Part shown: positions 1 to 64,000 of the stretch, one piece after another
Layout of the letters: the number at the start of each line of letters is the position of its first letter
Position numbering within the stretch: position 1 is the first letter of the stretch
Assembly: GCA_016934535.1 (NCBI GenBank)
Contig: JAFGSQ010000010.1
Location: forward strand, 1-64,000
Direction of reading: 5' to 3'
DNA: 64,000 nucleotides
From: a candidate division WOR-3 bacterium
Lineage (GTDB): Bacteria > SDB-A
Translations under genes and position numbers: made by a program
Notes under the pieces: generated by a model
Database searches by the model: none
Told to the model about the DNA's origin: nothing
What the model saw: the letters and a program-made list of their open reading frames with translations, nothing else

Positions 1-1278
1 CTTATCGGAGTGCTTCTTACCCTGATAGCAGTCGCCGGTTACGCGACCCAGTCAAGGATCAGTGTCCTCAACATGGCAGGATACATGTCGGACATTATGT
101 CTTGTTGGTCGAACCCCGGCTACATGGTCGTTCATCACAATGAAATAGGAAAAGACGCCGTCGGAATGGAATTCGGCTTTGACAACCCGACCAACAACGG
201 CGACATGGACAGGTGGGGTTATCTCCATTACGGCAATGCCAATCAGTATCTCGGCATAGCCGTCAACCGCCCGGCCACTTTCCGCGGTTTGTTCGATTTC
301 CAGAACAACCTTCCAGCGGGCATGACCTGGACTCCCGCCGGTTTGATGGCAGGAACCGAAGACTACGTCAATGACACGCTTCAGGTTCCCAACAACATTC
401 TCGACGTAATCTGGTCGAAGAACTGGGGCCCGAAAGCCGGTCTCGGAATAAACCTCAATTTCGGTTACTGGGGATATTCGACGACAGCTCCCAACTGGGA
501 ACCCACTCTTAATTCTATGAAGATAGGATTACTCCTCGGCTACTACACCATGCCCATGGACGTAACAGTCGGATTCGACATGCTCACTTCGAGCGCTGAA
601 ATCAAAGCTATAGCAGGCGCAGTGACAACGACCGACAAATTCGACAATTCGAACATGGCAGTCAACCTCGGCTTCAAGTACAAAATGTATCCCAACCAGA
701 CGACGAAAGTAATTCTTCCCTTGGTTGGCTTAAGCTACGAAACCGGAAACGGCGAATACGATCCCAACGGAGTGGACTGGAATCCCACACTCAAATATAC
801 TGATCTGTCATTCGTTCTTGGAACAGGAATAGTATGGTCAGGAGCCACCTGGCAGGCCGGACTCGCAGCCGAACTCGGTTACGAAACAGGCAAACTCACA
901 AAAGAAAACGACGTCTCCAACAACAACGACCAGGAAGGCACGATGAACACCATCACCTTCCCCAGGGTTAAAGCCGGTGCGGAATCACAGGTTTTCTCAT
1001 GGCTGACTGCAAGAGCCGGAATGACCTATCAGCTCAACATGGTCACCGAGAAACTGACTACGACAGCCGCCGGAGCCAGCGTTGAAAACGAAAGAAAGAC
1101 CCAGTTCGGCAAGAACATGAACGTTCAGGTCGGCCTCGGCGTCCATTTCGGACCAAACTTCACGATAGACACCGAAGTAAGTGAAGACCTTCTTTACAAC
1201 GGTCCCTATCTCATCTCCGGCGCCAACAACGGCACCGATCCGATGAATCTTTGCGTATCAGCGGTTTATCACTTCTGA
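1..1278 (+). CDS. Outer-membrane beta-barrel protein (5' partial)
   Basis: The frame is open from the first base, so the true start lies upstream of the window. About 425 residues are visible. The first visible residues are hydrophobic and end near GYATQ, which looks like the tail of a signal peptide. The rest has many short alternating polar/aromatic stretches with Gly and Asn turns, as in transmembrane beta strands, and the protein ends AVYHF; a C-terminal Phe is the usual BAM recognition signal of Gram-negative barrels. I recognise no specific family, so transport or structural function is open. A strong terminator follows directly. Outer-membrane location is inferred from composition and the terminal Phe. 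Confidence 0.75.
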   Translation, partial: LIGVLLTLIAVAGYATQSRISVLNMAGYMSDIMSCWSNPGYMVVHHNEIGKDAVGMEFGFDNPTNNGDMDRWGYLHYGNANQYLGIAVNRPATFRGLFDFQNNLPAGMTWTPAGLMAGTEDYVNDTLQVPNNILDVIWSKNWGPKAGLGINLNFGYWGYSTTAPNWEPTLNSMKIGLLLGYYTMPMDVTVGFDMLTSSAEIKAIAGAVTTTDKFDNSNMAVNLGFKYKMYPNQTTKVILPLVGLSYETGNGEYDPNGVDWNPTLKYTDLSFVLGTGIVWSGATWQAGLAAELGYETGKLTKENDVSNNNDQEGTMNTITFPRVKAGAESQVFSWLTARAGMTYQLNMVTEKLTTTAAGASVENERKTQFGKNMNVQVGLGVHFGPNFTIDTEVSEDLLYNGPYLISGANNGTDPMNLCVSAVYHF

Positions 1279-1299
1279 TAATCTGATCATATAAAAAAA

Positions 1300-1330
1300 G
1301 GGCGGAAGTTTTCTTCCGCCCTTTTTTTTA
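1300..1330 (+). terminator. Rho-independent terminator after the barrel gene
   Basis: A perfect 9-bp stem (GGGCGGAAG at 1300-1308, CTTCCGCCC at 1313-1321) with a TTTT loop is followed by a run of T. A run of A precedes the stem, so it could also work on the minus strand, but no minus-strand gene ends close to it. Confidence 0.93.
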
Positions 1331-1381
1331 TTCTAATCAATTGTTCCTTAGCTTATACAATTTTTCTTCACCGACTCCGTG

Positions 1382-1688
1382 AGGATGAATTGTATTCAAT
1401 TCATCCTTCGTTTTCTCAGTGGCGGATATTTATTCGTTATTATAATTTGTTAAAACAAATACAGTTTCTACCACGAAGCAGAGACATGCTGAATTACATT
1501 CAGCATGTCTCTTACACGAAGGTCTGCTTATTTGCACATAACAAATAATCAGACTACACGAAGTATAAAATTTGAAATACAAATTTTATAAAGAATAATT
1601 TGTTTGTTTTACCTTCACTTCGTGAAGGATGAATTGTATTCAATTCATCCTTCGTGTAGAAAAAATGTACTCATTTTTCCTTCGTGGT
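1382..1688. repeat. Array of different perfect hairpins joined by CACGAAG/CTTCGTG linkers
   Basis: This fills most of the 468-base gap between the barrel gene and the sugar dehydrogenase. Inverted repeats seen: 1382-1407 (11-bp arms), 1445-1460 (7), 1480-1512 (15, loop TAC), 1522-1554 (12 of 13 pairs), 1564-1590 (11), 1613-1627 (6), 1625-1652 (12) and 1661-1678 (7). Arm sequences differ between hairpins, except that 1382-1407 and 1625-1652 share the same arm. The linkers are conserved: CACGAAG at 1472, TACACGAAG at 1513 and 1555, then the inverted form CTTCGTG at 1618, 1650, 1680 and 1729. No ORF with coding character lies here. Function is unknown; it could be a structured RNA, a repeat-element cluster or a recombination hot spot. 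Confidence 0.8.
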
Positions 1689-1746
1689 TGATATTCTTTC
1701 TTATCTTTTCTTTTATTCTTAACTAAATCTTCGTGCTATCGGTTAA

Positions 1747-3411
1747 TCAGGCTTTCCTGTTTCTCACCTTTTCTTTTATCCTCTGGATGTGACCTCTTCC
1801 CATGCCCTTGACTTCGCATCCGAGTTCAAAAAGTTTTTCAATTTTATCGTCTGAAAGAATTCCGAAGCAGTCGACTACTGCGATAGAGCCATCTGCCATC
1901 GAAATTATCTTTTCCGCTTCAAGCTTCAGATACGGTTCGTGCGGCACCGCGAGGACTACGGCGTCTGCTTGTTTCAAGGCTTTCTCGAGATCTTTTTCAA
2001 CCACGACATTTTTCAGTTCTTCCTGGTTCCTGAAAAAATGCTTTCTCGAGCTTTCGGGCGACGGATAAACGTCCTGTTCCTCCAGTTCGTACCAGTGCGC
2101 GACGTAAGGATCGTGTACACGGACGTCAGCACCCATCTCCGCGAGTTTTCTCGCTATGAGTTCGCTTCCGCTGTATCTCGTATCACCGACATCCTGCCTG
2201 TAGCTTGCGCCGCATATGACGACTGTAGAACCGGCAATATATTTTCCCATGTTCCTCAAAGCGTCTCTGGCCAGTTGAGCGGCGTGCAAACCTCTCGTGT
2301 CGTTTATATCAATAGACGCTGGAGTGATTCTGAACAGGTCGTCTCCATCGTCGAATCCAAGTATGTGCCTGTACGCCCAGTATCCTAGCCCTCCGTCTTT
2401 CGGAAGACAGTATCCGCCTATGCCCGGTCCAGGAAAAATTATGTTGCTGTGTGTCGGCCTCATCTTAATTGCTTTGATGACTTTAATAAGGTCCACTCCG
2501 TTTCTTTCCGCGAAAACGCTCCATTCGTTTATGAAAGCGAGTATTGCAGCCCTGTATGAATTCTCGACTATCTTAGTAGTCTCTGATTCGATCGGCCTGT
2601 CCATCACCGTCAGAGGGAATTCCTTTGTGTTGAGGACTTCGTTGAGAAATTTCACAACTCTCTCTTTCGCCTCTTCGTCGCAACCTGCGCACACTCTCCA
2701 GAAATCGCGAATGCTTCTTACATATTCTCTTCCCGGCATCACTCTTTCGAAACTGTGCGACAGCAAAGGCTTTCCTTTCAAGTTTCTCTTGAGGAAAGCT
2801 TTTTTTAGAATGGGATATGCGACAAATTCAGTCGTCCCGGGGGCGACGGTAGTCTCTATTAGAACCAGACACTTTTCCTGTATTTTTTCGCCGATTATTC
2901 TTATCGTTTCTTCCAGGGCTCTCATGTCAGTTTCACCGGTTCTCATGTCGCCTAGGTCTCTTTTTACAAAATCGCACTGTACATCGACGATGACGCAGTC
3001 TGCAAGCTTGAGGCAGTCGTTGTTGTAGGTCGCAACTAAGTTTTTACGCTCGATGACGCATCTTTTTATCAGTTCTTCTACTTCCGGATCTTCAGCCTTG
3101 ACAGGAGATTCTCCCCTGTTCAAAAGATGAATCTTCCACAAGCTTCTCGCGCTGGGTCTCTGACATCCAATTACGAATTTACCGGGTTCCCCTTTATCAT
3201 TCGCGGAGTCGGCGACTATTGCCGCCATTACTGCTCCAACAAATCCGACCCCCATGACCACGACTATTTCTTTTCCTTCGTCCCGGGCTTTTTTTGAGAG
3301 GGCTTCAATTTTGTCATATTCCTTGTCGTATTCTTCCTTTTTAGGAAGAGGGAATTTCTCGCCTTGCGGGCTTTCCGAGTATAATTCGCATTCGGGGGTA
3401 ATCTTTTTCAT
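1747..3411 (-). CDS. UDP-glucose/GDP-mannose dehydrogenase family nucleotide-sugar dehydrogenase
   Basis: It probably oxidises a UDP- or GDP-sugar to the uronate with two NAD+ for surface polysaccharide synthesis, in the cytoplasm. The Rossmann motif GVGFVG lies at residues 54-59, a TTVAPGTT segment near 187-194, and the catalytic-cysteine motif GIGGYCLPKD places the nucleophile at Cys335. The C-terminal sugar-binding domain starts at about residue 390. At 554 residues it is clearly longer than the roughly 430 usual for the family; the excess is a charged N-terminal leader of about 45 residues and internal insertions. The start is supported by GGAGG a few bases upstream. The exact substrate cannot be read from sequence. 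It is the last gene of a minus-strand run. Confidence 0.88.
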   Translation of the reverse strand: MKKITPECELYSESPQGEKFPLPKKEEYDKEYDKIEALSKKARDEGKEIVVVMGVGFVGAVMAAIVADSANDKGEPGKFVIGCQRPSARSLWKIHLLNRGESPVKAEDPEVEELIKRCVIERKNLVATYNNDCLKLADCVIVDVQCDFVKRDLGDMRTGETDMRALEETIRIIGEKIQEKCLVLIETTVAPGTTEFVAYPILKKAFLKRNLKGKPLLSHSFERVMPGREYVRSIRDFWRVCAGCDEEAKERVVKFLNEVLNTKEFPLTVMDRPIESETTKIVENSYRAAILAFINEWSVFAERNGVDLIKVIKAIKMRPTHSNIIFPGPGIGGYCLPKDGGLGYWAYRHILGFDDGDDLFRITPASIDINDTRGLHAAQLARDALRNMGKYIAGSTVVICGASYRQDVGDTRYSGSELIARKLAEMGADVRVHDPYVAHWYELEEQDVYPSPESSRKHFFRNQEELKNVVVEKDLEKALKQADAVVLAVPHEPYLKLEAEKIISMADGSIAVVDCFGILSDDKIEKLFELGCEVKGMGRGHIQRIKEKVRNRKA

Positions 3412-3452
3412 CTGACCTCCATTTAATAATGCAGAAAAATTTTAGGTAATAA

Positions 3453-3860
3453 TCAGTTCTTTTTTGCGAAAAGTTCTTTCACCGGTTCCCGGGTCAAAAC
3501 TATTATTGAAAAAACACCCAGGACAGTTCCGTAAGGCACCATGATGCATAACAAGCAGGCTATCGCCAGACAGTAATGATAACGGGTGGTTTTTCTCAGA
3601 TTCTTTCCGGCTAAAAAAATCAACAGAGCCAAAGTCCATCCGACGAGCACCACAATTCCACCTACGATAATGAATATTACTCCGACCATTGCGGGAGGGG
3701 CTTCACTCTGCTCGTCGAATGCGCCATGAGCGCCGGCAATGAGCAGGATAATTCCTATTGTGATGTGTATGAGAGGAAAACATGAGACCAGCGCAGTGAA
3801 TCCGCTCATTATGAAATGAAACAGAGACAGAGTCTTCAAGTTATTGAGTTCTTCCTGCAT
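3453..3860 (-). CDS. Small four-helix membrane protein, unknown function
   Basis: 135 residues with four hydrophobic segments, roughly residues 14-45, 58-85 and two between 92 and 122, joined by short charged loops, and a Lys-rich C-terminus. A clear Shine-Dalgarno (GGAGGG) precedes the ATG. I do not recognise the family beyond a generic integral membrane protein. It lies 15 bases downstream of the 101-residue protein gene on the same strand, so co-transcription is likely. Membrane location is inferred from hydrophobicity only. Confidence 0.7.
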   Translation of the reverse strand: MQEELNNLKTLSLFHFIMSGFTALVSCFPLIHITIGIILLIAGAHGAFDEQSEAPPAMVGVIFIIVGGIVVLVGWTLALLIFLAGKNLRKTTRYHYCLAIACLLCIMVPYGTVLGVFSIIVLTREPVKELFAKKN

Positions 3861-3875
3861 CTTCGGCCCTCCTTC

Positions 3876-4181
3876 TCAAGAGAGAACTTTATTGATCATG
3901 ATCCTCAGAAGACCTATGTTCGCGTTTTCGTCGGCCACTACAATGCCTGTATTTCCAGAGTTTTTAACTACCATGATGACGTCTTTTTCAGTAGAAATCG
4001 AAAAATAACTTATTGGCTGTTCTCTTCCTCCTTCAAGAAAAGGAATGACTTCAAGCACAATCCTTCTCAATACGTTCTCTTTGTCCAGTTCTCTTTCGAT
4101 TTCATCGGTTTTTTTATCTTGAGAAAAATAATAAAACTTTCTCACGCCAGACTGCTGTTTGACCGATTCGATATTTTTCAT
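3876..4181 (-). CDS. Small soluble protein, possibly Roadblock/LC7-like
   Basis: 101 residues, no signal peptide or membrane segment. The C-terminal half (strand-rich, ending IGLLRIMINKVLS) has the look of a Roadblock/LC7 fold, a small dimerisation module often associated with bacterial Ras-like GTPases, but I see no diagnostic motif and no GTPase gene is nearby. Its start overlaps the stop of the upstream TPR gene by 4 bases (ATGA at 4178-4181), implying translational coupling and a shared role. Family assignment is tentative. Confidence 0.6.
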   Translation of the reverse strand: MKNIESVKQQSGVRKFYYFSQDKKTDEIERELDKENVLRRIVLEVIPFLEGGREQPISYFSISTEKDVIMVVKNSGNTGIVVADENANIGLLRIMINKVLS

Positions 4182-5121
4182 AAATTCTTCCGCGCCATGT
4201 TGAAAATTTTTCCAAGCTCAATTTTAGCTATGCCGGTCTTCTTTTTGTCGCAAAAGGACGTGATTGAAAAATCTTTGTCTATGTATCCCAGTATTGACTC
4301 TTCTGTATATTCCGCTGTCCAGTAAAGTATTTCTTCACTCAGTGTTTTTACGTTTTCAAGAGCGCTGCGGGCGGAGTTCTCATAATTTTTATCACCCGCT
4401 TCGAAAAAACTCGATCCTTTTTCCAACATGAGATAAAGCGCTATTTTTCTGTCGAAAATTGACTTTATAACGCTTTCACATCCCGAAACATCAAATTCTG
4501 ATTTTTCTTTTTCGGCCTTCAAGGTTCTGACTATTACATCGAGAGCTTCCTTTGTCTTTCCATTTTCGAGTTTGGGCACAGGCAATGAAGTTTTCTCTAA
4601 ATCCGATAATTTACCGACTTCAGGTTGTTCAGACGAAGTGAAATCAGTCTCAAAATCCTTCAGTATCTCATCGAGCTTCTCGTCCTGGATTTCTTTTTTC
4701 GGTTCCTCTTTTCCACCTGGACTTTCTTTTTCCGGTGAAGTTTTAAAAAAACCTTCCGGGGGCGGTGGAACCGGCAAGTTCGCCCACTTTTTCGCGAACT
4801 CCCTTCTGTTTTTCTTACCAGTGTCTTTGTTTTCCTCCAAACCTTCCGCCTTTCTCAATATGTGAGAAATTAAATTCTCGGGGTCTGAATTCCTGACAAA
4901 ATGCTTGTCCTCGGGAAGACCGTGATTCCTGATTTCCGAAAAAGACGGAGAATCAGGATCGAGGAGCAATGATTTGTAAAAAGCAATTTTAGCCAAATCG
5001 GTTTTTTTTTTTCAGCCAAAAATCTACCCAAAGAATGCCACGCGACAGAGTCAAAAGGATCGGCTCTCACTGAACTTATTAATTTATCGATGTCTTTGTT
5101 TTCCTTATTCATTTTTTTCAA
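4178..5121 (-). CDS. TPR-containing protein, interrupted by a frameshift at an A11 tract
   Basis: Two overlapping frames read as one protein. The upstream frame (TTG at 5121 or ATG at 5112) encodes the first half of a tetratricopeptide repeat (DPFDSVAWHSLGRFLAEKK). The downstream frame continues it with LAKIAFYKSLLLDPDSP, the second helix and the next repeat start. The switch falls in a run of eleven A on the coding strand (5002-5012); one extra A or two fewer would join the frames. After the TPR comes a charged, Pro/Glu-rich linker (about residues 110-190 of the joined protein) and a helical C-terminal domain of about 120 residues that I do not recognise. Read conventionally, the 272-residue downstream ORF would start at TTG 4996, inside the repeat and without a good Shine-Dalgarno. 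Sequencing error, real mutation or transcriptional slippage are all possible. Confidence 0.65.
5002..5012 (-). other. A11 homopolymer at the frame junction (possible slippage site)
   Basis: Eleven consecutive T on the + strand (A on the coding strand) lie exactly where the two halves of the TPR protein change frame. Runs of nine or more A are known sites of RNA polymerase slippage, and also of sequencing and assembly errors. Confidence 0.6.
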
Positions 5122-5175
5122 CGCTTCAGATACTTATACCACATTGCCGCTTTCTTTTACAAGCCTCAGCTGATT

Positions 5176-8100
5176 TTATTTGAACTTCTTCTCTTTAAAA
5201 CACTCTATCCATCTGTCGGTGCTGTCGATGTTTTTATGTTCTTCCATCTCAATTTTTTTCAAACTGAAAGGTTTCAATCGGAAAAAATATTCAGGTGAGC
5301 CGAGAGCGTCCGCTTCTTTTTTCTTGTGGAAATGAGGTTTTTTATAGGAAAGAGATTCAATGGCGGATGCCCTGACAGAGCGTATTTTTTCTCCACCGGC
5401 TTTTTCGAGTATTTCCGAAAGAAAACTTACGTTGTCTTTTCCCGGTAAAGGTTCAAATATCCTGGCTGAAGTGAAAACCTCTCCAACCGCACTGATGAAA
5501 GACGAGTCAGATTCAAAGTGAGCCGAACAAGGCAGAAAAACGTCCGCTTTTCTCGCTGTTTGTGTTAATGTGAAGTCTGAAACAACTAAAAATTCTGCTT
5601 TTTCAAACACCTCTTTATGTTTCTCGTCCGAACAAGGGTCTTCCCTGAATATAAGTACTCCTTTCAACTTTTCACTTTTGCATAATGCTTGCCTGGCTTT
5701 ATTACCCGATTCAGGGGGTTCATAAATCCTATAAGCGAAGCTGTTTGAATGAGATCCGAGCAATATAAAGCCGTTTCCTTTTTGAAACAGTTTTCCGGTC
5801 AAAACGAAATACGAACAAATAAGCCGCAGAGTCTCCGGGTAGGAGTACTGATCGGAGTTAAGAAGAAAAACTACATTTTTTTCGGGAGCGGAAAGAGCGT
5901 CTACGAATTTTTTTATCATCCTTCTCTTTATACCCGTTGTCTCTTCGACGGTCCTGAGAGACCATTTCTTCAGCGATTCTTCAAAAGCGCTGAAATCCGA
6001 AGTTAATTTCGCTATTATTTCCCACTTCAATCCACCCTTGGATATAAGCGAGTTCAGCAGAGCCGCTATTAAATATCCGTCTTCACCGTTTTTAAAACAC
6101 AGGGACAAGTCCGCTTTTTTGGATAAAATACTGGCCTCGTTCGGGTCTATGAGAAAAACCGCCGCTCCTTCGGATTTTCTTTTGTTTATTCTCATGGCCG
6201 CGACAGGATTTCTATTTTCGATGTCTCCTATTGCGACAATCACATCGGCCATATCGAGATCGTTAAAATCTGCCGTCGATCTCCCGTATGTCTCGGGTAA
6301 ATCGTTCAGAAGTTCAGATTCAGGGGAAAAAAGAGCCGACAAGCTCGCGCAAACACCGGTTCTGAACGCATCTGAAATCTTGCGCAGCAAAAACATTTCT
6401 TCTGCGCTCGATTTCCTGGAAAAAAATACCGCGTTTGAATCCTGTTCCCCGGACGAAGACTTGAAACCCGAAACAACGGCATCAATCGCTGTTTCCCAAT
6501 CCGTCTCTACGAGACGGCCGTTTTTATTTATCATAGGTCTGGTCATTCTCGATCCGTCTTTGATCAATTCATGACCGAACCTGCCTCTGAAACAAAGAAG
6601 TCCTTTCGACGGACCCTCGACCTCTCCGTTTCTACCGGAACCTATTTTCCAGGATCCGGTCGGATCCATTTCAACCAAAAGATGACATCCGACCGAGCAG
6701 AAAGAGCAAACCGATTTTATTTTTTCCAGAAGGCGAGGGATGGGTTTTGCGGAAGACGGGACATTCGCGATGGCTCCCGTCGGACAGACGTCTATGCAAT
6801 TTCCGCAGTTTATGCAGTCCGTGTTCCTCAATCCTTCTCCCGGTATAGGGCACACCTGAGTATTGAAACCTCTGTCAATAAACCCGTAAACAGACGGTCC
6901 TACTATATCACTGCACGTTCTCACGCACCTTCCGCAGAGTATGCATTTATTCTGATCGAGAAGGATAAAAGGATGACTTCTGTCTACAGGCGTAATTCTG
7001 ACTTCTCCTAAAAACCTGCTGACGTCGGCGTCGTAAGCCGTAGCGTAATCCCGTAAGGCGCATGCATCCTGCAAGGAACAGCCGCATTCGAGGCATCTCG
7101 ATGCTTCGTTCGGAACGTCTTTTTCGTCTATCCCTTTTTCTACTTCACGTTCGTCCTCGATTCTTTCTTGAGGTTCTTCCTCAAGCATGGCGCTTCTTTT
7201 AAAAGGAGAGGCGAATTTATAGTAATTCTCGGGTGCGCGGCCGAATAAATCCCTCTTTGAAATAAATTTTGTCTTAAAATCAGACGTTTTTCCAGAGAGG
7301 TACCCGTCAATTGCTTTCGCGGCTTTTTGTCCCTGCGCTATCGCATCTATTACAACAGCGGGGCCGAGAACTGCGTCTCCTCCGGCAAACACATCTTCCT
7401 GGCTCGTTTTCAATGTCCTTTCGTCGGCGACTATTGTGTTCCATTTTGTTTTATCCAGGCCGATGCCGGCAAGATCGGGTTTTTGTCCGATGGCGGAAAT
7501 AAGATTGTTGCACTCAATTTCAAAATCGCTCCCGGGGACAGGCACGGGTCTTCTTCTGCCTGATGAGTCAGGTGCACCGAGCTCCATTTTCTGGCACTTG
7601 AGAGCTTTAAGTTCACCTTTTTTCCCGGTCAAAAATCCTGTCGGGGCGGTCAGGAATAAAAGTTCCACTCCTTCTTCCTCCGCTCCGTGAATTTCCAGGG
7701 GATCGGCCGGCATCTCGTTTCTTGTCCTTCTGTAAAGAAGAGTCACCTTAACGACGTCTTTCTCCCTGACGGCAGTTCTCGCGGCATCTATGGCAGTATT
7801 CCCTCCTCCGACTACAATCACTTTTCCTTTGAGCCGGACCTCTCCCTTTAACTGATGCTCTCTGAGATAGTCTATCCCCGAAAGGATTCCCGGTATCTTA
7901 TCCTCGCCTTCTATTCCCATGTTTTGACTCGACCAGGCGCCTGTGCCTATGAAAACCGCAGAAAAGCCTTCTTTTTTCAGGTCTTCGTAAGTGAAATCCC
8001 TTCCGTAACGAACTCCCGTCTTTACCTTCACTCCTAAGTCGAGAATGAATCCAATTTCCTTATCGAGAACGGATTTAGGAAGCCTGTATTCGGGGATTCC

Positions 8101-8802
8101 GTATCTGAGCATGCCGCCGAGTTTTTCCATCATGTCGTATACAGTTACTCCGTAACCCTCTTTTGCGAGATAATAAGCCGCGGTCAAACCCGCCGGTCCC
8201 CCTCCTATTACCGCGACGCTTTTTCCGTTGAATTTTTTCGGAGTTTCATTTTCGTGATGTTCTCTTTCGTAATCCGAAGCGTATCTTTTCAGATAATTGA
8301 TCCCGACCGGCTGTTCGTCCACTTCCTTTCTTCTGCAGTTAAGTTCGCATTTCCTGACGCATATCCTTCCGCATACTACAGGCAGGGGATTTTTTTCCCT
8401 TATGGTTTTGACTGCTTCAGAATACTTTCCCGCGGATATAAGGGCTATGTATGTCTGGACATCGACGTTAGCCGGACAACCTTCACTGCACGGAGCGACA
8501 CAGTCGGCGTAATGATTCGAAAGAAGCAGTTCGAGAGCCATCTTCCGCGTCTGATAAATCCTCTCATTGTAGGTGCTGACAACCATTCCTTCAGCGACCG
8601 GAGTCGAACAGGAAGGAACCAGTTTGTTCATACCCTGCACTTCGACGACGCAGAGAAAACACGAACCAAACGGAGGCAATTCAGGGTCGTGGCAGAGGGT
8701 CGGAATTTCGGCAATGTTGAATTCCCTGACAGTTTCAAGAATCGTGCTTCCCTGTCTGGCTTCAACCTGTTTTCCGTCTATTGTTAAATTGACAGTGGAC
8801 AT
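5176..8802 (-). CDS. NuoG-GltD-molybdopterin fusion, large electron-transfer subunit
   Basis: 1208 residues in four parts. (1) An N-terminal [2Fe-2S] ferredoxin domain (Cys37, 48, 51, 65). (2) A GltD/NfnB-type flavoprotein: a Cys-rich 4Fe-4S region at about 101-156, an FAD site GGGPAG at 200-205 and a downstream NAD(P) site VVGGGNTAIDAA. (3) Two further 4Fe-4S clusters near 620-690. (4) A molybdopterin-oxidoreductase domain whose 4Fe-4S motif is Cys699, 702, 706 and 737. Where formate dehydrogenases carry the Mo-ligating Cys/Sec and His before Ser-Pro, this protein has Leu824-Phe825-Ser-Pro, so formate oxidation is unlikely; the domain resembles NuoG. It starts 9 bases after the nuoF-like gene with a GGAG site. 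I infer an NAD(P)H/ferredoxin electron-exchange complex with the two upstream subunits; the physiological partner is unknown. Confidence 0.85.
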   Translation of the reverse strand: MSTVNLTIDGKQVEARQGSTILETVREFNIAEIPTLCHDPELPPFGSCFLCVVEVQGMNKLVPSCSTPVAEGMVVSTYNERIYQTRKMALELLLSNHYADCVAPCSEGCPANVDVQTYIALISAGKYSEAVKTIREKNPLPVVCGRICVRKCELNCRRKEVDEQPVGINYLKRYASDYEREHHENETPKKFNGKSVAVIGGGPAGLTAAYYLAKEGYGVTVYDMMEKLGGMLRYGIPEYRLPKSVLDKEIGFILDLGVKVKTGVRYGRDFTYEDLKKEGFSAVFIGTGAWSSQNMGIEGEDKIPGILSGIDYLREHQLKGEVRLKGKVIVVGGGNTAIDAARTAVREKDVVKVTLLYRRTRNEMPADPLEIHGAEEEGVELLFLTAPTGFLTGKKGELKALKCQKMELGAPDSSGRRRPVPVPGSDFEIECNNLISAIGQKPDLAGIGLDKTKWNTIVADERTLKTSQEDVFAGGDAVLGPAVVIDAIAQGQKAAKAIDGYLSGKTSDFKTKFISKRDLFGRAPENYYKFASPFKRSAMLEEEPQERIEDEREVEKGIDEKDVPNEASRCLECGCSLQDACALRDYATAYDADVSRFLGEVRITPVDRSHPFILLDQNKCILCGRCVRTCSDIVGPSVYGFIDRGFNTQVCPIPGEGLRNTDCINCGNCIDVCPTGAIANVPSSAKPIPRLLEKIKSVCSFCSVGCHLLVEMDPTGSWKIGSGRNGEVEGPSKGLLCFRGRFGHELIKDGSRMTRPMINKNGRLVETDWETAIDAVVSGFKSSSGEQDSNAVFFSRKSSAEEMFLLRKISDAFRTGVCASLSALFSPESELLNDLPETYGRSTADFNDLDMADVIVAIGDIENRNPVAAMRINKRKSEGAAVFLIDPNEASILSKKADLSLCFKNGEDGYLIAALLNSLISKGGLKWEIIAKLTSDFSAFEESLKKWSLRTVEETTGIKRRMIKKFVDALSAPEKNVVFLLNSDQYSYPETLRLICSYFVLTGKLFQKGNGFILLGSHSNSFAYRIYEPPESGNKARQALCKSEKLKGVLIFREDPCSDEKHKEVFEKAEFLVVSDFTLTQTARKADVFLPCSAHFESDSSFISAVGEVFTSARIFEPLPGKDNVSFLSEILEKAGGEKIRSVRASAIESLSYKKPHFHKKKEADALGSPEYFFRLKPFSLKKIEMEEHKNIDSTDRWIECFKEKKFK

Positions 8803-8811
8803 CTCAATCTC

Positions 8812-10584
8812 CTATTCTTTGTAAACGGCGTCTTTCGGGCAAACTTCCATGCATTTACCGCATGATATGCATAATTCGGCGTCTATGACATGCACTTTTT
8901 TAGGTTCTCCGGAAATTGCTTTCACCGGACATTTCTTTGCGCAAAGCGTACAACCTATGCATTTTTCAGGGTCTATAACGTATTTGACGAGTGCGGAACA
9001 TACTCTGGCAGGACATTTTTTGTCAATTATGTGCGCTTCGTATTCGCTCAAAAAATATTTCAGGGTCGTCAGAACGGGATTCGGGGCTGTCTGGCCGAGT
9101 CCGCATAGCGAAGCGGATTTTATTTTTTCCGCCAATTCGTAAAGTTTCGGGATGTCTTCACGTTCGCCTTCTCCATTGGTTATCCTGGTCAAAATCTCGA
9201 GCATTTTCTTGGTCCCGATTCTGCAGAAAGTGCATTTACCGCAAGATTCTTTCTGAGTGAAGCTGAGAAAAAATCTCGCAACGTCTACCATGCAAGTGTC
9301 CTCGTCCATGACTATCAGACCGCCGGATCCCATAATCGCTCCGGTTTTGACAATTTCCTCATAGTCAATGGAAATGCCGCACATATCAGCGGGTATGCAT
9401 CCTCCGGACGGTCCGCCCATCTGCACAGCTTTAAGTTTTTTTCCGTTTCTTATCCCTCCTGCGATTTCGTTGACGACCTCATTGATCGTCAGTCCCATGG
9501 GGACTTCTATCAATCCGCTTCTGTTTATCTTTCCCGCAAGAGCGAATACTTTCGTCCCTTTGCTTTTTTCAGTTCCGACACATGCGAATTTTTCGGCGCC
9601 GTTCATAATTATCCAAGGAATGTTCGCGAATGTTTCGACATTGTTAATATTAGTAGGCTTTCCCCACAACCCGCTGACTGCCGGAAAGGGCGGTCTTACT
9701 CTCGGCATCCCTCTTTTCCCTTCTATTGAAGCGATGAGAGCGGTCTCTTCTCCGCAAACGAAAGCTCCGGCTCCTTCTTTTATTCTCAATGAAAACGCGA
9801 AGGGACTCTTGAAAATCCCGCTTCCGAGGTATCCTCTTTCCGTGGCTGAATTTATAGCTATTTTCAGTCTTTCTATTGCCTTGGGATATTCCGCTCTGAC
9901 GTAAATGTAGCCTTCCTGAGCGCCGACGGCGTAGGCGCAAATAAGCATTCCTTCAATTACGGAATGAGGATCGCTTTCGAGGACGCTTCTGTCCATGAAA
10001 GCGCCCGGGTCGCCTTCGTCGGCGTTGCATATCACGTATTTTTTATCGCCTGGGCTCATCTTCGTAAAAAGCCATTTTCGTCCCGTAGGGAATCCGCCTC
10101 CGCCTCTGCCCCTCAGACCGCTGGCCGTTATTTCTTCAATGACTTCCTCGGGAGTGTAATCGAAAATGACTTTTTCAAGCGCTGCATAACCGTCCCTGTC
10201 GATGTAATCATCAATGCTTTCTGGATTTATAATGCCGCAGTTTCTTAGGACGACACGCATTTGTTTTGAAAAAAGATCGGCTTCCCCCTTCTTGTCGAAA
10301 TCATAGACGACAAGATCTTCTATCTCCCCGTCTTCAATGACCGCTTCTTCGAGAATCCGGACAGCTTTTTCGGTGTCAATTTCGCCGAATATTGTTTTTG
10401 TGCCGTCTTCTTTTCTCAACTCGACAAGGGGCTCTTTGTAGCACATTCCAATGCACCCTGTTTTTTCAAGTCTCACTTTGTCGTGCAGATTCTTTTCGTT
10501 TATAAGTTCCGCCAGATGATTCCAAACTTTTTCAGCTCCGGCGGATATTCCGCAAGTCCCCATTCCGACGAGCAGCGTTTTCAT
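8812..10584 (-). CDS. nuoF: NuoF/HydB-like NADH-oxidising flavoprotein subunit
   Basis: 590 residues, the length of HydB/HndC-type subunits rather than the shorter complex I NuoF. Order: an N-terminal thioredoxin-like [2Fe-2S] domain (residues 1-90; only one Cys of the usual first pair is present, in GMGTCG, then TGCIGMC); the FMN/NADH-binding domain with the Gly-rich loop GRGGGGFPTGRKW; the NuoF 4Fe-4S motif SCGKCTFCRIG; and a C-terminal pair of 4Fe-4S ferredoxin motifs (CIGCTLCAKKC and CISCGKCMEVC). It would oxidise or reduce NAD(H) and pass electrons by Fe-S clusters to the fused large subunit. It overlaps the nuoE-like gene by 4 bases. NADH use is inferred from family. Confidence 0.92.
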   Translation of the reverse strand: MKTLLVGMGTCGISAGAEKVWNHLAELINEKNLHDKVRLEKTGCIGMCYKEPLVELRKEDGTKTIFGEIDTEKAVRILEEAVIEDGEIEDLVVYDFDKKGEADLFSKQMRVVLRNCGIINPESIDDYIDRDGYAALEKVIFDYTPEEVIEEITASGLRGRGGGGFPTGRKWLFTKMSPGDKKYVICNADEGDPGAFMDRSVLESDPHSVIEGMLICAYAVGAQEGYIYVRAEYPKAIERLKIAINSATERGYLGSGIFKSPFAFSLRIKEGAGAFVCGEETALIASIEGKRGMPRVRPPFPAVSGLWGKPTNINNVETFANIPWIIMNGAEKFACVGTEKSKGTKVFALAGKINRSGLIEVPMGLTINEVVNEIAGGIRNGKKLKAVQMGGPSGGCIPADMCGISIDYEEIVKTGAIMGSGGLIVMDEDTCMVDVARFFLSFTQKESCGKCTFCRIGTKKMLEILTRITNGEGEREDIPKLYELAEKIKSASLCGLGQTAPNPVLTTLKYFLSEYEAHIIDKKCPARVCSALVKYVIDPEKCIGCTLCAKKCPVKAISGEPKKVHVIDAELCISCGKCMEVCPKDAVYKE

Positions 10585-11075
10585 TTTTTGTCTCCTTCAT
10601 TTTTTCTGTACGAATCCAGAATACTGCGAATCGAATCAGGGGTCAGTTTTCCGTAAGTTTCATCGTCAATCATTACAGCCGGAGAAAGGCTGCAGCAGCC
10701 GAGACACGCCACAGACTGCAGGGTGAATAATCCGTCTTCAGTGTTTTCGTTTTCTCCGACTGAAAGGTGCTCTTCGACCGCTTTCATAATCTCCTTCGAA
10801 CCGTTGACGTGACAGGCGGTGCCCTGGCAGACCTTGATTATATGCTTGCCTACAGGCTTTAGCCTGAACTGTTTATAAAACGTAGCCACTCCGTATATAC
10901 TGCTCTGTGGAATCGTTGTCGCTTCGGATATAACTGAGACGATTTCCGACGGCACGTATGAATAGATATCCTGAGCTGCCTGCAAAAGCGGTATTATTGA
11001 CCCTTTATCTTTGCCGTATCTCCTGAGTTGTCTTCTGAACATCTCGTCTTTAATCTGTTTCGATGCGGATACCAT
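10581..11075 (-). CDS. nuoE: NuoE/HydC-like [2Fe-2S] thioredoxin-fold subunit
   Basis: 164 residues, the usual length for NuoE. The four cluster ligands are visible as CQGTAC followed about 40 residues later by CLGCC. An N-terminal helical segment (about residues 1-60) precedes the thioredoxin-like fold. It is the first gene of a nuoE-nuoF-large-subunit operon; a GGAGG ribosome site precedes the ATG and the stop overlaps the nuoF start. The subunit normally relays one electron between FMN and partner clusters. The start region faces a divergent promoter for the O-antigen-ligase-like gene. Confidence 0.92.
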   Translation of the reverse strand: MVSASKQIKDEMFRRQLRRYGKDKGSIIPLLQAAQDIYSYVPSEIVSVISEATTIPQSSIYGVATFYKQFRLKPVGKHIIKVCQGTACHVNGSKEIMKAVEEHLSVGENENTEDGLFTLQSVACLGCCSLSPAVMIDDETYGKLTPDSIRSILDSYRKNEGDKK

Positions 11076-11089
11076 CTGACCTCCATCAT

Positions 11090-11118
11090 TTTACAATTTA
11101 AGCGCGGCGATGTATAAT
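11090..11118 (+). promoter_or_regulatory. Sigma70-type promoter for the O-antigen-ligase-like gene
   Basis: TTTACA (11090-11095), a 17-base spacer and a perfect TATAAT (11113-11118). The predicted start of transcription is near 11125 and the ATG is at 11129, so the mRNA would have almost no leader. Confidence 0.6.
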
Positions 11119-11128
11119 CCCGCTGATC

Positions 11129-12811
11129 ATGTTCAACTGCGCAAGAAAGTCTTTTTATCTGATCGGAGATTTCTCAAAAAAACCGACTCCGGAAAAAATA
11201 CAACACTTTTCCTTTTTCCTGTTCATGTTGGTTTTTTTTCTCGCTCCTCTTGTGTCTAAAAACAGACATTTATCGAGCGGTGGAATTTTCACATCCGCCG
11301 TGCTCGCTGTCGCAATTTTCGTTATTATTTCATACTTTCGCAAAATTGACAACATCCCGCTTTCATTGCCTTTTTTAATCACTTTCACGATTTTTTCTGC
11401 TTTTTCCGCCGTTTTTTCAGAAGAAAAAGAGCTCTCAACGGTCCAGGTTTCATATTTTTTTTCGTGGTCAGCCGCTTTTTTTTGCGGATACGCCTTCAGG
11501 GAAAAAAGAGACTTGTTTTACCGGATTGCGGTTTTCTCGGCTTCTGCCGCTCTCATTTACTCGCTTTGGCAGTACTTTGTAATTTTCCCCGCCATTAAAG
11601 ACATGCTGGCTTCAGGTTCAGGTCTTGTTGAAACGTCTTCGGAACTTATTTCCGCAGGAAGGATATTTTCGACTTTTCAGTATCCGAACTCGTTTGCCGC
11701 CTATCTTCTGCTCGTTTCGGGATTGATATGGATTTTACTTGAAAAAAATGACAGCGGCTCCATATTGAAAGCGTTTCTGTGCGTGGTCTGGTTCTCGGTT
11801 TCATTTTTCATCTACCTGACCTCTTCGAGACTCGCTTTAGCGCTTTGGGCTCTTTTTATAGTAGGAACCGCGATCTATTTTTATAAAAAAAACAAAAAAA
11901 TGCTTTTTTTGATAACAGTGCTCGCCCTGGCGGGCACTTCGACGGCAGTGATAATTAACAGATCGAACGAAGAACCGGCCACCAGGGAAATTCACGAAAG
12001 GGCTCACTCACTCAAAACCGATTCCGGATCAAAACTTCTCACTTTTTACGGTGCCGTAAACATGACTCTGGACAATCCTTTTACCGGATCCGGACCGGGA
12101 ATGTTTAAAAGACAATATCCGCGATACAGACCGGTTGGCCAGACGGACGTCCCCTCCTCCGCTCACAACATCATACTTGACGTGTCCTCGACCGCCGGGA
12201 TCCCTGCCTCCTTGTTTCTCGCCGCCGCGCTTTTCTTTATCCTCGCGGATTCATTATCTTTTCCCCTTCTGTTTTTCACTTTTCTGTCTTTACTACTTCA
12301 TTCACTCGGCGACTGGGATTTCAACAACTTCGGAATTTCTATTGTTTTTTTCACATTAGCCGGAGCCCATTCAAAACCTTGCGCTTTGAAAAAGCCGAAG
12401 CTTTTTTCTCTCGCTCTTGCCCTTTCATTTCCATTTTTTATTTTTTTTTCAATGAGGTCGGGTATCGCCGGAAGGTTTTACGAAAGAGGGGATTTTCTTC
12501 TGCGTTTTGGACACCCGGAATCGGCCGTTTTTTACTCGGACAGAGCCATTCAAATCAACCCATCAAGAGCCGATTACTTCTTTTTGAAAGGTTTGTCCTT
12601 CCGCGACCCGGACAGCGCCGAAAACGCTTTTCTTGAGGCATCGGCACGCTCTCCTCTGTGGTTCGAACCGTATTATCATCTCGGTAAAATAAACATGGCG
12701 AGCGGCGACTGTATATCGGCAAGGCGTTACTTTGAAACGGCTTACGGTTTGTTCCCGTCGTCCGTGGAAATTAAAAGTCTTCTCGATTCACTGGAATCTC
12801 AAGGCCGTTGA
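11129..12811 (+). CDS. O-antigen ligase/polymerase-like membrane protein with C-terminal TPR
   Basis: 560 residues. At least ten hydrophobic segments cover about residues 25-450. The segment around SSAHNIILDVSSTAGIPA matches the periplasmic loop and following helix of the Wzy_C/O-antigen ligase family, including the conserved His. The last 110 residues are soluble and form TPR-like repeats (ESAVFYSDRAIQINPSRADY and following). Members join or polymerise sugar chains at the periplasmic face of the inner membrane. Such TPR-tailed versions are frequent outside Proteobacteria. No Shine-Dalgarno is evident; a promoter with its -10 ten bases before the ATG suggests a leaderless transcript. Ligase versus polymerase cannot be settled from sequence. 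Confidence 0.8.
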   Translation: MFNCARKSFYLIGDFSKKPTPEKIQHFSFFLFMLVFFLAPLVSKNRHLSSGGIFTSAVLAVAIFVIISYFRKIDNIPLSLPFLITFTIFSAFSAVFSEEKELSTVQVSYFFSWSAAFFCGYAFREKRDLFYRIAVFSASAALIYSLWQYFVIFPAIKDMLASGSGLVETSSELISAGRIFSTFQYPNSFAAYLLLVSGLIWILLEKNDSGSILKAFLCVVWFSVSFFIYLTSSRLALALWALFIVGTAIYFYKKNKKMLFLITVLALAGTSTAVIINRSNEEPATREIHERAHSLKTDSGSKLLTFYGAVNMTLDNPFTGSGPGMFKRQYPRYRPVGQTDVPSSAHNIILDVSSTAGIPASLFLAAALFFILADSLSFPLLFFTFLSLLLHSLGDWDFNNFGISIVFFTLAGAHSKPCALKKPKLFSLALALSFPFFIFFSMRSGIAGRFYERGDFLLRFGHPESAVFYSDRAIQINPSRADYFFLKGLSFRDPDSAENAFLEASARSPLWFEPYYHLGKINMASGDCISARRYFETAYGLFPSSVEIKSLLDSLESQGR

Positions 12812-12942
12812 TCTTTTAACAGGAAAGATTTTATCGAAACCTGCCTGTTTACTCGAAGCAATTTGCCTTCCATGCCGTAATATAAATTACCTTGTTTGTT
12901 TGGATGATTTACAGAATGTTAAGAAATTTTCCTTTTAAATCA

Positions 12943-12971
12943 TTATAAGTGTAAAAATTTTGATGTACAAT
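12943..12971 (+). promoter_or_regulatory. Candidate promoter for the DUF559-like nuclease gene
   Basis: TTATAA (12943-12948), a 17-base spacer and TACAAT (12966-12971), in AT-rich DNA. The ATG at 12980 lies 8 bases past the -10 box, again predicting a leaderless mRNA. The -35 box is poor. Confidence 0.4.
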
Positions 12972-12979
12972 ATTTATAT

Positions 12980-13747
12980 ATGGTTCGGCATCAGGCATCA
13001 AAAGTCCTCGTGGCAATACTCAAGAATAAAGAGGATTTGCTTATCGCGAGAGATCTTCACTGGTACAGGATACCCGTAGATAAAGCGGACAAGCTCCTGT
13101 CGAAGAAATGGCCGCCGGAATGGCTCGCTTTTTACATGCCGAAAATATTCGGAAAAGAGGCGTTTTCGGTGAGACATTACGCCCGGGTTTTGAGGATTGA
13201 AAAGGCGAAAAGATGGCAGTTGTTCCCTCAAAACCCTTTGAACAATGACAGCGACAAGGAATACTATCAGTTGCTGATATCGGATCTTTACAACCTGGTT
13301 CAACCCATCCACAGTAAAAGATTGAGAAGGATAGTTTTCATTCAGACAAGCTTGAAAAAACTCCTCTCGGCCGAAGAGATCAACGATCTCTATGAAGGCA
13401 GTAAAATTGAAGAAAAGATGTGGAATGAATTGAAAATCAGAAATATCAGCGCCGAAAGACAGGTTTTGATAAGTTCCGGAGAGAAAAACTATTTTCTCGA
13501 TTTTGCCATATACTGCAAAAAAGGCAGGATCGACGTGGAAACTGACGGCGATTTTTGGCACAACAATCCGAAAACGGCTGTAAAAGACAACGAAAGGAAC
13601 AACGACCTCGCCTCTCTGGGCTGGCAGGTTCTGCGTTTTTCATCTGGTCAAATTGATAAAGACGGAGCCCGGTATTGCATGAACAAGATAATTCAAACCA
13701 TAAATGCCTTGTCGGGTTTTGACCGTTGTCAGCGCGAAAAAAAATAG
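12980..13747 (+). CDS. DUF559/Vsr-like endonuclease-fold protein
   Basis: 255 residues. The C-terminal 110 residues carry a DUF559-like restriction-endonuclease fold: an acidic helix (EEKMWNEL, near 144-151), LDFAI (Asp174), DVETDGDFWH (Glu187 and His194) and a final GWQVLRFSSGQI strand. These fit the acidic, metal-binding residues of the PD-(D/E)XK superfamily. The N-terminal 140 residues are basic and unfamiliar, and may bind nucleic acid. DUF559 proteins are related to the Vsr mismatch endonuclease, but their function is mostly unknown. No methylase is adjacent. The gene stands alone in AT-rich flanks, with no clear Shine-Dalgarno. Confidence 0.75.
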   Translation: MVRHQASKVLVAILKNKEDLLIARDLHWYRIPVDKADKLLSKKWPPEWLAFYMPKIFGKEAFSVRHYARVLRIEKAKRWQLFPQNPLNNDSDKEYYQLLISDLYNLVQPIHSKRLRRIVFIQTSLKKLLSAEEINDLYEGSKIEEKMWNELKIRNISAERQVLISSGEKNYFLDFAIYCKKGRIDVETDGDFWHNNPKTAVKDNERNNDLASLGWQVLRFSSGQIDKDGARYCMNKIIQTINALSGFDRCQREKK

Positions 13748-13782
13748 AAGGATTCAGACCTCATTGTCTCTATGGAATAACA

Positions 13783-13811
13783 TTGACTTCAATTTCAAAC
13801 AGCACAATATT
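13783..13811 (+). promoter_or_regulatory. Candidate promoter for the 178-residue lipoprotein
   Basis: TTGACT (13783-13788), a 17-base spacer and AATATT (13806-13811), about 80 bases before the ATG at 13890. The -35 box is good and the -10 box is weak. Confidence 0.4.
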
Positions 13812-13889
13812 TACAAGCATTTTCTGTATAAATTTACATCAGTTTTGTTGTAAAATCTTTTTAACGCGCACAAATCCAAGGGAGGCAAA

Positions 13890-14426
13890 ATGAGAAAGAG
13901 CATTTTACTGATAGCTTTGCCGGCTGCGGTTTTTCTACTCTCGTGCAGTAAAAGCACAAGGGACGGGGCAGACACAACCGCTGTTTCCGACACATCTGCT
14001 GCTGTTGTCCCTGATGAGCCTATGAATCCCAAAGAGCTCGGAGAAGAAATAGGTTCGGTTTATCTGAAAGCCCTTGAAGATGTAACCGATCTGATCAAAG
14101 ATAAACCCGACGCAGAGGAAATAAGACCTGCCGTCGAAGAACTGAAAGAAGCCAACATTCAGATCCTGGTTGAACTCGGAAAACTCAGAGAGGCTATGAA
14201 CCCCTCCGACAGAGGGCTCGTGGACATAGCCATCATGGGAAAACTCGACAGCTTGAGTAAAGTTGAGTGGTACACGACGTACACGACAGTAATCTCTGAA
14301 TATGCTTCAACGAACAGGGATTTCTACGACCTTCTTTCTAGCTTCAACATAATAGGCCAGTACGCTAATTTTGATCTTCTGAAAAACCAGGAACCCGAAG
14401 AAGCAAAACGCCTCGGTATTGAGTAA
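13890..14426 (+). CDS. Small helical lipoprotein, unknown function
   Basis: 178 residues with a clear lipoprotein signal peptide: basic start, hydrophobic core and lipobox LLSC with the acylated Cys at residue 19. A low-complexity Ala/Thr/Asp linker (about 20-45) follows, then a largely helical, acidic domain. I recognise no family. GGGAGG lies at good spacing before the ATG. The gene is alone: it has its own candidate promoter and is followed by a bidirectional-looking terminator shared with the converging nuclease-like gene. Confidence 0.8.
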   Translation: MRKSILLIALPAAVFLLSCSKSTRDGADTTAVSDTSAAVVPDEPMNPKELGEEIGSVYLKALEDVTDLIKDKPDAEEIRPAVEELKEANIQILVELGKLREAMNPSDRGLVDIAIMGKLDSLSKVEWYTTYTTVISEYASTNRDFYDLLSSFNIIGQYANFDLLKNQEPEEAKRLGIE

Positions 14427-14534
14427 CGAGGTAAATCAGGACTGCCGGCATGAAGACCGCAAAATAACCGGCTTCATACCGCTTCTTGACGATTGGGACC
14501 GGTGAGTCTTACAACGAAGAGCCGTGCGCTGCAG

Positions 14535-14584
14535 GACTGTCGCCGCTGCAAACGCCTGCAGCGGCAGCTTCAGTCTTATTTTTC
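14535..14584. terminator. Terminator hairpin between converging genes
   Basis: A perfect 9-bp GC-rich stem (GCCGCTGCA at 14542-14550, TGCAGCGGC at 14557-14565) sits inside an outer GACTG/CAGTC stem and is followed by TTATTTTT. It ends the lipoprotein transcript; the nuclease-like gene stops at 14592 from the other side. Confidence 0.75.
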
Positions 14585-14591
14585 AAAATCA

Positions 14592-15278
14592 TCAGTTTTC
14601 ATTCCGCAGCGAAATTAATGTTTCGTAACGCCTCAGCGCTTTTTTCCCTGAATCGTTGAGAATATAAAGGCCTTTTGATTTTCTATCGAACCAGCCGTAG
14701 AAATTGTTATGAAGAACTCTCTGCGTTTTCTCAAAACAGCCCATTTCTCTCAGCTTTTTCGGACTTGATTCTCCGCATTTTTCGAGAGCCGAAGCTATCT
14801 TTATGGCTTCAAGCCTGTATGAAGTGATTTTTTCAGCGGATCCTGAACTGCCCGACACGTTTAATTCGGCGTATCTCCCATGGATTTCATTGAGAACCGC
14901 GCGAAGCTTTTTCTTCGATTTTCTTTTTGCGAAAGGAAGGGGTTGCAAAAGTATTTCGACTCTTGTTTTTTTCTTCATGAAATAAACGGCTATGAGTCCT
15001 ATTTCAAGTGTCCGCAAGAGTTTTCTTACACTTCTATAATTTCGCGTCCACTTTTTTTCAGATGAAACAGGTACTGCGACGTAGACCGAGTCCGTAATCT
15101 CTTTTCTCAGATTGGCCTGCGCCAGAAGAGCCACAGAAAGGCGGGTTTTCATCTCGACAACAACGATTTCACCGTCTTTTCTTGCAACGATATCACAGTT
15201 GTTGACTTCGCAGTTTACAGAGTATCCCTGCGATTCAAGAAAACGCTTGAGGGGCGAATGGAGGTCCGTCTCTTTCAT
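14592..15278 (-). CDS. DUF2161-like PD-(D/E)XK nuclease-fold protein
   Basis: 228 residues. The N-terminal half has the nuclease-like core: CDIVA (Asp29) and VVVEMK (Glu42, Lys44) form a D-ExK signature, matching the DUF2161 family (predicted PD-(D/E)XK phosphodiesterases). The C-terminal 90 residues (from about SSPKKLREMGCFEKTQRVLH) look like a helix-turn-helix or winged-helix segment, which would fit DNA binding. No partner gene is adjacent on this strand, and the 251 bases upstream contain nothing I can name. Catalytic activity is inferred from the motif only. Confidence 0.78.
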   Translation of the reverse strand: MKETDLHSPLKRFLESQGYSVNCEVNNCDIVARKDGEIVVVEMKTRLSVALLAQANLRKEITDSVYVAVPVSSEKKWTRNYRSVRKLLRTLEIGLIAVYFMKKKTRVEILLQPLPFAKRKSKKKLRAVLNEIHGRYAELNVSGSSGSAEKITSYRLEAIKIASALEKCGESSPKKLREMGCFEKTQRVLHNNFYGWFDRKSKGLYILNDSGKKALRRYETLISLRNEN

Positions 15279-15529
15279 CTTTCAATATATCCGGCTTATT
15301 TACCGGGAAATTCCCTCAAAATAAAACAGGCGTCATTGATCCGGAACTGCCTTTTTAAGGCTGTCAAATAAATGACGTTTCGCATCTTTCCCTCTCTTTT
15401 CCGCGGTTCAATGTTAAACTGATAATATTATTCTGCAAAAGCCATACGCCGAAACGAGGCACCTCGGCGAACCGCTTACACATTTTACTCCGCTGAACGC
15501 AAAACAGGAAGAAGAAGGCGGTTTCTATT

Positions 15530-16546
15530 TCACCAGACGGTTATCGTCTGCGGTCCGTCGCCTATGAGCCATTTTCGGGTAACTGAGTCGCCTGTGACCT
15601 CGGCAATACTGTCTGCGCCGAAACAGGCGACATATACCTTTCCCCCACAATATTCGACGTCCATGGCTCCTTCAGGAACGATAATCGGATTCGCGTTGCC
15701 CCTCAATATCTCTCCGTTTTTTCTGTACAGGTAGAGGTTTCCGCTCCCTCCCCACCCGCCGGCCGAGACATAAACGCTGTCGTTTCCTGAAGAGCAGAGC
15801 CTCATGGGCGTTCCTTCAATCAGGATGCTGTCTTTGACGCTCAGATTTACGGGATCGATAATGTAAATCCTTCCGTTGACAGTGATTCCCCAGTCTCCCG
15901 TGCAGGAAACGTGTATTTCGCCGCCCACGGCGGTCATGTACTGAGGATTCGTACCGACCTTTATGCTGTCCAAAACTGAATCTGATACAGCGCTGACAGC
16001 ATAAACATATCCCTGTCCGTAACTGTAGGTCGCCGAATTATAGCCCGTGCAAGCGACAAATACAGTTTGGCCTTCTGCAAGAACTCCTTCCGGGGCTTTT
16101 CCTACGTTTATTCTTTTCTTTATTTCATAAGGATTTGCCGTGGCTACTACGAGTTCGTCGGACATAAAGCACGATGTGTAAATCTTAGAGTTGTGGCAAT
16201 CCAATCCGAATGGATTTACGGTACCTCCGAGACTGATAGAAGACTCAAAACAAATGCCGTCTCCGCTTTTTCTGTACCTGTCGAGAGTCGATGACTGGGA
16301 ACAGACAACATAGAGGAATCCCCCCATTGTGTCGACATCGTTTGGGACTTGCCCTGTGCCAACAGCATTGACGACTGCGCTCCAGTCGGAAGTTTTGACG
16401 AACGAAACCGTTTCCGCCAAATTGTTTATCACGATTATCCAGCATTCCGTCGTGACATTTCCTCCCGGCCCAGCGGGCGAAGATGTTTTTGAACACGAAA
16501 ACAACATCACAAACAGCAGAAGTCCGCAGAATTTCTTTCTTACCAT
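15530..16546 (-). CDS. Surface lipoprotein with YVTN-type beta-propeller, BtuG-like
   Basis: 338 residues. A lipoprotein signal peptide ends in the lipobox MLFSC (Cys18), followed by a short Ser/Pro/Gly linker. The rest repeats units of about 40-45 residues with the pattern strand-PxxVxxxGxxxYVxxxxS, as in YVTN beta-propellers, probably seven blades. It overlaps the upstream TonB-dependent receptor gene by 7 bases, and both lie behind a cobalamin riboswitch. In Bacteroides the beta-propeller lipoprotein BtuG caps BtuB and binds B12 very tightly; same fold, lipidation and operon position make that role likely here. The similarity is by architecture; I could not align the sequences. Confidence 0.8.
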   Translation of the reverse strand: MVRKKFCGLLLFVMLFSCSKTSSPAGPGGNVTTECWIIVINNLAETVSFVKTSDWSAVVNAVGTGQVPNDVDTMGGFLYVVCSQSSTLDRYRKSGDGICFESSISLGGTVNPFGLDCHNSKIYTSCFMSDELVVATANPYEIKKRINVGKAPEGVLAEGQTVFVACTGYNSATYSYGQGYVYAVSAVSDSVLDSIKVGTNPQYMTAVGGEIHVSCTGDWGITVNGRIYIIDPVNLSVKDSILIEGTPMRLCSSGNDSVYVSAGGWGGSGNLYLYRKNGEILRGNANPIIVPEGAMDVEYCGGKVYVACFGADSIAEVTGDSVTRKWLIGDGPQTITVW

Positions 16547-18720
16547 TTTACACTCACCTCAGTTTTAAAAATTCTTCCTTCAACAGGCATTTGTTCCACG
16601 ACCATATATCTATCATCAAAAATGTTTTTCACTGAAAAAACAAAAGTCCATTCAGAGTGCATAATACTCCTTGAACAAGATACAAATACGTCAAAAACTC
16701 TGTATGGATTGAGGGACGTATTTGAAATTCCGAGAGGATCCGTGTTCGCCTCTCTCGTATATCTTCTGGCAACAGCCCTGTACAATACTTCCGCCGAAAA
16801 AACCCCTCTTTTATATCCCGTTTCCGAAGAGAATCTATAAACCGGGCGATAAGTTATGTAATTTCCGTAATTGATGTCTCCGCCAGTCCTGTTCTTTACG
16901 TCCTGAAGGGAAAGCCCAAGCTTAAAATAAAAACCGGCGGGTATATCCGCACTTAAATAAAAATCACAGCCCAGCCCTTTGGCCTTTCCAAGGTTGAAGG
17001 GTTGATACTGCCCTTTGAAATTTCTTCTCCACACGATCATGTCTTCGAGAATTCCGTAGAAACCTGAAACCGAAAACGACCAGCCCGGCAAGCTTGATCC
17101 TGTCATATTAAAATTCAAGCCGAGTGTGTTGGAAATTTCCGGCTTTAAATCGGGATTGCCCGAAGAATAAACCGTTTCAACCGTGTGCGTGTTAGAAAAA
17201 TCCGGATAATGTATGTTGCGTGAAAAACCGACACCGCCCGAGGACACTGACGTGGAAGAGTGAGAAGAGATATTCAGTCCGGCCGAATACGACCAGAATA
17301 CTTTGCTTTTGCCGTTTGCGCGGCAGATTGACGGAGCAAGTTCAAAATCAAGTCTTCCTTTGCAGACCCCAAGGGATTTAGTCAGAATAGTTGCCAGGGA
17401 AAGAATTATTTCGCTTCTCCTTGCTCTGATTTCGGGTAAAAAATCCCTCAGACCGTCCCTGAAAAAATAATTCTGATTGTTCCAGCGGCAATCTATTATC
17501 AGTTCCGCCCAGGAACTTACCGAAGGTGTGAAATTTAACGACATATCCGTCCGGGTTGAGACGGTTTCTGAACTTTCCGGGAAAAAATAAGCGCTGTCGT
17601 TTTGACCGGGGATGGGTTGTCTTTCAGGGCAGAAATAGAAATTACTCGTCAAACCGTGCGAAACCGACAAGGCACAAGGAACTCCGAAAAACGATACGGG
17701 CAGTTTTGCCCATGCCGTAAAGTTACAATCGTTCATCCTTGACAAAGTCATAAGCGTACCGTCCGCTTGACCAGGTATTCCTTTCTCACGAGCGCTTCCG
17801 GCGACGGACAATTCAATTTTCCTTATAAAATAAGAAAAAATTCTCATTACACCCCTCAGGGATTTCGAATCGCTGTTTGAGATAACTCCGCCGGGGTAAC
17901 CTTCGGCCGGGTATCCTCCGGAATAACCGTCGAAAGAAACGTCGAGAGATATTTTCTCCTTTTCCGTCAAAGGAAATCCCGAACCGAAGCCTAATCTTGC
18001 GGCGATCAATCCGTAAGAACCCGACAATACAGATATCTCGTTTTCTTCTCTTTCCTGACCTTTGAGGAATATCATAATTCGGCCTCCGGGCTCCGAACCG
18101 GCTCCCGGATTATTTACTACGACGATTCTTTTTACCGAAGTGATAGGTATCGAAGAGAGATCAAAAGCGCCGGTAACGGCGCTGTTCACTTTTACACCGT
18201 CGACATATATGCCTACTCTCCCTGCTGACGGGCCGCTCAGCGAAACGCTTGACACATCACCCGCGTTTTGCCTGCTTATCGTAACTCCGGCTATTCCTTC
18301 CAGAACGTCAGGCAAGTCGAAGCACCCTGAACCCTCAATGTTTTCCGAATCAATGATGATAATATTGCCTTCGGTCCTTTTCTCTCCCCAGACGGTTATC
18401 CCCTCTGCTTCTATAGACTGGGACTCCAAGAAAACAAACATTTGCCTTGTTTCAGTCTGTTCAATCTCCAGGAAGAACACACGTTTCTCATAGCCGATCC
18501 TCCGTACAGACAACATGTGTTGACCCCACGGAATGCTCTGTACATGGAATTCACCGCCGGGTCCGGTAATACATACAAGCCTTTCATCGACGAATATGGA
18601 TGCGGCTTCTATGGGAGATAAATCGGCGGCGTCTTTCACCACACCGTATAGGGCGGCGCTTTCAAGCGTCAAACGGAATAATGATATAAAAACGAACCCA
18701 GAAATAAAAAACCCCTCCAT
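16540..18720 (-). CDS. TonB-dependent receptor, probable cobalamin/corrinoid transporter (BtuB-like)
   Basis: 726 residues. A hydrophobic start (to about residue 23) serves as signal peptide. A carboxypeptidase-regulatory-like Ig domain (about 24-105) precedes the plug domain (about 105-225, with DLPDVLEGIAGVTISRQNAG and VGIYVDGVKV) and a 22-strand-type barrel to the aromatic C-terminus VSVKW. The gene sits directly behind a cobalamin riboswitch, so B12 or another corrinoid is the likely substrate. The only in-frame ATG that keeps a signal peptide is at 18720, preceded at once by a TGA, and it lies inside the riboswitch terminator stem without a Shine-Dalgarno. The true start is therefore uncertain; a TTG about 16 codons on is another option. 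Confidence 0.88.
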   Translation of the reverse strand: MEGFFISGFVFISLFRLTLESAALYGVVKDAADLSPIEAASIFVDERLVCITGPGGEFHVQSIPWGQHMLSVRRIGYEKRVFFLEIEQTETRQMFVFLESQSIEAEGITVWGEKRTEGNIIIIDSENIEGSGCFDLPDVLEGIAGVTISRQNAGDVSSVSLSGPSAGRVGIYVDGVKVNSAVTGAFDLSSIPITSVKRIVVVNNPGAGSEPGGRIMIFLKGQEREENEISVLSGSYGLIAARLGFGSGFPLTEKEKISLDVSFDGYSGGYPAEGYPGGVISNSDSKSLRGVMRIFSYFIRKIELSVAGSAREKGIPGQADGTLMTLSRMNDCNFTAWAKLPVSFFGVPCALSVSHGLTSNFYFCPERQPIPGQNDSAYFFPESSETVSTRTDMSLNFTPSVSSWAELIIDCRWNNQNYFFRDGLRDFLPEIRARRSEIILSLATILTKSLGVCKGRLDFELAPSICRANGKSKVFWSYSAGLNISSHSSTSVSSGGVGFSRNIHYPDFSNTHTVETVYSSGNPDLKPEISNTLGLNFNMTGSSLPGWSFSVSGFYGILEDMIVWRRNFKGQYQPFNLGKAKGLGCDFYLSADIPAGFYFKLGLSLQDVKNRTGGDINYGNYITYRPVYRFSSETGYKRGVFSAEVLYRAVARRYTREANTDPLGISNTSLNPYRVFDVFVSCSRSIMHSEWTFVFSVKNIFDDRYMVVEQMPVEGRIFKTEVSVKW

Positions 18721-18732
18721 TCAATGGAGAGG
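18706..18732 (-). terminator. Riboswitch-controlled terminator that contains the receptor start codon
   Basis: On the minus strand a 10-bp pyrimidine/purine stem (18723-18732 pairing with 18712-18721, one G-U pair) is followed by six T. It lies just after the cobalamin riboswitch, as an expression platform should. The ATG at 18718-18720 is part of the 3' half of the stem, so the same helix could block both transcription and initiation. Confidence 0.75.
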
Positions 18733-18749
18733 TCATGCACAAGCTTTTC

Positions 18750-18934
18750 GCCCGCACACGAACCCCCCGTCGTGCGTAACTAAATCCTTCAGCGTCAGGT
18801 CTTCTGACTCTCGCTTCATCCTCAGGCGAGCCTTCCCGGATTTTCCAGTGGCACGTTTCGCCTTCGTCAGCGATCACAGCGGCGGGGACCGTCTCCGTTC
18901 ATCGGAACTTCCCTTGTCGCCGAAGAATTTTTAA
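18750..18934 (-). promoter_or_regulatory. Cobalamin riboswitch (B12 element)
   Basis: On the minus strand the conserved blocks occur in the right order: AAGGGAA then GATG (near 18905-18920), the core CCCCGCCGCTGTGATC (near 18875-18892), the B12 box GCCACTGG (18845-18852), CCGGGAAGGC (near 18828-18838) and the paired GTCAGAAGACCTGAC element (near 18797-18811). It is followed by a terminator and then the TonB-dependent receptor gene. Binding of adenosylcobalamin or a related corrinoid should favour termination and so repress uptake. Boundaries are approximate. Confidence 0.92.
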
Positions 18935-18940
18935 GGCAAA

Positions 18941-18969
18941 ATTAAATCATTTATGATAATAAATGTCAA
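18941..18969 (-). promoter_or_regulatory. Promoter of the cobalamin-uptake operon
   Basis: Minus-strand TTGACA (18969-18964, perfect -35), a 17-base spacer and TTTAAT (18946-18941). The predicted start near 18934 leaves just enough RNA for the riboswitch to begin. Divergent from parA. Confidence 0.75.
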
Positions 18970-18988
18970 CATATAAAGGCGGATTCAA

Positions 18989-19777
18989 TTGGCAAAAATT
19001 ATATCTATTACCAATCAAAAAGGCGGCGTCGCCAAAACGACAACCGCTGTCAATCTCGGAGCGTCCCTCGCGGCTGCTGAAAAAAAAATACTCATTGTAG
19101 ACGCCGACCCTCAAGCCAACGCGACTATAGGCCTCGGGGTTGATGCCGCAAATATAAAAACTCTCTACGATGTTTTCTCGGGAAACTGCATGGCTCTCGA
19201 CGCGATTATCAAATTTGACTACCTTCCGTTTTTTCATCTCATACCGGCCTCTCAGCATCTGTCTGGAATGGAAGTTGAGTTAGCCGGAGAAAAGGACAGA
19301 AACGAATTCCTCAAAGATTCTTTAAAAGAATTAGGGAATCATTACGATTACATAATTCTCGACACGCCTCCTACCCTGGGGATTCTCACGGTCAACGCCC
19401 TTGCAGCTGCAGACGGGATACTCATAACAATGCAGCCTGAATTCTACGCTCTTGACGGATTGAGCAAACTGATGAGAACATACGAATTGGTCAGTCGGGA
19501 ACTTAATCCTTCCCTCGATATAGAGGGAATAGTTTTCACTCTCGTCGACCCGCGTTTGAAATTAGTTAAGGAAATAATGGACGAGGTCAGGGGGTTTTTC
19601 CCCCAGCACGTCTTTTCGACATACGTGGCGAGAAACATAAGACTTGCCGAAGCTCCGAGTTTCGGGAAACCGATACTTCTCTACGATGCGGAATCCATCG
19701 GCGCCAAGAACTATGTGTCTCTCGCCGTGGAGTTTTTAAAAAGAGAAAGGCTTAAAAATGAAAAAAAGACTGGGTAA
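18989..19777 (+). CDS. parA: ParA/Soj chromosome-partitioning ATPase
   Basis: 262 residues, normal Soj length. The deviant Walker A motif KGGVAKTT is at residues 11-18 and ADPQAN and DTPPTLG follow as the switch and Walker B regions. It hydrolyses ATP on nucleoid DNA and works with ParB to segregate origins. The start is TTG at 18989, which gives the family-typical MAKIISITNQKGG; GGCGG lies upstream. It overlaps parB by 20 bases. Chromosomal type is inferred from the short N-terminus and housekeeping neighbours. Confidence 0.95.
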   Translation: MAKIISITNQKGGVAKTTTAVNLGASLAAAEKKILIVDADPQANATIGLGVDAANIKTLYDVFSGNCMALDAIIKFDYLPFFHLIPASQHLSGMEVELAGEKDRNEFLKDSLKELGNHYDYIILDTPPTLGILTVNALAAADGILITMQPEFYALDGLSKLMRTYELVSRELNPSLDIEGIVFTLVDPRLKLVKEIMDEVRGFFPQHVFSTYVARNIRLAEAPSFGKPILLYDAESIGAKNYVSLAVEFLKRERLKNEKKTG

Positions 19778-20621
19778 AGGTTTTGACGCACTGATAGGCG
19801 CGGCGTCCTCTCTCAAAACGTCAGACGACGCCCTCGTCGAACTCGATATAGAACTTCTTAAAAAAGGTAAATTTCAGCCCCGGACGTATTTCGACGATGA
19901 AACTCTAGCTGAACTGTCTCAGTCGATAAAACAGGACGGCATAATTGAACCCTTGATAATCCGTCCGTCTTCCGACGGCCGATACGAAATAATCTGCGGT
20001 GAGAGAAGATTTGAAGCCGCTAAAAAGGTGGGTCTGAAAACGGTTCCTGTAATAATCAAAGACGTCCCCGACTTGAAGGCTCTCGAAATTTCAATGATAG
20101 AAAACCTGCAGAGAGAAAACCTGAACCCGATCGAGGAAGCCGAAGGATACAGCATAATGTCTTCAAAATTTCATCTGAGCCAGCAGGACATTTCGGACAG
20201 AGTGGGAAAAAGCAGGTCGACGGTCGCCAACTCTCTTCGCCTTCTGGACCTTCCGGATGAAGTCAAACTGCTCGTCAGAAAAGCCAGCATTTCAGCCGGT
20301 CACGCCAGAGCCATACTATCGCTGAAGGAAAAAAGGCTTATGATGATCGCCGCTCAGAGAATCATAGACAAAAACCTCTCCGTACGCGAGACTGAAAATT
20401 ATGTCGAAGACATTAAAAAAACCCACAAACCTGAAAAAAGACGGAAGCCCATCCACGGAAACCCGGAAATTTCCGCGATCGAAAGCAGGCTGTCAGAAAA
20501 AATCGGTAATCCGGTAAAAATCAAGATGGCCGGAAAAAAAGGCCGTCTTGTCATCGAATTCTTTTCTTACGACGAACTGAACCAAATAATGAAGCGATTC
20601 GGTTTAACCGAGCTTCAGTAA
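19758..20621 (+). CDS. parB: ParB/Spo0J chromosome-partitioning protein
   Basis: 287 residues. The N-terminal CTPase/ParB domain has GERRFEAAKKVGLKTVPVI (around residue 80) and the IENLQRENLNPIEEAEGY motif, followed by a helix-turn-helix (LSQQDISDRVGKSRSTVANSL). A C-terminal dimerisation segment ends the protein. It binds parS sites and spreads as a CTP-dependent clamp. Its start lies inside the end of parA. I searched the neighbourhood by eye for the canonical 16-base parS palindrome and did not find it. Confidence 0.95.
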   Translation: MKKRLGKGFDALIGAASSLKTSDDALVELDIELLKKGKFQPRTYFDDETLAELSQSIKQDGIIEPLIIRPSSDGRYEIICGERRFEAAKKVGLKTVPVIIKDVPDLKALEISMIENLQRENLNPIEEAEGYSIMSSKFHLSQQDISDRVGKSRSTVANSLRLLDLPDEVKLLVRKASISAGHARAILSLKEKRLMMIAAQRIIDKNLSVRETENYVEDIKKTHKPEKRRKPIHGNPEISAIESRLSEKIGNPVKIKMAGKKGRLVIEFFSYDELNQIMKRFGLTELQ

Positions 20622-20640
20622 TCCTTCATCGGGAGGGCAG

Positions 20641-21714
20641 ATGAAATCAACAAACGAACGCCTGAGAACATTTTGTGAAATACCCGGTTTAACGGGCATG
20701 GAAGCCGCCGTGGCAAAAAAATTCATCGAAGAGGCGAAACCCTTTTCTGACGAAACATACATAGATCATGTCGGAAACGCCGTAGCAGTAAAAAGAGGCT
20801 CGGGCAAAAGAAAAATACTCGCCGCCGCTCACATGGACGAGATCGGACTGATAATTACCAAAATTCTGAAGGGCGGATATCTCAGAGTTTATCAGGTCGG
20901 AGGAGTCGACCGATCTATTCTCCTGGGCCAGGAAGTCGTAGTGCATACTTCGAAGGGCGAAATCGAAGGAGTCGTCGGATCCAAACCTCCGCATCTCATG
21001 GCGCCGGAAGAACAGAAGAAACCCCTTGGCTGGGACGGTATTTTCATCGACACTAGCCTTGATGAAAAAGAAGTCGTCTCAAAAATTGCCGTGGGCGATT
21101 TCATATCTTTCAAGGCCAACAGCGTCGAACTTCTCGACAAAAGTTTTTCATCAAAATCCATAGACGACAGATTCGGCCTCGCTGTACTTGTTATGACGCT
21201 CGAAAGACTGCACAATATCAATACTGACTGGAATTTTTACGCCGTCGGCACAGTTCAGGAAGAATGGACCGGATTAGGCGCAAAAAGCTCCGCCTACGCT
21301 ATTAATCCTGACGTCGCCGTGGCACTCGATGTCACTCACGGCAACATGCCCGGTTTAAAAGAATCGGAAACTTTTAAACTCGGCAAAGGAATAACCCTGT
21401 CGGTAGGACCCAACATACACAGAGGAATCCTTTCCAAAGCGAAAAAAATATGCGAATACGAAGAGATACCTTACGCCAATGAAATAGCACCTTACGGGAC
21501 AGGCACCGACGCTTACACAATCCAGCTGATCAGGAACGGAATCCCGTGCATTGTGATATCCGCTCCGGTCAGATCCATGCATTCTCCGGTTGAGACGATT
21601 TCACACAAGGACGTTGAAAGATCTGCCCGTTTGTTATCTTCCCTGGTCACAGAACTGGATGATGATGATCTCGACATCGACAAACCGGAAATAAAAGAAG
21701 ACGAAAAGGAGTAG
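20641..21714 (+). CDS. M42-family metallopeptidase (first of three)
   Basis: 357 residues. Metal-binding and catalytic motifs of M42 (glutamyl/leucyl aminopeptidase, TET-like) are present in order: AAHMDEIGLI, DDRFGLAV, QEEWTGLGA, DVTHG and a final His in MHSPVE. A well-placed GGGAGG precedes the ATG. It differs from the next two by an acidic tail of about 20 residues (DDDDLDIDKPEIKEDEKE) and by a Trp in the QEE motif. Members form large dodecameric aminopeptidases that trim peptides in the cytoplasm. It lies 3 bases before the second copy. Confidence 0.9.
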   Translation: MKSTNERLRTFCEIPGLTGMEAAVAKKFIEEAKPFSDETYIDHVGNAVAVKRGSGKRKILAAAHMDEIGLIITKILKGGYLRVYQVGGVDRSILLGQEVVVHTSKGEIEGVVGSKPPHLMAPEEQKKPLGWDGIFIDTSLDEKEVVSKIAVGDFISFKANSVELLDKSFSSKSIDDRFGLAVLVMTLERLHNINTDWNFYAVGTVQEEWTGLGAKSSAYAINPDVAVALDVTHGNMPGLKESETFKLGKGITLSVGPNIHRGILSKAKKICEYEEIPYANEIAPYGTGTDAYTIQLIRNGIPCIVISAPVRSMHSPVETISHKDVERSARLLSSLVTELDDDDLDIDKPEIKEDEKE

Positions 21715-21717
21715 CCG

Positions 21718-22749
21718 ATGTATCTTGAAAAACTGTCTAATTTATGCGGCGTTGCCGGCTACGAGCACAATGTCAGGAAATTCATAAAAGAGAACGTCTC
21801 AAAATATGTGACTTCCGTGGAGACGGATTCTTTGGGAAATCTTATATGCTATAAGAAAGGAACTGAGAAATCCTCAAAAATTCTGCTTGCTGCTCACATG
21901 GACGAGGTCGGTTTTATCGTTGAAAGCGTCAGCAAAGAAGGATTCATACACTTCACTCCGTCAGGAGGGATAGATCCGAGAGTACTGCCTGCCAAGAGAG
22001 TGCTCATAGGTGATAAAGCCGTTCCGGGGATAATATGCTGGCCGCCTCCCCATCTAAATAAAAAACCCGCTTCTTCGGTACCTGAAGTCTCCGGACTTAT
22101 TGTTGACATCGGCGCTGAAAATGACAAATCCGCACTTAAAAAAATAGCTGTCGGTGATTTCATCACTTTTGACACTAAATTCGGACATTTGACCAAAGAC
22201 AGAGTAAAGGGCAAAGCTTTCGACGACAGAATAGGATGCTCTCTTCTCATGGAGATACTCAAAAAACATGAAGGTTATCCTTTCGACATTTTCGGAGTTT
22301 TCACAGTGCAGGAAGAAGTCGGTCTGAGAGGCGCAGGCGTAATAGGAGAAAGAATAGACCCAAAAGCAGCCATTGTGCTTGAAGGGACAGGAGCGGCTGA
22401 CTTTCCTCCCGACGACGAGGAACTCGATCTTCCTTCATATCCGTCTTTAGGGAAAGGCGCTGTGGTCACTTTGACAGACCGTTCCATTTCGGTCGGGAAA
22501 AAAATGATCGACATCATCGAAAAAACCGCCAAGGAAAACAGGATAAAATATCAGTTCAAACAGCCTCAGATCGGAGGAACAGACGCCGGAAGAATTCACG
22601 TTTCCAGGAAAGGAATTCCCTGCGCTATATTCAGCGTTCCATCACGGTACATACACTCGCCGGTCTCAATTGCTTCGCTTTCTGATTACAGGGAAACACT
22701 GAATATGGCCTACGCCTGCCTGCCTGAATTTGCCAAAACATTTTCATGA
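21718..22749 (+). CDS. M42-family metallopeptidase (second of three)
   Basis: 343 residues with AAHMDEVGFIV, DDRIGCSLL, QEEVGLRGAG, LEGTGAADFP and a final metal His in YIHSPV. At the fourth motif it has Glu where the first and third copies have Asp, a difference also seen between M42 subgroups with different metal or substrate preference. It follows the first copy by 3 bases and its end overlaps the annotated longest frame of the third, so the three are one transcript. Substrate specificity cannot be read from sequence. Confidence 0.92.
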   Translation: MYLEKLSNLCGVAGYEHNVRKFIKENVSKYVTSVETDSLGNLICYKKGTEKSSKILLAAHMDEVGFIVESVSKEGFIHFTPSGGIDPRVLPAKRVLIGDKAVPGIICWPPPHLNKKPASSVPEVSGLIVDIGAENDKSALKKIAVGDFITFDTKFGHLTKDRVKGKAFDDRIGCSLLMEILKKHEGYPFDIFGVFTVQEEVGLRGAGVIGERIDPKAAIVLEGTGAADFPPDDEELDLPSYPSLGKGAVVTLTDRSISVGKKMIDIIEKTAKENRIKYQFKQPQIGGTDAGRIHVSRKGIPCAIFSVPSRYIHSPVSIASLSDYRETLNMAYACLPEFAKTFS

Positions 22750-22762
22750 CAAGGAGTTAAAA

Positions 22763-23767
22763 ATGAGAAATATAGCCGAAAAATTTACGCAAGTTTACGG
22801 TCCTTCGGGAAACGAAAACAAGATAAGAAAAACCATAGAATCCGAGATCAAATCTTTCGTCGACGAGATTCACACGGACAACCTGGGAAATCTCATAGCG
22901 AGAAAAAAGGGTCCAGGCAAAAAAATCCTATTTGCCGCCCACATGGACGAAATCGGAGTCATAGTCAATTACGCCGACGAAAAAGGATTTTTGCGCTTTG
23001 CGCCTCTGGGAGGAGTTTATCCGATGATAGCCGCCGGCCAGAGAGTCGTTTTTGAAGACGGCACACAGGGCGTCGTAGGCTGTGAATCCAGAGACATTAC
23101 TCCCGGAACCATCCCCCCTCTCTCAAAAATGTACATAGACATAGGAGCAAAAGACAGGAAAGAAGCCCTCGCAAAAATCAGGATTGGCGACAAAGCGGGA
23201 TTCTCAAACGGTTTTTCGGTAAACGGCCAGAGATGGATTTCAAAGGCTATGGACGACAGGATAGGTTGCGCGGTCATAGCGGACGCCATAAAGAAGATAA
23301 AGAAACCCGTAAACGACCTGTATTTCGTTTTCACGGTTCAGGAGGAGGTAGGTCTCAGAGGAGCCAAAACATCGGCTTACGCAATCGATCCCGCGCTTGC
23401 CGTCGCTGTTGACGTAACGGGAACGGGCGACACTCCAAAAGGATTCACGATGTCTGTCGAGATGGGAAAAGGTCCGGGGCTTAAAATTATGGACGCTTCC
23501 ATTGTCGTCACAGAAAAAATGAAAAGTTATATGAGAGAAACCGCTGAAAAAAGAGACATTCCTTATCAAAACGAAATATTGGTTTTCGGCGGAACAGACG
23601 CCGGAGCGTTTAGCATGACCAGATCCGGCATTCATTCCGGATGCATTTCAGTTCCTTCAAGATATATCCATTCTCCCAGCGAAATGGTAGATTCATCCGA
23701 CGTCGAAAACGCATCCAAGTGGATAGTATCAATGTGCGAAACGGACGCCGCCGCCGCCGGGTTTTAA
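22763..23767 (+). CDS. M42-family metallopeptidase (third of three)
   Basis: 334 residues from the ATG at 22763, chosen because AAGGAG lies eight bases upstream; the longer frame from 22730 adds eleven unlikely residues inside the previous gene. Motifs: AAHMDEIGVIV, DDRIGCAVI, QEEVGLRGAK, DVTGTGDTP and YIHSPSE. It is closer to the second copy than to the first by motif spelling. RNase PH follows after 3 bases, so this peptidase set is tied to an RNA-processing gene in one operon. Confidence 0.92.
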   Translation: MRNIAEKFTQVYGPSGNENKIRKTIESEIKSFVDEIHTDNLGNLIARKKGPGKKILFAAHMDEIGVIVNYADEKGFLRFAPLGGVYPMIAAGQRVVFEDGTQGVVGCESRDITPGTIPPLSKMYIDIGAKDRKEALAKIRIGDKAGFSNGFSVNGQRWISKAMDDRIGCAVIADAIKKIKKPVNDLYFVFTVQEEVGLRGAKTSAYAIDPALAVAVDVTGTGDTPKGFTMSVEMGKGPGLKIMDASIVVTEKMKSYMRETAEKRDIPYQNEILVFGGTDAGAFSMTRSGIHSGCISVPSRYIHSPSEMVDSSDVENASKWIVSMCETDAAAAGF

Positions 23768-23770
23768 AAA

Positions 23771-24505
23771 ATGATGAGAACCGACGGCAGAATCGGCGAA
23801 GCTTCTCGGCAGATTAATATAATTGCGCCCTATCAGAAAAACGTGCCCGGTTCCTGTCTTTGCCAGTATGGTGAAACCTGGGTCTGTTGTTCGGTTTCCA
23901 TAACCGACGGAGTGCCGGTCTGGCTGAAAGGCAAAGGCCACGGATGGCTTACCGCAGAATACGGCATGCTGCCCGGGTCTTCCTCTCAAAGAGTGAAAAG
24001 GGAAAGAATATACGCGAATTCCAGGTCTCTAGAGATCGGCAGACTCATTGGCAGGTCCCTTCGTTCTTCGGTGGACGTCAAAGCTCTTCCTCAAATGACC
24101 ATTACAGTTGACTGCGATGTAATTCAAGCCGACGGCGGAACGAGAACAGCCTCAATAACCGGCTCGTGGGTCTCTTTGGTTATGGGTTTGAACCGGCTTC
24201 GTTCTCAGGGAACCTTGAAAAGCGACCCTATTATAAGGCAGATAGCCGCCATGAGTGCCGGATTCTGCCAAAATCGAGCACTGGTCGATCTCAACTATGA
24301 AGAAGACAGTTCCGCAGATTTCGACGCTAATTTTGTTTTCACCAAAGATCTCGACATCGTCGAAATACAATCCTCCGCAGAAGGCTATCCGATCACCAAA
24401 AAACAGTTTGTTACTCTTTTCGAATCGGTTTTAAAAGTCATGCCTTCCGTTTTTTCAGCCCAGGACAAAGTTTTGGATTCTCTCGGTCTCGCACTTAAAT
24501 GCTGA
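23771..24505 (+). CDS. rph: Ribonuclease PH
   Basis: 244 residues, normal RNase PH length. The family core is clear: RTDGR at the N-terminus, GETWVCCSV, the RRxRS-like stretch around SSSQRVKRER, IGRSLR and ADGGTRTASITG. The enzyme trims tRNA 3' ends phosphorolytically as a hexamer. It starts 3 bases after the third M42 gene and its end overlaps rluD by 7 bases. Confidence 0.94.
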   Translation: MMRTDGRIGEASRQINIIAPYQKNVPGSCLCQYGETWVCCSVSITDGVPVWLKGKGHGWLTAEYGMLPGSSSQRVKRERIYANSRSLEIGRLIGRSLRSSVDVKALPQMTITVDCDVIQADGGTRTASITGSWVSLVMGLNRLRSQGTLKSDPIIRQIAAMSAGFCQNRALVDLNYEEDSSADFDANFVFTKDLDIVEIQSSAEGYPITKKQFVTLFESVLKVMPSVFSAQDKVLDSLGLALKC

Positions 24506-25494
24506 ACGGAAATCTGTTTACAAAAAAGGTCGATTCTCATCAAAGCAGAATCCGATTGGATTCATTTCTTTCTTCTTCCGGAGCTCCGACAAGCCGATCC
24601 AGGCTGAAAAAACTCATTGAGGACGGATTTGTTTCCGTAAACGGAGAAACCGTCCGCGTGCCCCATCATTATGTCAAACGAGGAGACGTGCTGATCGTTG
24701 CTTTCCCTAAAGAACCCGTCATGTCACTTGAGCCTGAAAACATAGACATCAAGATAGCCTACGAGGACGATGAAATTATAGTCGTGGACAAGCGTGCGGG
24801 ATTAGTTGTTCATCCGGCTAAAGGGAACAGGGAAGGAACTCTCGTCAACGCACTCTTGTTTCATTCGAGTCTTTCCGAAAGCGGCTCACTCGAACATCGC
24901 CCCGGCATTGTCCACAGACTCGACAAGGACACTTCCGGACTGATGGTAACTGTGAAGACCGAGACGGCATACAGAAACCTTCAGAATCAGATATCTTCGA
25001 GAAAAATGAAAAGGGAGTACCTCGCACTGGTATGGGGGCAACCTGATAAAAACGGAACAATAGAAGCGCCTATTGGCAGGAGCACAGTCAACAGAAAAAA
25101 AATGGCGGTGACTTCATACAGGTCCAAAGATGCGAGAACTCATTTCAGAACACTAGTAAACTTCGGCGCGGCGACTCTGGTTCTTTGCAGTCTCGACACA
25201 GGAAGAACTCACCAGATAAGAGTTCACATGAAACACATAGGGCATCCAGTCATCGGAGACAGAGAATACGGCGGAGCAACCTCTTATCCTCAGGGTGTTT
25301 CGGGCAAATGGTCTTTTCAGGTAGAAAAGATCAGAAAACTCGTCCCCCGCCAATTCCTTCACGCCGCGAGGCTTTCGTTCGAGCATCCCCGCGACGGCAA
25401 AGGATTGAAATTTTACTCTCCTTTGCCCGAAGAACTCCGTCCCGTTCTTTTATTTCTATCAGAACAAAGATCTATTTATTTGTGCTCTGTGTAG
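24499..25494 (+). CDS. rluD: RluD-family 23S rRNA pseudouridine synthase
   Basis: 331 residues: an S4 RNA-binding domain (about 18-68) followed by the RluA/RluD catalytic domain with HRLDKDTSGLMV, catalytic Asp142, and the closing GRTHQIRVHMKHIGHPVIGD motif. It isomerises uridines in large-subunit rRNA. The last about 15 residues (FLSEQRSIYLCSV) run 19 bases into the converging lipoprotein gene. RluD versus RluA/C class is by length and the S4 domain. Confidence 0.92.
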   Translation: MLNGNLFTKKVDSHQSRIRLDSFLSSSGAPTSRSRLKKLIEDGFVSVNGETVRVPHHYVKRGDVLIVAFPKEPVMSLEPENIDIKIAYEDDEIIVVDKRAGLVVHPAKGNREGTLVNALLFHSSLSESGSLEHRPGIVHRLDKDTSGLMVTVKTETAYRNLQNQISSRKMKREYLALVWGQPDKNGTIEAPIGRSTVNRKKMAVTSYRSKDARTHFRTLVNFGAATLVLCSLDTGRTHQIRVHMKHIGHPVIGDREYGGATSYPQGVSGKWSFQVEKIRKLVPRQFLHAARLSFEHPRDGKGLKFYSPLPEELRPVLLFLSEQRSIYLCSV

Positions 25495-26003
25495 ATAACC
25501 GTGACTAAAGTGTTGTCACCGTCGCTGTTTTTTGAGGTGCTCACTGTAGCTTCCGAATTATCTTTCTTTATCTGAACCATGTATCCTTCAGGATGAGATG
25601 TTTCCATGACAATATCCCATCCCGTCAAGTTTTTGTAATAGTTAATTGCGTCTCCCGGGCTGTCATCTGTTTCAAAAACGACAGAATAATTATCGAATTC
25701 GTCTTCTTCGACAAACATTACGCTTTTTGCCCTGGCACCGGGATATACGATGTCTTCGTCAAGGTCGTAGTCGTCGAGATCGACGTCATCGGAATATTGA
25801 TAAGACCCTGTTGAATCTTTTATGGTGATTGAGCCGTCTGAAATATCGACATCGCCGCCAGTAATTCCTTCTGTTATCTGTTCACCGATTTCTTCGCCGA
25901 CTTTTTCAGATATTTTATCACCGAGGTTGCATGCGCCGCAGCAACCCTGCATCAGCGTTATCAAGGCAACGCATGACAACAAAATAATAATAAACCTCGT
26001 CAT
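25476..26003 (-). CDS. Lipoprotein with acidic central region
   Basis: 175 residues. The signal peptide ends in the lipobox LMQGC (Cys21), then a Cys-rich bit (CCGAC). Residues 30-60 are Gly/Glu rich, 65-85 are very Asp-rich, and the last 90 residues form an alpha-beta domain (SPGDAINYYKNLTGW..., MVQIKK...) like those in small secreted DUF proteins. No function can be named. An AGGGA site precedes the ATG. It is likely co-transcribed with the small membrane protein upstream (12-base gap). Confidence 0.78.
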   Translation of the reverse strand: MTRFIIILLSCVALITLMQGCCGACNLGDKISEKVGEEIGEQITEGITGGDVDISDGSITIKDSTGSYQYSDDVDLDDYDLDEDIVYPGARAKSVMFVEEDEFDNYSVVFETDDSPGDAINYYKNLTGWDIVMETSHPEGYMVQIKKDNSEATVSTSKNSDGDNTLVTVIYTEHK

Positions 26004-26015
26004 GATCCCTCCGTT

Positions 26016-26219
26016 TCAGATTTGAACATCTTCTTTTTTCTTCGTTTCCCGCGAGCGTCGCCGGATCAATCCGACCAAAGTTACAACGAATAGGTCGGCA
26101 CCCACTACAACCAGGGCTATCGGCCAGTCTCTTTTTACACTCAAATAACCCGCGTTTGACAACCATAGAAGTGCTCCGACAACGATCAAAAGTATACTTA
26201 AGTTCATTGCAAATTTCAC
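26016..26219 (-). CDS. Two-helix small membrane protein (DUF5668/LiaF-TM-like)
   Basis: About 67 residues from GTG 26219, which has an AGGGGG site just upstream; a longer frame to GTG 26234 would start inside that site. Two hydrophobic helices (NLSILLIVVGALLWLSNAGYL and PIALVVVGADLFVVTLVGLI) surround a WP turn and a basic tail, the layout of LiaF-like transmembrane modules (DUF5668). Function is unknown. It precedes the lipoprotein gene. Confidence 0.65.
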   Translation of the reverse strand: MKFAMNLSILLIVVGALLWLSNAGYLSVKRDWPIALVVVGADLFVVTLVGLIRRRSRETKKKEDVQI

Positions 26220-26339
26220 TTTTCCCCCTTTCACTTTAATTACTTATACCATAAAGACCTCATCTTTAAAAGCCTGTGCCTGGCGCTTGCGCTGGAACGC
26301 CGTTGCTCGTAAACTAAATAAAAAAATGAAAGGATAAAA

Positions 26340-27899
26340 ATGCCGACAAAATATAAAATCATCTGGATAGACGACGAAGTAGAGCTTTTTGAACCTCACA
26401 TAAAACTCCTTAACAAACAGAACTACGAAGTCAAAACTGCGAACAACGGCTACGACGCAGTCTCCATGATAGAAAGAGAATCGTTCGATCTGGTATTTCT
26501 CGACGTGATGATGCCCGGAAAAGACGGCATAAGCGTTCTCGATGATATAAAAAGCCTGAAACCTTCTCTTCCTGTCGTAATGATCACAAAAAGCGAAGAT
26601 GAAATAACTGTCGACGAAAGCATCGCCCTGAAAGCGGACGATTATGTCGTCAAACCGGTACATCCGAGTCAGCTGATCGCCGTGTGCAAAAAATTCCTCG
26701 AAAGAGAAAGGCTCATAGACACGAGAATACCTCCGAGATACACGGAAGAGCTGAAATCCCTGAAAACTCAGTTCGAAAGCGAAAATCCTTTCACCTGGAT
26801 TGACCTTGCCAAAAAGATAAACACATGGACTTTGAGACTTCTTGACAGCTCTGATTCTCTTCTCAGGGAAATTCACTCCGACATAAGAAAAGAAGCCGAC
26901 CTGGCTTTGTCTTCATTTTTTCAGAAGTTCTACCCCGATATAATCAACGACAAAAATGCTCCGGTTTTATCGCACACTTTCCTTGAACGGATTTTAATAC
27001 CTCTTTACGAAGAAAAACCTCCCCTTCTTTTCGTTATAATCGACTGCATGAGGTCCGACCAATGGACTGAGATATCCAAATTTCTCGAAAAGTATTTTTC
27101 CATAAGTTCGTCCTATTATTTTTCCATTCTACCTTCGGCGACTCCATATTCGAGAAATTCAATTTTTTCCGGCATGACTCCATCGGCTACGGTCACAAAA
27201 TTCCCTGAATTTTTGAACATTCTCGAACAGCCCCATCAGAACAAATTCGAAAAAGATTTTCTCCTATCCTTTTTCAGAAACGTCAAAGGGGCAAAAGACT
27301 CGGACATATTGTATAAAAAAATACTAAATAAAACCGCAGAGACAAACTTTTTATCCGAAATACAAGCCGTATCCAAAACCAAGTTTTCAGCCGTCGTAGT
27401 CGACTTCGTCGATATTCTCTCTCATTCAATTTCGCGCAATCCGATCCTCGAAGAGATGATACACGATGAAAGAGCTCTCAAAAGCGCCACTATAACGTGG
27501 TTTGAAAATTCACCTTTGATGAACGCCATAATCAAAGCAGGGGAACTTGGCGTGACTGTTGTCATAACGACGGATCACGGTTCAATACAGGTCAAGACAC
27601 CCTCAATTCTCAAAAACGCCCAGGGTGAAGTATCGTCGAACCTGAGATATAAATACGGTGAAAAACTCGGCGTGATAGATAAACACAGGGAGAGGGCCGT
27701 TGTGATAAGCGATCCACAACCGTGGGGACTGCCTTCGCACGGACACAATTTTAATTACGTCATTTCCACGCACGATTCTTTTCTGGTCTATCCGACAAAT
27801 CCGGAACAATACACCAGAGAATACATGAACACTTTTCAGCACGGAGGAATTTCCCTTGATGAAATTGTAATTCCTTACGCAGTTTTGAGACCCCGTTAA
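26340..27899 (+). CDS. porX: PorX-like response regulator with PglZ (alkaline-phosphatase-fold) output domain
   Basis: 519 residues. Receiver domain 1-120 with the acidic pair Asp11-Asp12, phospho-acceptor Asp55 in LVFLDVMMPG, Thr83 and Lys105. A helical linker (about 125-200) leads to a PglZ domain with metal-binding motifs LLFVIIDCMRSDQW and VVITTDHGS and a late GHNFNY. This order is that of PorX, the Bacteroidota regulator of type IX secretion, whose PglZ domain is a zinc phosphodiesterase. No histidine kinase or T9SS structural gene is in the window. A good AAAGGA site precedes the ATG. Confidence 0.88.
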   Translation: MPTKYKIIWIDDEVELFEPHIKLLNKQNYEVKTANNGYDAVSMIERESFDLVFLDVMMPGKDGISVLDDIKSLKPSLPVVMITKSEDEITVDESIALKADDYVVKPVHPSQLIAVCKKFLERERLIDTRIPPRYTEELKSLKTQFESENPFTWIDLAKKINTWTLRLLDSSDSLLREIHSDIRKEADLALSSFFQKFYPDIINDKNAPVLSHTFLERILIPLYEEKPPLLFVIIDCMRSDQWTEISKFLEKYFSISSSYYFSILPSATPYSRNSIFSGMTPSATVTKFPEFLNILEQPHQNKFEKDFLLSFFRNVKGAKDSDILYKKILNKTAETNFLSEIQAVSKTKFSAVVVDFVDILSHSISRNPILEEMIHDERALKSATITWFENSPLMNAIIKAGELGVTVVITTDHGSIQVKTPSILKNAQGEVSSNLRYKYGEKLGVIDKHRERAVVISDPQPWGLPSHGHNFNYVISTHDSFLVYPTNPEQYTREYMNTFQHGGISLDEIVIPYAVLRPR

Positions 27900-27903
27900 C
27901 CGT

Positions 27904-28170
27904 TTATTTGCTCTGTGTTACTTTCAGGATCAAACCTTCTTCGTCGATTGTCACCCTTGTTATTTTCTCGGCAACGCTTTCTCCGTATGTTACGTTTCTC
28001 CTGAAAGTGAACACTCTCATCTTTTTTCCCGGTTTTTTAGGAAAACTCACACCGAGCTTTTTACCGAGTTTTCGATCCGGGGTTGCTTCTACAGTTTTCA
28101 CGTCATGGTCTACCCCCGAAAGCTCGGGAAGTTTTTCGAGTATCTTATTAAGCAATTCGTCGTTCCGCAT
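27904..28170 (-). CDS. Small basic protein, unknown
   Basis: 88 residues, basic, no signal peptide. The middle is Lys/Pro-rich (KKPGKKMRV) and the C-terminal half is strand-rich. GGAGAG precedes the ATG at suitable spacing. It lies 14 bases downstream of the C25-like protease gene on the same strand, so the two are probably one operon; it might be a partner, substrate or inhibitor of that protease, which is speculation. No family recognised. Confidence 0.6.
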   Translation of the reverse strand: MRNDELLNKILEKLPELSGVDHDVKTVEATPDRKLGKKLGVSFPKKPGKKMRVFTFRRNVTYGESVAEKITRVTIDEEGLILKVTQSK

Positions 28171-28184
28171 AAACTCTCCGTTTT

Positions 28185-29195
28185 TTACTTTATAACCATT
28201 CTTGCGCCTGCCATTCCGTAAGACACGAACTGCATAAGCGTTTTTTTGTCGTCCTCGTCAAGATATCCCTGTTGTCTTATCATTTTCCTCGAAAAATCGA
28301 CTTTCGCGTTTTTGAGCGCTTGTGCGACAGGCAAACCCTTCAGGGCGTATTGAAGAAAATATTTCACGACGAGATCAGCCTCTTGGCTCGGGGGTTCGGC
28401 AGGACCATATGAAACAGTAGTCGAACCTACAAGTACATGAGCTCCTTTTTTAAAAAAAGCCATTGCCATGCTTTCTTCACGCCCCCTTCTTTCCAAAAGG
28501 GCACCGTAGCAGGATTCCGTTACAATCACCGATTTTTCGGCGCTTTCTATGTCCGAAGATGAAATTATAACCGGGAATTCATGCGCTCCCTGACCATACC
28601 AGCATCCGGTGTTTTTATCACCGTGGACGTTAAAATACAAAATGCTCTCCCGTGAAGATACTATTCCTTTGTCGAGATCGCCCCTTCTCGCTGGAGGAGT
28701 AAGAATCAAAGGGCTTGCGGGTGACAGCACGATATAAACAGCAGAAGAAGCTTTTTCCCAAACTTCGGCGGAAACTCCTCTTTTTTCCCCGAGGGGAATT
28801 TCTTCAAGATTATTTTTAATGAAATCCGGCAAAAATTCAGGACAATGCCTGCAGGATGGTATCCTCGACACGGGAAATTCGGGAACGAGGTATTCGTCTT
28901 CCGGACAGCCCCAAGGATTGTCGGAAAGAACAAATTTATCCGAATCTGAAGCCGGATTGTCCAGTCTGAAAAAAGGAAGAGCTTCGTCGTCGCCTATCAA
29001 AGTTATGCTGTCGCACTTCGGCATAACTTTTCCAATAATCTCTTCGCGGAGTTCTTCGTTTGTAAAATCGCTTCTCCCGGTCAGCTCTTCTGCGGTAAAA
29101 ATCTGCCCAATAGGAGAAAGAGTTTTTACCACCGTGTCAGTATCTATTTTCTGTTTCCTTAGATTTTCAAGGGGGATTATAAAAGAGCTCTTCAC
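28185..29195 (-). CDS. Caspase-fold (clan CD, C25/gingipain-like) protease, no signal peptide
   Basis: 336 residues from GTG 29195. The catalytic dyad of clan CD is visible: His191-Gly192 after a hydrophobic strand (ILYFNVHGD) and Cys229 after another (KSVIVTESCYGA). The N-terminal subdomain has a gingipain-like LIGDDEALPFF ... SDNPWG ... FPVSRIPS pattern, and GAHVLVGSTTVSYG follows the Cys. C25 proteases are usually exported; this one has no signal peptide and looks cytoplasmic. A small basic protein follows it. Protease activity is inferred from the dyad; substrate and trigger are unknown. Confidence 0.8.
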   Translation of the reverse strand: MKSSFIIPLENLRKQKIDTDTVVKTLSPIGQIFTAEELTGRSDFTNEELREEIIGKVMPKCDSITLIGDDEALPFFRLDNPASDSDKFVLSDNPWGCPEDEYLVPEFPVSRIPSCRHCPEFLPDFIKNNLEEIPLGEKRGVSAEVWEKASSAVYIVLSPASPLILTPPARRGDLDKGIVSSRESILYFNVHGDKNTGCWYGQGAHEFPVIISSSDIESAEKSVIVTESCYGALLERRGREESMAMAFFKKGAHVLVGSTTVSYGPAEPPSQEADLVVKYFLQYALKGLPVAQALKNAKVDFSRKMIRQQGYLDEDDKKTLMQFVSYGMAGARMVIK

Positions 29196-29289
29196 TTTAT
29201 TTTATGCCTTGGCGCGGTTATAATAAATGTTACAATGTTCTGAAAAACGAGTAAACGTCTAAATATAATTTAACTATAAAGGAGCATAC

Positions 29290-30057
29290 GTGATTAGAAG
29301 GATTTTACCGATTGCGGTTATGTGGCTTATATCTTTTTCAGGAAGATCCATACCTTTGCCGGACGGAGCAGAAAACATTGAAAGAAAATATTTCGACAAA
29401 ACCTTCTCGTCCATCTTTCTTCACACCGAAACAGGAAATATTCACATCGTTAGCGACGACACGCTATTCGTCGAAACTGTAAAAACCGTCAGAAACATAA
29501 CTCCAGAATCGGCTCTCGTGCTTTTAGATTATGTCCAGACCGAGATAGATTCATCCGACGGTCAGCTGAAGGTAATCTTTGAAAGTCCGATGGAAGGCTT
29601 CCCGGACGACGTCAGCTGCCAGGTTAGTTTTATATGCCACGTACCGCCTTATTTGGAAATAAACGCTTATTCGGGCGCCGGCAATGTTGACGTTCACGAG
29701 ATTTTTTCAAAAGTTGTCTGCTCGGTCGGCACCGGCAATATAAACATGGCTGGCGGCAACGGTACCGTCGAAATCGAAATAGGAACCGGCAACGTGAATT
29801 TGAGATGGAGCATGAGAAGCACCGACGCACTCCTCATCGACTCCGAAGCCGGCAACATTACCGCTCTTCTCCCGTTGTCTTTGTCCGCCGATTTGTCTGT
29901 AAGACTTGATGCAGGCAATTTTTCAATTTCGGGATTCGAGGAAGTCCTCGTCAACGCATCTTCCGAACAAGGTTTGTACATTTACACCCTGAAGGACGGA
30001 GGAACAAAAGTTGACATAACCAACATAACCGGAAACGTAACAATACTGGGATATTGA
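29290..30057 (+). CDS. Secreted DUF4097-like beta-solenoid protein
   Basis: 255 residues from GTG 29290 with AAAGGAG upstream and TATAAT at 29264-29269. Residues 1-20 form a signal peptide. The body repeats short units such as TETGNIHI, SGAGNVDV, GTGNINM, GTGNVNL, EAGNITA and DAGNFSI, the GxGxIxV pattern of DUF4097 putative adhesins, which fold as a single-stranded beta helix. Such proteins are often near anti-sigma or membrane-stress genes; here the next gene is of unknown function. Confidence 0.8.
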   Translation: MIRRILPIAVMWLISFSGRSIPLPDGAENIERKYFDKTFSSIFLHTETGNIHIVSDDTLFVETVKTVRNITPESALVLLDYVQTEIDSSDGQLKVIFESPMEGFPDDVSCQVSFICHVPPYLEINAYSGAGNVDVHEIFSKVVCSVGTGNINMAGGNGTVEIEIGTGNVNLRWSMRSTDALLIDSEAGNITALLPLSLSADLSVRLDAGNFSISGFEEVLVNASSEQGLYIYTLKDGGTKVDITNITGNVTILGY

Positions 30058-30058
30058 T

Positions 30059-31051
30059 TTGAAATTCCCCAAAGGCAATTTAATAATAGAAAACACCAAA
30101 CTCAGTTTCGTCGATTTTGACAAAGTTCTGAACGCTTCCAAGCAGGAGAGGGCTTACAAGATTTCGGGCTACATTTCCATTATTTACCCTGAATCGATAG
30201 ACCTCCTTCTCGTCAAGAACGGAGAACCTTACAACGCAATTACATATACTCATGATAAAAAAATGGTGATAGGCATATCTGAAGTCATCGATCGAGCAAA
30301 AAAATCAGTAATGGGAATTGTAAATTTTTACGAAGTTCCGGAAGAACTTTTACTTTTCATTCTGATTTCAGCGACGAGAAAACCTGTGTTCAGCGCTGTT
30401 GGATGGGAAAAGATAGAAAAAATAGTAAGCAACAAAGAAACTCTGATTTCCAAATTTTACTCCATAAATTTCACGGGATTTCTCGAATTCTCATGCGACA
30501 TAGACCATAATTACCTTAAAATACTTAACGGAGAAATAGTGAAGGGTTATTACGCGTCAAAATTGACAAATCAGGCGAGCTGGCCTGAATTCATAATGCT
30601 TCTGGAAGAGTACTTCAAACTGAGGAAGGGCAACATTCTTATAGAGGGATACCTCTGCAAAACCGACGACAAGGAAGTTCAGGCTTCACCCGCACAAATA
30701 GCATTGTTTTACAACGCGATAAACAGCACTTTCGCAAAATTTTCTGAAATTCTGGGCAAAACGATAGTAGAAAACACTGCGGCGACAAGTTACAACAGGA
30801 TAAAAGAGCAGTTCAGCTTTATGGAAAACTCCTCTTTCGAAAACCTGATAATAGAAGGGTCTATAGTCACGACGCCGCAGGAACTTGTCCGCTCGTTCGC
30901 TGTGTGGTTCGATCTTATAAAGACTTCGTTTTCGTCAATAATCGGAGACGTCGAAGCAGAGAACTTCATACACCAGGCCGTTCACGAATACAGATTCGCT
31001 CTGAAATCCATCGGCTTCTTCGAAAAAAGCAGCCTCACTTTCAAAGAATGA
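30059..31051 (+). CDS. Cytoplasmic protein of unknown function
   Basis: 330 residues from a TTG (30059) one base after the previous stop. No signal peptide. The N-terminal 110 residues (KISGYISIIYPESIDLLLVKNGEPY) are strand-rich and recall small-molecule or DUF4388-like sensor modules; the rest is helical. The stop overlaps the rsmI start by 4 bases (ATGA at 31048-31051). I do not recognise the family; position between a secreted protein and a ribosomal methyltransferase gives no clear role. Confidence 0.72.
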   Translation: MKFPKGNLIIENTKLSFVDFDKVLNASKQERAYKISGYISIIYPESIDLLLVKNGEPYNAITYTHDKKMVIGISEVIDRAKKSVMGIVNFYEVPEELLLFILISATRKPVFSAVGWEKIEKIVSNKETLISKFYSINFTGFLEFSCDIDHNYLKILNGEIVKGYYASKLTNQASWPEFIMLLEEYFKLRKGNILIEGYLCKTDDKEVQASPAQIALFYNAINSTFAKFSEILGKTIVENTAATSYNRIKEQFSFMENSSFENLIIEGSIVTTPQELVRSFAVWFDLIKTSFSSIIGDVEAENFIHQAVHEYRFALKSIGFFEKSSLTFKE

Positions 31052-31728
31052 ATCCCGGCTGCCTTTACGTAGTATCGACACCCATAGGTAACCTGGAAGA
31101 CATTACGTACAGAGCGGTAAGAGTGCTTTCCGAAGTGGATCTAATCGCGTGCGAGGACACGAGAAGGACGTACATCCTTCTTCAGCACTTCGGAATCCGG
31201 AAAAAAACGATCTCTTTCAACGAAGAAAATAAAAACTACAGAACAGACAAAATCATTTCTTTTCTGACGGAATCCATGTCCGTCGCTCTCGTAAGCGACG
31301 CCGGAACTCCGGTTGTTTCAGACCCTGGCCAATCCCTCGTGGAAAAGTGCATCGAAAAAGGCATTAAAATAATCCCGGTTCCGGGTCCCTCGAGCGTTTT
31401 GTGCGCACTCTCCGTTTCGGGGTTCAGAGCCGAAGAATTCATTTTTTTCGGTTTTCTTCCGAGAAAAAAATCAAAAAGAACTAAAAAACTCCGTTTCATC
31501 TCCGAAACCGACATGCCTTCCGTTATATTCGAGTCGCCACAAAGAATGACAAAAACTATTAATGAAATTTCCGAACACTGCCCCCGCAGAAAACTCGTTG
31601 TCGCCAGGGAGATGACAAAAATAAACGAAGAGTTCTCTTTCGGAAAACCTTCAGAACTCGCCGAGAGATTTGCCGGCAGAAAAGTTAAAGGAGAAATTGT
31701 GATAATAGTAGGAGGCGAAAAATCTTGA
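31048..31728 (+). CDS. rsmI: 16S rRNA C1402 2'-O-methyltransferase
   Basis: 226 residues from the ATG at 31048, which gives the family start MNPGCLYVVSTPIGNLEDITYRA. The tetrapyrrole-methylase fold motifs follow: CEDTRRT, SDAGTPVVSDPG and PGPSSVLCALSVSG. It is shorter than the about 280-residue Proteobacterial form because it lacks the C-terminal extension. A longer frame from 30904 is only the previous gene read in another frame. Start and stop both overlap neighbours, so translation is coupled. Confidence 0.93.
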   Translation: MNPGCLYVVSTPIGNLEDITYRAVRVLSEVDLIACEDTRRTYILLQHFGIRKKTISFNEENKNYRTDKIISFLTESMSVALVSDAGTPVVSDPGQSLVEKCIEKGIKIIPVPGPSSVLCALSVSGFRAEEFIFFGFLPRKKSKRTKKLRFISETDMPSVIFESPQRMTKTINEISEHCPRRKLVVAREMTKINEEFSFGKPSELAERFAGRKVKGEIVIIVGGEKS

Positions 31729-32354
31729 TACCTTCCAAAACAGCGAACTCATTCAGGAAAATTGTCGGTCCCTTGGTTGCTCTTTTGTTAAAATTGCGCG
31801 TTTCTCCCGACGCTCTGACGCTTTTCGGCTTTTTACTGACCCTTGTTTCTTCTTACTTTATTGCGGTCGGCAATTTTTTAGCCGGAGGTCTCATGCTGCT
31901 TTTCTCCGGACTTTTCGACACCCTGGATGGTGAGCTCGCGAGAGCCGCTTCCAGAGTATCCATGAGAGGTGCTTTTCTTGACTCTTCCATTGACAGACTC
32001 AGCGAATTCGCGACCTTGGGTGCTTTTGCATATTGGGCTTTATACAAAGAACCCGGTTATTTCACCGCACTCTGGACCGATAAAAATTCTTTTATTTTAA
32101 TGTTATTTATAGTATTATTTGGCTCATTACTGACAAGTTACCTGAGAGCGCGTGCAGAAGGTCTCGGAAACGGGACGAGGGAAGGTTTTTTTGCCAGACC
32201 GGAGAGAGTAATTTCTACGGCAATTATTGCGATCTTGGGAAAAAACTTTGTTTTTTGGGGCATGGCTGTTCTCATGTTGCTGGTCAGTTTTACATGTATT
32301 CAAAGGTTTTTTATTATCTGGAAGAATTTTTCAGGAGGTAAAGATGGCGGATAA
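31725..32354 (+). CDS. CDP-alcohol phosphatidyltransferase, probable phosphatidylinositol-phosphate synthase
   Basis: 209 residues from TTG 31725. Six hydrophobic helices and the full signature D-x2-D-G-x2-A-R-x8-G-x3-D-x3-D (in [11 protein letters not shown] and [11 protein letters not shown]). The enzyme joins a CDP-activated lipid to an alcohol at the inner membrane. The very next gene, overlapping by 11 bases, makes inositol-3-phosphate, so that is the likely acceptor and phosphatidylinositol phosphate the product. Acceptor choice is inferred from gene neighbourhood. Confidence 0.87.
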
Positions 32355-33471
32355 GAAAGTCAGAGTTGGAATCATCGGAGTGGGCAACTGCGCCTCCTCT
32401 CTCGTTCAGGGTGTTTATTACTACAGGAATGCCCGTGAAAAAGACTCCATTCCCGGGATTATGCATGTAAATCTCGGCGGTTATCATATACGCGATGTTG
32501 AATTTTCCTGCGCGTTCGACGTTGTCGAAGGAAAAGTAGGCAAAGACCTTTCCCAGGCGATTTTCGCTTTTCCGAACAATACTTATAAATTCACAGACGT
32601 ACCAAACCTCGGCATCAAAGTTCACAGAGGCATGACTCACGACGGGATAGGCAAGTATCTTAAGGACTTGGTAAAAAAAGCACCCGGTCCATCAGACGAC
32701 GTCCAGAAGATAATAAAAGACACAGGAACCGACGTCGTAATTAATTACCTCCCGGTGGGTTCCGAGGAAGCGACAAAATGGTACGTCGAACAGATATTGG
32801 CCGCCGGAGCAGGCATGGTCAACGCGATTCCGGTTTTCATAGCGACATCCGAATACTGGGCAAAGAGATTCGTCGAAGCCGGCCAACCGATAATCGGCGA
32901 CGACATAAAAAGCCAGGTCGGCGCGACTATAACGCACAGAGTCCTCACTCAACTGTTTCTGGACAGGGCCGTCAAACTCGAAAAGACATACCAGCTCAAC
33001 GTCGGAGGAAACACTGATTTTCTCAACATGCTCGAAAGGGAAAGGCTCGAGTCCAAAAAAATATCAAAAACACAGGCTGTAACTTCCCTGCTTCCTTTCA
33101 AAATGAATGAAGAAGACATTCACATTGGCCCTTCCGATTACATTCCGTGGCTCAAAGACAGAAAATGGTGTTACATAAGAATGGAGGGACAAACCTTCGG
33201 AGACGTACCTCTCAACCTGGAAATGAAACTTGAGGTTTGGGATTCTCCAAATTCAGCCGGTGTAGTGATCGATGCTGTGAGGTGTATAAAATTAGCGAAA
33301 GACAACAACATCTCCGGTCCTTTGACAGAACCCGCTTCCTATTTCATGAAATCTCCTCCGAAACAATATCCTGACAGCATATGCAGGGACAAGACCGAGG
33401 ATTTCATAAAAAAACTTTCATCGAAAATGATAAAAGAAAAAAAACCGGAAAAACACACGGGTAAGAAATAG
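32344..33471 (+). CDS. Inositol-3-phosphate synthase (Ino1-like)
   Basis: 375 residues from ATG 32344, preceded by AGGAGG. The NAD-binding motif [15 protein letters not shown] is at residues 9-23; the core region [17 protein letters not shown] and [14 protein letters not shown] (with catalytic lysines) and GGNTDFLNM are those of the short archaeal/actinobacterial form. It isomerises glucose-6-phosphate to inositol-3-phosphate with NAD. The longer frame from 32227 is read-through of the upstream gene. Coupled with the CDP-alcohol transferase in one operon. Confidence 0.93.
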
Positions 33472-33480
33472 ACGGGCTTT

Positions 33481-34095
33481 ATGCCTCTTTTCATATCGTT
33501 CGAAGGCGTCGAAGGAAGCGGCAAGACGACACAAATAGAGATGCTGGGATCTTTTCTGTCGAAAAAAGACCGCGCTTTTATCGTCACAAGAGAGCCGGGC
33601 GGAACCGAAGTCGGGAATAAGATAAGGGAATTGCTCCTTCAAAACAAATTCGACATTTCAGCCTACACCGAACTTTTTTTATATCTCGCCAGCCGGGTAG
33701 AAAACACCGAAGAAGTGATAATTCCCTCCCTCGAAGCCAATATAATTGTAATTACAGACAGATACGCTGACTCGACAGTAGCTTATCAGGTTTTCGGAAG
33801 AGGGCTTCCTGAAACCCTTGTAAACGAACTCAACATGATCGCAACCAGGGGAATTAATCCGAACATCACCTTTCTACTCGACTTTGAACCCGAATGCGGC
33901 CTGGAAAGAAAAGGACTGAAAAAAGACAGGATCGAGAAAGAAAACATTGATTTTCACGTCAGAGTTCGCGGCGGTTACAGAACTCTCGCCAGAAAACACC
34001 CCGACAGAATTGTCGTAATTGACGCAAAACTTCCCGCCGACGAGATCCATTTGATGATAACCGGAAAAATCCAACAGCATCTCCAAAGTATTTAA
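33481..34095 (+). CDS. tmk: Thymidylate kinase
   Basis: 204 residues. P-loop FEGVEGSGKTTQ near residues 7-18, the DR[YH] loop TDRYADSTVAYQ, and REPGGTEVG for dTMP recognition. It phosphorylates dTMP to dTDP. The gap to the inositol-phosphate synthase is 9 bases. The C-terminal lid region is short. dTMP would be supplied by the ThyX-like protein encoded 16 kb away. Confidence 0.94.
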   Translation: MPLFISFEGVEGSGKTTQIEMLGSFLSKKDRAFIVTREPGGTEVGNKIRELLLQNKFDISAYTELFLYLASRVENTEEVIIPSLEANIIVITDRYADSTVAYQVFGRGLPETLVNELNMIATRGINPNITFLLDFEPECGLERKGLKKDRIEKENIDFHVRVRGGYRTLARKHPDRIVVIDAKLPADEIHLMITGKIQQHLQSI

Positions 34096-34128
34096 ATGAA
34101 AAATACAGGAAATTCAAGGGGGGTAACC

Positions 34129-35760
34129 ATGTCAAGAAAACAGCTGTTCTTGATAATTTTCGCCAGTTCATTTCTCAGCTCCGTTGTGGGAGCGTCGTTA
34201 TGTCTTGTAGCCAAAAACACAAACTCTTCGGAGAGGACTTTGCGCGAAGAACTGGAGTTTTTCTCTCAGTCGCTCGATATAATCATGTCGAATTACGTCA
34301 CCGACATTGAAACAGGCGAACTGATTGAATCTTCGGTCAAAGGAATGCTCGACAGACTCGATCCGTACAGCGTTTATTTCGACTCTGTTGAATTTGCCCG
34401 AATGCAGGAAAACACTTCGGGTAACTTTGGAGGTCTCGGGATAGAAATTGGAATCAGAGGCAGCGTTCTCACTGTCATAGCGCCCATGGACAATACGCCG
34501 GCGGAAAGGGCGGGGCTTATGGCCGGGGATCAAATCCTTGAAATAGATGATGAAAGCACTCAGGGAATAACCACCGAAGAAGCCGTCAACAAATTGAGAG
34601 GAGTACCCGGCACTCAGGTTAAAATCAGGATTCTACATCCTGGGCAGACCGAACCGCTCGACATTGCCATAACGAGGGAAATCATACACCTAAAATCCGT
34701 ACCTTACGCTGAAATAATTGACGGCACCGAAATCGGTTATATCCGTCTTTCAAACTTTTACAATGACGCTGGAATGGAAGTATCTGACGCGGTCAGAACT
34801 CTCGCCGAAAGCGGAGCAAATAAATTCATCCTGGATCTGAGAGGCAATCCGGGCGGACTTCTGAGAGAAGCGATAGATATTTCAAACGTATTTCTTCCAA
34901 AAGGCTCGACTGTAGTATCGACAAACGGCAGAGTCGGCAGAAACAGATTTTTTTCAGAAAATGAACCGATTTCCCCCGCCAGCCCTCTGATAGTTCTCGT
35001 CAATTTCAGCAGTGCTTCCGCTTCTGAAATCGTCGGAGGCGCCATACAAGACCACGACAGAGGCCTCATAATGGGGTCGAGAACTTACGGAAAAGGCTCT
35101 GTCCAGAGTATCTTCCCTCTTTACAGCGGAACGAGAGGCGCCATTAAACTGACGACAAGCCGCTACTATACGCCTTCCGGTAGACTCATAGACGCAGGCC
35201 ATTCGAGAACAAAAAGCCAGATTGAAAACGGCGTCTCTTTGGCAGATTCCGGACCTTACGTCACTGTCGGCCCTTTGAAAAGAAACGTTTTCGGAGGTGG
35301 AGGCATTTATCCGGATTTCCTTTATTATTCTTCTTTGCTGACTGACGAAGAAATAGATCTTTCCACCAAAGGCATCTATTTCACATACGCTATGGAATAC
35401 TCCCTAAAACACCCTTCAATTCCGTTGGATTTCGTTATCTCTGACGCTGACATGGAAAATTTCTACCGTCTCGCAGCCGATTCCGGCATCTACATAGGCG
35501 AGACTACGCCCGAAGAAGTAAGAAAAAACATAATATCCCAATTGAGAATTACAATTGCCACGACAATGTTCGGTGCAGACGGCAGATACTACGAATCTTT
35601 GAAATCGGACGAAGCTGTGGAGATAGCGGTCAGGCTGTTGCGCGAGACTTCATCCATGAGGGACATATTCGGCGTCGCTGAAAATCATCTCCACTGGCAG
35701 GTGATTGACGAAAGAGCTCTGGCCTACGAAGACAGCATCAGAGCAATAATTGATGAATGA
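34129..35760 (+). CDS. S41 C-terminal processing protease (CtpA-type)
   Basis: 543 residues from ATG 34129, chosen because AAGGGGGG lies just upstream; the frame opens earlier at 34096. An N-terminal hydrophobic helix anchors or exports it. The PDZ domain is at about residues 95-170 (GGLGIEIGI, AGLMAGDQILEID). The S41 domain follows with NFSSASASEIVGG (catalytic Ser) and TYGKGSVQ (Lys). A C-terminal helical region of about 150 residues completes it. Such proteases cut periplasmic proteins at exposed C-termini. The stop overlaps the PfkB kinase gene. Confidence 0.92.
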   Translation: MSRKQLFLIIFASSFLSSVVGASLCLVAKNTNSSERTLREELEFFSQSLDIIMSNYVTDIETGELIESSVKGMLDRLDPYSVYFDSVEFARMQENTSGNFGGLGIEIGIRGSVLTVIAPMDNTPAERAGLMAGDQILEIDDESTQGITTEEAVNKLRGVPGTQVKIRILHPGQTEPLDIAITREIIHLKSVPYAEIIDGTEIGYIRLSNFYNDAGMEVSDAVRTLAESGANKFILDLRGNPGGLLREAIDISNVFLPKGSTVVSTNGRVGRNRFFSENEPISPASPLIVLVNFSSASASEIVGGAIQDHDRGLIMGSRTYGKGSVQSIFPLYSGTRGAIKLTTSRYYTPSGRLIDAGHSRTKSQIENGVSLADSGPYVTVGPLKRNVFGGGGIYPDFLYYSSLLTDEEIDLSTKGIYFTYAMEYSLKHPSIPLDFVISDADMENFYRLAADSGIYIGETTPEEVRKNIISQLRITIATTMFGADGRYYESLKSDEAVEIAVRLLRETSSMRDIFGVAENHLHWQVIDERALAYEDSIRAIIDE

Positions 35761-36664
35761 AATCCTGGCCGTAGGATCAGTCGCTCTTGACACAATAGAA
35801 AACGACAGAGGCAGGGTTGAAAACATACCAGGCGGATCGCTTTCTTATTTTGTCAGCGCCGCCGCTTTGTACAAAAAAGTCATTCCGGTCGGCGTCGTCG
35901 GTTTCGACTTTCCAGCCTTGACAGAAGCGTGGGGAGAAGGAAGGAAAATAGACACTTCGAATTTTATAATTGAAGACGGAAAGACTTTCCGTTGGGGCGG
36001 GAAATACGCCGAAGACCTGGACTTCAGGCAAACGCTCTTCACCGAGCTTGGCGTTTTCGGAGACTTCAAACCAAAATTGTCAGGATCGGCGAAAAAGGCA
36101 AAATACGTTTTTCTCGGAAATATTTCACCGGAGTTACAGTTGTCCGTAATAGACCAGGCCGACGATAGATCCTTCAAGGCTTTGGACACAATGAACTACT
36201 GGATTGACGGATTTTACGAAATCCTGATTGAAGCGGTTTCAAAAATCGACCTTTTATTCATAAACGATCAGGAACTCTTTCATCTCGCGGGTAAAAATTC
36301 TGAAACAAGTTCCCTTCTCGAACTTTTCGGACTCGGATTGAAATACCTGGTTCTCAAGAAAGGGAAAAACGGCGCTTTCATTTTTTCAAGGAGCAAATAC
36401 GGATATTCCGGAATATATAAAACGGCGATAGCCGTCGACACAACCGGCGCCGGAGATTCTTTCGCCGGCGGATTCATGGGGCACCTGGCTTCTTCGACGG
36501 ACTCTACAGACATAAACACAGCCGCTGGCTGGAAGAATTTGAAGTCGTCTCTCGCCCACGGAGCCGCCGCCGCGTCTTTTGCAATTGAGGATTTCGGCTT
36601 GGCGAGTTTGATTGGAGCCGGAAAAAGAGATCTCGAAAAAAGGGCTCGAGAGATACAAGCATGA
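35753..36664 (+). CDS. PfkB-family sugar or nucleoside kinase
   Basis: 303 residues from ATG 35753 (ATGA overlap region with the protease gene). The N-terminal GG motif IPGGSLSYF and the C-terminal PfkB signature TTGAGDSFAGGFMGHL with catalytic Asp235 are present. It phosphorylates a sugar, nucleoside or related alcohol. The ribulose-phosphate epimerase two genes downstream suggests a pentose link. Substrate cannot be assigned. Confidence 0.9.
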   Translation: MNEILAVGSVALDTIENDRGRVENIPGGSLSYFVSAAALYKKVIPVGVVGFDFPALTEAWGEGRKIDTSNFIIEDGKTFRWGGKYAEDLDFRQTLFTELGVFGDFKPKLSGSAKKAKYVFLGNISPELQLSVIDQADDRSFKALDTMNYWIDGFYEILIEAVSKIDLLFINDQELFHLAGKNSETSSLLELFGLGLKYLVLKKGKNGAFIFSRSKYGYSGIYKTAIAVDTTGAGDSFAGGFMGHLASSTDSTDINTAAGWKNLKSSLAHGAAAASFAIEDFGLASLIGAGKRDLEKRAREIQA

Positions 36665-37074
36665 AATACCCCAGAGTGTTCTCGCTTGTCCTCAAGCTGG
36701 CTGGAATTGTTTTTCTTGTTTTTTTTCTGACGTCCGGCGTGTTCGACACGACTTTGGCTTTCAAAAACCGGATATTCAGAACAGGAGCTCTCGTCTTTTC
36801 AGTGATAGCCTGGCGTTATTTCGAGGAACTAAAGAAAATTGAAAATCATTTTTTTCCTCTCATTTTTTTTTCGTTTCTGTTTCTTGGGATTTTCAACGCG
36901 TTTTTTCGTGTAGTGAAAATCACTCCTTTCTCGGCTTCGGTTTTTTTACTGCTTTTTGTCGCAACGGCTCTGATAAAGGTTCTGTTGACCTTTAAAAACG
37001 TTAAATACACAAAGTCGGACCCGGTGGTTTATTCTGTACTCGGCTTTTTTTCTTTTATGTCGCTGGCGGGCTGA
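36661..37074 (+). CDS. Small four-helix membrane protein
   Basis: 137 residues with four hydrophobic stretches (about 10-30, 38-50, 62-85 and 88-105, plus a C-terminal VVYSVLGFFSFMSLAG). No family recognised. It overlaps the kinase gene by 4 bases and ends 1 base before rpe, so it is part of the same transcript. Inner-membrane location is inferred. Confidence 0.72.
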   Translation: MKYPRVFSLVLKLAGIVFLVFFLTSGVFDTTLAFKNRIFRTGALVFSVIAWRYFEELKKIENHFFPLIFFSFLFLGIFNAFFRVVKITPFSASVFLLLFVATALIKVLLTFKNVKYTKSDPVVYSVLGFFSFMSLAG

Positions 37075-37075
37075 A

Positions 37076-37708
37076 ATGACGAAAATAGGTGCTTCTCTCA
37101 TATCTTCGGATCTTCTCAATCTCGGTGAAGTGATAAGAAATCTTGAAAAAGCCGGAGTCGATTTCATTCATTTCGATGTCATGGATGGACATTTCGTCCC
37201 AAACCTCACTTTCGGGCCGGAACTCGCCCGTGCTGTAAAAAAATTCACTGATCTCCCTCTGGACGTCCATCTAATGACAGACAATCCCGAAAAAACAGTC
37301 AATTGGTTTTTAGACTGCAAGCCTGAATACATTTCGTGGCACGTAGAAATTGACGCCGATCATGAGGCCATATCATCTTTGCTCAGAGAAAAATCAATAA
37401 AACCTGGCTTGGCCATAAACCCCTCTACAGATACAGAAAAACTCTTTCCTCATCTCAGATACATTGATTTTGTCCTTCTGATGAGTGTAAATCCGGGTTT
37501 CGGCGGGCAAAAGTTCATGCCTGATGTGCCGGGAAAAGCGGCCGAAATATTAAAACGCAGCGCTATGGATTTATTCATAGACGGCGGCATCAACGCCGAC
37601 ACTGCTCCATATGCTGTCCGCGCCGGAATAAAAAATCTTGTTTCAGGTTCTTACTTAGTTAGATCTGCCGATTATTCAAAAACTGTCAGAATACTGAAAG
37701 ACAGCTGA
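37076..37708 (+). CDS. rpe: Ribulose-phosphate 3-epimerase
   Basis: 210 residues, TIM-barrel. Metal and catalytic motifs are in order: SLISSDLL, FDVMDGHFVPNLTFGP, DVHLM, SVNPGFGGQKF and FIDGGINADTA. It interconverts ribulose-5-phosphate and xylulose-5-phosphate in the pentose phosphate pathway. It is the last gene of the operon, with a T-rich end. Confidence 0.95.
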   Translation: MTKIGASLISSDLLNLGEVIRNLEKAGVDFIHFDVMDGHFVPNLTFGPELARAVKKFTDLPLDVHLMTDNPEKTVNWFLDCKPEYISWHVEIDADHEAISSLLREKSIKPGLAINPSTDTEKLFPHLRYIDFVLLMSVNPGFGGQKFMPDVPGKAAEILKRSAMDLFIDGGINADTAPYAVRAGIKNLVSGSYLVRSADYSKTVRILKDS

Positions 37709-37717
37709 TTTTTTTTT
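37683..37717 (+). terminator. Weak candidate terminator at the end of rpe
   Basis: A short imperfect stem (CTGTC at 37683-37687 with GACAG at 37700-37704) within the last rpe codons is followed by nine T. Stem strength is poor, so this is a low-confidence call. Confidence 0.3.
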
Positions 37718-37854
37718 GATGTATTCGCACTGTTTTTGTGCGGATTACTTCATATGGTATCTTCTGATTTTTTCTATTTCACGCATTATCAAGCCATAAA
37801 GTAACCGCCATAATGATGGCATAATAAATGCTTTATATTTTGTGGAGGTTTAAA

Positions 37855-38619
37855 ATGAATAAACGAACAATGATTATCAGCACCGCCGTGTTTCTTGCTC
37901 TTTTCGGATGCTGCCGAAGACCTGATATGGTAAGAAACGCCGTAACTGTCACAGGAGACAGAGTGGTAAAAATTTTCTGGGATAAAAATGACGAATCAAA
38001 CATTGACTTCTACAGAGTATACAGATGTTACACTGCATCAGGTTATTATGAACTAATAGCTGAAACTCATTTTGAATATTTTTACGATTATGCCGTAACA
38101 AACGGAATAACTTATTATTATGCTCTGTCAGCCGTAAACGGATGCGGAGATGAAGGCACTTTGACGGATTATCTGATATACGACACACCTCGCCCCCAGG
38201 GTTATTTCGCCGGCATCTGCGATATTACGGTGAATCCGGAGCTTGCGGGATGGGACTTTTCATCATATTCGCACTGTGATGCGCAGTCGCCTCTTTGTGA
38301 CATATATTATGAAGTTTATAACGGAACCGGCTACATTGTCTGCGCGGACCTCAGCACTGATATTCAGGACATGGGCTGGGCTTATTCTTTCGACGATGTT
38401 TCTTACGCTCCGACAAGCGGATGGTCGACAACCGGCGATGCAATAGCCGTTCCGAATCACATATACGTAGTGTGGACGAGAACGAACAACTACGCGAAAA
38501 TATACGTGCGTTCTGTTTCACCCCTGGAAATAGTCTTCGATTGGGCATATCAGCTCGAACCAGGCAACAGGGAATTGAGTGTCGGAATCAGGCAAAATAA
38601 ATCCATCGAGACAAGATGA
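37855..38619 (+). CDS. Lipoprotein with fibronectin type III-like domain
   Basis: 254 residues from ATG 37855, preceded by GGAGG; the frame opens earlier at 37828. Signal peptide with lipobox ALFGC (Cys19). Residues about 32-115 read as a fibronectin III domain (VVKIFWDKNDESNIDFYRVYR, YYALSAVNGCG). The C-terminal half (YVVWTRTNNYAKIYVRSV) is beta-rich and unfamiliar. A short inverted repeat, GCCAT-AATG-ATGGC, lies at 37807-37820 upstream. Function is unknown; surface location is likely. Overlaps the next gene by 4 bases. Confidence 0.78.
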   Translation: MNKRTMIISTAVFLALFGCCRRPDMVRNAVTVTGDRVVKIFWDKNDESNIDFYRVYRCYTASGYYELIAETHFEYFYDYAVTNGITYYYALSAVNGCGDEGTLTDYLIYDTPRPQGYFAGICDITVNPELAGWDFSSYSHCDAQSPLCDIYYEVYNGTGYIVCADLSTDIQDMGWAYSFDDVSYAPTSGWSTTGDAIAVPNHIYVVWTRTNNYAKIYVRSVSPLEIVFDWAYQLEPGNRELSVGIRQNKSIETR

Positions 38620-38945
38620 AAAAATTTTTCTTTCTTTTTTCGCTGTTCGTGTCTTTCCTTCCTCCTCGCCCGTCCCCTTGTGCTGTCCGGGGGACGGGCA
38701 CTTATGGGAACGGACCTTCGCCGGTCTCGCTTCCGACCCAAATGAACAATCCCGGACCTTTTAAAAGCGGTAAAAACCCGACGCCAGACTTGCCGCCTTC
38801 TGTGATGCTTTCTCTGTTTTCCAGATTTGATTTCTTCTGGGATGAAAACAACGACGGCAGTTCTTACAGGCCTGTGTTGAGGATTGAACCTGAACGTTTT
38901 TTCCTTAAGTATTCAAAAAACAAATCTCTGAACACCGGCTTCTGA
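38616..38945 (+). CDS. Small secreted protein, unknown
   Basis: 109 residues with an aromatic-rich signal peptide (FFFLFSLFVSFLPP) and a Pro/Asn-rich body. The mature part contains FFWDENNDGSS, which could bind calcium. The ATGA overlap with the upstream FN3 lipoprotein suggests the two act together. No family recognised. Confidence 0.6.
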   Translation: MKKFFFLFSLFVSFLPPRPSPCAVRGTGTYGNGPSPVSLPTQMNNPGPFKSGKNPTPDLPPSVMLSLFSRFDFFWDENNDGSSYRPVLRIEPERFFLKYSKNKSLNTGF

Positions 38946-38969
38946 ATTTACTTTCGGCCAATCTCCCTC

Positions 38970-38998
38970 TTGTAAGATGAGCGCGTATTTGCGATAAT
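38970..38998 (+). promoter_or_regulatory. Promoter of the riboflavin operon
   Basis: TTGTAA (38970-38975), a 17-base spacer and GATAAT (38993-38998). The predicted transcription start coincides with the GTG at 39005, so the ribD mRNA would be leaderless, leaving no room for an FMN riboswitch. Confidence 0.55.
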
Positions 38999-39004
38999 GT
39001 ACCC

Positions 39005-40090
39005 GTGTCAAAATACAAAGATGTCATATTCATGAAAAAAGCACTCAAACTTGCCCGGGGAAGAGAGAGAAAAACCATGCCCAATCCTTCCGTGGCTTGC
39101 ATAGTTGTCAAAAAAGACAAGATTGTTGCAAAGTCCGTTCACAAAGGATCCGGTCACCCTCACGCCGAAAGAAGAGCTCTTGAAAAAGCTGGCAGAGACG
39201 CAGCAGGATCGACTTTATACGTCAACCTTGAACCATGCTGTCATTGGGGAAGAACTCCTCCCTGCACAGAAAAAATTATTGAATCGAAAGTGAAAAGGGT
39301 CGTCTACGCAATTCGCGACCCCAACATTCTTGTGTGCGGCAAAGGCAGATCTGAACTTGAAAAAGCGGGTATCGAGGTGTCCTCTGGTGTTTGCGCGGAA
39401 GAGGGTTTTGAAATAAATGAACATTTTTTTGTCAGTTGCCTTTTTGAAAGACCTTTTGTTTCCTTGAAATTCGCGACTTCAGCCGACGGATTTGTAAGAG
39501 ATAAAAACGGCTCTTCAAAGTGGATAACAGGCGATAAAGCGAGATTTTACGGAAGAAAACTCCGTGCGCTTCACGTTGCCGTAACAGCCGGGACAAACAC
39601 GGTTCTGGCAGACAATCCTTTCCTTACAGCGAGGCTTCCGATGCAAATTGACCCCCTCAGAGTGATTATAGACAAAGAAGGAAAAATTCCCGAAAACAGC
39701 AACGTTTTCCTGGACGAAAATTATATAGTATTTACTACAAATGAAAATTATCCACTTAAAGCTGAACACATAGAGAAGGACCGGTTCAGTATTTCCGCCG
39801 TCCTCGAAATTCTCTACAAAAAATACAACGTGAAGTCATTACTTGTCGAAGGAGGTCCGGCTTTCACCGCATCTTTTGTCAAAAACTCCCTATACGACTG
39901 CGTCTATCACTTCGTCGCCCCCATTTTCCTCGGCGAAGGACTCGGTATGATGCCCCTCGGTTTTTCACTAGAAGAGCATCCCCGCCTGTTGCGAAAAAAC
40001 GCACTGTACTTCGGGGAAGACCTTCTGGTCGTCTATAAAAACCCGCTCAACAAAATCAAAATCGGGGAAGACGGTTGTTTACAGGTCTGA
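39005..40090 (+). CDS. ribD: Bifunctional riboflavin biosynthesis deaminase/reductase
   Basis: 361 residues from GTG 39005. The N-terminal CMP/dCMP-deaminase-like domain has the zinc ligands His53 (HAE), Cys78 and Cys87 (PCCHWGRTPPC). The C-terminal reductase domain (about 150-361) has FATSADGFVRDKNGSSKWITG and LLVEGGPAFTASF. It performs the second and third steps from GTP. First gene of the rib set; overlaps ribE by 16 bases. Confidence 0.94.
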   Translation: MSKYKDVIFMKKALKLARGRERKTMPNPSVACIVVKKDKIVAKSVHKGSGHPHAERRALEKAGRDAAGSTLYVNLEPCCHWGRTPPCTEKIIESKVKRVVYAIRDPNILVCGKGRSELEKAGIEVSSGVCAEEGFEINEHFFVSCLFERPFVSLKFATSADGFVRDKNGSSKWITGDKARFYGRKLRALHVAVTAGTNTVLADNPFLTARLPMQIDPLRVIIDKEGKIPENSNVFLDENYIVFTTNENYPLKAEHIEKDRFSISAVLEILYKKYNVKSLLVEGGPAFTASFVKNSLYDCVYHFVAPIFLGEGLGMMPLGFSLEEHPRLLRKNALYFGEDLLVVYKNPLNKIKIGEDGCLQV

Positions 40091-40653
40091 TTGAAGAAAC
40101 GGGAATTTTAAAAAAAATTGACAGGCGCGGACAATTCTGGGAAATCACGGTTTCATGCTGTAAAATACTCGAGGATCTTAAAACTGGAGATTCGGTTTGC
40201 ACCGACGGAATGTGTCTGACTGCTATTGAAACCGGCAAAAATTTTTTCAAGGCTCAAATGTCGCGTTCAACTGTGAATTCAACCAAATCTAAACACTACC
40301 GATCCGGTGACACAGTCAATCTCGAAAGAGCGATGAAAGCAGACGGCAGGATAGGAGGACACTTCGTCCAGGGCCATGTAGAAACTACAGGAAAAGTATT
40401 GAGATTTCTGCGATCGAAAGGAAATTCCAAATTGGAAATCCTGGTTCCGAGCGAATTTTCTGAAGGAGTCTCTTTAAAAGGATACATAGCTGTAGACGGC
40501 ATAAGCCTCACCATAAACGCTAAAAAAGGCTGTGCGATTGAAATGACAGTAATCGAAGAAACGTACAAAAAGACAAATCTCAGATTCGTGCGTCAGGGAC
40601 TACAGGTGAACATAGAAAGGGATTTCATGTCACCGATAATACGGAGGGCATAA
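40075..40653 (+). CDS. ribE: Riboflavin synthase, alpha chain
   Basis: 192 residues from TTG 40075, giving the family N-terminus MFTGLIEETG. Two lumazine-binding repeats: MCLTAIETGKNFFKAQMSRST and GISLTINAKKGCAIEMTVIEET, with GHFVQGHVETTGKV between. It converts two 6,7-dimethyl-8-ribityllumazines to riboflavin. Its start lies inside the end of ribD and its stop is directly followed by ribBA. Confidence 0.94.
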   Translation: MFTGLIEETGILKKIDRRGQFWEITVSCCKILEDLKTGDSVCTDGMCLTAIETGKNFFKAQMSRSTVNSTKSKHYRSGDTVNLERAMKADGRIGGHFVQGHVETTGKVLRFLRSKGNSKLEILVPSEFSEGVSLKGYIAVDGISLTINAKKGCAIEMTVIEETYKKTNLRFVRQGLQVNIERDFMSPIIRRA

Positions 40654-41853
40654 ATGATATCAGAAATTGAAGAAGCTCTGGAAGACATAAAATCCGGCAA
40701 GATAGTCATCGTCGTCGACGATGAAGACAGAGAAAATGAAGGCGACATGATAATAGCCGCCGAAAAAGCCACTTGCGACGACATAAATTTCATCACTAAA
40801 TACGCGCGGGGATTGCTTTGCGTATCAATGCCGGAAGAAAAAATGGATAAGCTGGGGATTCCGATGATGACTCAGAAAAACACCGCTCCCTATCAAACCG
40901 CATTCGGCGTATCCATAGACGCGTCTGAAGGTATAACGACAGGCATCAGCACTCACGACAGAGCGAGAACTGTCAACCTTCTCGCATCCGAAAAATCAGT
41001 ACCGTCTGATTTCGTAATGCCCGGACATATATTCCCTCTCAAAGCAAAAAGCGGGGGGGTTCTGCGCAGAGCCGGCCATACCGAAGCTGTCGTAGACCTG
41101 ATGAAGATTTCCGGCCTGAATCCCGTCGGAGTGCTGTGCGAGATACTCGCTGAAGACGGTACGATGGCGAGAATGCCTCAGTTGGAGCTCATTTCCCGGG
41201 AACTGGACCTTAAAATAATCACTATTAAGGACCTCATCTCATACAGAACAAAAAAAGAGAAACTCGTCCGCCGCGCAGCCGTATCTTCACTTCCAACCAA
41301 ATGGGGTGAATTCAGGTTATATCTTTACGAGACAGACATCAACGCCGACGTCCACGCCGCGCTCGTCAAAGGCGACATTAACTCCAAAGACAGCATTCTC
41401 GTTCGGGTTCATTCCGAATGTTTCACAGGCGACCTCTTCGGATCCATGAAATGCGACTGCGGGGAACAGCTTCATACAGCCCTCAAAATGATAAGCGATG
41501 AAGGGACGGGCGTCCTCCTATATATGCGCCAGGAGGGAAGAGGGATTGGTCTCGTGAATAAGATACGGGCTTATTCCCTTCAGGAAAAAGGATACGACAC
41601 CGTTGACGCGAACCTGTGTCTTGGTTTCAAGCCTGACGAAAGAGACTACGGTCTGGGCGCTCAAATTCTGTCGGATCTCGGCTTGTCGAAAATCAGAGTC
41701 ATGACAAACAATCCCAAAAAATTGATCGGGTTATCAAGCTTCGGGCTGACAATCGCCGAAAGAGTACCTCTGGAGACGCATCCGCACGATAAGAACATCG
41801 AATATTTAAAAACAAAAAAAGAGAAACTCGGTCACATGTTAAAGGAGGTTTAA
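40654..41853 (+). CDS. ribBA: Bifunctional DHBP synthase/GTP cyclohydrolase II
   Basis: 399 residues. The N-terminal DHBP synthase (1-200) has [10 protein letters not shown] at 22-31 and RAGHTEA at 139-145. The C-terminal GTP cyclohydrolase II (about 205-399) has zinc Cys256, Cys267 and Cys269 ([15 protein letters not shown]) and RQEGRGIGL. It supplies both precursors: butanone phosphate and the pyrimidine. The gene abuts ribE and ribH without gaps. Confidence 0.95.
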
Positions 41854-42321
41854 ATGCCTGTTGTAAAAGAAGGCAAATATTCAGGAAAAGGAAAAAAAAT
41901 TGCTCTCATAGCATCGCGCTTCAATTCGACGATTACTGCGCGACTAATAGACGGCGCTTTGGACGCGTTGCGCAGACATGAAGTGCTGGATCAGGATATT
42001 TTCGTCGTGTGGGTTCCCGGCGCTTTCGAAATTCCTCCCGTCGCAAAATTATCCGCCGAATCGGGAAAATATGACGCGGTTATCTGCCTGGGTTCTGTCA
42101 TCAGGGGAGACACGCCTCATTTCGATTACGTCGCCGCTGAAGTTTCAAAGGGAATCGCGTCCGTAGGCATTTCTTCAAGGACACCTGTTATATACGGCAT
42201 TATCACCGCAGACTCTCAGGAACAGGCTCTCGACAGGTCGGGAATCAAGTCCGGGAACAAAGGTTTTGACGGGGCGATGACGGCTCTTGAGATGGCGAAT
42301 TTGTATTCCGAACTGGAATGA
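41854..42321 (+). CDS. ribH: 6,7-dimethyl-8-ribityllumazine synthase
   Basis: 155 residues, normal length. SRFNSTITARLIDGALDAL, VPGAFEIP and GSVIRGDTPHFDYV with the catalytic His are all present. It condenses the ribBA and ribD products and forms icosahedral or pentameric shells. A strong AAAGGAGG site lies at the end of ribBA. Confidence 0.95.
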   Translation: MPVVKEGKYSGKGKKIALIASRFNSTITARLIDGALDALRRHEVLDQDIFVVWVPGAFEIPPVAKLSAESGKYDAVICLGSVIRGDTPHFDYVAAEVSKGIASVGISSRTPVIYGIITADSQEQALDRSGIKSGNKGFDGAMTALEMANLYSELE

Positions 42322-42324
42322 TTA

Positions 42325-42726
42325 TTGCAAAGCCTACACAATCTTAGAAAACTCATAATAAAAAAACTTTACCGGGAAGAATTTTGTGAAGAAGACGGAA
42401 ATATTTTTTTTGAATTCTACGGCAAAGATCTGGCTCGCGAAGACACGGACTGGATTGATGGAAAGATCGACACCATCAGCAAAAACCTTCAGGAAATCGA
42501 CGAACTTATAAAAAAGAGTTTAATGAACTGGGACATCGAAAGGGTCGGAATTGTAGAAAGGCAGATACTTCGACTCTCCATAGCCGAAATCCTTTTTTAT
42601 CCGGAGGTTCCGATTCCTGTCGCTATGGACGAAGCAATCAGACTTGGAAAAGAATTCTGCGGCTTGAAAGCGTCCTCTTTCATAAACGGAATTCTCGAAG
42701 CCGTTGCGAGGAAACCATCAAAATAG
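42325..42726 (+). CDS. nusB: Transcription antitermination factor NusB
   Basis: 133 residues from TTG 42325. The start LRKLIIKKLYREEF, the middle VERQILRLSIAEILFYPEVPIPVAMDEAIRLGKEFCGLKASSFINGIL and the VARK end are typical NusB. It binds boxA RNA with NusE and supports rRNA transcription and processing. Its position after ribH is common in bacteria. The end overlaps the next gene. Confidence 0.9.
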   Translation: MQSLHNLRKLIIKKLYREEFCEEDGNIFFEFYGKDLAREDTDWIDGKIDTISKNLQEIDELIKKSLMNWDIERVGIVERQILRLSIAEILFYPEVPIPVAMDEAIRLGKEFCGLKASSFINGILEAVARKPSK

Positions 42727-43475
42727 CAGTCTTTTCGGATATTCACGGTAATTTACACGCCTTCGAAGAACTGAAAAAGAAAATGTCCGCTCTTTCTCCC
42801 GATCTGACTGTTTTCATAGGTGATGCACTGGATTACTGTGCTTTTCCCAATGAATGCGTCAAAGGAGTTGAAGATATCTCCGACGTAAAGCTTCTCGGAA
42901 ATCACGAAGCGTGCGTTCTTGAAAAAATAACGGATGAAAATTTCAATCCGGTCGCCAGGGAATCCCTCAAATGGACCAGAGGTGTTCTATCGAAACCAAA
43001 CATGAAAATCATTTCTTCCTGGGACTTGACATACTCCGGTGTTTTTGGTTTTTGGAACACGTTTTTCGCCCACTGCACTTATTCTTCTCCGGATTCGTGG
43101 AATTACCTCTTCGGACTCAAAGAAGCAAAAACAGAGATGAAAAAAATCGGGAGCGACGGAGTCGATCTTGTTTTCATAGGCCATACCCATTTCCCGGCGG
43201 TATACATTACAGACAAAGACGAAAACACAAATTCGACAGATCTGAACCTTCACCCGGAAATTGACCTCGAGCGCGGCATGAGATACATTTTTAACGTGGG
43301 AAGCTCCGGTCAACCGCGTGACGGAAATTACATGCCTTCTTATGTGGTTTTTGATACGCTCAAAAACCTGGTTGTTTACAAACGTTTTGACTATGATGTC
43401 GAGTCTGCTTACAAGGAAATACTCAAGAGCGGACTGCCAAAAAATCTGGCTTCGAGAATTATTTTAGGAACATGA
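42717..43475 (+). CDS. YfcE/MJ0936-type metallophosphoesterase, apparently starting at ATC
   Basis: 252 residues if begun at ATC 42717. The frame then reads KIAVFSDIHGNLHAFEEL, the exact N-terminus of this family with the metal-binding Asp and His (SDIHGN). GDA, GNHE (Asn-His) and GHTH motifs follow. No ATG, GTG or TTG occurs in this frame upstream until far inside nusB, and the first ATG (42783) would remove the first metal motif. GAGG lies at 42708-42711, five bases before the ATC. ATC is a rare but documented class of start; a sequencing change from ATG is the alternative. Hydrolyses a phosphoester or phosphodiester, substrate unknown. Confidence 0.8.
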   Translation: MKIAVFSDIHGNLHAFEELKKKMSALSPDLTVFIGDALDYCAFPNECVKGVEDISDVKLLGNHEACVLEKITDENFNPVARESLKWTRGVLSKPNMKIISSWDLTYSGVFGFWNTFFAHCTYSSPDSWNYLFGLKEAKTEMKKIGSDGVDLVFIGHTHFPAVYITDKDENTNSTDLNLHPEIDLERGMRYIFNVGSSGQPRDGNYMPSYVVFDTLKNLVVYKRFDYDVESAYKEILKSGLPKNLASRIILGT

Positions 43476-44716
43476 GAAAATTATACATAACAATTTTTGT
43501 TCTGGCTTTGCTGTCTTGCAGAGAAACCAAAAGACGCGAAATCACTTTAATGGACGACTCTCTGCCTTTCCAACCTCAACCTGTTTCAGAAACTCTAACC
43601 GGCGTTTTAGACTCCGGAGAATATCTGTCATCGCTTATTACGCGCGTTGCCGCATCAAGAATGAAAACCGGTGAGATATCCCTGATATTCGGACGGCTGT
43701 TCAAAACAGAACAATGCAGACCCGGCGAAAGTTTGTTTGTTTTCGTTGAAAAGGATTCTGTTGTGTGTTTTCTTTTCAAACGCAAAGAAGACCAGATGTA
43801 CAGAGTTTTCAGAACAGATTCAGGCTGGAGAGGGGAAACGGTTGAAGTTGATGTTTCCTTCGTGCCCTTCGTCATTAAAGGCAAGCTGGACGCTCAAAAT
43901 CCCTCTCTATGGCAGAGCATAATCAATGCCGGAGGCAACGACGACGTTGCAGCCGCGTTCTGCAACCTGCTCGAGTATCAGGCGGATTTCACATTCAGTT
44001 CTCGGGAAGGGGATTCTTTCGAGATACTGATATTCAAAAAATATTCCGGAGGATCCTGCATTGGCAGAACTTCAATAATTTCAGGAAACTACTGGGGAAG
44101 CAGAACTTCCGGAGAGGCTTATCTTTATCCTTATTCCCGTTTTTCTCATTTCAGCCTCGACGGGCAAAGTTCCCAGAGAAGATTTCTCAGTTCCCCTGTC
44201 TCATACTCGCGGATTTCTTCGGGTTTTTCACCGGCCAGATTTCATCCCATTCTTCAATATACAAGGGCGCACAGAGGTGTAGATTACTCTGCTCCCACCG
44301 GAACCCCTGTTTCCGCGATTGCGGCGGGCACTGTCGTCTTGTCAGGATGGTCCGGAGAAGCCGGCATCGCCGTCAGAATAAAACATTCGGGGGGCGTAGA
44401 AAGCGAATACTATCATTTGAGCAAAATAGCCGACGGAATTTCGATGGGAAAAAGAATCGAACAAGGTCAGTTAGTTGGTTTCGTTGGTTCGACCGGTTTA
44501 TCAACCGGTCCTCATTTGCATTTCGGCATAAAAATCAACGGCACTCATGTGGATCCGCTCCCGGTTCTTGCAAGAGCTTCCGGAGAACCTCTCCCGGAAA
44601 ATGAAATGTATGTTTTTGAAAAAGCAGTCAGATATTACGATATAATAAGCACGGTTGTTTCAGACCTCAGTTTTATTGAGATGGAGAAAACGGCGGCGGG
44701 ATTTCCCGGATTCTGA
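43472..44716 (+). CDS. M23-family (LytM) peptidase lipoprotein
   Basis: 414 residues. Lipobox LLSC with Cys16. The N-terminal region (about 40-245) has a LysM-like or opacity-associated-like segment (CRPGESLFVFVEKDSVVCFLF). The C-terminal LytM domain has HRGVD (His267, Asp271) and HLH (His348, His350), all zinc and catalytic residues intact. It should cleave peptidoglycan cross-links or activate other amidases in the periplasm. ATGA overlap with the phosphoesterase gene. Confidence 0.9.
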   Translation: MRKLYITIFVLALLSCRETKRREITLMDDSLPFQPQPVSETLTGVLDSGEYLSSLITRVAASRMKTGEISLIFGRLFKTEQCRPGESLFVFVEKDSVVCFLFKRKEDQMYRVFRTDSGWRGETVEVDVSFVPFVIKGKLDAQNPSLWQSIINAGGNDDVAAAFCNLLEYQADFTFSSREGDSFEILIFKKYSGGSCIGRTSIISGNYWGSRTSGEAYLYPYSRFSHFSLDGQSSQRRFLSSPVSYSRISSGFSPARFHPILQYTRAHRGVDYSAPTGTPVSAIAAGTVVLSGWSGEAGIAVRIKHSGGVESEYYHLSKIADGISMGKRIEQGQLVGFVGSTGLSTGPHLHFGIKINGTHVDPLPVLARASGEPLPENEMYVFEKAVRYYDIISTVVSDLSFIEMEKTAAGFPGF

Positions 44717-44718
44717 AT

Positions 44719-45630
44719 ATGAATGCAGTTGAGATAAACGAACTTAAAAAAACATACAAAACGGGATTCTTCCCCAAAAAGATAAAAGCTCTTGACGGTC
44801 TTTCTTTCTTCGTCGGAAGAGGTAAAATCTACGGCCTTTTGGGTCCTAACGGAGCCGGAAAATCAACTACAATGAAAATACTGAGCGGATTGATCAATAA
44901 AGACGGCGGATCTGCAAAAATTTTTTCAGAGTCGGCTGGAACAATGAAATCAAAAAGCATAATCGGATTTCTTCCTGAAAACCCTGTCTTTTACTCTCAT
45001 TTGACGGGAAAAGAATTTTTGTCTCTTTCATTCGCTCTGCTCGGAAAAACTCAAAACAAGCATACACTCGAAGTTTTACTCGAATCAGTCGGAATATCAA
45101 AATCATCGGAAAACCACATAAAAACTTATTCCAAAGGTATGCTTCAAAGACTGGGCATCGCTCAGGCTTTGGCAGGCGACCCGGAAGTCCTCATACTCGA
45201 CGAGCCTCTTTCAGGCGTCGATCCTGTCGGAAGGGCGGAAATAAAAGAGATAATCAGAAAATTAAAATACGACGGAAAAACCGTCATCATATCAACGCAC
45301 ACGCTTCCGGACATCGAAGAGCTGGCCGACGACATCGGCATAATAGACAAGGGAAAACTTGTAATGCAGGATTCTTTGCTCAACATAACGTCAAAATACA
45401 GAAACGCTTTCACTCTGGTTGTCGAGTCCGGCAAAAACGACATCAAAAAGACAGTAACTTCAGCAGTTCCGCAGAACTGCGGCGAAAACCTTTGGAAGAT
45501 AGAAGGAAACAGGGAAACGCTTGAGAAAGTTATGAAGACATGCCAGACGGAAAATGTAAAAATCATTCAATACGGCCCTTCTCTATCTCCCCTTGAACAG
45601 ACTTTCGTGGATTTGATGGGCGCAAAATGA
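44719..45630 (+). CDS. ABC transporter ATP-binding protein
   Basis: 303 residues. Walker A GPNGAGKST, signature YSKGMLQRLGIAQAL (a KGM variant of LSGGQ, as in the CcmA/NatA group), Walker B VLILDEP and the switch His in STHTLPD. The C-terminal 80 residues form the usual DrrA/NatA extension. Together with the overlapping permease gene it makes a two-gene exporter or membrane-remodelling ABC-2 system. Substrate unknown. Confidence 0.93.
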   Translation: MNAVEINELKKTYKTGFFPKKIKALDGLSFFVGRGKIYGLLGPNGAGKSTTMKILSGLINKDGGSAKIFSESAGTMKSKSIIGFLPENPVFYSHLTGKEFLSLSFALLGKTQNKHTLEVLLESVGISKSSENHIKTYSKGMLQRLGIAQALAGDPEVLILDEPLSGVDPVGRAEIKEIIRKLKYDGKTVIISTHTLPDIEELADDIGIIDKGKLVMQDSLLNITSKYRNAFTLVVESGKNDIKKTVTSAVPQNCGENLWKIEGNRETLEKVMKTCQTENVKIIQYGPSLSPLEQTFVDLMGAK

Positions 45631-46400
45631 AAAAGGTGTTTGTTCTCGCTGAAGTCACATTCAAAGTTCTTCTCAGAGAAAGGTCTCTTTATTTCATTTC
45701 TGTTTTTCCTGTTTTAATGAGCTTGATGCCAGTGCTTATTAAACCACTCGTCCTCGGAGAATACGAAAAAATTCTTTATGATTTTTCCAACGCCACTTTT
45801 CTTTTGACCGGAATTCTCGTAGCTGTTGTCACGGGGACAACAGTTATACAGACTGAATTCAAGCAAAGGACGATATATCTTATCCTTTCCAAACCTGTCA
45901 GAAGAGATCATTATCTGATAGCCAAATTCCTGGGCATGTACTGGAGTATATTTATTCTGGAAATATTCATTGCTCTTCTTTTTGCCGTTGTTTTTATAAT
46001 GACCAAGGTGCCTTTACGTCTCGAATTCTGCCTAAATTTTATCTTTATCCAGCTTCAGCTTTTAATAGTCTGCGCTTTGAGTGTTTTTTTCTCTTCTTTC
46101 GCGACTCCGATTACCGGCGCCGTGTTCACTTTTCTTACAGTGCTTTCCGGGTTCTATCTTTCTTCAGCCTTGAATTTCAGCGACATAAGTCATAAATTGA
46201 ACCCTCTGACAAAGTTTGTTGTCTCCTTATTAGCATACATTTTACCGGCTTTTTCGGAAATTGACATTAACATCCTCGCGTACAAAAGGATCCCCCTGGG
46301 ATATGATTTCGCTCTTTCCGCTGTTTCATATTCTCTGTTTTACGTTATTTCATGCCTGGCTTTGTCAATCATCTTTTTCGAAAGGAAGGAATTTTTCTGA
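45627..46400 (+). CDS. ABC-2 type permease
   Basis: 257 residues with six hydrophobic helices, and the ABC-2 hallmark (TVIQTEFKQRTIYLILSKPVRRDHYLIAKFLG) after the second. The start overlaps the ATPase stop (ATGA at 45627-45630). It is the membrane half of the adjacent exporter. Substrate unknown. Confidence 0.9.
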   Translation: MKKVFVLAEVTFKVLLRERSLYFISVFPVLMSLMPVLIKPLVLGEYEKILYDFSNATFLLTGILVAVVTGTTVIQTEFKQRTIYLILSKPVRRDHYLIAKFLGMYWSIFILEIFIALLFAVVFIMTKVPLRLEFCLNFIFIQLQLLIVCALSVFFSSFATPITGAVFTFLTVLSGFYLSSALNFSDISHKLNPLTKFVVSLLAYILPAFSEIDINILAYKRIPLGYDFALSAVSYSLFYVISCLALSIIFFERKEFF

Positions 46401-47221
46401 GCTTTCTTGAAGCACTTAGAAGCTACCCTTCTGTTCTGCTTGGAACGTACTGGTTTTTTCTCGGAACATGTCTCGGTTCATTTTCAAACGTCTGCATATA
46501 CAGAATGCCGAGAAAAATTTCCGTTGTGAAATCCCGGTCTTTTTGCCCGGAATGCGGAAAAAAAATACATTTTTACCTGAACATTCCCGTTGTTTCCTAT
46601 TTGCTGCTCCAGGGAAAATGCCGTTACTGCAAAAAAGCTATCTCTCCGCGTTATCCCCTCGTCGAATTATCGGTCGGAATACTGTTCTTGTATTCTTTTG
46701 TTTTTTTCGGAACGACTCTCGACGCCGTCAGAATATCCGCTCTGCTTTTTTTTCTTTTCACGGTTTCTGCAACTGACACCGACAGATATATCGTGCCTGT
46801 AAAACTGACTTCGGCTGGAATTGTTTTCGGCCTCTTGACTTCGTTTATCAAAAACGGTTTTGTCACCCCCCTCGAAAGCCTTGCGGGGACAGCAATAGCA
46901 ATTGGTACAGTCGTCTTGTTCAATGATTTGTTTTCAGCCTTATTTTCTAAAAACGGACTCGGTGACGGGGACGCGAGCGTTGCCGGATTGATAGGAGCTT
47001 ACACCGGCTGGAAGGCTTCGTTTTTTTCCTTGTTTTTCGGCTCTGTTTTTGGGCTCATTTTTTCGCTGGCTCTTATGGTTTTTTTTAGAAAAAACGTCGA
47101 AAAAGACTGGCGGGATCCTGAACCGAGATGGAAAAAAATACCTTTTGTTCCTTTTATTTCAGCGGGTTTTCTGATTTGGACCGTATTGTCTAAATATTTG
47201 ACGATTGATTTTTCTTTTTGA
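46352..47221 (+). CDS. pilD: Type IV prepilin peptidase / N-methyltransferase
   Basis: 289 residues from ATG 46352, or 274 from a CTG at 46397 that overlaps the permease TGA and has AGGAAGGA upstream. The cytoplasmic loop carries two zinc CxxC pairs (CPEC, CRYC). The aspartic acid sites are TDTDRYIVP and GLGDGDAS; the usual Lys after GxGD is replaced by Gly-Asp. About seven membrane helices. It cleaves and methylates type IV pilin or type II secretion pseudopilin leaders. No pilin gene is in the window. Confidence 0.88.
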   Translation: MPGFVNHLFRKEGIFLSFLEALRSYPSVLLGTYWFFLGTCLGSFSNVCIYRMPRKISVVKSRSFCPECGKKIHFYLNIPVVSYLLLQGKCRYCKKAISPRYPLVELSVGILFLYSFVFFGTTLDAVRISALLFFLFTVSATDTDRYIVPVKLTSAGIVFGLLTSFIKNGFVTPLESLAGTAIAIGTVVLFNDLFSALFSKNGLGDGDASVAGLIGAYTGWKASFFSLFFGSVFGLIFSLALMVFFRKNVEKDWRDPEPRWKKIPFVPFISAGFLIWTVLSKYLTIDFSF

Positions 47222-49819
47222 TCACTTTTTAACTGAAATCTCAAGTTGTCCGTTTCTTTCTTCAATGTTTATTGTGTCTCCGGGATTTATGTCTCCCTTG
47301 ATTATCTTTTCAGCCAGCACGTTTTCAACGTTTCTTTGAAGATATCTTTTTATCGGCCTCGCGCCGTATATAGGATCGTAAGCCTCCGACGCTATCATTT
47401 TTTTGGCATTTTCAGATATAGCAATGTTGTTTTTATTTTCTTTCAGCCTTTCTCTTATTTTTTCAATCTGTAAATCAACTATCTTTTCGACCTGTTCGAC
47501 TGTCAAGGGCATGAACATGACGACTTCATCAACTCTGTTGAGGAATTCAGGCTTGAAATGGTTTCTCAGTGCGTCGAGAACGTCCTTTTTGCGTTCGTCG
47601 AACATATATCCGTCTTTTCCCATGCCTTCTACGAGCAGAGCGCTGCCTATATTGGAAGTCATAATCAGTATCGTGTTTTTGAAGTCCACTGTCCTTCCTT
47701 TATTGTCCGTGAGTCTTCCGTCGTCCATAATCTGCAAGAGCGCGTTGAATATATCCGGATGAGCTTTTTCAATTTCATCGAAAAGTATTACGCTGTAAGG
47801 CTTTCTTCTGACGGCTTCCGTCAACTGCCCCCCCTCGTCGTATCCGACATACCCCGGAGGAGCGCCTATGAGTTTGGAAACCGTGTGCTTTTCCATGTAC
47901 TCCGTCATGTCAATTCTTATGAGGTTTTCTTCCGTGTCAAAAAGCACTTCAGTCAAAGCTTTCGCAAGTTCGGTCTTTCCCACCCCGGTAGGACCGAGAA
48001 AAATGAAATTACCTATCGGTTTCGAAGGATCTTTGAGGCCGGCTCTCGCTCTCAATACCGATTTTGAAAGAGCGGAAACCGCCGGGTCCTGTCCAATTAC
48101 TCTTTCGTGCAGGAGTTCTTCAAGCTTCATCAGCTTTTCTCTTTCGCCTTCGATAAGCTTATTGACTGGGATACCAGTCCAAAGAGAGACAACTCCGGCG
48201 ATCTCTTCCTCCGAAACTTCTTCTCTCAAAAGCCTGCCTTCCCCTTTATCTGATCCGGCCTCGAGCGAAGCGAGTTCTTTTTCAAGATTCAGAAGTTTAC
48301 CGTATCTAAGCTCAGCGGCTTTGTTCAGGTCGTATTCCCTTTCGGCTTTATCCGACTCAGTGCGGACCCTTTCAATTTCTTCCCTGACCTTGCCTATCCG
48401 GATTATTTGTTCTTTTTCCTGAGACCATTTTTTCCGCAGCTTTGAATATTTGTCTTTGTTTTTTTCAATGTCTGTTTCGATTTCGGCAAGTCTCGCTTTG
48501 CTCGCTTTATCTTTTTCTTTTTTCAAGGCTTCTCTTTCTATCTCTAGTCGGGTGATTCTCCTGTTCAGGTCGTCTATCACAGACGGCATACTGTCAATTT
48601 CAGATCTGATTTTTGCTGCGGCTTCGTCTATCAGGTCGATGGCTTTGTCAGGGAGAAACCTGTCAGATATGTATCTGTGACTCAAGACAGCCGAAGCAAC
48701 AATTGCGCTGTCGAGGATTTTTATTCCGTGATGAATCTCAAACTTTTCTTTTAGGCCTCTCAAGATCGATATCGTATCTTCTACTGAAGGTTCGTCTACC
48801 AGGACCGGTTGAAAACGCCTTTCGAAAGCGGCGTCTTTTTCAATGTGTTTTCTGTATTCGTCTATTGTTGTGGCTCCGATACAATGTATTTCACCTCTTG
48901 CAAGAAGAGGTTTTAGCATGTTACCGGCGTCGATTGATCCTTCGGCTTTTCCAGCGCCCACGACTATGTGAAGTTCATCGATGAACATGAGAATTTTGCC
49001 TTCCGATTTCTGAACTTCATTTAAAACGGCTTTAAGTCTTTCTTCAAATTCCCCCCTGAATTTCGCTCCGGCTATTAGCGATCCCATGTCTAGGGCAAAA
49101 ATCTTTTTGTCTTTCAAGCCCTCGGGAACATCGCCTCTTTCTATTCTTTGAGCGAGGCCTTCAACTATCGCAGTCTTGCCGACTCCGGGGTCGCCTATTA
49201 GGACAGGATTGTTCTTTGTCCTTCTCAAAAGGATCCTCACGACTCTTCTTATCTCTTCGTCTCTGCCGATAACCGGATCCAGTTTGTTGGACCGTGCGAG
49301 TTCTACAAGTTCGCGCCCGTATTTCTTCAAAACGTCGTAAGTCGCTTCAGGTTCAGCGCTGGTCACTCGCTGACTTCCTCTCATTTCCATGAGCACTTTC
49401 AAGAATTTTTCTCTGTCAATTCCGAATTCGTTAAGTATCTTTCTCGTCCTCTTGCTTGCGTCAGATGTCATCGCCAGAAAAATATGCTCCACGCTGACGA
49501 ATTCATCTTTCATTTTCTGTGCTTCTTCAAACGAATCTGCAAGTATCAGATTAAGATCCGATCCGATTCCCGGAGACAAGGCACCGCTTTGACCGGTCAC
49601 GGAAGGATATTTCATTATTTCTTTCTCGGTTTTTTCAGCCAGACCTTGAACGTCCGTGTTCATCCTCATTAATATCTGAGGTATGAAACCGTTTTCCTGC
49701 TGAATCAAAGCCAGAAGAAGATGCTCGGGTTCTATTATCTGATTCGCTCTTCGTGAAGCTTCAATCTGGGAAGAGTGAACGGCCTCCTGTGCCTTTGTTG
49801 TCAATTTATTAAAATCCAT
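47222..49819 (-). CDS. clpB: ClpB disaggregase
   Basis: 865 residues from ATG 49819, with AGGGG upstream; the frame runs 58 codons further but with implausible sequence. N-domain (1-150), first AAA with Walker A GDPGVGKT at 209-216, a coiled-coil middle domain (about 400-530, very charged), second AAA with GPTGVGKT near 605, the pore loop GYVGYDEGG, and the C-terminal oligomerisation domain. It resolves protein aggregates with DnaK. No CIRCE element is visible in the upstream region. Its 3' end meets pilD (stop to stop, adjacent). Confidence 0.96.
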
Positions 49820-49879
49820 TTTTTCCCCTTTTATTTTAAAAAATACACGCTTTTGCATGTTACGCAACCCTCTTTTGTC

Positions 49880-49923
49880 TTGAAAACGCTTGTCACGAAG
49901 AATATAATAATCTATATTTCGTG
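49880..49923 (+). promoter_or_regulatory. Promoter of the double ThyX gene with a CACGAAG/TTCGTG inverted repeat
   Basis: TTGAAA (49880-49885), a 17-base spacer and TATAAT (49903-49908), 17 bases before the ATG at 49926. The -10 box is framed by CACGAAG (49894-49900) and TTCGTG (49918-49923), the same motif that joins the hairpins at 1382-1688. A repressor operator is one possible meaning. Confidence 0.5.
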
Positions 49924-49925
49924 CT

Positions 49926-51290
49926 ATGCAGGTAAAATTGTCGGGTATAACATCGTTTGCGGACTCCGAAAAAGCCAAACAAGCGGAAGCCATGGCGACG
50001 TCTTTTGCCAGGTGCAGCAGGTCCTCCCTTTCTCTTTTGGAATTACGTAATCAAGCGCTGGCCGACGTCGAAAGCGCGAGAAAATCAAACGAAAAAATCA
50101 TTTTTGAAATGGGGCACAAATCCATCGCCGAACACGTCTGCCTCAATTTCGATTTATCCGGAATTACCAGATTCGCCGCCGAATTCATTGAACATCACAG
50201 GTTGGCGTCGTTCACCGAAAGATCTCAGCGCTACATGAACATATTTGAAAAACCGGTTGTACCTTATGAATTTCAGGAGCCCGAAAAAAAGAAAGATTTT
50301 TTGGACATCTCGGAAAAATCAACTGCGCTTTACGAAGAACTTTCTGAAAATCTTGAGAAAAAAAACCCTTCCAGGGGTGATCCTTCGAAAGAAGACTCAC
50401 GATACGCACTTACTTTGTCAGCTCCGACTCAATTGGGGATGACGGTCAACGCAAGATCTCTCGAGCATATAATTGTCACGCTCAGAAACTCCGGCCTCGC
50501 TGAAACAGAAAACATCGCCGGCCTGCTCGAGTCCGAAGCAAAAGAACACATCCCGTCTCTCATAAGGCACACTGCAGGAGCAACGGCACAATTGGCAGTA
50601 AGACCGATTTCCTCATCAAACGTGAATTCAGAGGCCGTAAAACTCGTCTCGTTCACTGAAAATGCCGATTCAAAAATCGCTTCGGGTTTGATTTTTGAGT
50701 CAGAAGGCGTTTTCCAGGAACCTGAAAAACTGTCCGAGCAGAGAAAAAAAGAAGTGATTTTAAATATTTATAAAAACCTGAACGTTCACGATCCGCTTCC
50801 CCGTTCTTTTGAACTCGCCGACTTCACTTTTTCTATAAATCTTTCTTCCTGCGCTTTCGCTCAGCTTAAGAGACACAGAATGATGACTTTATTAAACAGC
50901 TTACCTGATCCCGCCCTCGGATTCGTCATCCCGGAATCAGTAATTACAGCCGGTTATGAAAGCAAATTCCGCGAGCTGTCACTTCAATCGGAAGAAGCTT
51001 GGAAAAAAGACGGAATGAAAATATCATCTTCGTATCTTCTCGCAAATTCATTTAAAAGAACAGTACTCGTAAGGATGAATGCACGGGAACTTTGCCATTT
51101 TTCAAGATTGAGGATGGACAGTCACTCTCAATGGGAAATAAGAAAATTGGCCGACGATATAATCGGTCTGGTTTTTGAAAAAGCGCCCTTGTCTTCATTG
51201 TTGTGTTGCGGCAAAGACTCTTTTGAAAAAGTCAAAACTTCTCTCACCTCATCTCAATTTAACCGGTTTTCAAAGCGTCATTCTAAATAG
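49926..51290 (+). CDS. thyX: Tandem (double-domain) ThyX-like flavin-dependent thymidylate synthase
   Basis: 454 residues, about twice normal. First half: SITSFADS-like start, [10 protein letters not shown], then [14 protein letters not shown], close to the RHRxxSxNExSxRY signature with the first Arg changed to His, and [13 protein letters not shown]. Second half: RHRMMTLL, where the following signature residues are missing, and [14 protein letters not shown]. It would make dTMP using FAD, NADPH and methylene-THF. In such fusions the second half is often degenerate, as it seems here. No Shine-Dalgarno: the transcript leader is only about 11 bases. Confidence 0.82.
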
Positions 51291-51310
51291 ATTTTTTTGC
51301 GGAGCTAAGA

Positions 51311-54300
51311 ATGTCAGAAAATGAACAAAAAGCAGCCGAAATCCTGAACAAAAAACTCACCCTGGAGGGGAGAGAGCGTGAAATCTCCATGCTTGTTGCA
51401 AAACTGCAGTACACTCTTTCAGGTGAAGGGATATTCGCTCTTGTTACGGGTGCAGACGGAATAGGAAAAACCCGTTTTCTCGAAGAATTCCGATCGAAAA
51501 TCCTCTGCCCTCCTTTCATAGTTCTTCACGGTAAAGCTTCGGGAAAAGTTACCTTCATGTCCGTGTTTTCCTTTTTGATAAGCTCTTTTCTGAATTCTCA
51601 AAAAGGAAAATCCAAACTAATCGCTTCGCTGATCCCTGCCGACACCGCAAGGATCATATCCGCTTATTGCCCTTTGATTTCCGAACATTATCCGTATTCC
51701 GTTCTAAAAGTACCCCCGGCCGGAAAAGAAGCCGTTTTTGATTCTTTTTTAAAAATCATAAAGAAAATATCCTCATTGTGGCCCCTGGTAATAGTTATTG
51801 ACGATGCGGATTATATGGACTCAGGTTCAATCGAATTTCTCGAATATCTGGGATCCAACATCTATGACTGTTCCATCTTTGTGATTGCCGGCGCACTAAA
51901 CACAGGATTTCTCTCTTCAGCCAGATTTTCTTCCGAACTAATCGTATTGAAACCTTTGGATGTGAAAATGGTGGAGGATTCACTACGTTGTTTTTTTCAA
52001 AAACATATTAACCGTGAATTCGTAGAATGGGTTCACTTCCAAACAAAAGGAATTCCTTTTTTCATTGACGAAATTATAAAAACTCTCTTGCGGTCAAACA
52101 TAATATATTACAAAGACGGGACATGGAAAGTTGACGATTTCTATGAGGACGTAAAACTTCCGGAAAACGTCGCTGTTTTTTTGAAAGAGAAATTTGAAAA
52201 ACTTTCAAAAGAAGAATATGCTTTGCTTTCTTCGGTTTCAGTCCTGGAAAGCGCTTTCCCGGAACAGGCCGCCGTATTTATTTCAGAAAACATTGTTTCC
52301 GACCCGATTAAGACGATTTCGTCACTCGTGAATAAAAATTTTCTTGTCAAGGACGAAAACTCTCTGACCGATTTTCAAAATCCGCTGATTCGAAAAGCGA
52401 TTTTCGAAATCACAAAAGAAAGTGACAAAAAACGATCCCACAGAAAAGCAGCCAGGTTTTTCTCGAAAGGTAAATTTCAGGACCCGCTTTTAGAAACCTA
52501 CCATCTCACGAGGTTTTTGACGTCTGATGAATATAATATTCCACTCGCAAAGAAAATTGAAGCGGCCGCCGATCATTACAAAAAAATTCAGAATTGGGAA
52601 AGTGTTGCGGAATACATGAAAATGCTGGTTCAATTGATGAAAGAAATTCCAGAATTCAGTGATACCGACGTTCTTGAAGTCCAATCAAAGCTGCTTATAA
52701 TTTTCTCTAACCTTAAATCTGAAGCCTTTAATGAAAAGCAATACACGGATTTAATAACCCGGCTTTTTTCGGCGGGTCTTATTCAAGACGCTGTCTCTTT
52801 GTCAAACTTCCTTTCGAGGAATTATCTCGAAAGATTCGAGTATAAAAAAGCCAGGAAACTGATGGACGAGACAATCTCCCTTATACCGGAGAGAATGAAA
52901 GAAGAAAAGTGGAAACTGAAATACAACAACTGCCTTTTACTCACAAAACAGGGACATTACACAAAAGCCTCTTCTGAATGCGAAATCCTGATAAAAGAGA
53001 TCGATTCAAAAATAAGCCCGTCAGGAAAATGGTACCCGATGAATCTTTTAGGTTCGATATTTTTTCTCACGGGTAAACTACAAAAAGCGCGTAACATATA
53101 TGAGCTTTCTGTTGAAATAGCCGACAAAGCCGGTGATAAAAACAGCAAAAGCGTCTCTTTCGGAAATCTTGGTCTGGTTCTTCGCGAAATCGGGGAAATC
53201 GACCTCGCTCTGAAATTCACGAGAGAGAGCTTTGAATTATTCCATGAAACAGGAAATACAATGAAAATCGCCAAAACTCACGATTTTCTGTCGAGCTTTG
53301 CTCTCATAAAACAAGATTTAGCCCTTTCAAAAATGCATTCTTTTACTTGCAGGGAACTTGCCGAAAAAAAGGGGATGAGTGCACTCGTTCTTGAATCCAG
53401 AATCAAACTCTGCCGGATACTGCTGGAAGAGATGGATTTCAGCGGAGCCGAAAAAGAATTTTTGGACATCTCGCGTGAGCATTTCGGAGAATTGGAAAGT
53501 TCGTTGAAAACCGAGCTCTCTCTTACAGGTTCGTATATACAGCAGGAAAAACGCCAATTTAATGAAGCCATGAACTCACTTGAACAGACGCTTGAACTGT
53601 GTAAAAAAAACAAGATGAAAATCCTCGAGGCAGTCGTTCTTTCGAGAAAAGCTCAAATTCGGGCTCTTCTCCGCAACCCCAAAAAAGCGGTCGATGAATT
53701 CATTTTGGCTGAAAACATACTTAAAAAATCAGGAGCGGTTTTCTCTCTCGCAAGGCAGAAAGCCGAATTCGGTCTGTGTTTAAAAGGTGAAAAAGGGAAC
53801 AAGTATCTTCTTGAGGCGTTTGATCTTTTCGAAAAGATGCGTTTGCCTGAACAGACGGAATATTTCGCCGCCAGATCCGGTTTGAAAACGCCTTTTCCAA
53901 ACCTTTCTTTGACCGGAGTTAAAAAAAAATCAAAGAGTAAAAAACTTAAAATAACCACCTTCGGCGGTTTGACGGTGGAAGACACTGAATTGAAAAGAGT
54001 TTTTTCAGACAGGGAATGGGGATCGAGAAAAGCGAAGGAACTTCTCGCCCTCCTGCTGGTTTTTTCCGGTAGTAAAGGCGCGACTAGAGAAATGCTTGAA
54101 AATCAGCTCTGGCCTGACAAAGGACCCAAAGAATCCCAAAACAATTTTCACGTTACCCTGACGCATTTAAGAAAGACAATCGGCGCAGAAGCAGTTATCT
54201 GCGAAGAACCTTTTTACAGGCTCGACAACAGTAAATTCACCGTAGATTGCTACGAATTCGATAAAATACACGCTTTTTTCGAACAGGAAAAAAACAGAGC

Positions 54301-54685
54301 TAAATCTCATTCTGCCGAACGATACGCGAGAGAAGCCGTCAGTCTTTACAAAGGGGATTTTCTTCCGGAGATGTACGCTCTTGCAATTGACGACGAGCAA
54401 TTGATTTACAGAGAAAAAATCAAAGAAGCCTTATTGTGGCTCGCTCAGATAGCCGCGGACAGAAGCGACATCAACGAACTTAGAAATTTTTCTCATACTC
54501 TTCTCTCCACGGATCCTTTCGACGAGAGAGCACACAGATTTTTGATGGAATCCTACATTCTCGCGGGCGACAGGAACAGCGTTTTGAACCAATACAAAAG
54601 ACTTTGCAGGCTTCTGGATGCCGAACTCGGCGTTACACCGGAACAAAAAACCCGCGATCTTGTAAAAGGCATCGAAGCCACTTAA
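51311..54685 (+). CDS. Large ATPase-TPR regulator with C-terminal wHTH-BTAD domain
   Basis: 1124 residues. An AAA/STAND-type ATPase (residues 15-350) with Walker A GADGIGKT at 47-54 and Walker B-like LVIVIDDADYMDSGS. A long helical TPR region (about 380-860). Then an OmpR-type winged helix (about 875-960, KKLKITTFGGLTVED ... SRKAKELLALLLVFSG) and a BTAD bacterial transcriptional activation domain to the end (DERAHRFLMESYILAGD). SARP regulators have the wHTH-BTAD pair at the N-terminus; here it is at the C-terminus. A GGAG site precedes the start. It probably controls transcription in response to an unknown signal. Confidence 0.85.
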   Translation: MSENEQKAAEILNKKLTLEGREREISMLVAKLQYTLSGEGIFALVTGADGIGKTRFLEEFRSKILCPPFIVLHGKASGKVTFMSVFSFLISSFLNSQKGKSKLIASLIPADTARIISAYCPLISEHYPYSVLKVPPAGKEAVFDSFLKIIKKISSLWPLVIVIDDADYMDSGSIEFLEYLGSNIYDCSIFVIAGALNTGFLSSARFSSELIVLKPLDVKMVEDSLRCFFQKHINREFVEWVHFQTKGIPFFIDEIIKTLLRSNIIYYKDGTWKVDDFYEDVKLPENVAVFLKEKFEKLSKEEYALLSSVSVLESAFPEQAAVFISENIVSDPIKTISSLVNKNFLVKDENSLTDFQNPLIRKAIFEITKESDKKRSHRKAARFFSKGKFQDPLLETYHLTRFLTSDEYNIPLAKKIEAAADHYKKIQNWESVAEYMKMLVQLMKEIPEFSDTDVLEVQSKLLIIFSNLKSEAFNEKQYTDLITRLFSAGLIQDAVSLSNFLSRNYLERFEYKKARKLMDETISLIPERMKEEKWKLKYNNCLLLTKQGHYTKASSECEILIKEIDSKISPSGKWYPMNLLGSIFFLTGKLQKARNIYELSVEIADKAGDKNSKSVSFGNLGLVLREIGEIDLALKFTRESFELFHETGNTMKIAKTHDFLSSFALIKQDLALSKMHSFTCRELAEKKGMSALVLESRIKLCRILLEEMDFSGAEKEFLDISREHFGELESSLKTELSLTGSYIQQEKRQFNEAMNSLEQTLELCKKNKMKILEAVVLSRKAQIRALLRNPKKAVDEFILAENILKKSGAVFSLARQKAEFGLCLKGEKGNKYLLEAFDLFEKMRLPEQTEYFAARSGLKTPFPNLSLTGVKKKSKSKKLKITTFGGLTVEDTELKRVFSDREWGSRKAKELLALLLVFSGSKGATREMLENQLWPDKGPKESQNNFHVTLTHLRKTIGAEAVICEEPFYRLDNSKFTVDCYEFDKIHAFFEQEKNRAKSHSAERYAREAVSLYKGDFLPEMYALAIDDEQLIYREKIKEALLWLAQIAADRSDINELRNFSHTLLSTDPFDERAHRFLMESYILAGDRNSVLNQYKRLCRLLDAELGVTPEQKTRDLVKGIEAT

Positions 54686-54715
54686 GCTTTTAATTAAATT
54701 TTAATACCCTTTCCT

Positions 54716-54721
54716 TATAAT
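54716..54721 (+). promoter_or_regulatory. -10 box of the zinc-ribbon gene
   Basis: A perfect TATAAT ends nine bases before the ATG at 54731, predicting a leaderless mRNA. No good -35 box is seen in the AT-rich sequence before it. Confidence 0.4.
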
Positions 54722-54730
54722 ATTTTTGTA

Positions 54731-54949
54731 ATGAAGAACAGTTTGATAATGTGTCCCCGCTGTCATTATTTGGGAAGAAATAATGAATCGGCATGCCCTT
54801 ACTGCGGCGATAACATGATATCCTGTTGCCCGCATTGCGGAACCCCCGTGAGGTCTCCTTTTGCAAAATACTGTTTTATCTGCGGAAAAACGCTTTTTTG
54901 CATGAATAGCGAAAACACTCAGGAACCAGGAGGAAAAAGAGATGCTTAA
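54731..54949 (+). CDS. Double zinc-ribbon protein
   Basis: 72 residues with four CxxC knuckles: CPRC, CPYC, CPHC and CFIC, enough for two zinc ribbons. No other domain. Such proteins often bind nucleic acid or a partner protein. The end overlaps the next gene by 8 bases. Confidence 0.78.
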   Translation: MKNSLIMCPRCHYLGRNNESACPYCGDNMISCCPHCGTPVRSPFAKYCFICGKTLFCMNSENTQEPGGKRDA

Positions 54950-56795
54950 AATTATGGTCTCGCTGTTTTCAGCGGCGATCCTCCCAAGCATTTTGCATTC
55001 GGCCGTTTTTTACGTCAACGACGAATCCTCTTTTCAGAACGCTCTTATTATTTCGGCTTCGAACGGACAAAACGACACGATTATAGCTGCCGCAGGAAAT
55101 TATGATTTGACATCCGCATTGTTGTATAACTCTGCTGAAAGTTACGGTGTTTTTATTGCCGGAGCTGGTTCAGACTCTACTGTCCTTACCGGCGACGGTA
55201 CATTCAGACTGCTGAGCGTTGTTTCAGTTTACTCGACCGAAGACATCGCAATTAACGGAGTGGGTTTCTCTCACGGCGGTAACGCATCTAACGGAGGAGG
55301 CGTTCTTGTCGAAACATCATCAAGCCGAATATTCATGTCGAATTGTATGTTCGAACAATGCCAGGCTCAGGAAATTGGCGGCGGAGCCGCTCTGATAACC
55401 AATTCCGGAGACATCTTTGTTACCGACTGTCATTTTGACGACAACACGTGCGCCAATGACGGAGGGGGCCTTAACGCAGGATCAACCTCCGGGTCTATAG
55501 CATTGACGAACAGCACTTTTAACGGCAACAGGGCAAACGGTGACGACGCCGGGGGAGCATTGCTGTATTGCGAGAACGGATCGGCATCAGCAACCGGAAA
55601 CAGTTTCTCTGGAAATTACGCTCAAGACGGCGGAGGCGGTTTGTTTACTTATTTTTTAGGCGCCAACAGCTCTCTTTTTGCTCAAAACAACACTTTCACG
55701 GCAAACCATGCGGTTCTCGACGGAGCCGGATTTTTTGTCAGAGTGAATGACAGCGGATCTGTCTGCATCAGTTCAAACAATTTCATCGGCAACACGACGA
55801 CGAACTGGAACGGCGGAGGAATATCTCTTCACCTCAATTCCGGTACTCTCAACTTTTCACAAAATCAATTTAATTCAAATTACTCGGGCGAAGACGGAGG
55901 AGGAGCCTGGATATGGATAGGAACCGGAACGTCTTCCATACAGGATAATATTTTCAGCGCAAACACGGCGCAGGACAATGGAGGAGGAATCTCTTTTACG
56001 TCGGATTTTGCCGTGTCGGTATTGGCGGGGAACATTTTTTTCAGGGATTCTGCGGGGAATGTAGGAGGAGGACTCTCGGCGGCTTCCGCGTCGGGGTCGA
56101 TTTTACTCGACCGTTCGACCTTTTTCGCCAACAGAGCTTTGGAAGGCGGCGGTATCTATTATTATTCCGAACAATCAACTTCAGTTTTTGTCTGCAGAAA
56201 CATAATCTCGTGGAGCGATTTACCCAACGCTTTTTCATATTCCTCTCCCAACTCTGTCTCCGTCATATATTCCGATTTACAGGGTGGAACGGGAAACCAG
56301 TGGTTCGGAACAGGCTGCATAGAGCAATACCCCATATTTGCCGACACAGAGTCCGCGAATCTTCAAATTACATGGGCAAATTTCCCTTTGCACGACAGCA
56401 CGAGATCTCCTTGCATAGACGCCGGCGACCCTTCTTCTTCACCTGATTTGGACGGAACGAGAGCAGACCAGGGCGCATTGTACTACAATCAGCTCACTTA
56501 CGTCGAAGAAATCAATCGTGACTCTTATTTCAGCTGCGACCCTTTTTATTTTCTCAGCGACGGCCGAGGGAATGTCTTTATCCGCTTTTCAGAATATTCA
56601 GGTGAATTCATAGAAGTGTTTGTTCTTGATGTTTCAGGGAGAAACGCAGGCTTTTATTACAGAGGCGTTCTTCAAAATGATTCACCCGAAATTTCCTTCT
56701 CTGCGGCAGATCTTTGTCCGGGTGTTTATTTCGTATCAGTTCAAAAAGAAGGAACATGTTTTTTTCGCAAAATGTCAAAAATAAACCCTCTGTAA
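54942..56795 (+). CDS. Secreted right-handed beta-helix protein with a C-terminal sorting-type tail
   Basis: 617 residues. Signal peptide (to about residue 20, SILHSA|VF). Residues about 40-480 are repeats of the NxFxxNxAxxxGGGxx kind (SFSGNYAQDGGGGLF, IFSANTAQDNGGGIS and others), the parallel beta-helix or polymorphic-outer-membrane-like pattern. The last 80 residues (FIEVFVLDVSGRNAG ... CPGVYFVSVQKEGTCFFRKMSKI) form a beta-sandwich ending like a type IX sorting domain (GxYxV...FxxKxxK). This fits secretion across the outer membrane. AGGAGG precedes the start. Confidence 0.85.
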   Translation: MLKIMVSLFSAAILPSILHSAVFYVNDESSFQNALIISASNGQNDTIIAAAGNYDLTSALLYNSAESYGVFIAGAGSDSTVLTGDGTFRLLSVVSVYSTEDIAINGVGFSHGGNASNGGGVLVETSSSRIFMSNCMFEQCQAQEIGGGAALITNSGDIFVTDCHFDDNTCANDGGGLNAGSTSGSIALTNSTFNGNRANGDDAGGALLYCENGSASATGNSFSGNYAQDGGGGLFTYFLGANSSLFAQNNTFTANHAVLDGAGFFVRVNDSGSVCISSNNFIGNTTTNWNGGGISLHLNSGTLNFSQNQFNSNYSGEDGGGAWIWIGTGTSSIQDNIFSANTAQDNGGGISFTSDFAVSVLAGNIFFRDSAGNVGGGLSAASASGSILLDRSTFFANRALEGGGIYYYSEQSTSVFVCRNIISWSDLPNAFSYSSPNSVSVIYSDLQGGTGNQWFGTGCIEQYPIFADTESANLQITWANFPLHDSTRSPCIDAGDPSSSPDLDGTRADQGALYYNQLTYVEEINRDSYFSCDPFYFLSDGRGNVFIRFSEYSGEFIEVFVLDVSGRNAGFYYRGVLQNDSPEISFSAADLCPGVYFVSVQKEGTCFFRKMSKINPL

Positions 56796-56870
56796 CCCCT
56801 TTTCACATCTGATTGTCACAGCGGAAAATCACTGTAAAAATTTTCGTGTTCAATATTGTGCCGTACGTTA

Positions 56871-56876
56871 TATAAT
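56871..56876 (+). promoter_or_regulatory. -10 box before the RlmI-like gene
   Basis: A perfect TATAAT about 26 bases before the GTG at 56903; no convincing -35 box. The leader would be about 20 bases. Confidence 0.3.
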
Positions 56877-56902
56877 CAATTTTAAATACCTGAAGATATT
56901 CT

Positions 56903-58099
56903 GTGAATTTAATCAAACTTAGAAAAAATGCCGAAAAAAAAGCGGTACGCGGTTATCCCTGGATATGGGGCAATGAAATTGACCTGGTCTCCTCTTCTCT
57001 CACGCCCGGTTCCATCGCCGACGTGTATGATTCGGAAAATAAATTTCTCGGAAAAGGATATTACAATCCCTCATCTTCAATCACCGTTCGTTTTCTAACG
57101 AGACGCGACGAGCCTATCGATCTCGCTTTTATCAAGAGAACTATAAATAAAGCGTGGCATCAGAGAAAGCTGATATACCCGCTGGAAAATTGCCTTCGGG
57201 TCTTTTTTTCTGAAGCAGACGGTATTCCCGGCCTTGTTATTGACAAATACGAAGACGCCGTGGTTTTTCAGCTGTCAACCCTCGGCGCTGACAAGATGAG
57301 AGATCTCATTCTGGAGTCCGTCATCGAAATTTTTAATCCGTCTTTTGTCGTCGAAAGATCTGACTCTCCAATCAGGATCAAGGAAGGGCTCGAACAATTC
57401 AAAGGTTGCGTTTACGGCAAAATTGACAGGAAAAAACCGGTGAAAATCAACGGAGTTTTATTTTCTGTTGACCTTCTAGAAGCTCAGAAAACAGGATTCT
57501 TTCTCGATCAAAGAGAGAACTACACTCTGCTTTCCGGTTTTTCCAATTCAAAAAGAGTTCTCGATGCTTTCTGCAACAATGGAGCCTTCGGAATCCATGC
57601 TGCCTTTTACGGTGCAAAAGAAGTCGTTTTCCTCGATTGTTCAAAAAAATCCCTCGAAACAGCTGAAGAAAATTTTTCTCTGGGCTCATTTAGCGCATCG
57701 GCTTACTTCGTGAAGGCCGACGCTGTTTCGTATTTAAAAAAAATGGAAAAGACCGGAGAAAAGTTCGACGTAATCATTTTAGATCCTCCGGCTTTCATTA
57801 AAGACAGAAAAAAAATCAAACAGGGTGTTAAAGGATACAAAGAAATCAACATGCGTGCCATGGACATGCTTTCAGATGAAGGATTTCTCGTCAGCTGTTC
57901 CTGCTCACAGCATCTGGACGTTTCGTCTTTCATCGGCATGCTCAAATCCGCATCGGCCGACCGTAGAACAAGTTTCGACCTTCTGTCCCTGACATTTCAG
58001 CCGAAAGATCACCCGGCTCTCTTGCCCATGGAAGATTTTTGGTATCTGAAATGCGCTGTTTTAAGAAAAACGGGATTCAATAACCGTATTTTTCCCTGA
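56903..58099 (+). CDS. RlmI-type rRNA m5C methyltransferase
   Basis: 398 residues from GTG 56903. N-terminal PUA domain (1-85, RKNAEKKAVRGYPWIWGNEI), a middle domain with GIPGLVIDKY, and a Rossmann methyltransferase with VLDAFCNNGAFGIHAA and the catalytic ILDPPAF and SCSCSQH motifs. It methylates a cytosine in 23S rRNA using SAM. No Shine-Dalgarno is clear. The 3' end overlaps the converging cyclase gene by 23 bases. Confidence 0.9.
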   Translation: MNLIKLRKNAEKKAVRGYPWIWGNEIDLVSSSLTPGSIADVYDSENKFLGKGYYNPSSSITVRFLTRRDEPIDLAFIKRTINKAWHQRKLIYPLENCLRVFFSEADGIPGLVIDKYEDAVVFQLSTLGADKMRDLILESVIEIFNPSFVVERSDSPIRIKEGLEQFKGCVYGKIDRKKPVKINGVLFSVDLLEAQKTGFFLDQRENYTLLSGFSNSKRVLDAFCNNGAFGIHAAFYGAKEVVFLDCSKKSLETAEENFSLGSFSASAYFVKADAVSYLKKMEKTGEKFDVIILDPPAFIKDRKKIKQGVKGYKEINMRAMDMLSDEGFLVSCSCSQHLDVSSFIGMLKSASADRRTSFDLLSLTFQPKDHPALLPMEDFWYLKCAVLRKTGFNNRIFP

Positions 58100-61000
58100 A
58101 AGCCTTTATTTTGCCCTCTTTATCCCCGAGATTTTTAACGACGTCGAGATATTCACCCGCTTTTTTGAAGGAGTTGCAATCCGCAAAAAGGCAGGCGATA
58201 TTATAGGCTATCTCGCTTCTCAGGGATGGATTTCCCAATTTTTCGGATCTTTCGAAAGCCTTGTCGAGATAATCGTGGCTTTTTGAAAAATCGTTTATTC
58301 TCCTGTAAAGCTTTGCTATTTCGAAAAGAATTTCGGTCTCGATTTCCAAATCGTTCCGTATTTCGCAGAGTTTTAATGCCTCGTTGTAATATCTGACAGC
58401 TTCCTCGGCCTCCGACATCCTGTATTTCAAATCTCCAGTCTGGCAAAGTGCTTTTATTTCCCAGCCAATGTTCCCTGTCTCTTTGGCCAATTCGAGATAT
58501 TCTCTGCTGTACTTCCACGCCTCGTCAAATTTGTCTTCGTGTTTTTTCATTTCGCTGATATTGAGAAGACTGTAAGCTTCGCCTTCTTTTATTCCCGCTT
58601 CCCTGAATATCTTCATGGCTTCAGTAAAATGTTTTTCGGCATCGACTATTTTTCCCTTGATGGCTTCCAGGTTGCCGAGATTTATCTGCGCTCCGGCTTT
58701 CTCTTCGTTAAATTCGTTCTTCAGGGCGATTTCGTAGCTTTTGTCGAAACATCTTTCGGCTTCTTCGTATTTTTTCTGCTGCGCCAAAATTGCCCCTATG
58801 TTCGACAGGGCCAAAGCTTCAAATTTCTTGTCACCGATGTCTATCGCTATATTTTTGGCTTTTTCGTAGCTTTCGAGGGCTTCTTTGAAATCTTTCTTTG
58901 TCGCATGAAGGACGCCCATGTTGCCGAGTGTTCTGCTCTCCATGCTTTTTTCACCCGCTTTTTTCGCGTATTCGAGCGCTTTTTCAAAGCAAAGCAACGC
59001 GTTGTCAAATTCCCTTTCTCCGAGATATACCGTCCCGAGTTCGTTGTTTGCGTCGGCAAGAGAATTGTCACCGCCTGATTTTTCAAAAATCTCAATGACG
59101 TTCGAAATCCTGTCCCGTGCCTCTTTTAATCTGCCTGTCTTTTTGAGTATCCTGCCCTCGGTCAACTCGGCTTCAGCCATTTTCTGGTCATTTCCTTCTT
59201 TTTTGTGATGTTCCGCGAGTTTTCTGCATATCCGCAATAATTCGTGATTGGCATTTTTTTTGAGCATTATCTTCATATATTCGTGTGCGTATTCCGCCCA
59301 TTTTCTCCATTCTTCGGCTTTCTCCGACTGTTCGACAAGAAGCTTCGTGTGCATTTCAAGCCCTCTGGAAAGTTTCGTTTCAGCGACTTCGAAAATCTCT
59401 TTGTGAAGTTTTTTTCTTTCCGAAGGCAAAAACAATTGGTAGGCCGCTTCTCTCAGCATGGCATGCCTAAACATGTATATATCTTCGTAATTGAGTTCTC
59501 TGGCAATGATCTGCCCCTGCTCTCCCTTGTCGAGGAAAAATTCTAATTCTTCCTTTATTCCTTCGTCTATAATGGACCTCAGGATGTCTACGAGAAATCT
59601 TTCTCCTATGACAGCGGCTTTCTTTATTATTTCGCGCAGTTCGTAGTCCATCGAGTCGAGTCTCGCCGTCAGAAGATCGCAGAGAGAATCAGGAAGTCTT
59701 TCAATTTTCCCCGATATTTCCATAGGGGAGCCCTTGAGCATGTCCTGTTCTTTTAAAAATACGATAGTTTGTTCGAGGAAAAAAGGATTTCCCTGCGTGT
59801 TGTCGAAAAGATAATTTTTTGCCGCTTCAGACGGTTCTCCGCCTGCAATCTGTTCGAACATTTTTACAATAAGGTCCTGCGTTTCAAACGCACGAAGATC
59901 TATTTCCGTCTCTTTTACTCTTCTGTCGAGATTTATTCTCGGTTTGCCTCCTTTTTCGTCAAATCGTGAAGTGCATATGACGGCAAAAGGGTAATCGGGC
60001 ACGTTTCTTGTTGCGGCTGAAAGCCAATCGATCGTCAATTCGTCGACATTCTGCAAATCATCCACGAATACAATCAAAGGCGTTTTCCTCGACAGAGCTT
60101 TTATGAATTCTTTCAGCGCAAAAATCTGGTTTTCTTTTTTTCTTTCTTCGCCTTGCATTTCGTAGATTTCATCGGCGGGAGGCATTCCGATTATATCTGC
60201 AATGGCCGGGGTTTTCTTCGAAGACCATTGTATGCCGGTTTTTTCAATTTCATCCATGAGTTTATCAGCCGACAAATAATTTTTGTCGAGATTGAAAAAA
60301 TCTATAAGCCATTGCGACACGGGAAACCATGGATACCTGGACGTGTCTTCGCATTGGAGATGCATCACCGTAATCGCTGTTCCTTCTCTTTTGTATTGTT
60401 CTATAAGCTCCCACACAAGCCTGCTTTTTCCAATGCCTGCGTCACCGTATATGTAGCAAACTCCCGCGTTTGTTTTTTGACCGACAATACACGAAGTAAA
60501 ATCGGTTAATCTTCTCAATTCATTATCCCTGCCCACCATTTTGTATTTGAAGACAATGCCCCTGCTTTCCTTAAGATTTTCTATTTCAAATATTTTCTCG
60601 GGGGTTGACCTGCCCTTAAAGAGCATTTCCTTGTAAGGCTTGAAACACGCGTCTTTATCGGTTCTCGATTTAACTCTTTCTGACGCTAAAATTTCTCTCT
60701 CTCCGCAGGCGCTCATTATTCTCGCCGAAGTATTGACAACATTTCCGAGGCAAGTCCATTCGAATCGTTCGGATCCGCCCGTTCTTCCGGCATAAACAAG
60801 TCCGCTGTCAATACCCGCCCTCAGGTTGAATCCGAGGCTCTTGATCTTCAGTGAAAATTTAACGGCGAGGTCTTCGGGATTTTCCTTGGCATCGGGCGCT
60901 CCGAACAAAACCATAGCCACCGTCCCTTTGTCTCCGTAATCCACTTTGTTGAGGAAACCGCCGTATTTAATTGCCGTTTCATAAATGTTCCTTATGACCT

Positions 61001-61688
61001 CGTCCTGTTTTGCCGTTTCAGTTTCGTCTATCTTTATGAAAACGGGGGTAGCGTGCCGGAGTTCTCCTCTTTCACCGGCTTTCATTACTGACTCAGACAC
61101 AAATTTTGCGACTATTTCGTCAGGAACGGACAATTTCACTTCTTCGTTCTGCGGCATGACTGTTTTCAAGCTTCCTTTCCAGCCGATTTTTCCCGCCGTG
61201 ACATTCTCTGCTTCCCTTACTGCCTCCGATATGGCATGGCCGGTGAAAAGATACGAGTTTAAAGTCCCGTCTAATGCGATGACCCTCCAGTCTATACCTC
61301 CGGCTCCCACGCCGCATTTGCAGGTGAAATTGAGTTCACCAAGTTCCGTCTCCCGCCTGCCTTCCCTTTCGAAAAAATAAGTCAATATAACGGCAGCGGA
61401 ATATGCTTTTTTCCCGTCGTCCCCGGGGAAAATCGCTGTAAAGGCGTCTCCGGCAAACGTAGTTATGTGGCCTCCGTATTTATGGACAGTTTTGACAGGC
61501 AAATCAAAAACCCACAGAATCTGTCTTGAGATTTCTTCGGCGCCAGCGTCTCCTTTTTTGAAGAACATCTCTGTCATTTTTGTAAAACCGCCAAGATCAG
61601 TGAAAAGAGCTGAGCCCTGCGTAACTCCAGAAAGCTCACCCCTGGAAAATTTATCTGAAAGAAAAAACGGCAAACAGCTGTTCATCAT
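58077..61688 (-). CDS. Soluble-adenylyl-cyclase-like protein: tandem class III cyclase, ATPase, TPR
   Basis: 1203 residues. First cyclase domain (about 20-190): metal Asp31 (LFTDLGGFT) and Asp81 (FAGDAF). Second cyclase domain (about 212-375): FLNKVDYGDKG and the transition-state residues Asn319 and Arg323 (VVNTSAR). Together they can form one composite active site, as in mammalian soluble adenylyl cyclase. Then an AAA/STAND ATPase with Walker A GDAGIGKS at 415-422 and LIVFVDDLQNVDE, and about ten TPR repeats to the end. It overlaps the antiporter gene by 4 bases. It likely makes cAMP in response to bicarbonate, calcium or an ion signal; the ligand is inference. Confidence 0.88.
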   Translation of the reverse strand: MMNSCLPFFLSDKFSRGELSGVTQGSALFTDLGGFTKMTEMFFKKGDAGAEEISRQILWVFDLPVKTVHKYGGHITTFAGDAFTAIFPGDDGKKAYSAAVILTYFFEREGRRETELGELNFTCKCGVGAGGIDWRVIALDGTLNSYLFTGHAISEAVREAENVTAGKIGWKGSLKTVMPQNEEVKLSVPDEIVAKFVSESVMKAGERGELRHATPVFIKIDETETAKQDEVIRNIYETAIKYGGFLNKVDYGDKGTVAMVLFGAPDAKENPEDLAVKFSLKIKSLGFNLRAGIDSGLVYAGRTGGSERFEWTCLGNVVNTSARIMSACGEREILASERVKSRTDKDACFKPYKEMLFKGRSTPEKIFEIENLKESRGIVFKYKMVGRDNELRRLTDFTSCIVGQKTNAGVCYIYGDAGIGKSRLVWELIEQYKREGTAITVMHLQCEDTSRYPWFPVSQWLIDFFNLDKNYLSADKLMDEIEKTGIQWSSKKTPAIADIIGMPPADEIYEMQGEERKKENQIFALKEFIKALSRKTPLIVFVDDLQNVDELTIDWLSAATRNVPDYPFAVICTSRFDEKGGKPRINLDRRVKETEIDLRAFETQDLIVKMFEQIAGGEPSEAAKNYLFDNTQGNPFFLEQTIVFLKEQDMLKGSPMEISGKIERLPDSLCDLLTARLDSMDYELREIIKKAAVIGERFLVDILRSIIDEGIKEELEFFLDKGEQGQIIARELNYEDIYMFRHAMLREAAYQLFLPSERKKLHKEIFEVAETKLSRGLEMHTKLLVEQSEKAEEWRKWAEYAHEYMKIMLKKNANHELLRICRKLAEHHKKEGNDQKMAEAELTEGRILKKTGRLKEARDRISNVIEIFEKSGGDNSLADANNELGTVYLGEREFDNALLCFEKALEYAKKAGEKSMESRTLGNMGVLHATKKDFKEALESYEKAKNIAIDIGDKKFEALALSNIGAILAQQKKYEEAERCFDKSYEIALKNEFNEEKAGAQINLGNLEAIKGKIVDAEKHFTEAMKIFREAGIKEGEAYSLLNISEMKKHEDKFDEAWKYSREYLELAKETGNIGWEIKALCQTGDLKYRMSEAEEAVRYYNEALKLCEIRNDLEIETEILFEIAKLYRRINDFSKSHDYLDKAFERSEKLGNPSLRSEIAYNIACLFADCNSFKKAGEYLDVVKNLGDKEGKIKAFREKYGY

Positions 61689-63445
61689 GTGGCCGCCTGC
61701 AATGAAATCAGTGTGTTTCGGATTTCTTCACCGCTTAAATTTTTAAAGCTGTCAGAGTTTTTGCACGCGTGCGCTATATACGACAAAGCGCCGAGGTGCA
61801 TTTCCGGAGAAAGCGTCGGGGAAACGAGAAGGATAATTACATTTACTTTTTTCGCCTTTTTCCCCCACGATATTCCTTCTTCTGAAATTGCTATGACAAT
61901 TTTCGGCTTTTTCATTATTCGCAGTCTGCAATGAGGAAGCACGACTCCATCCGAGAGGATTGTCTCCTGCAGATTTTCTCTGACATTCGAAGCGTCTATC
62001 ACAGCCATTCGGTCGGGGAAAAATCCCTTTTTCTCGCCCTCTCGCGCCAGTGCGTCTATGGTCATTTTCCTGTCATAAATTCCGTCGAGGCGGATGCAGG
62101 AGATGTCATCTTTACTGAAACGATGGCGTTTCGGCAAAACTCTCGGACTCTTTACCATATCTTCTTCACCGATTACCCATGTCTGCCATTTTTTTATGTA
62201 TCTTTCAGTGACAAAAACCCCGAACACTGAAAATAATACAAGGGAGGGAATGACTATGTCCGCGACAGTCTGCCCTTTTTCACCGAGAATGCTGACGAGA
62301 AAAGCCGATTCCACCGCCGCGACGCCGTCCTGAGGAACCATGAGCGGAGGTACGCAATTTACTATTTTCGGTTCATTTTTCATAAGTTTCAAAACGAATT
62401 TTACACTGACGTACTGAGAAACGCCTCTGCTTATTATGTAAATTAAAATCGGCGAAAGAATTGGCGTGCTGAACTTTGCAAAATCAATCTCCGCTCCGAT
62501 AAGAGCGAAGAACAGCAGGTTGAAAGCGGGCATAATGTTCTCGATTTTCATAGAGTCAAAGGCCATCGATCCCGAAAAATTTGATATCAGCGCTCCTGCG
62601 ACCAGAACCGCTATGAGAAAAGGCAGGTGGAGAAGTATTGATAATCCTGTAATGACGGTTACAATCCCCGCTACAGTCAAAAACATCTCCATGGAAGGAG
62701 CCGGGTGCTCGGAAAGAAGCCTGACCATAAAAAAATCCATGCGCCTCTTTTTATCGCTATTTCCGATCCCGTGAATCAGGATCCAGAGAAATACGAACGC
62801 CCCTATGCCTATCAATACAGCCACACCGATGTCTTTGGTGGTTTGCGTAAAGGATAGTTCCCCGCCTGTCTGTGTTTTTATCTGAATTAAAACGGAAAAA
62901 ATGAGTATTGCGAAAAGGTCGACTATGGCCATGATGTTTCCTATTATATTTCTTATGTCTCCTTCGATTTCATATCTGTTCATTATCGCAAAAATAATTG
63001 CCGGAGACTGAGCTATTGCTATAGACGCTATGAGAAGGGATATAAACAAATCTATTCCGGATTCTTCAAACATCTTCCCGTAAAAATAAAATGAGAAAAA
63101 AACCACAGTAAATGTCATTGCGACGTTGGCGATCGAAACCCAAAAAACTTTTTTCAGGATTTTTCTCATTCTTGTGAAATGAAGTTCTTCCCCTATGCCG
63201 AAAGCGATCAGCGAAAGGAAAGCAAATATAATAAATTGAAAAGAAACAAATTCTTTCGAATATACTTCGGCAACTTTGTCGGAAATGTTTCTCATAACGA
63301 GGATAGTGAGAGGACCTATAACGATTCCGCCCAGTATCTGTCCGATTATCTCGCTGATTCTCATCCTTCTTGCCACTCTTCCGCCGAGGTTTCCCGCAAG
63401 AATCAGCAATCCGATTGTCAGTATGTGAAGACCGTAGCTATTCAT
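61685..63445 (-). CDS. Cation/proton antiporter (CPA2-like) with C-terminal EIIA-type domain
   Basis: 586 residues. About twelve membrane helices cover 1-410, with the transport-type Asp in helix IMAIVDLFAIL and paired broken-helix Gly/Pro segments. The C-terminal 140 residues form a PTS EIIA(type 2)-like domain: LSDGVVLPHCRL with the phospho-His near residue 505, and ILLVSPTLSPEMHLGALSYIA. Phosphorylation or nucleotide sensing there could gate ion exchange. No PTS genes are nearby. Overlaps both neighbours (8 bases with the TPR gene, 4 bases with the cyclase gene). Confidence 0.88.
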   Translation of the reverse strand: MNSYGLHILTIGLLILAGNLGGRVARRMRISEIIGQILGGIVIGPLTILVMRNISDKVAEVYSKEFVSFQFIIFAFLSLIAFGIGEELHFTRMRKILKKVFWVSIANVAMTFTVVFFSFYFYGKMFEESGIDLFISLLIASIAIAQSPAIIFAIMNRYEIEGDIRNIIGNIMAIVDLFAILIFSVLIQIKTQTGGELSFTQTTKDIGVAVLIGIGAFVFLWILIHGIGNSDKKRRMDFFMVRLLSEHPAPSMEMFLTVAGIVTVITGLSILLHLPFLIAVLVAGALISNFSGSMAFDSMKIENIMPAFNLLFFALIGAEIDFAKFSTPILSPILIYIISRGVSQYVSVKFVLKLMKNEPKIVNCVPPLMVPQDGVAAVESAFLVSILGEKGQTVADIVIPSLVLFSVFGVFVTERYIKKWQTWVIGEEDMVKSPRVLPKRHRFSKDDISCIRLDGIYDRKMTIDALAREGEKKGFFPDRMAVIDASNVRENLQETILSDGVVLPHCRLRIMKKPKIVIAISEEGISWGKKAKKVNVIILLVSPTLSPEMHLGALSYIAHACKNSDSFKNLSGEEIRNTLISLQAAT

Positions 63446-64000
63446 TGTACAGTATGTACTCGATGGAATCCGCTTTGTAATACAGTGTCTTGGCTCTGAC
63501 CGTATCTCCTCCCTTTTCCAGAAGTCTTGCGTAAGCTCTCCAAAGCTCAGGATCTTCAGGTCTCTTTTCGGACAACAGCCTGAAAAGCCTTTCAGCTTTC
63601 ACAAGATCTGCCTGCTCTTCGTTTACTGCGGCGAGAGAATATAGAAAACGGATGTTATCCGGTTCGATTTGCACCAAGCGTTCAAGAATGCCCTCGGCAT
63701 CGGCAAGTTTTCTTCTCTGTTGTAATAAAAGAGCGAGTGAATACCGGGCGTAAACGTCTGAGGAATCCGAAAGGACAGCTTTTGAATAAAAATACTCCGC
63801 TTTTTCAAGGTCCCCGATCTTCCTGTAAATGTTTCCCATGGCCAGATTCCCATGAAAGTTCAGTGAGTCAGCGACAATAGATATTTCGGCCGCCTCGTGA
63901 GCTTTCTCTGTTTCTCCGCATGCAAACAGAGCCCTGGCGTACAATCCGTTCGCCGTTGGAGATTCCGGGTTTATTTCAACCGCTTTTTTACTCTCAGAAA
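63438..64000 (-). CDS. TPR protein (partial, continues past the window)
   Basis: The frame is open to the last base; at least 187 C-terminal residues are visible. They form at least five tetratricopeptide units (SESKKAVEINPESPTANG, EYFYSKAVLSDSSDVYARYSLA, ILERLVQIEPDNIRFLYSLA, LFRLLSEKRPEDPELWRAYA). The TTG at 63944 is an internal Leu, not the start. The overlap with the antiporter gene places it in the same operon, upstream. Function cannot be given without the N-terminus. Confidence 0.78.
   Translation of the reverse strand, partial: SESKKAVEINPESPTANGLYARALFACGETEKAHEAAEISIVADSLNFHGNLAMGNIYRKIGDLEKAEYFYSKAVLSDSSDVYARYSLALLLQQRRKLADAEGILERLVQIEPDNIRFLYSLAAVNEEQADLVKAERLFRLLSEKRPEDPELWRAYARLLEKGGDTVRAKTLYYKADSIEYILYNE

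Follow-up and report, generated by a model that had tools for sequence, protein, structure and literature searches.

A soluble adenylyl cyclase-type protein encoded behind a cation/proton antiporter, likely not its dedicated partner, in a candidate division WOR-3 bacterium

Analyzing the first 64,000 nucleotides of contig JAFGSQ010000010.1 (the window) from a candidate division WOR-3 bacterium (genome G000), we find it likely that the window encodes an active cyclase of the soluble adenylyl cyclase (sAC) type under STAND/TPR control, located behind an antiporter that is no dedicated partner of it. A first-pass annotation had read the operon as coupling cyclase and antiporter in a minimal ion/pH-sensing unit, which, if true, would place an animal signaling pair in a bacterial operon. 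That interpretation is partly supported: the sAC-like architecture and residues are upheld, and the functional coupling is not. The genes and junctions concerned, including those shared with the relative G001, are as follows.

C10:64165-65001: dapF (PF01678), upstream and just outside the window, overlapping the TPR lipoprotein gene
63438..64000, minus strand: TPR lipoprotein, cut at the window edge (ORF, Pfam)
63438..63445, minus strand: overlap of the TPR and antiporter genes, 8 nt
61685..63445, minus strand: CPA2-type cation/proton antiporter with EIIA tail, 586 aa (ORF, Pfam)
61685..61688, minus strand: overlap of the antiporter and cyclase genes, 4 nt, ATGA, also in G001
58077..61688, minus strand: sAC-like class III adenylyl cyclase, C1-C2-STAND ATPase-TPR, 1203 aa (ORF, Pfam, phmmer)
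56903..58099, plus strand: PUA/SAM methyltransferase (RlmI-like), convergent with the cyclase gene, 23-nt overlap
49926..51290, plus strand: thyX

The ORF list of the window verified the three minus-strand genes, for the TPR protein, the antiporter with its EIIA tail and the cyclase, and their coordinates agree with the 8- and 4-base overlaps first described. The TPR protein is taken to be a lipoprotein, since it and its relatives have lipobox-like signal sequences, and its gene truly starts near C10:64175, past the window edge, in the adjoining contig sequence (L023). Because dapF overlaps this gene in turn, the run comprises at least four genes, dapF-TPR-antiporter-cyclase. Such overlaps are abundant, being found in 17 of the 40 co-directional neighbor pairs of the window and measuring exactly 4 nt in 7, so one overlapping pair is weak evidence of function. 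Positions 5176-11075 of the window, considered as a second copy of the operon for their similar ORF sizes, were rejected as a hydrogenase/NADH-dehydrogenase-like cluster.

The window's cyclase, P0001, belongs by sequence homology to the sAC-type class III adenylyl cyclases. Pfam finds Guanylate_cyc, AAA_16 and TPR_12 in it, and its best match among PDB chains in phmmer is human sAC, ADCY10 (E about 1e-18); PF00211 scores the second cyclase domain only, and the phmmer match aligns both C1 and C2. These results bear out the cyclase-ATPase-TPR order of mammalian sAC that had been noticed from the sequence. The protein is divided as follows.

61200..61619, minus strand: cyclase domain C1, residues 24-163, with metal-binding Asp31 and Asp81 and with Thr77 at the sAC Lys95 position (alignment with sAC)
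60570..61055, minus strand: cyclase domain C2, about residues 212-373, with Lys248, Thr312, Asn319 and Arg323
59769..60539, minus strand: AAA_16/STAND-type ATPase, residues 384-640 (Pfam AAA_16 1.2e-17 and motifs)
58119..59126, minus strand: TPR array, about residues 855-1190 (Pfam TPR_12, seven stretches)

Like mammalian sAC, P0001 has tandem C1 and C2 domains with the metal, base, phosphate and transition-state residues, whose roles in sAC are established (PMC12867704 Table 1; PMC12250328). In an alignment including the paralogues, D47, D99, K334, T405, N412 and R416 of sAC correspond to D31, D81, K248, T312, N319 and R323 of P0001, so that the complementary active-site residues first recognized in the two domains, two Asp in C1 and Asn and Arg in C2, are confirmed. 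The ATPase region has the STAND-type motifs (Walker A GDAGIGKS at 415, VFVDD at 540, TSRFD at 573, GNPFF at 633), and all features of a STAND ATPase with a TPR sensor are present, namely Walker A and B, the STAND-type motifs and the C-terminal TPRs. In sAC, too, a C-terminal helical-repeat region follows the ATPase. P0001 nevertheless differs from ADCY10 in being distant in sequence and bacterial, in its clear TPR array and in two regulatory positions considered below. AlphaFold, given C1-C2 as a single sequence, returned a pLDDT of 32 and a pTM of 0.31, values too low to be informative.

Bacterial class III cyclase-AAA-TPR proteins of this kind are already known and common. P0001 resembles the TOMM system kinase/cyclase family TIGR03903 in its order of cyclase, STAND-like ATPase and TPR (E 1.7e-49, residues 228-840), but at 169 bits it falls short of the cut-off of 706, and it lacks a kinase domain; it thus lies outside that equivalog.

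The same six positions bear on whether the cyclase domains might have lost catalysis and play a regulatory, scaffolding role, which is conceivable for some paralogues. A few paralogues do lose key residues: N412 is replaced by I in L025, and D47 by N and R416 by M in L118. However, P0001 and its two full congeneric orthologues, those of G001 and G002, retain every one of the six catalytic residues tested, and we regard a dead cyclase as extremely improbable. P0001 is probably a conserved, active sAC-type cyclase regulated via its STAND/TPR region, as far as the sequence allows this to be judged.

Regulation by bicarbonate is a different matter. Human sAC binds bicarbonate through Lys95 and Arg176 (PMC12867704, PMC12250328). 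At the Lys95 position, Thr is found in all three orthologues covering that region (Thr77 in P0001, and those of G001 and G002), and the Arg176 position is variable among orthologues, in a stretch where the alignment is uncertain by one residue. Human-type bicarbonate control of P0001 is therefore unlikely, although the protein may still respond to pH directly, as a sea urchin sAC does. Since non-mammalian sAC also have Lys95 or Arg176 replaced (PMC12867704), the absence of these residues limits the claim about regulation and not the homology.

The assignment of the antiporter, including its EIIA tail, holds up in Pfam, with Na_H_Exchanger (PF00999) at 4.5e-24 (85.4 bits against a cut-off of 26.2) and PTS_EIIA_2 at 1e-16. 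It is PF00999 that places the protein in the superfamily, and "CPA2-type" denotes resemblance, since TIGR00932 (CPA2) gives 32.4 bits, below its cut-off of 238. The two parts of the protein are the following.

62201..63388, minus strand: membrane domain, residues 20-415 (alignment, hydropathy)
61733..62080, minus strand: EIIA/PtsN-like cytoplasmic tail, residues 456-571, PH motif at 504-505 (Pfam, alignment)

Asp176, in the I-V-D-L motif at the ion-binding position of a core helix, is invariant in the 6 aligned antiporters, and it is preceded by Val where the DD, ND and QD motifs have Asp, Asn or Gln. The antiporter is itself more likely regulated via this EIIA tail. In Escherichia coli the K+/H+ antiporter YcgO is under the control of PtsN, which is of EIIA type (PMC11808508), although YcgO is a CPA1 protein with PtsN as a separate protein, whereas the window antiporter is CPA2-like with EIIA fused to it and its control by EIIA is our inference. 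A PTS was considered as a possible driver of the tail: HPr and EI were detected in G000, G002 and G003 and not in G001, though the EIIA antiporter is present there.

The partnership proposed for the window recalls the SLC9C1/sAC circuit of animal sperm, which likewise joins a cyclase to an antiporter of the Na+/H+ exchanger superfamily: the antiporter would shift local pH or ions, the cyclase would respond, and cAMP would feed back on transport. In its favor are the ATGA junction at which the two genes overlap in two species and the genuine sAC homology of the cyclase, along with the example of sea urchin sperm, whose sAC is under direct pH control and acts together with SLC9C1 (PMC12867704). 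The reciprocal link there depends on cAMP binding the exchanger directly (PMC12867704). Pfam finds only Na_H_Exchanger and PTS_EIIA_2 on the window antiporter and no cyclic-nucleotide-binding domain, so that, unlike SLC9C1, which binds cAMP, it has an EIIA tail in place of such a domain. Together with Thr at the Lys95 position and the unconserved Arg176, this argues against pH/ion coupling from the side of both proteins.

Variation in gene order among relatives argues against it as well. The phylum sample comprised four genomes, G000, G001, G002 and G003, and a cyclase orthologue is present in all of them, whereas cyclase and antiporter are adjacent in two. G001 matches G000 in all four genes of the run and in the ATGA junction (antiporter 79% and cyclase 69% identical). 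In G002 the order is dapF-TPR-cyclase, with about 57 nt from TPR to cyclase (cyclase 75% identical) and no antiporter match genome-wide at E 1e-20; its cyclase gene also faces and overlaps the convergent RlmI-like methyltransferase gene. G003, the one match to the antiporter in a scan of the genome_contigs collection, is a MAG with the deposited name "Desulfuromonas sp. SDB"; it has dapF-TPR-antiporter followed by an MBL-fold hydrolase, and the EIIA part of its antiporter is interrupted by TAA. Its cyclase orthologue (43% identity over 520 residues, with the next best paralogues at 26-28%) is on a different contig and faces a thyX orthologue convergently, thyX being near the cyclase in the window as well; it is a C-terminal part at a contig end whose upstream neighbor is not covered. 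A tree built from 63 paralogues gives the window orthogroup (G000, G001, G002) end branches of 0.14-0.28, the median being 0.57, which indicates that the cyclase is well conserved irrespective of its neighbor.

The simplest history is that dapF-TPR-antiporter and cyclase-thyX are two blocks lying side by side in the genus and that G002 has lost the antiporter, the direction of these events being inferred. The cyclase would thus stand behind dapF, the TPR lipoprotein and the antiporter because two separate syntenic blocks adjoin there. Since each gene occurs in one relative without its partner, the pH-sensing partnership is unsupported and the pair resembles ordinary gene neighbors.

How often such genes adjoin elsewhere points the same way. 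Among the 13 tandem sAC-like genes and the 4 PF00999 genes of G000, the pair in the window is the only adjacent one. The other sAC-like paralogues have heterogeneous neighbors, often kept between species and often abutting; these unrelated neighbors are just as close as the antiporter, which also weighs against the ion/pH unit. Named mostly by eye from their sequences and not by family search, these neighbors include an anti-sigma/sigma pair, M16 peptidases, a metallophosphatase, an MgtC-like protein, EF-G and a sugar acyltransferase. Across 386 sampled genomes, 60 had an sAC-like match at E 1e-25. Outside the phylum, none of 86 sAC-like matches, the two best candidates per genome, had a PF00999 antiporter beside it (56 genomes with 111 PF00999 matches). 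A local antiporter HMM misses a distant PF00999 gene in G243, and the Pfam model was used for this adjacency test instead. The nearest cyclase-PF00999 distance was 4.7 kb, with three genes between (G243), and the next was 7.6 kb. Thus, the neighborhood search suggested with the original proposal finds, in the sample searched, no antiporter adjoining an sAC-like cyclase outside the genus, and we judge the ion/pH-sensing unit very unlikely. Confined to the genus, an exchanger-cyclase unit in which the cyclase senses the pH or cation state without a bicarbonate site, and from which the antiporter was lost secondarily in G002, seems to us highly improbable too.

Cyclase and antiporter could also serve one condition, such as cation or pH stress, from a co-expressed operon and without acting on each other, as their common strand and the overlaps retained in G000 and G001 would allow. 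However, dapF and the TPR lipoprotein in the same run suggest no such theme, the antiporter is absent from G002 while the rest is retained, and the frequency of overlapping genes in the window makes the junction unremarkable. A stress operon is therefore unlikely in our estimation, although the ATGA overlap kept in two species possibly reflects some selection on co-expression there.

Our preferred reading remains an active sAC-type cyclase under STAND/TPR control with the antiporter as a neighbor, and its domains, residues, gene order and gene-order variation are read directly from the DNA. C1 and C2 of one chain would form one asymmetric active site that turns ATP into cAMP. The activity of the cyclase may be governed by a STAND-type ATPase switch, with the C-terminal TPR array reading a ligand or partner protein; in STAND proteins with TPR sensors, an inducer controls the switch (PMC6468293). 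Genes elsewhere in the genome would supply the cyclic-nucleotide-binding readers of this cAMP, and each of the four genomes encodes five cNMP-binding proteins. Antiporter and cyclase may be co-transcribed and translationally coupled in the genus. The phylum is deep and sparsely sampled and has an expansion of sAC-type cyclases, among which the window copy is one of the most conserved, making it a reasonable target for studying STAND/TPR control of sAC-type catalysis.

A different sAC-like paralogue offers a better-supported signaling pair than cyclase and antiporter. In G000 and G002 its gene is divergent from that of a cNMP_binding-GGDEF protein, an arrangement resembling the linked XC_0250/XC_0249 of Xanthomonas, where the output of a TPR-bearing class III cyclase feeds a protein of the cNMP-GGDEF type (PMC3770947). 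Signaling through cyclic nucleotides by the sAC-like proteins of the phylum, with no antiporter involved, gains support from this pair. In G001 and G003 the same cNMP-GGDEF protein stands at a contig start and is followed by the same genes, and cyclase candidates are also found at contig starts.

By whole-genome count, the 2.2-Mb source genome (G000) encodes 13 tandem sAC-like cyclase-ATPase-TPR proteins and several further ones with a single recognisable cyclase domain, and numbers are comparable in the other three genomes (G001, G002 and G003) of this small phylum of four. In G002, sAC-like genes form two tandem pairs, with ends abutting or overlapping:

L112:4036-11744, first tandem pair
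L115:4523-12189, second tandem pair

The cNMP_binding-GGDEF protein, a candidate reader, is present in all four genomes (G000-G003), and in two of them its gene lies divergent to a sAC-like paralogue:

L030:1814-6893 (G000, contig C24), divergent paralogue-reader pair
L113:3352-8370 (G002, contig C23), divergent paralogue-reader pair
L200:85-1188 (G001), reader
L201:75-1142 (G003), reader

The divergent pair, which resembles XC_0250/XC_0249 of Xanthomonas (PMC3770947), is apparently a relay from cAMP/cGMP to c-di-GMP.

Neither HPr nor EI was detected in G001, and the EIIA-tailed antiporter is nonetheless retained there; thus the source of its phosphorylation in that genome, if any, is in question. 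In G003, the EIIA part of the antiporter gene is split by an in-frame TAA, which may be a sequencing error or a real split:

L083:913-2679 (G003, contig C64), antiporter gene

The taxonomy used places G003, a MAG deposited as 'Desulfuromonas sp. SDB' (L093, LKUE01000064.1), together with G000 in a small, separate phylum, and the NCBI name of G003 appears to be wrong.

Near the window cyclase lies a STAND-type regulator:

51311-54685, plus strand, AAA_16-TPR protein ending in a BTAD/SARP activator domain

The ATPases of this regulator and of the cyclase both match TIGR03903.
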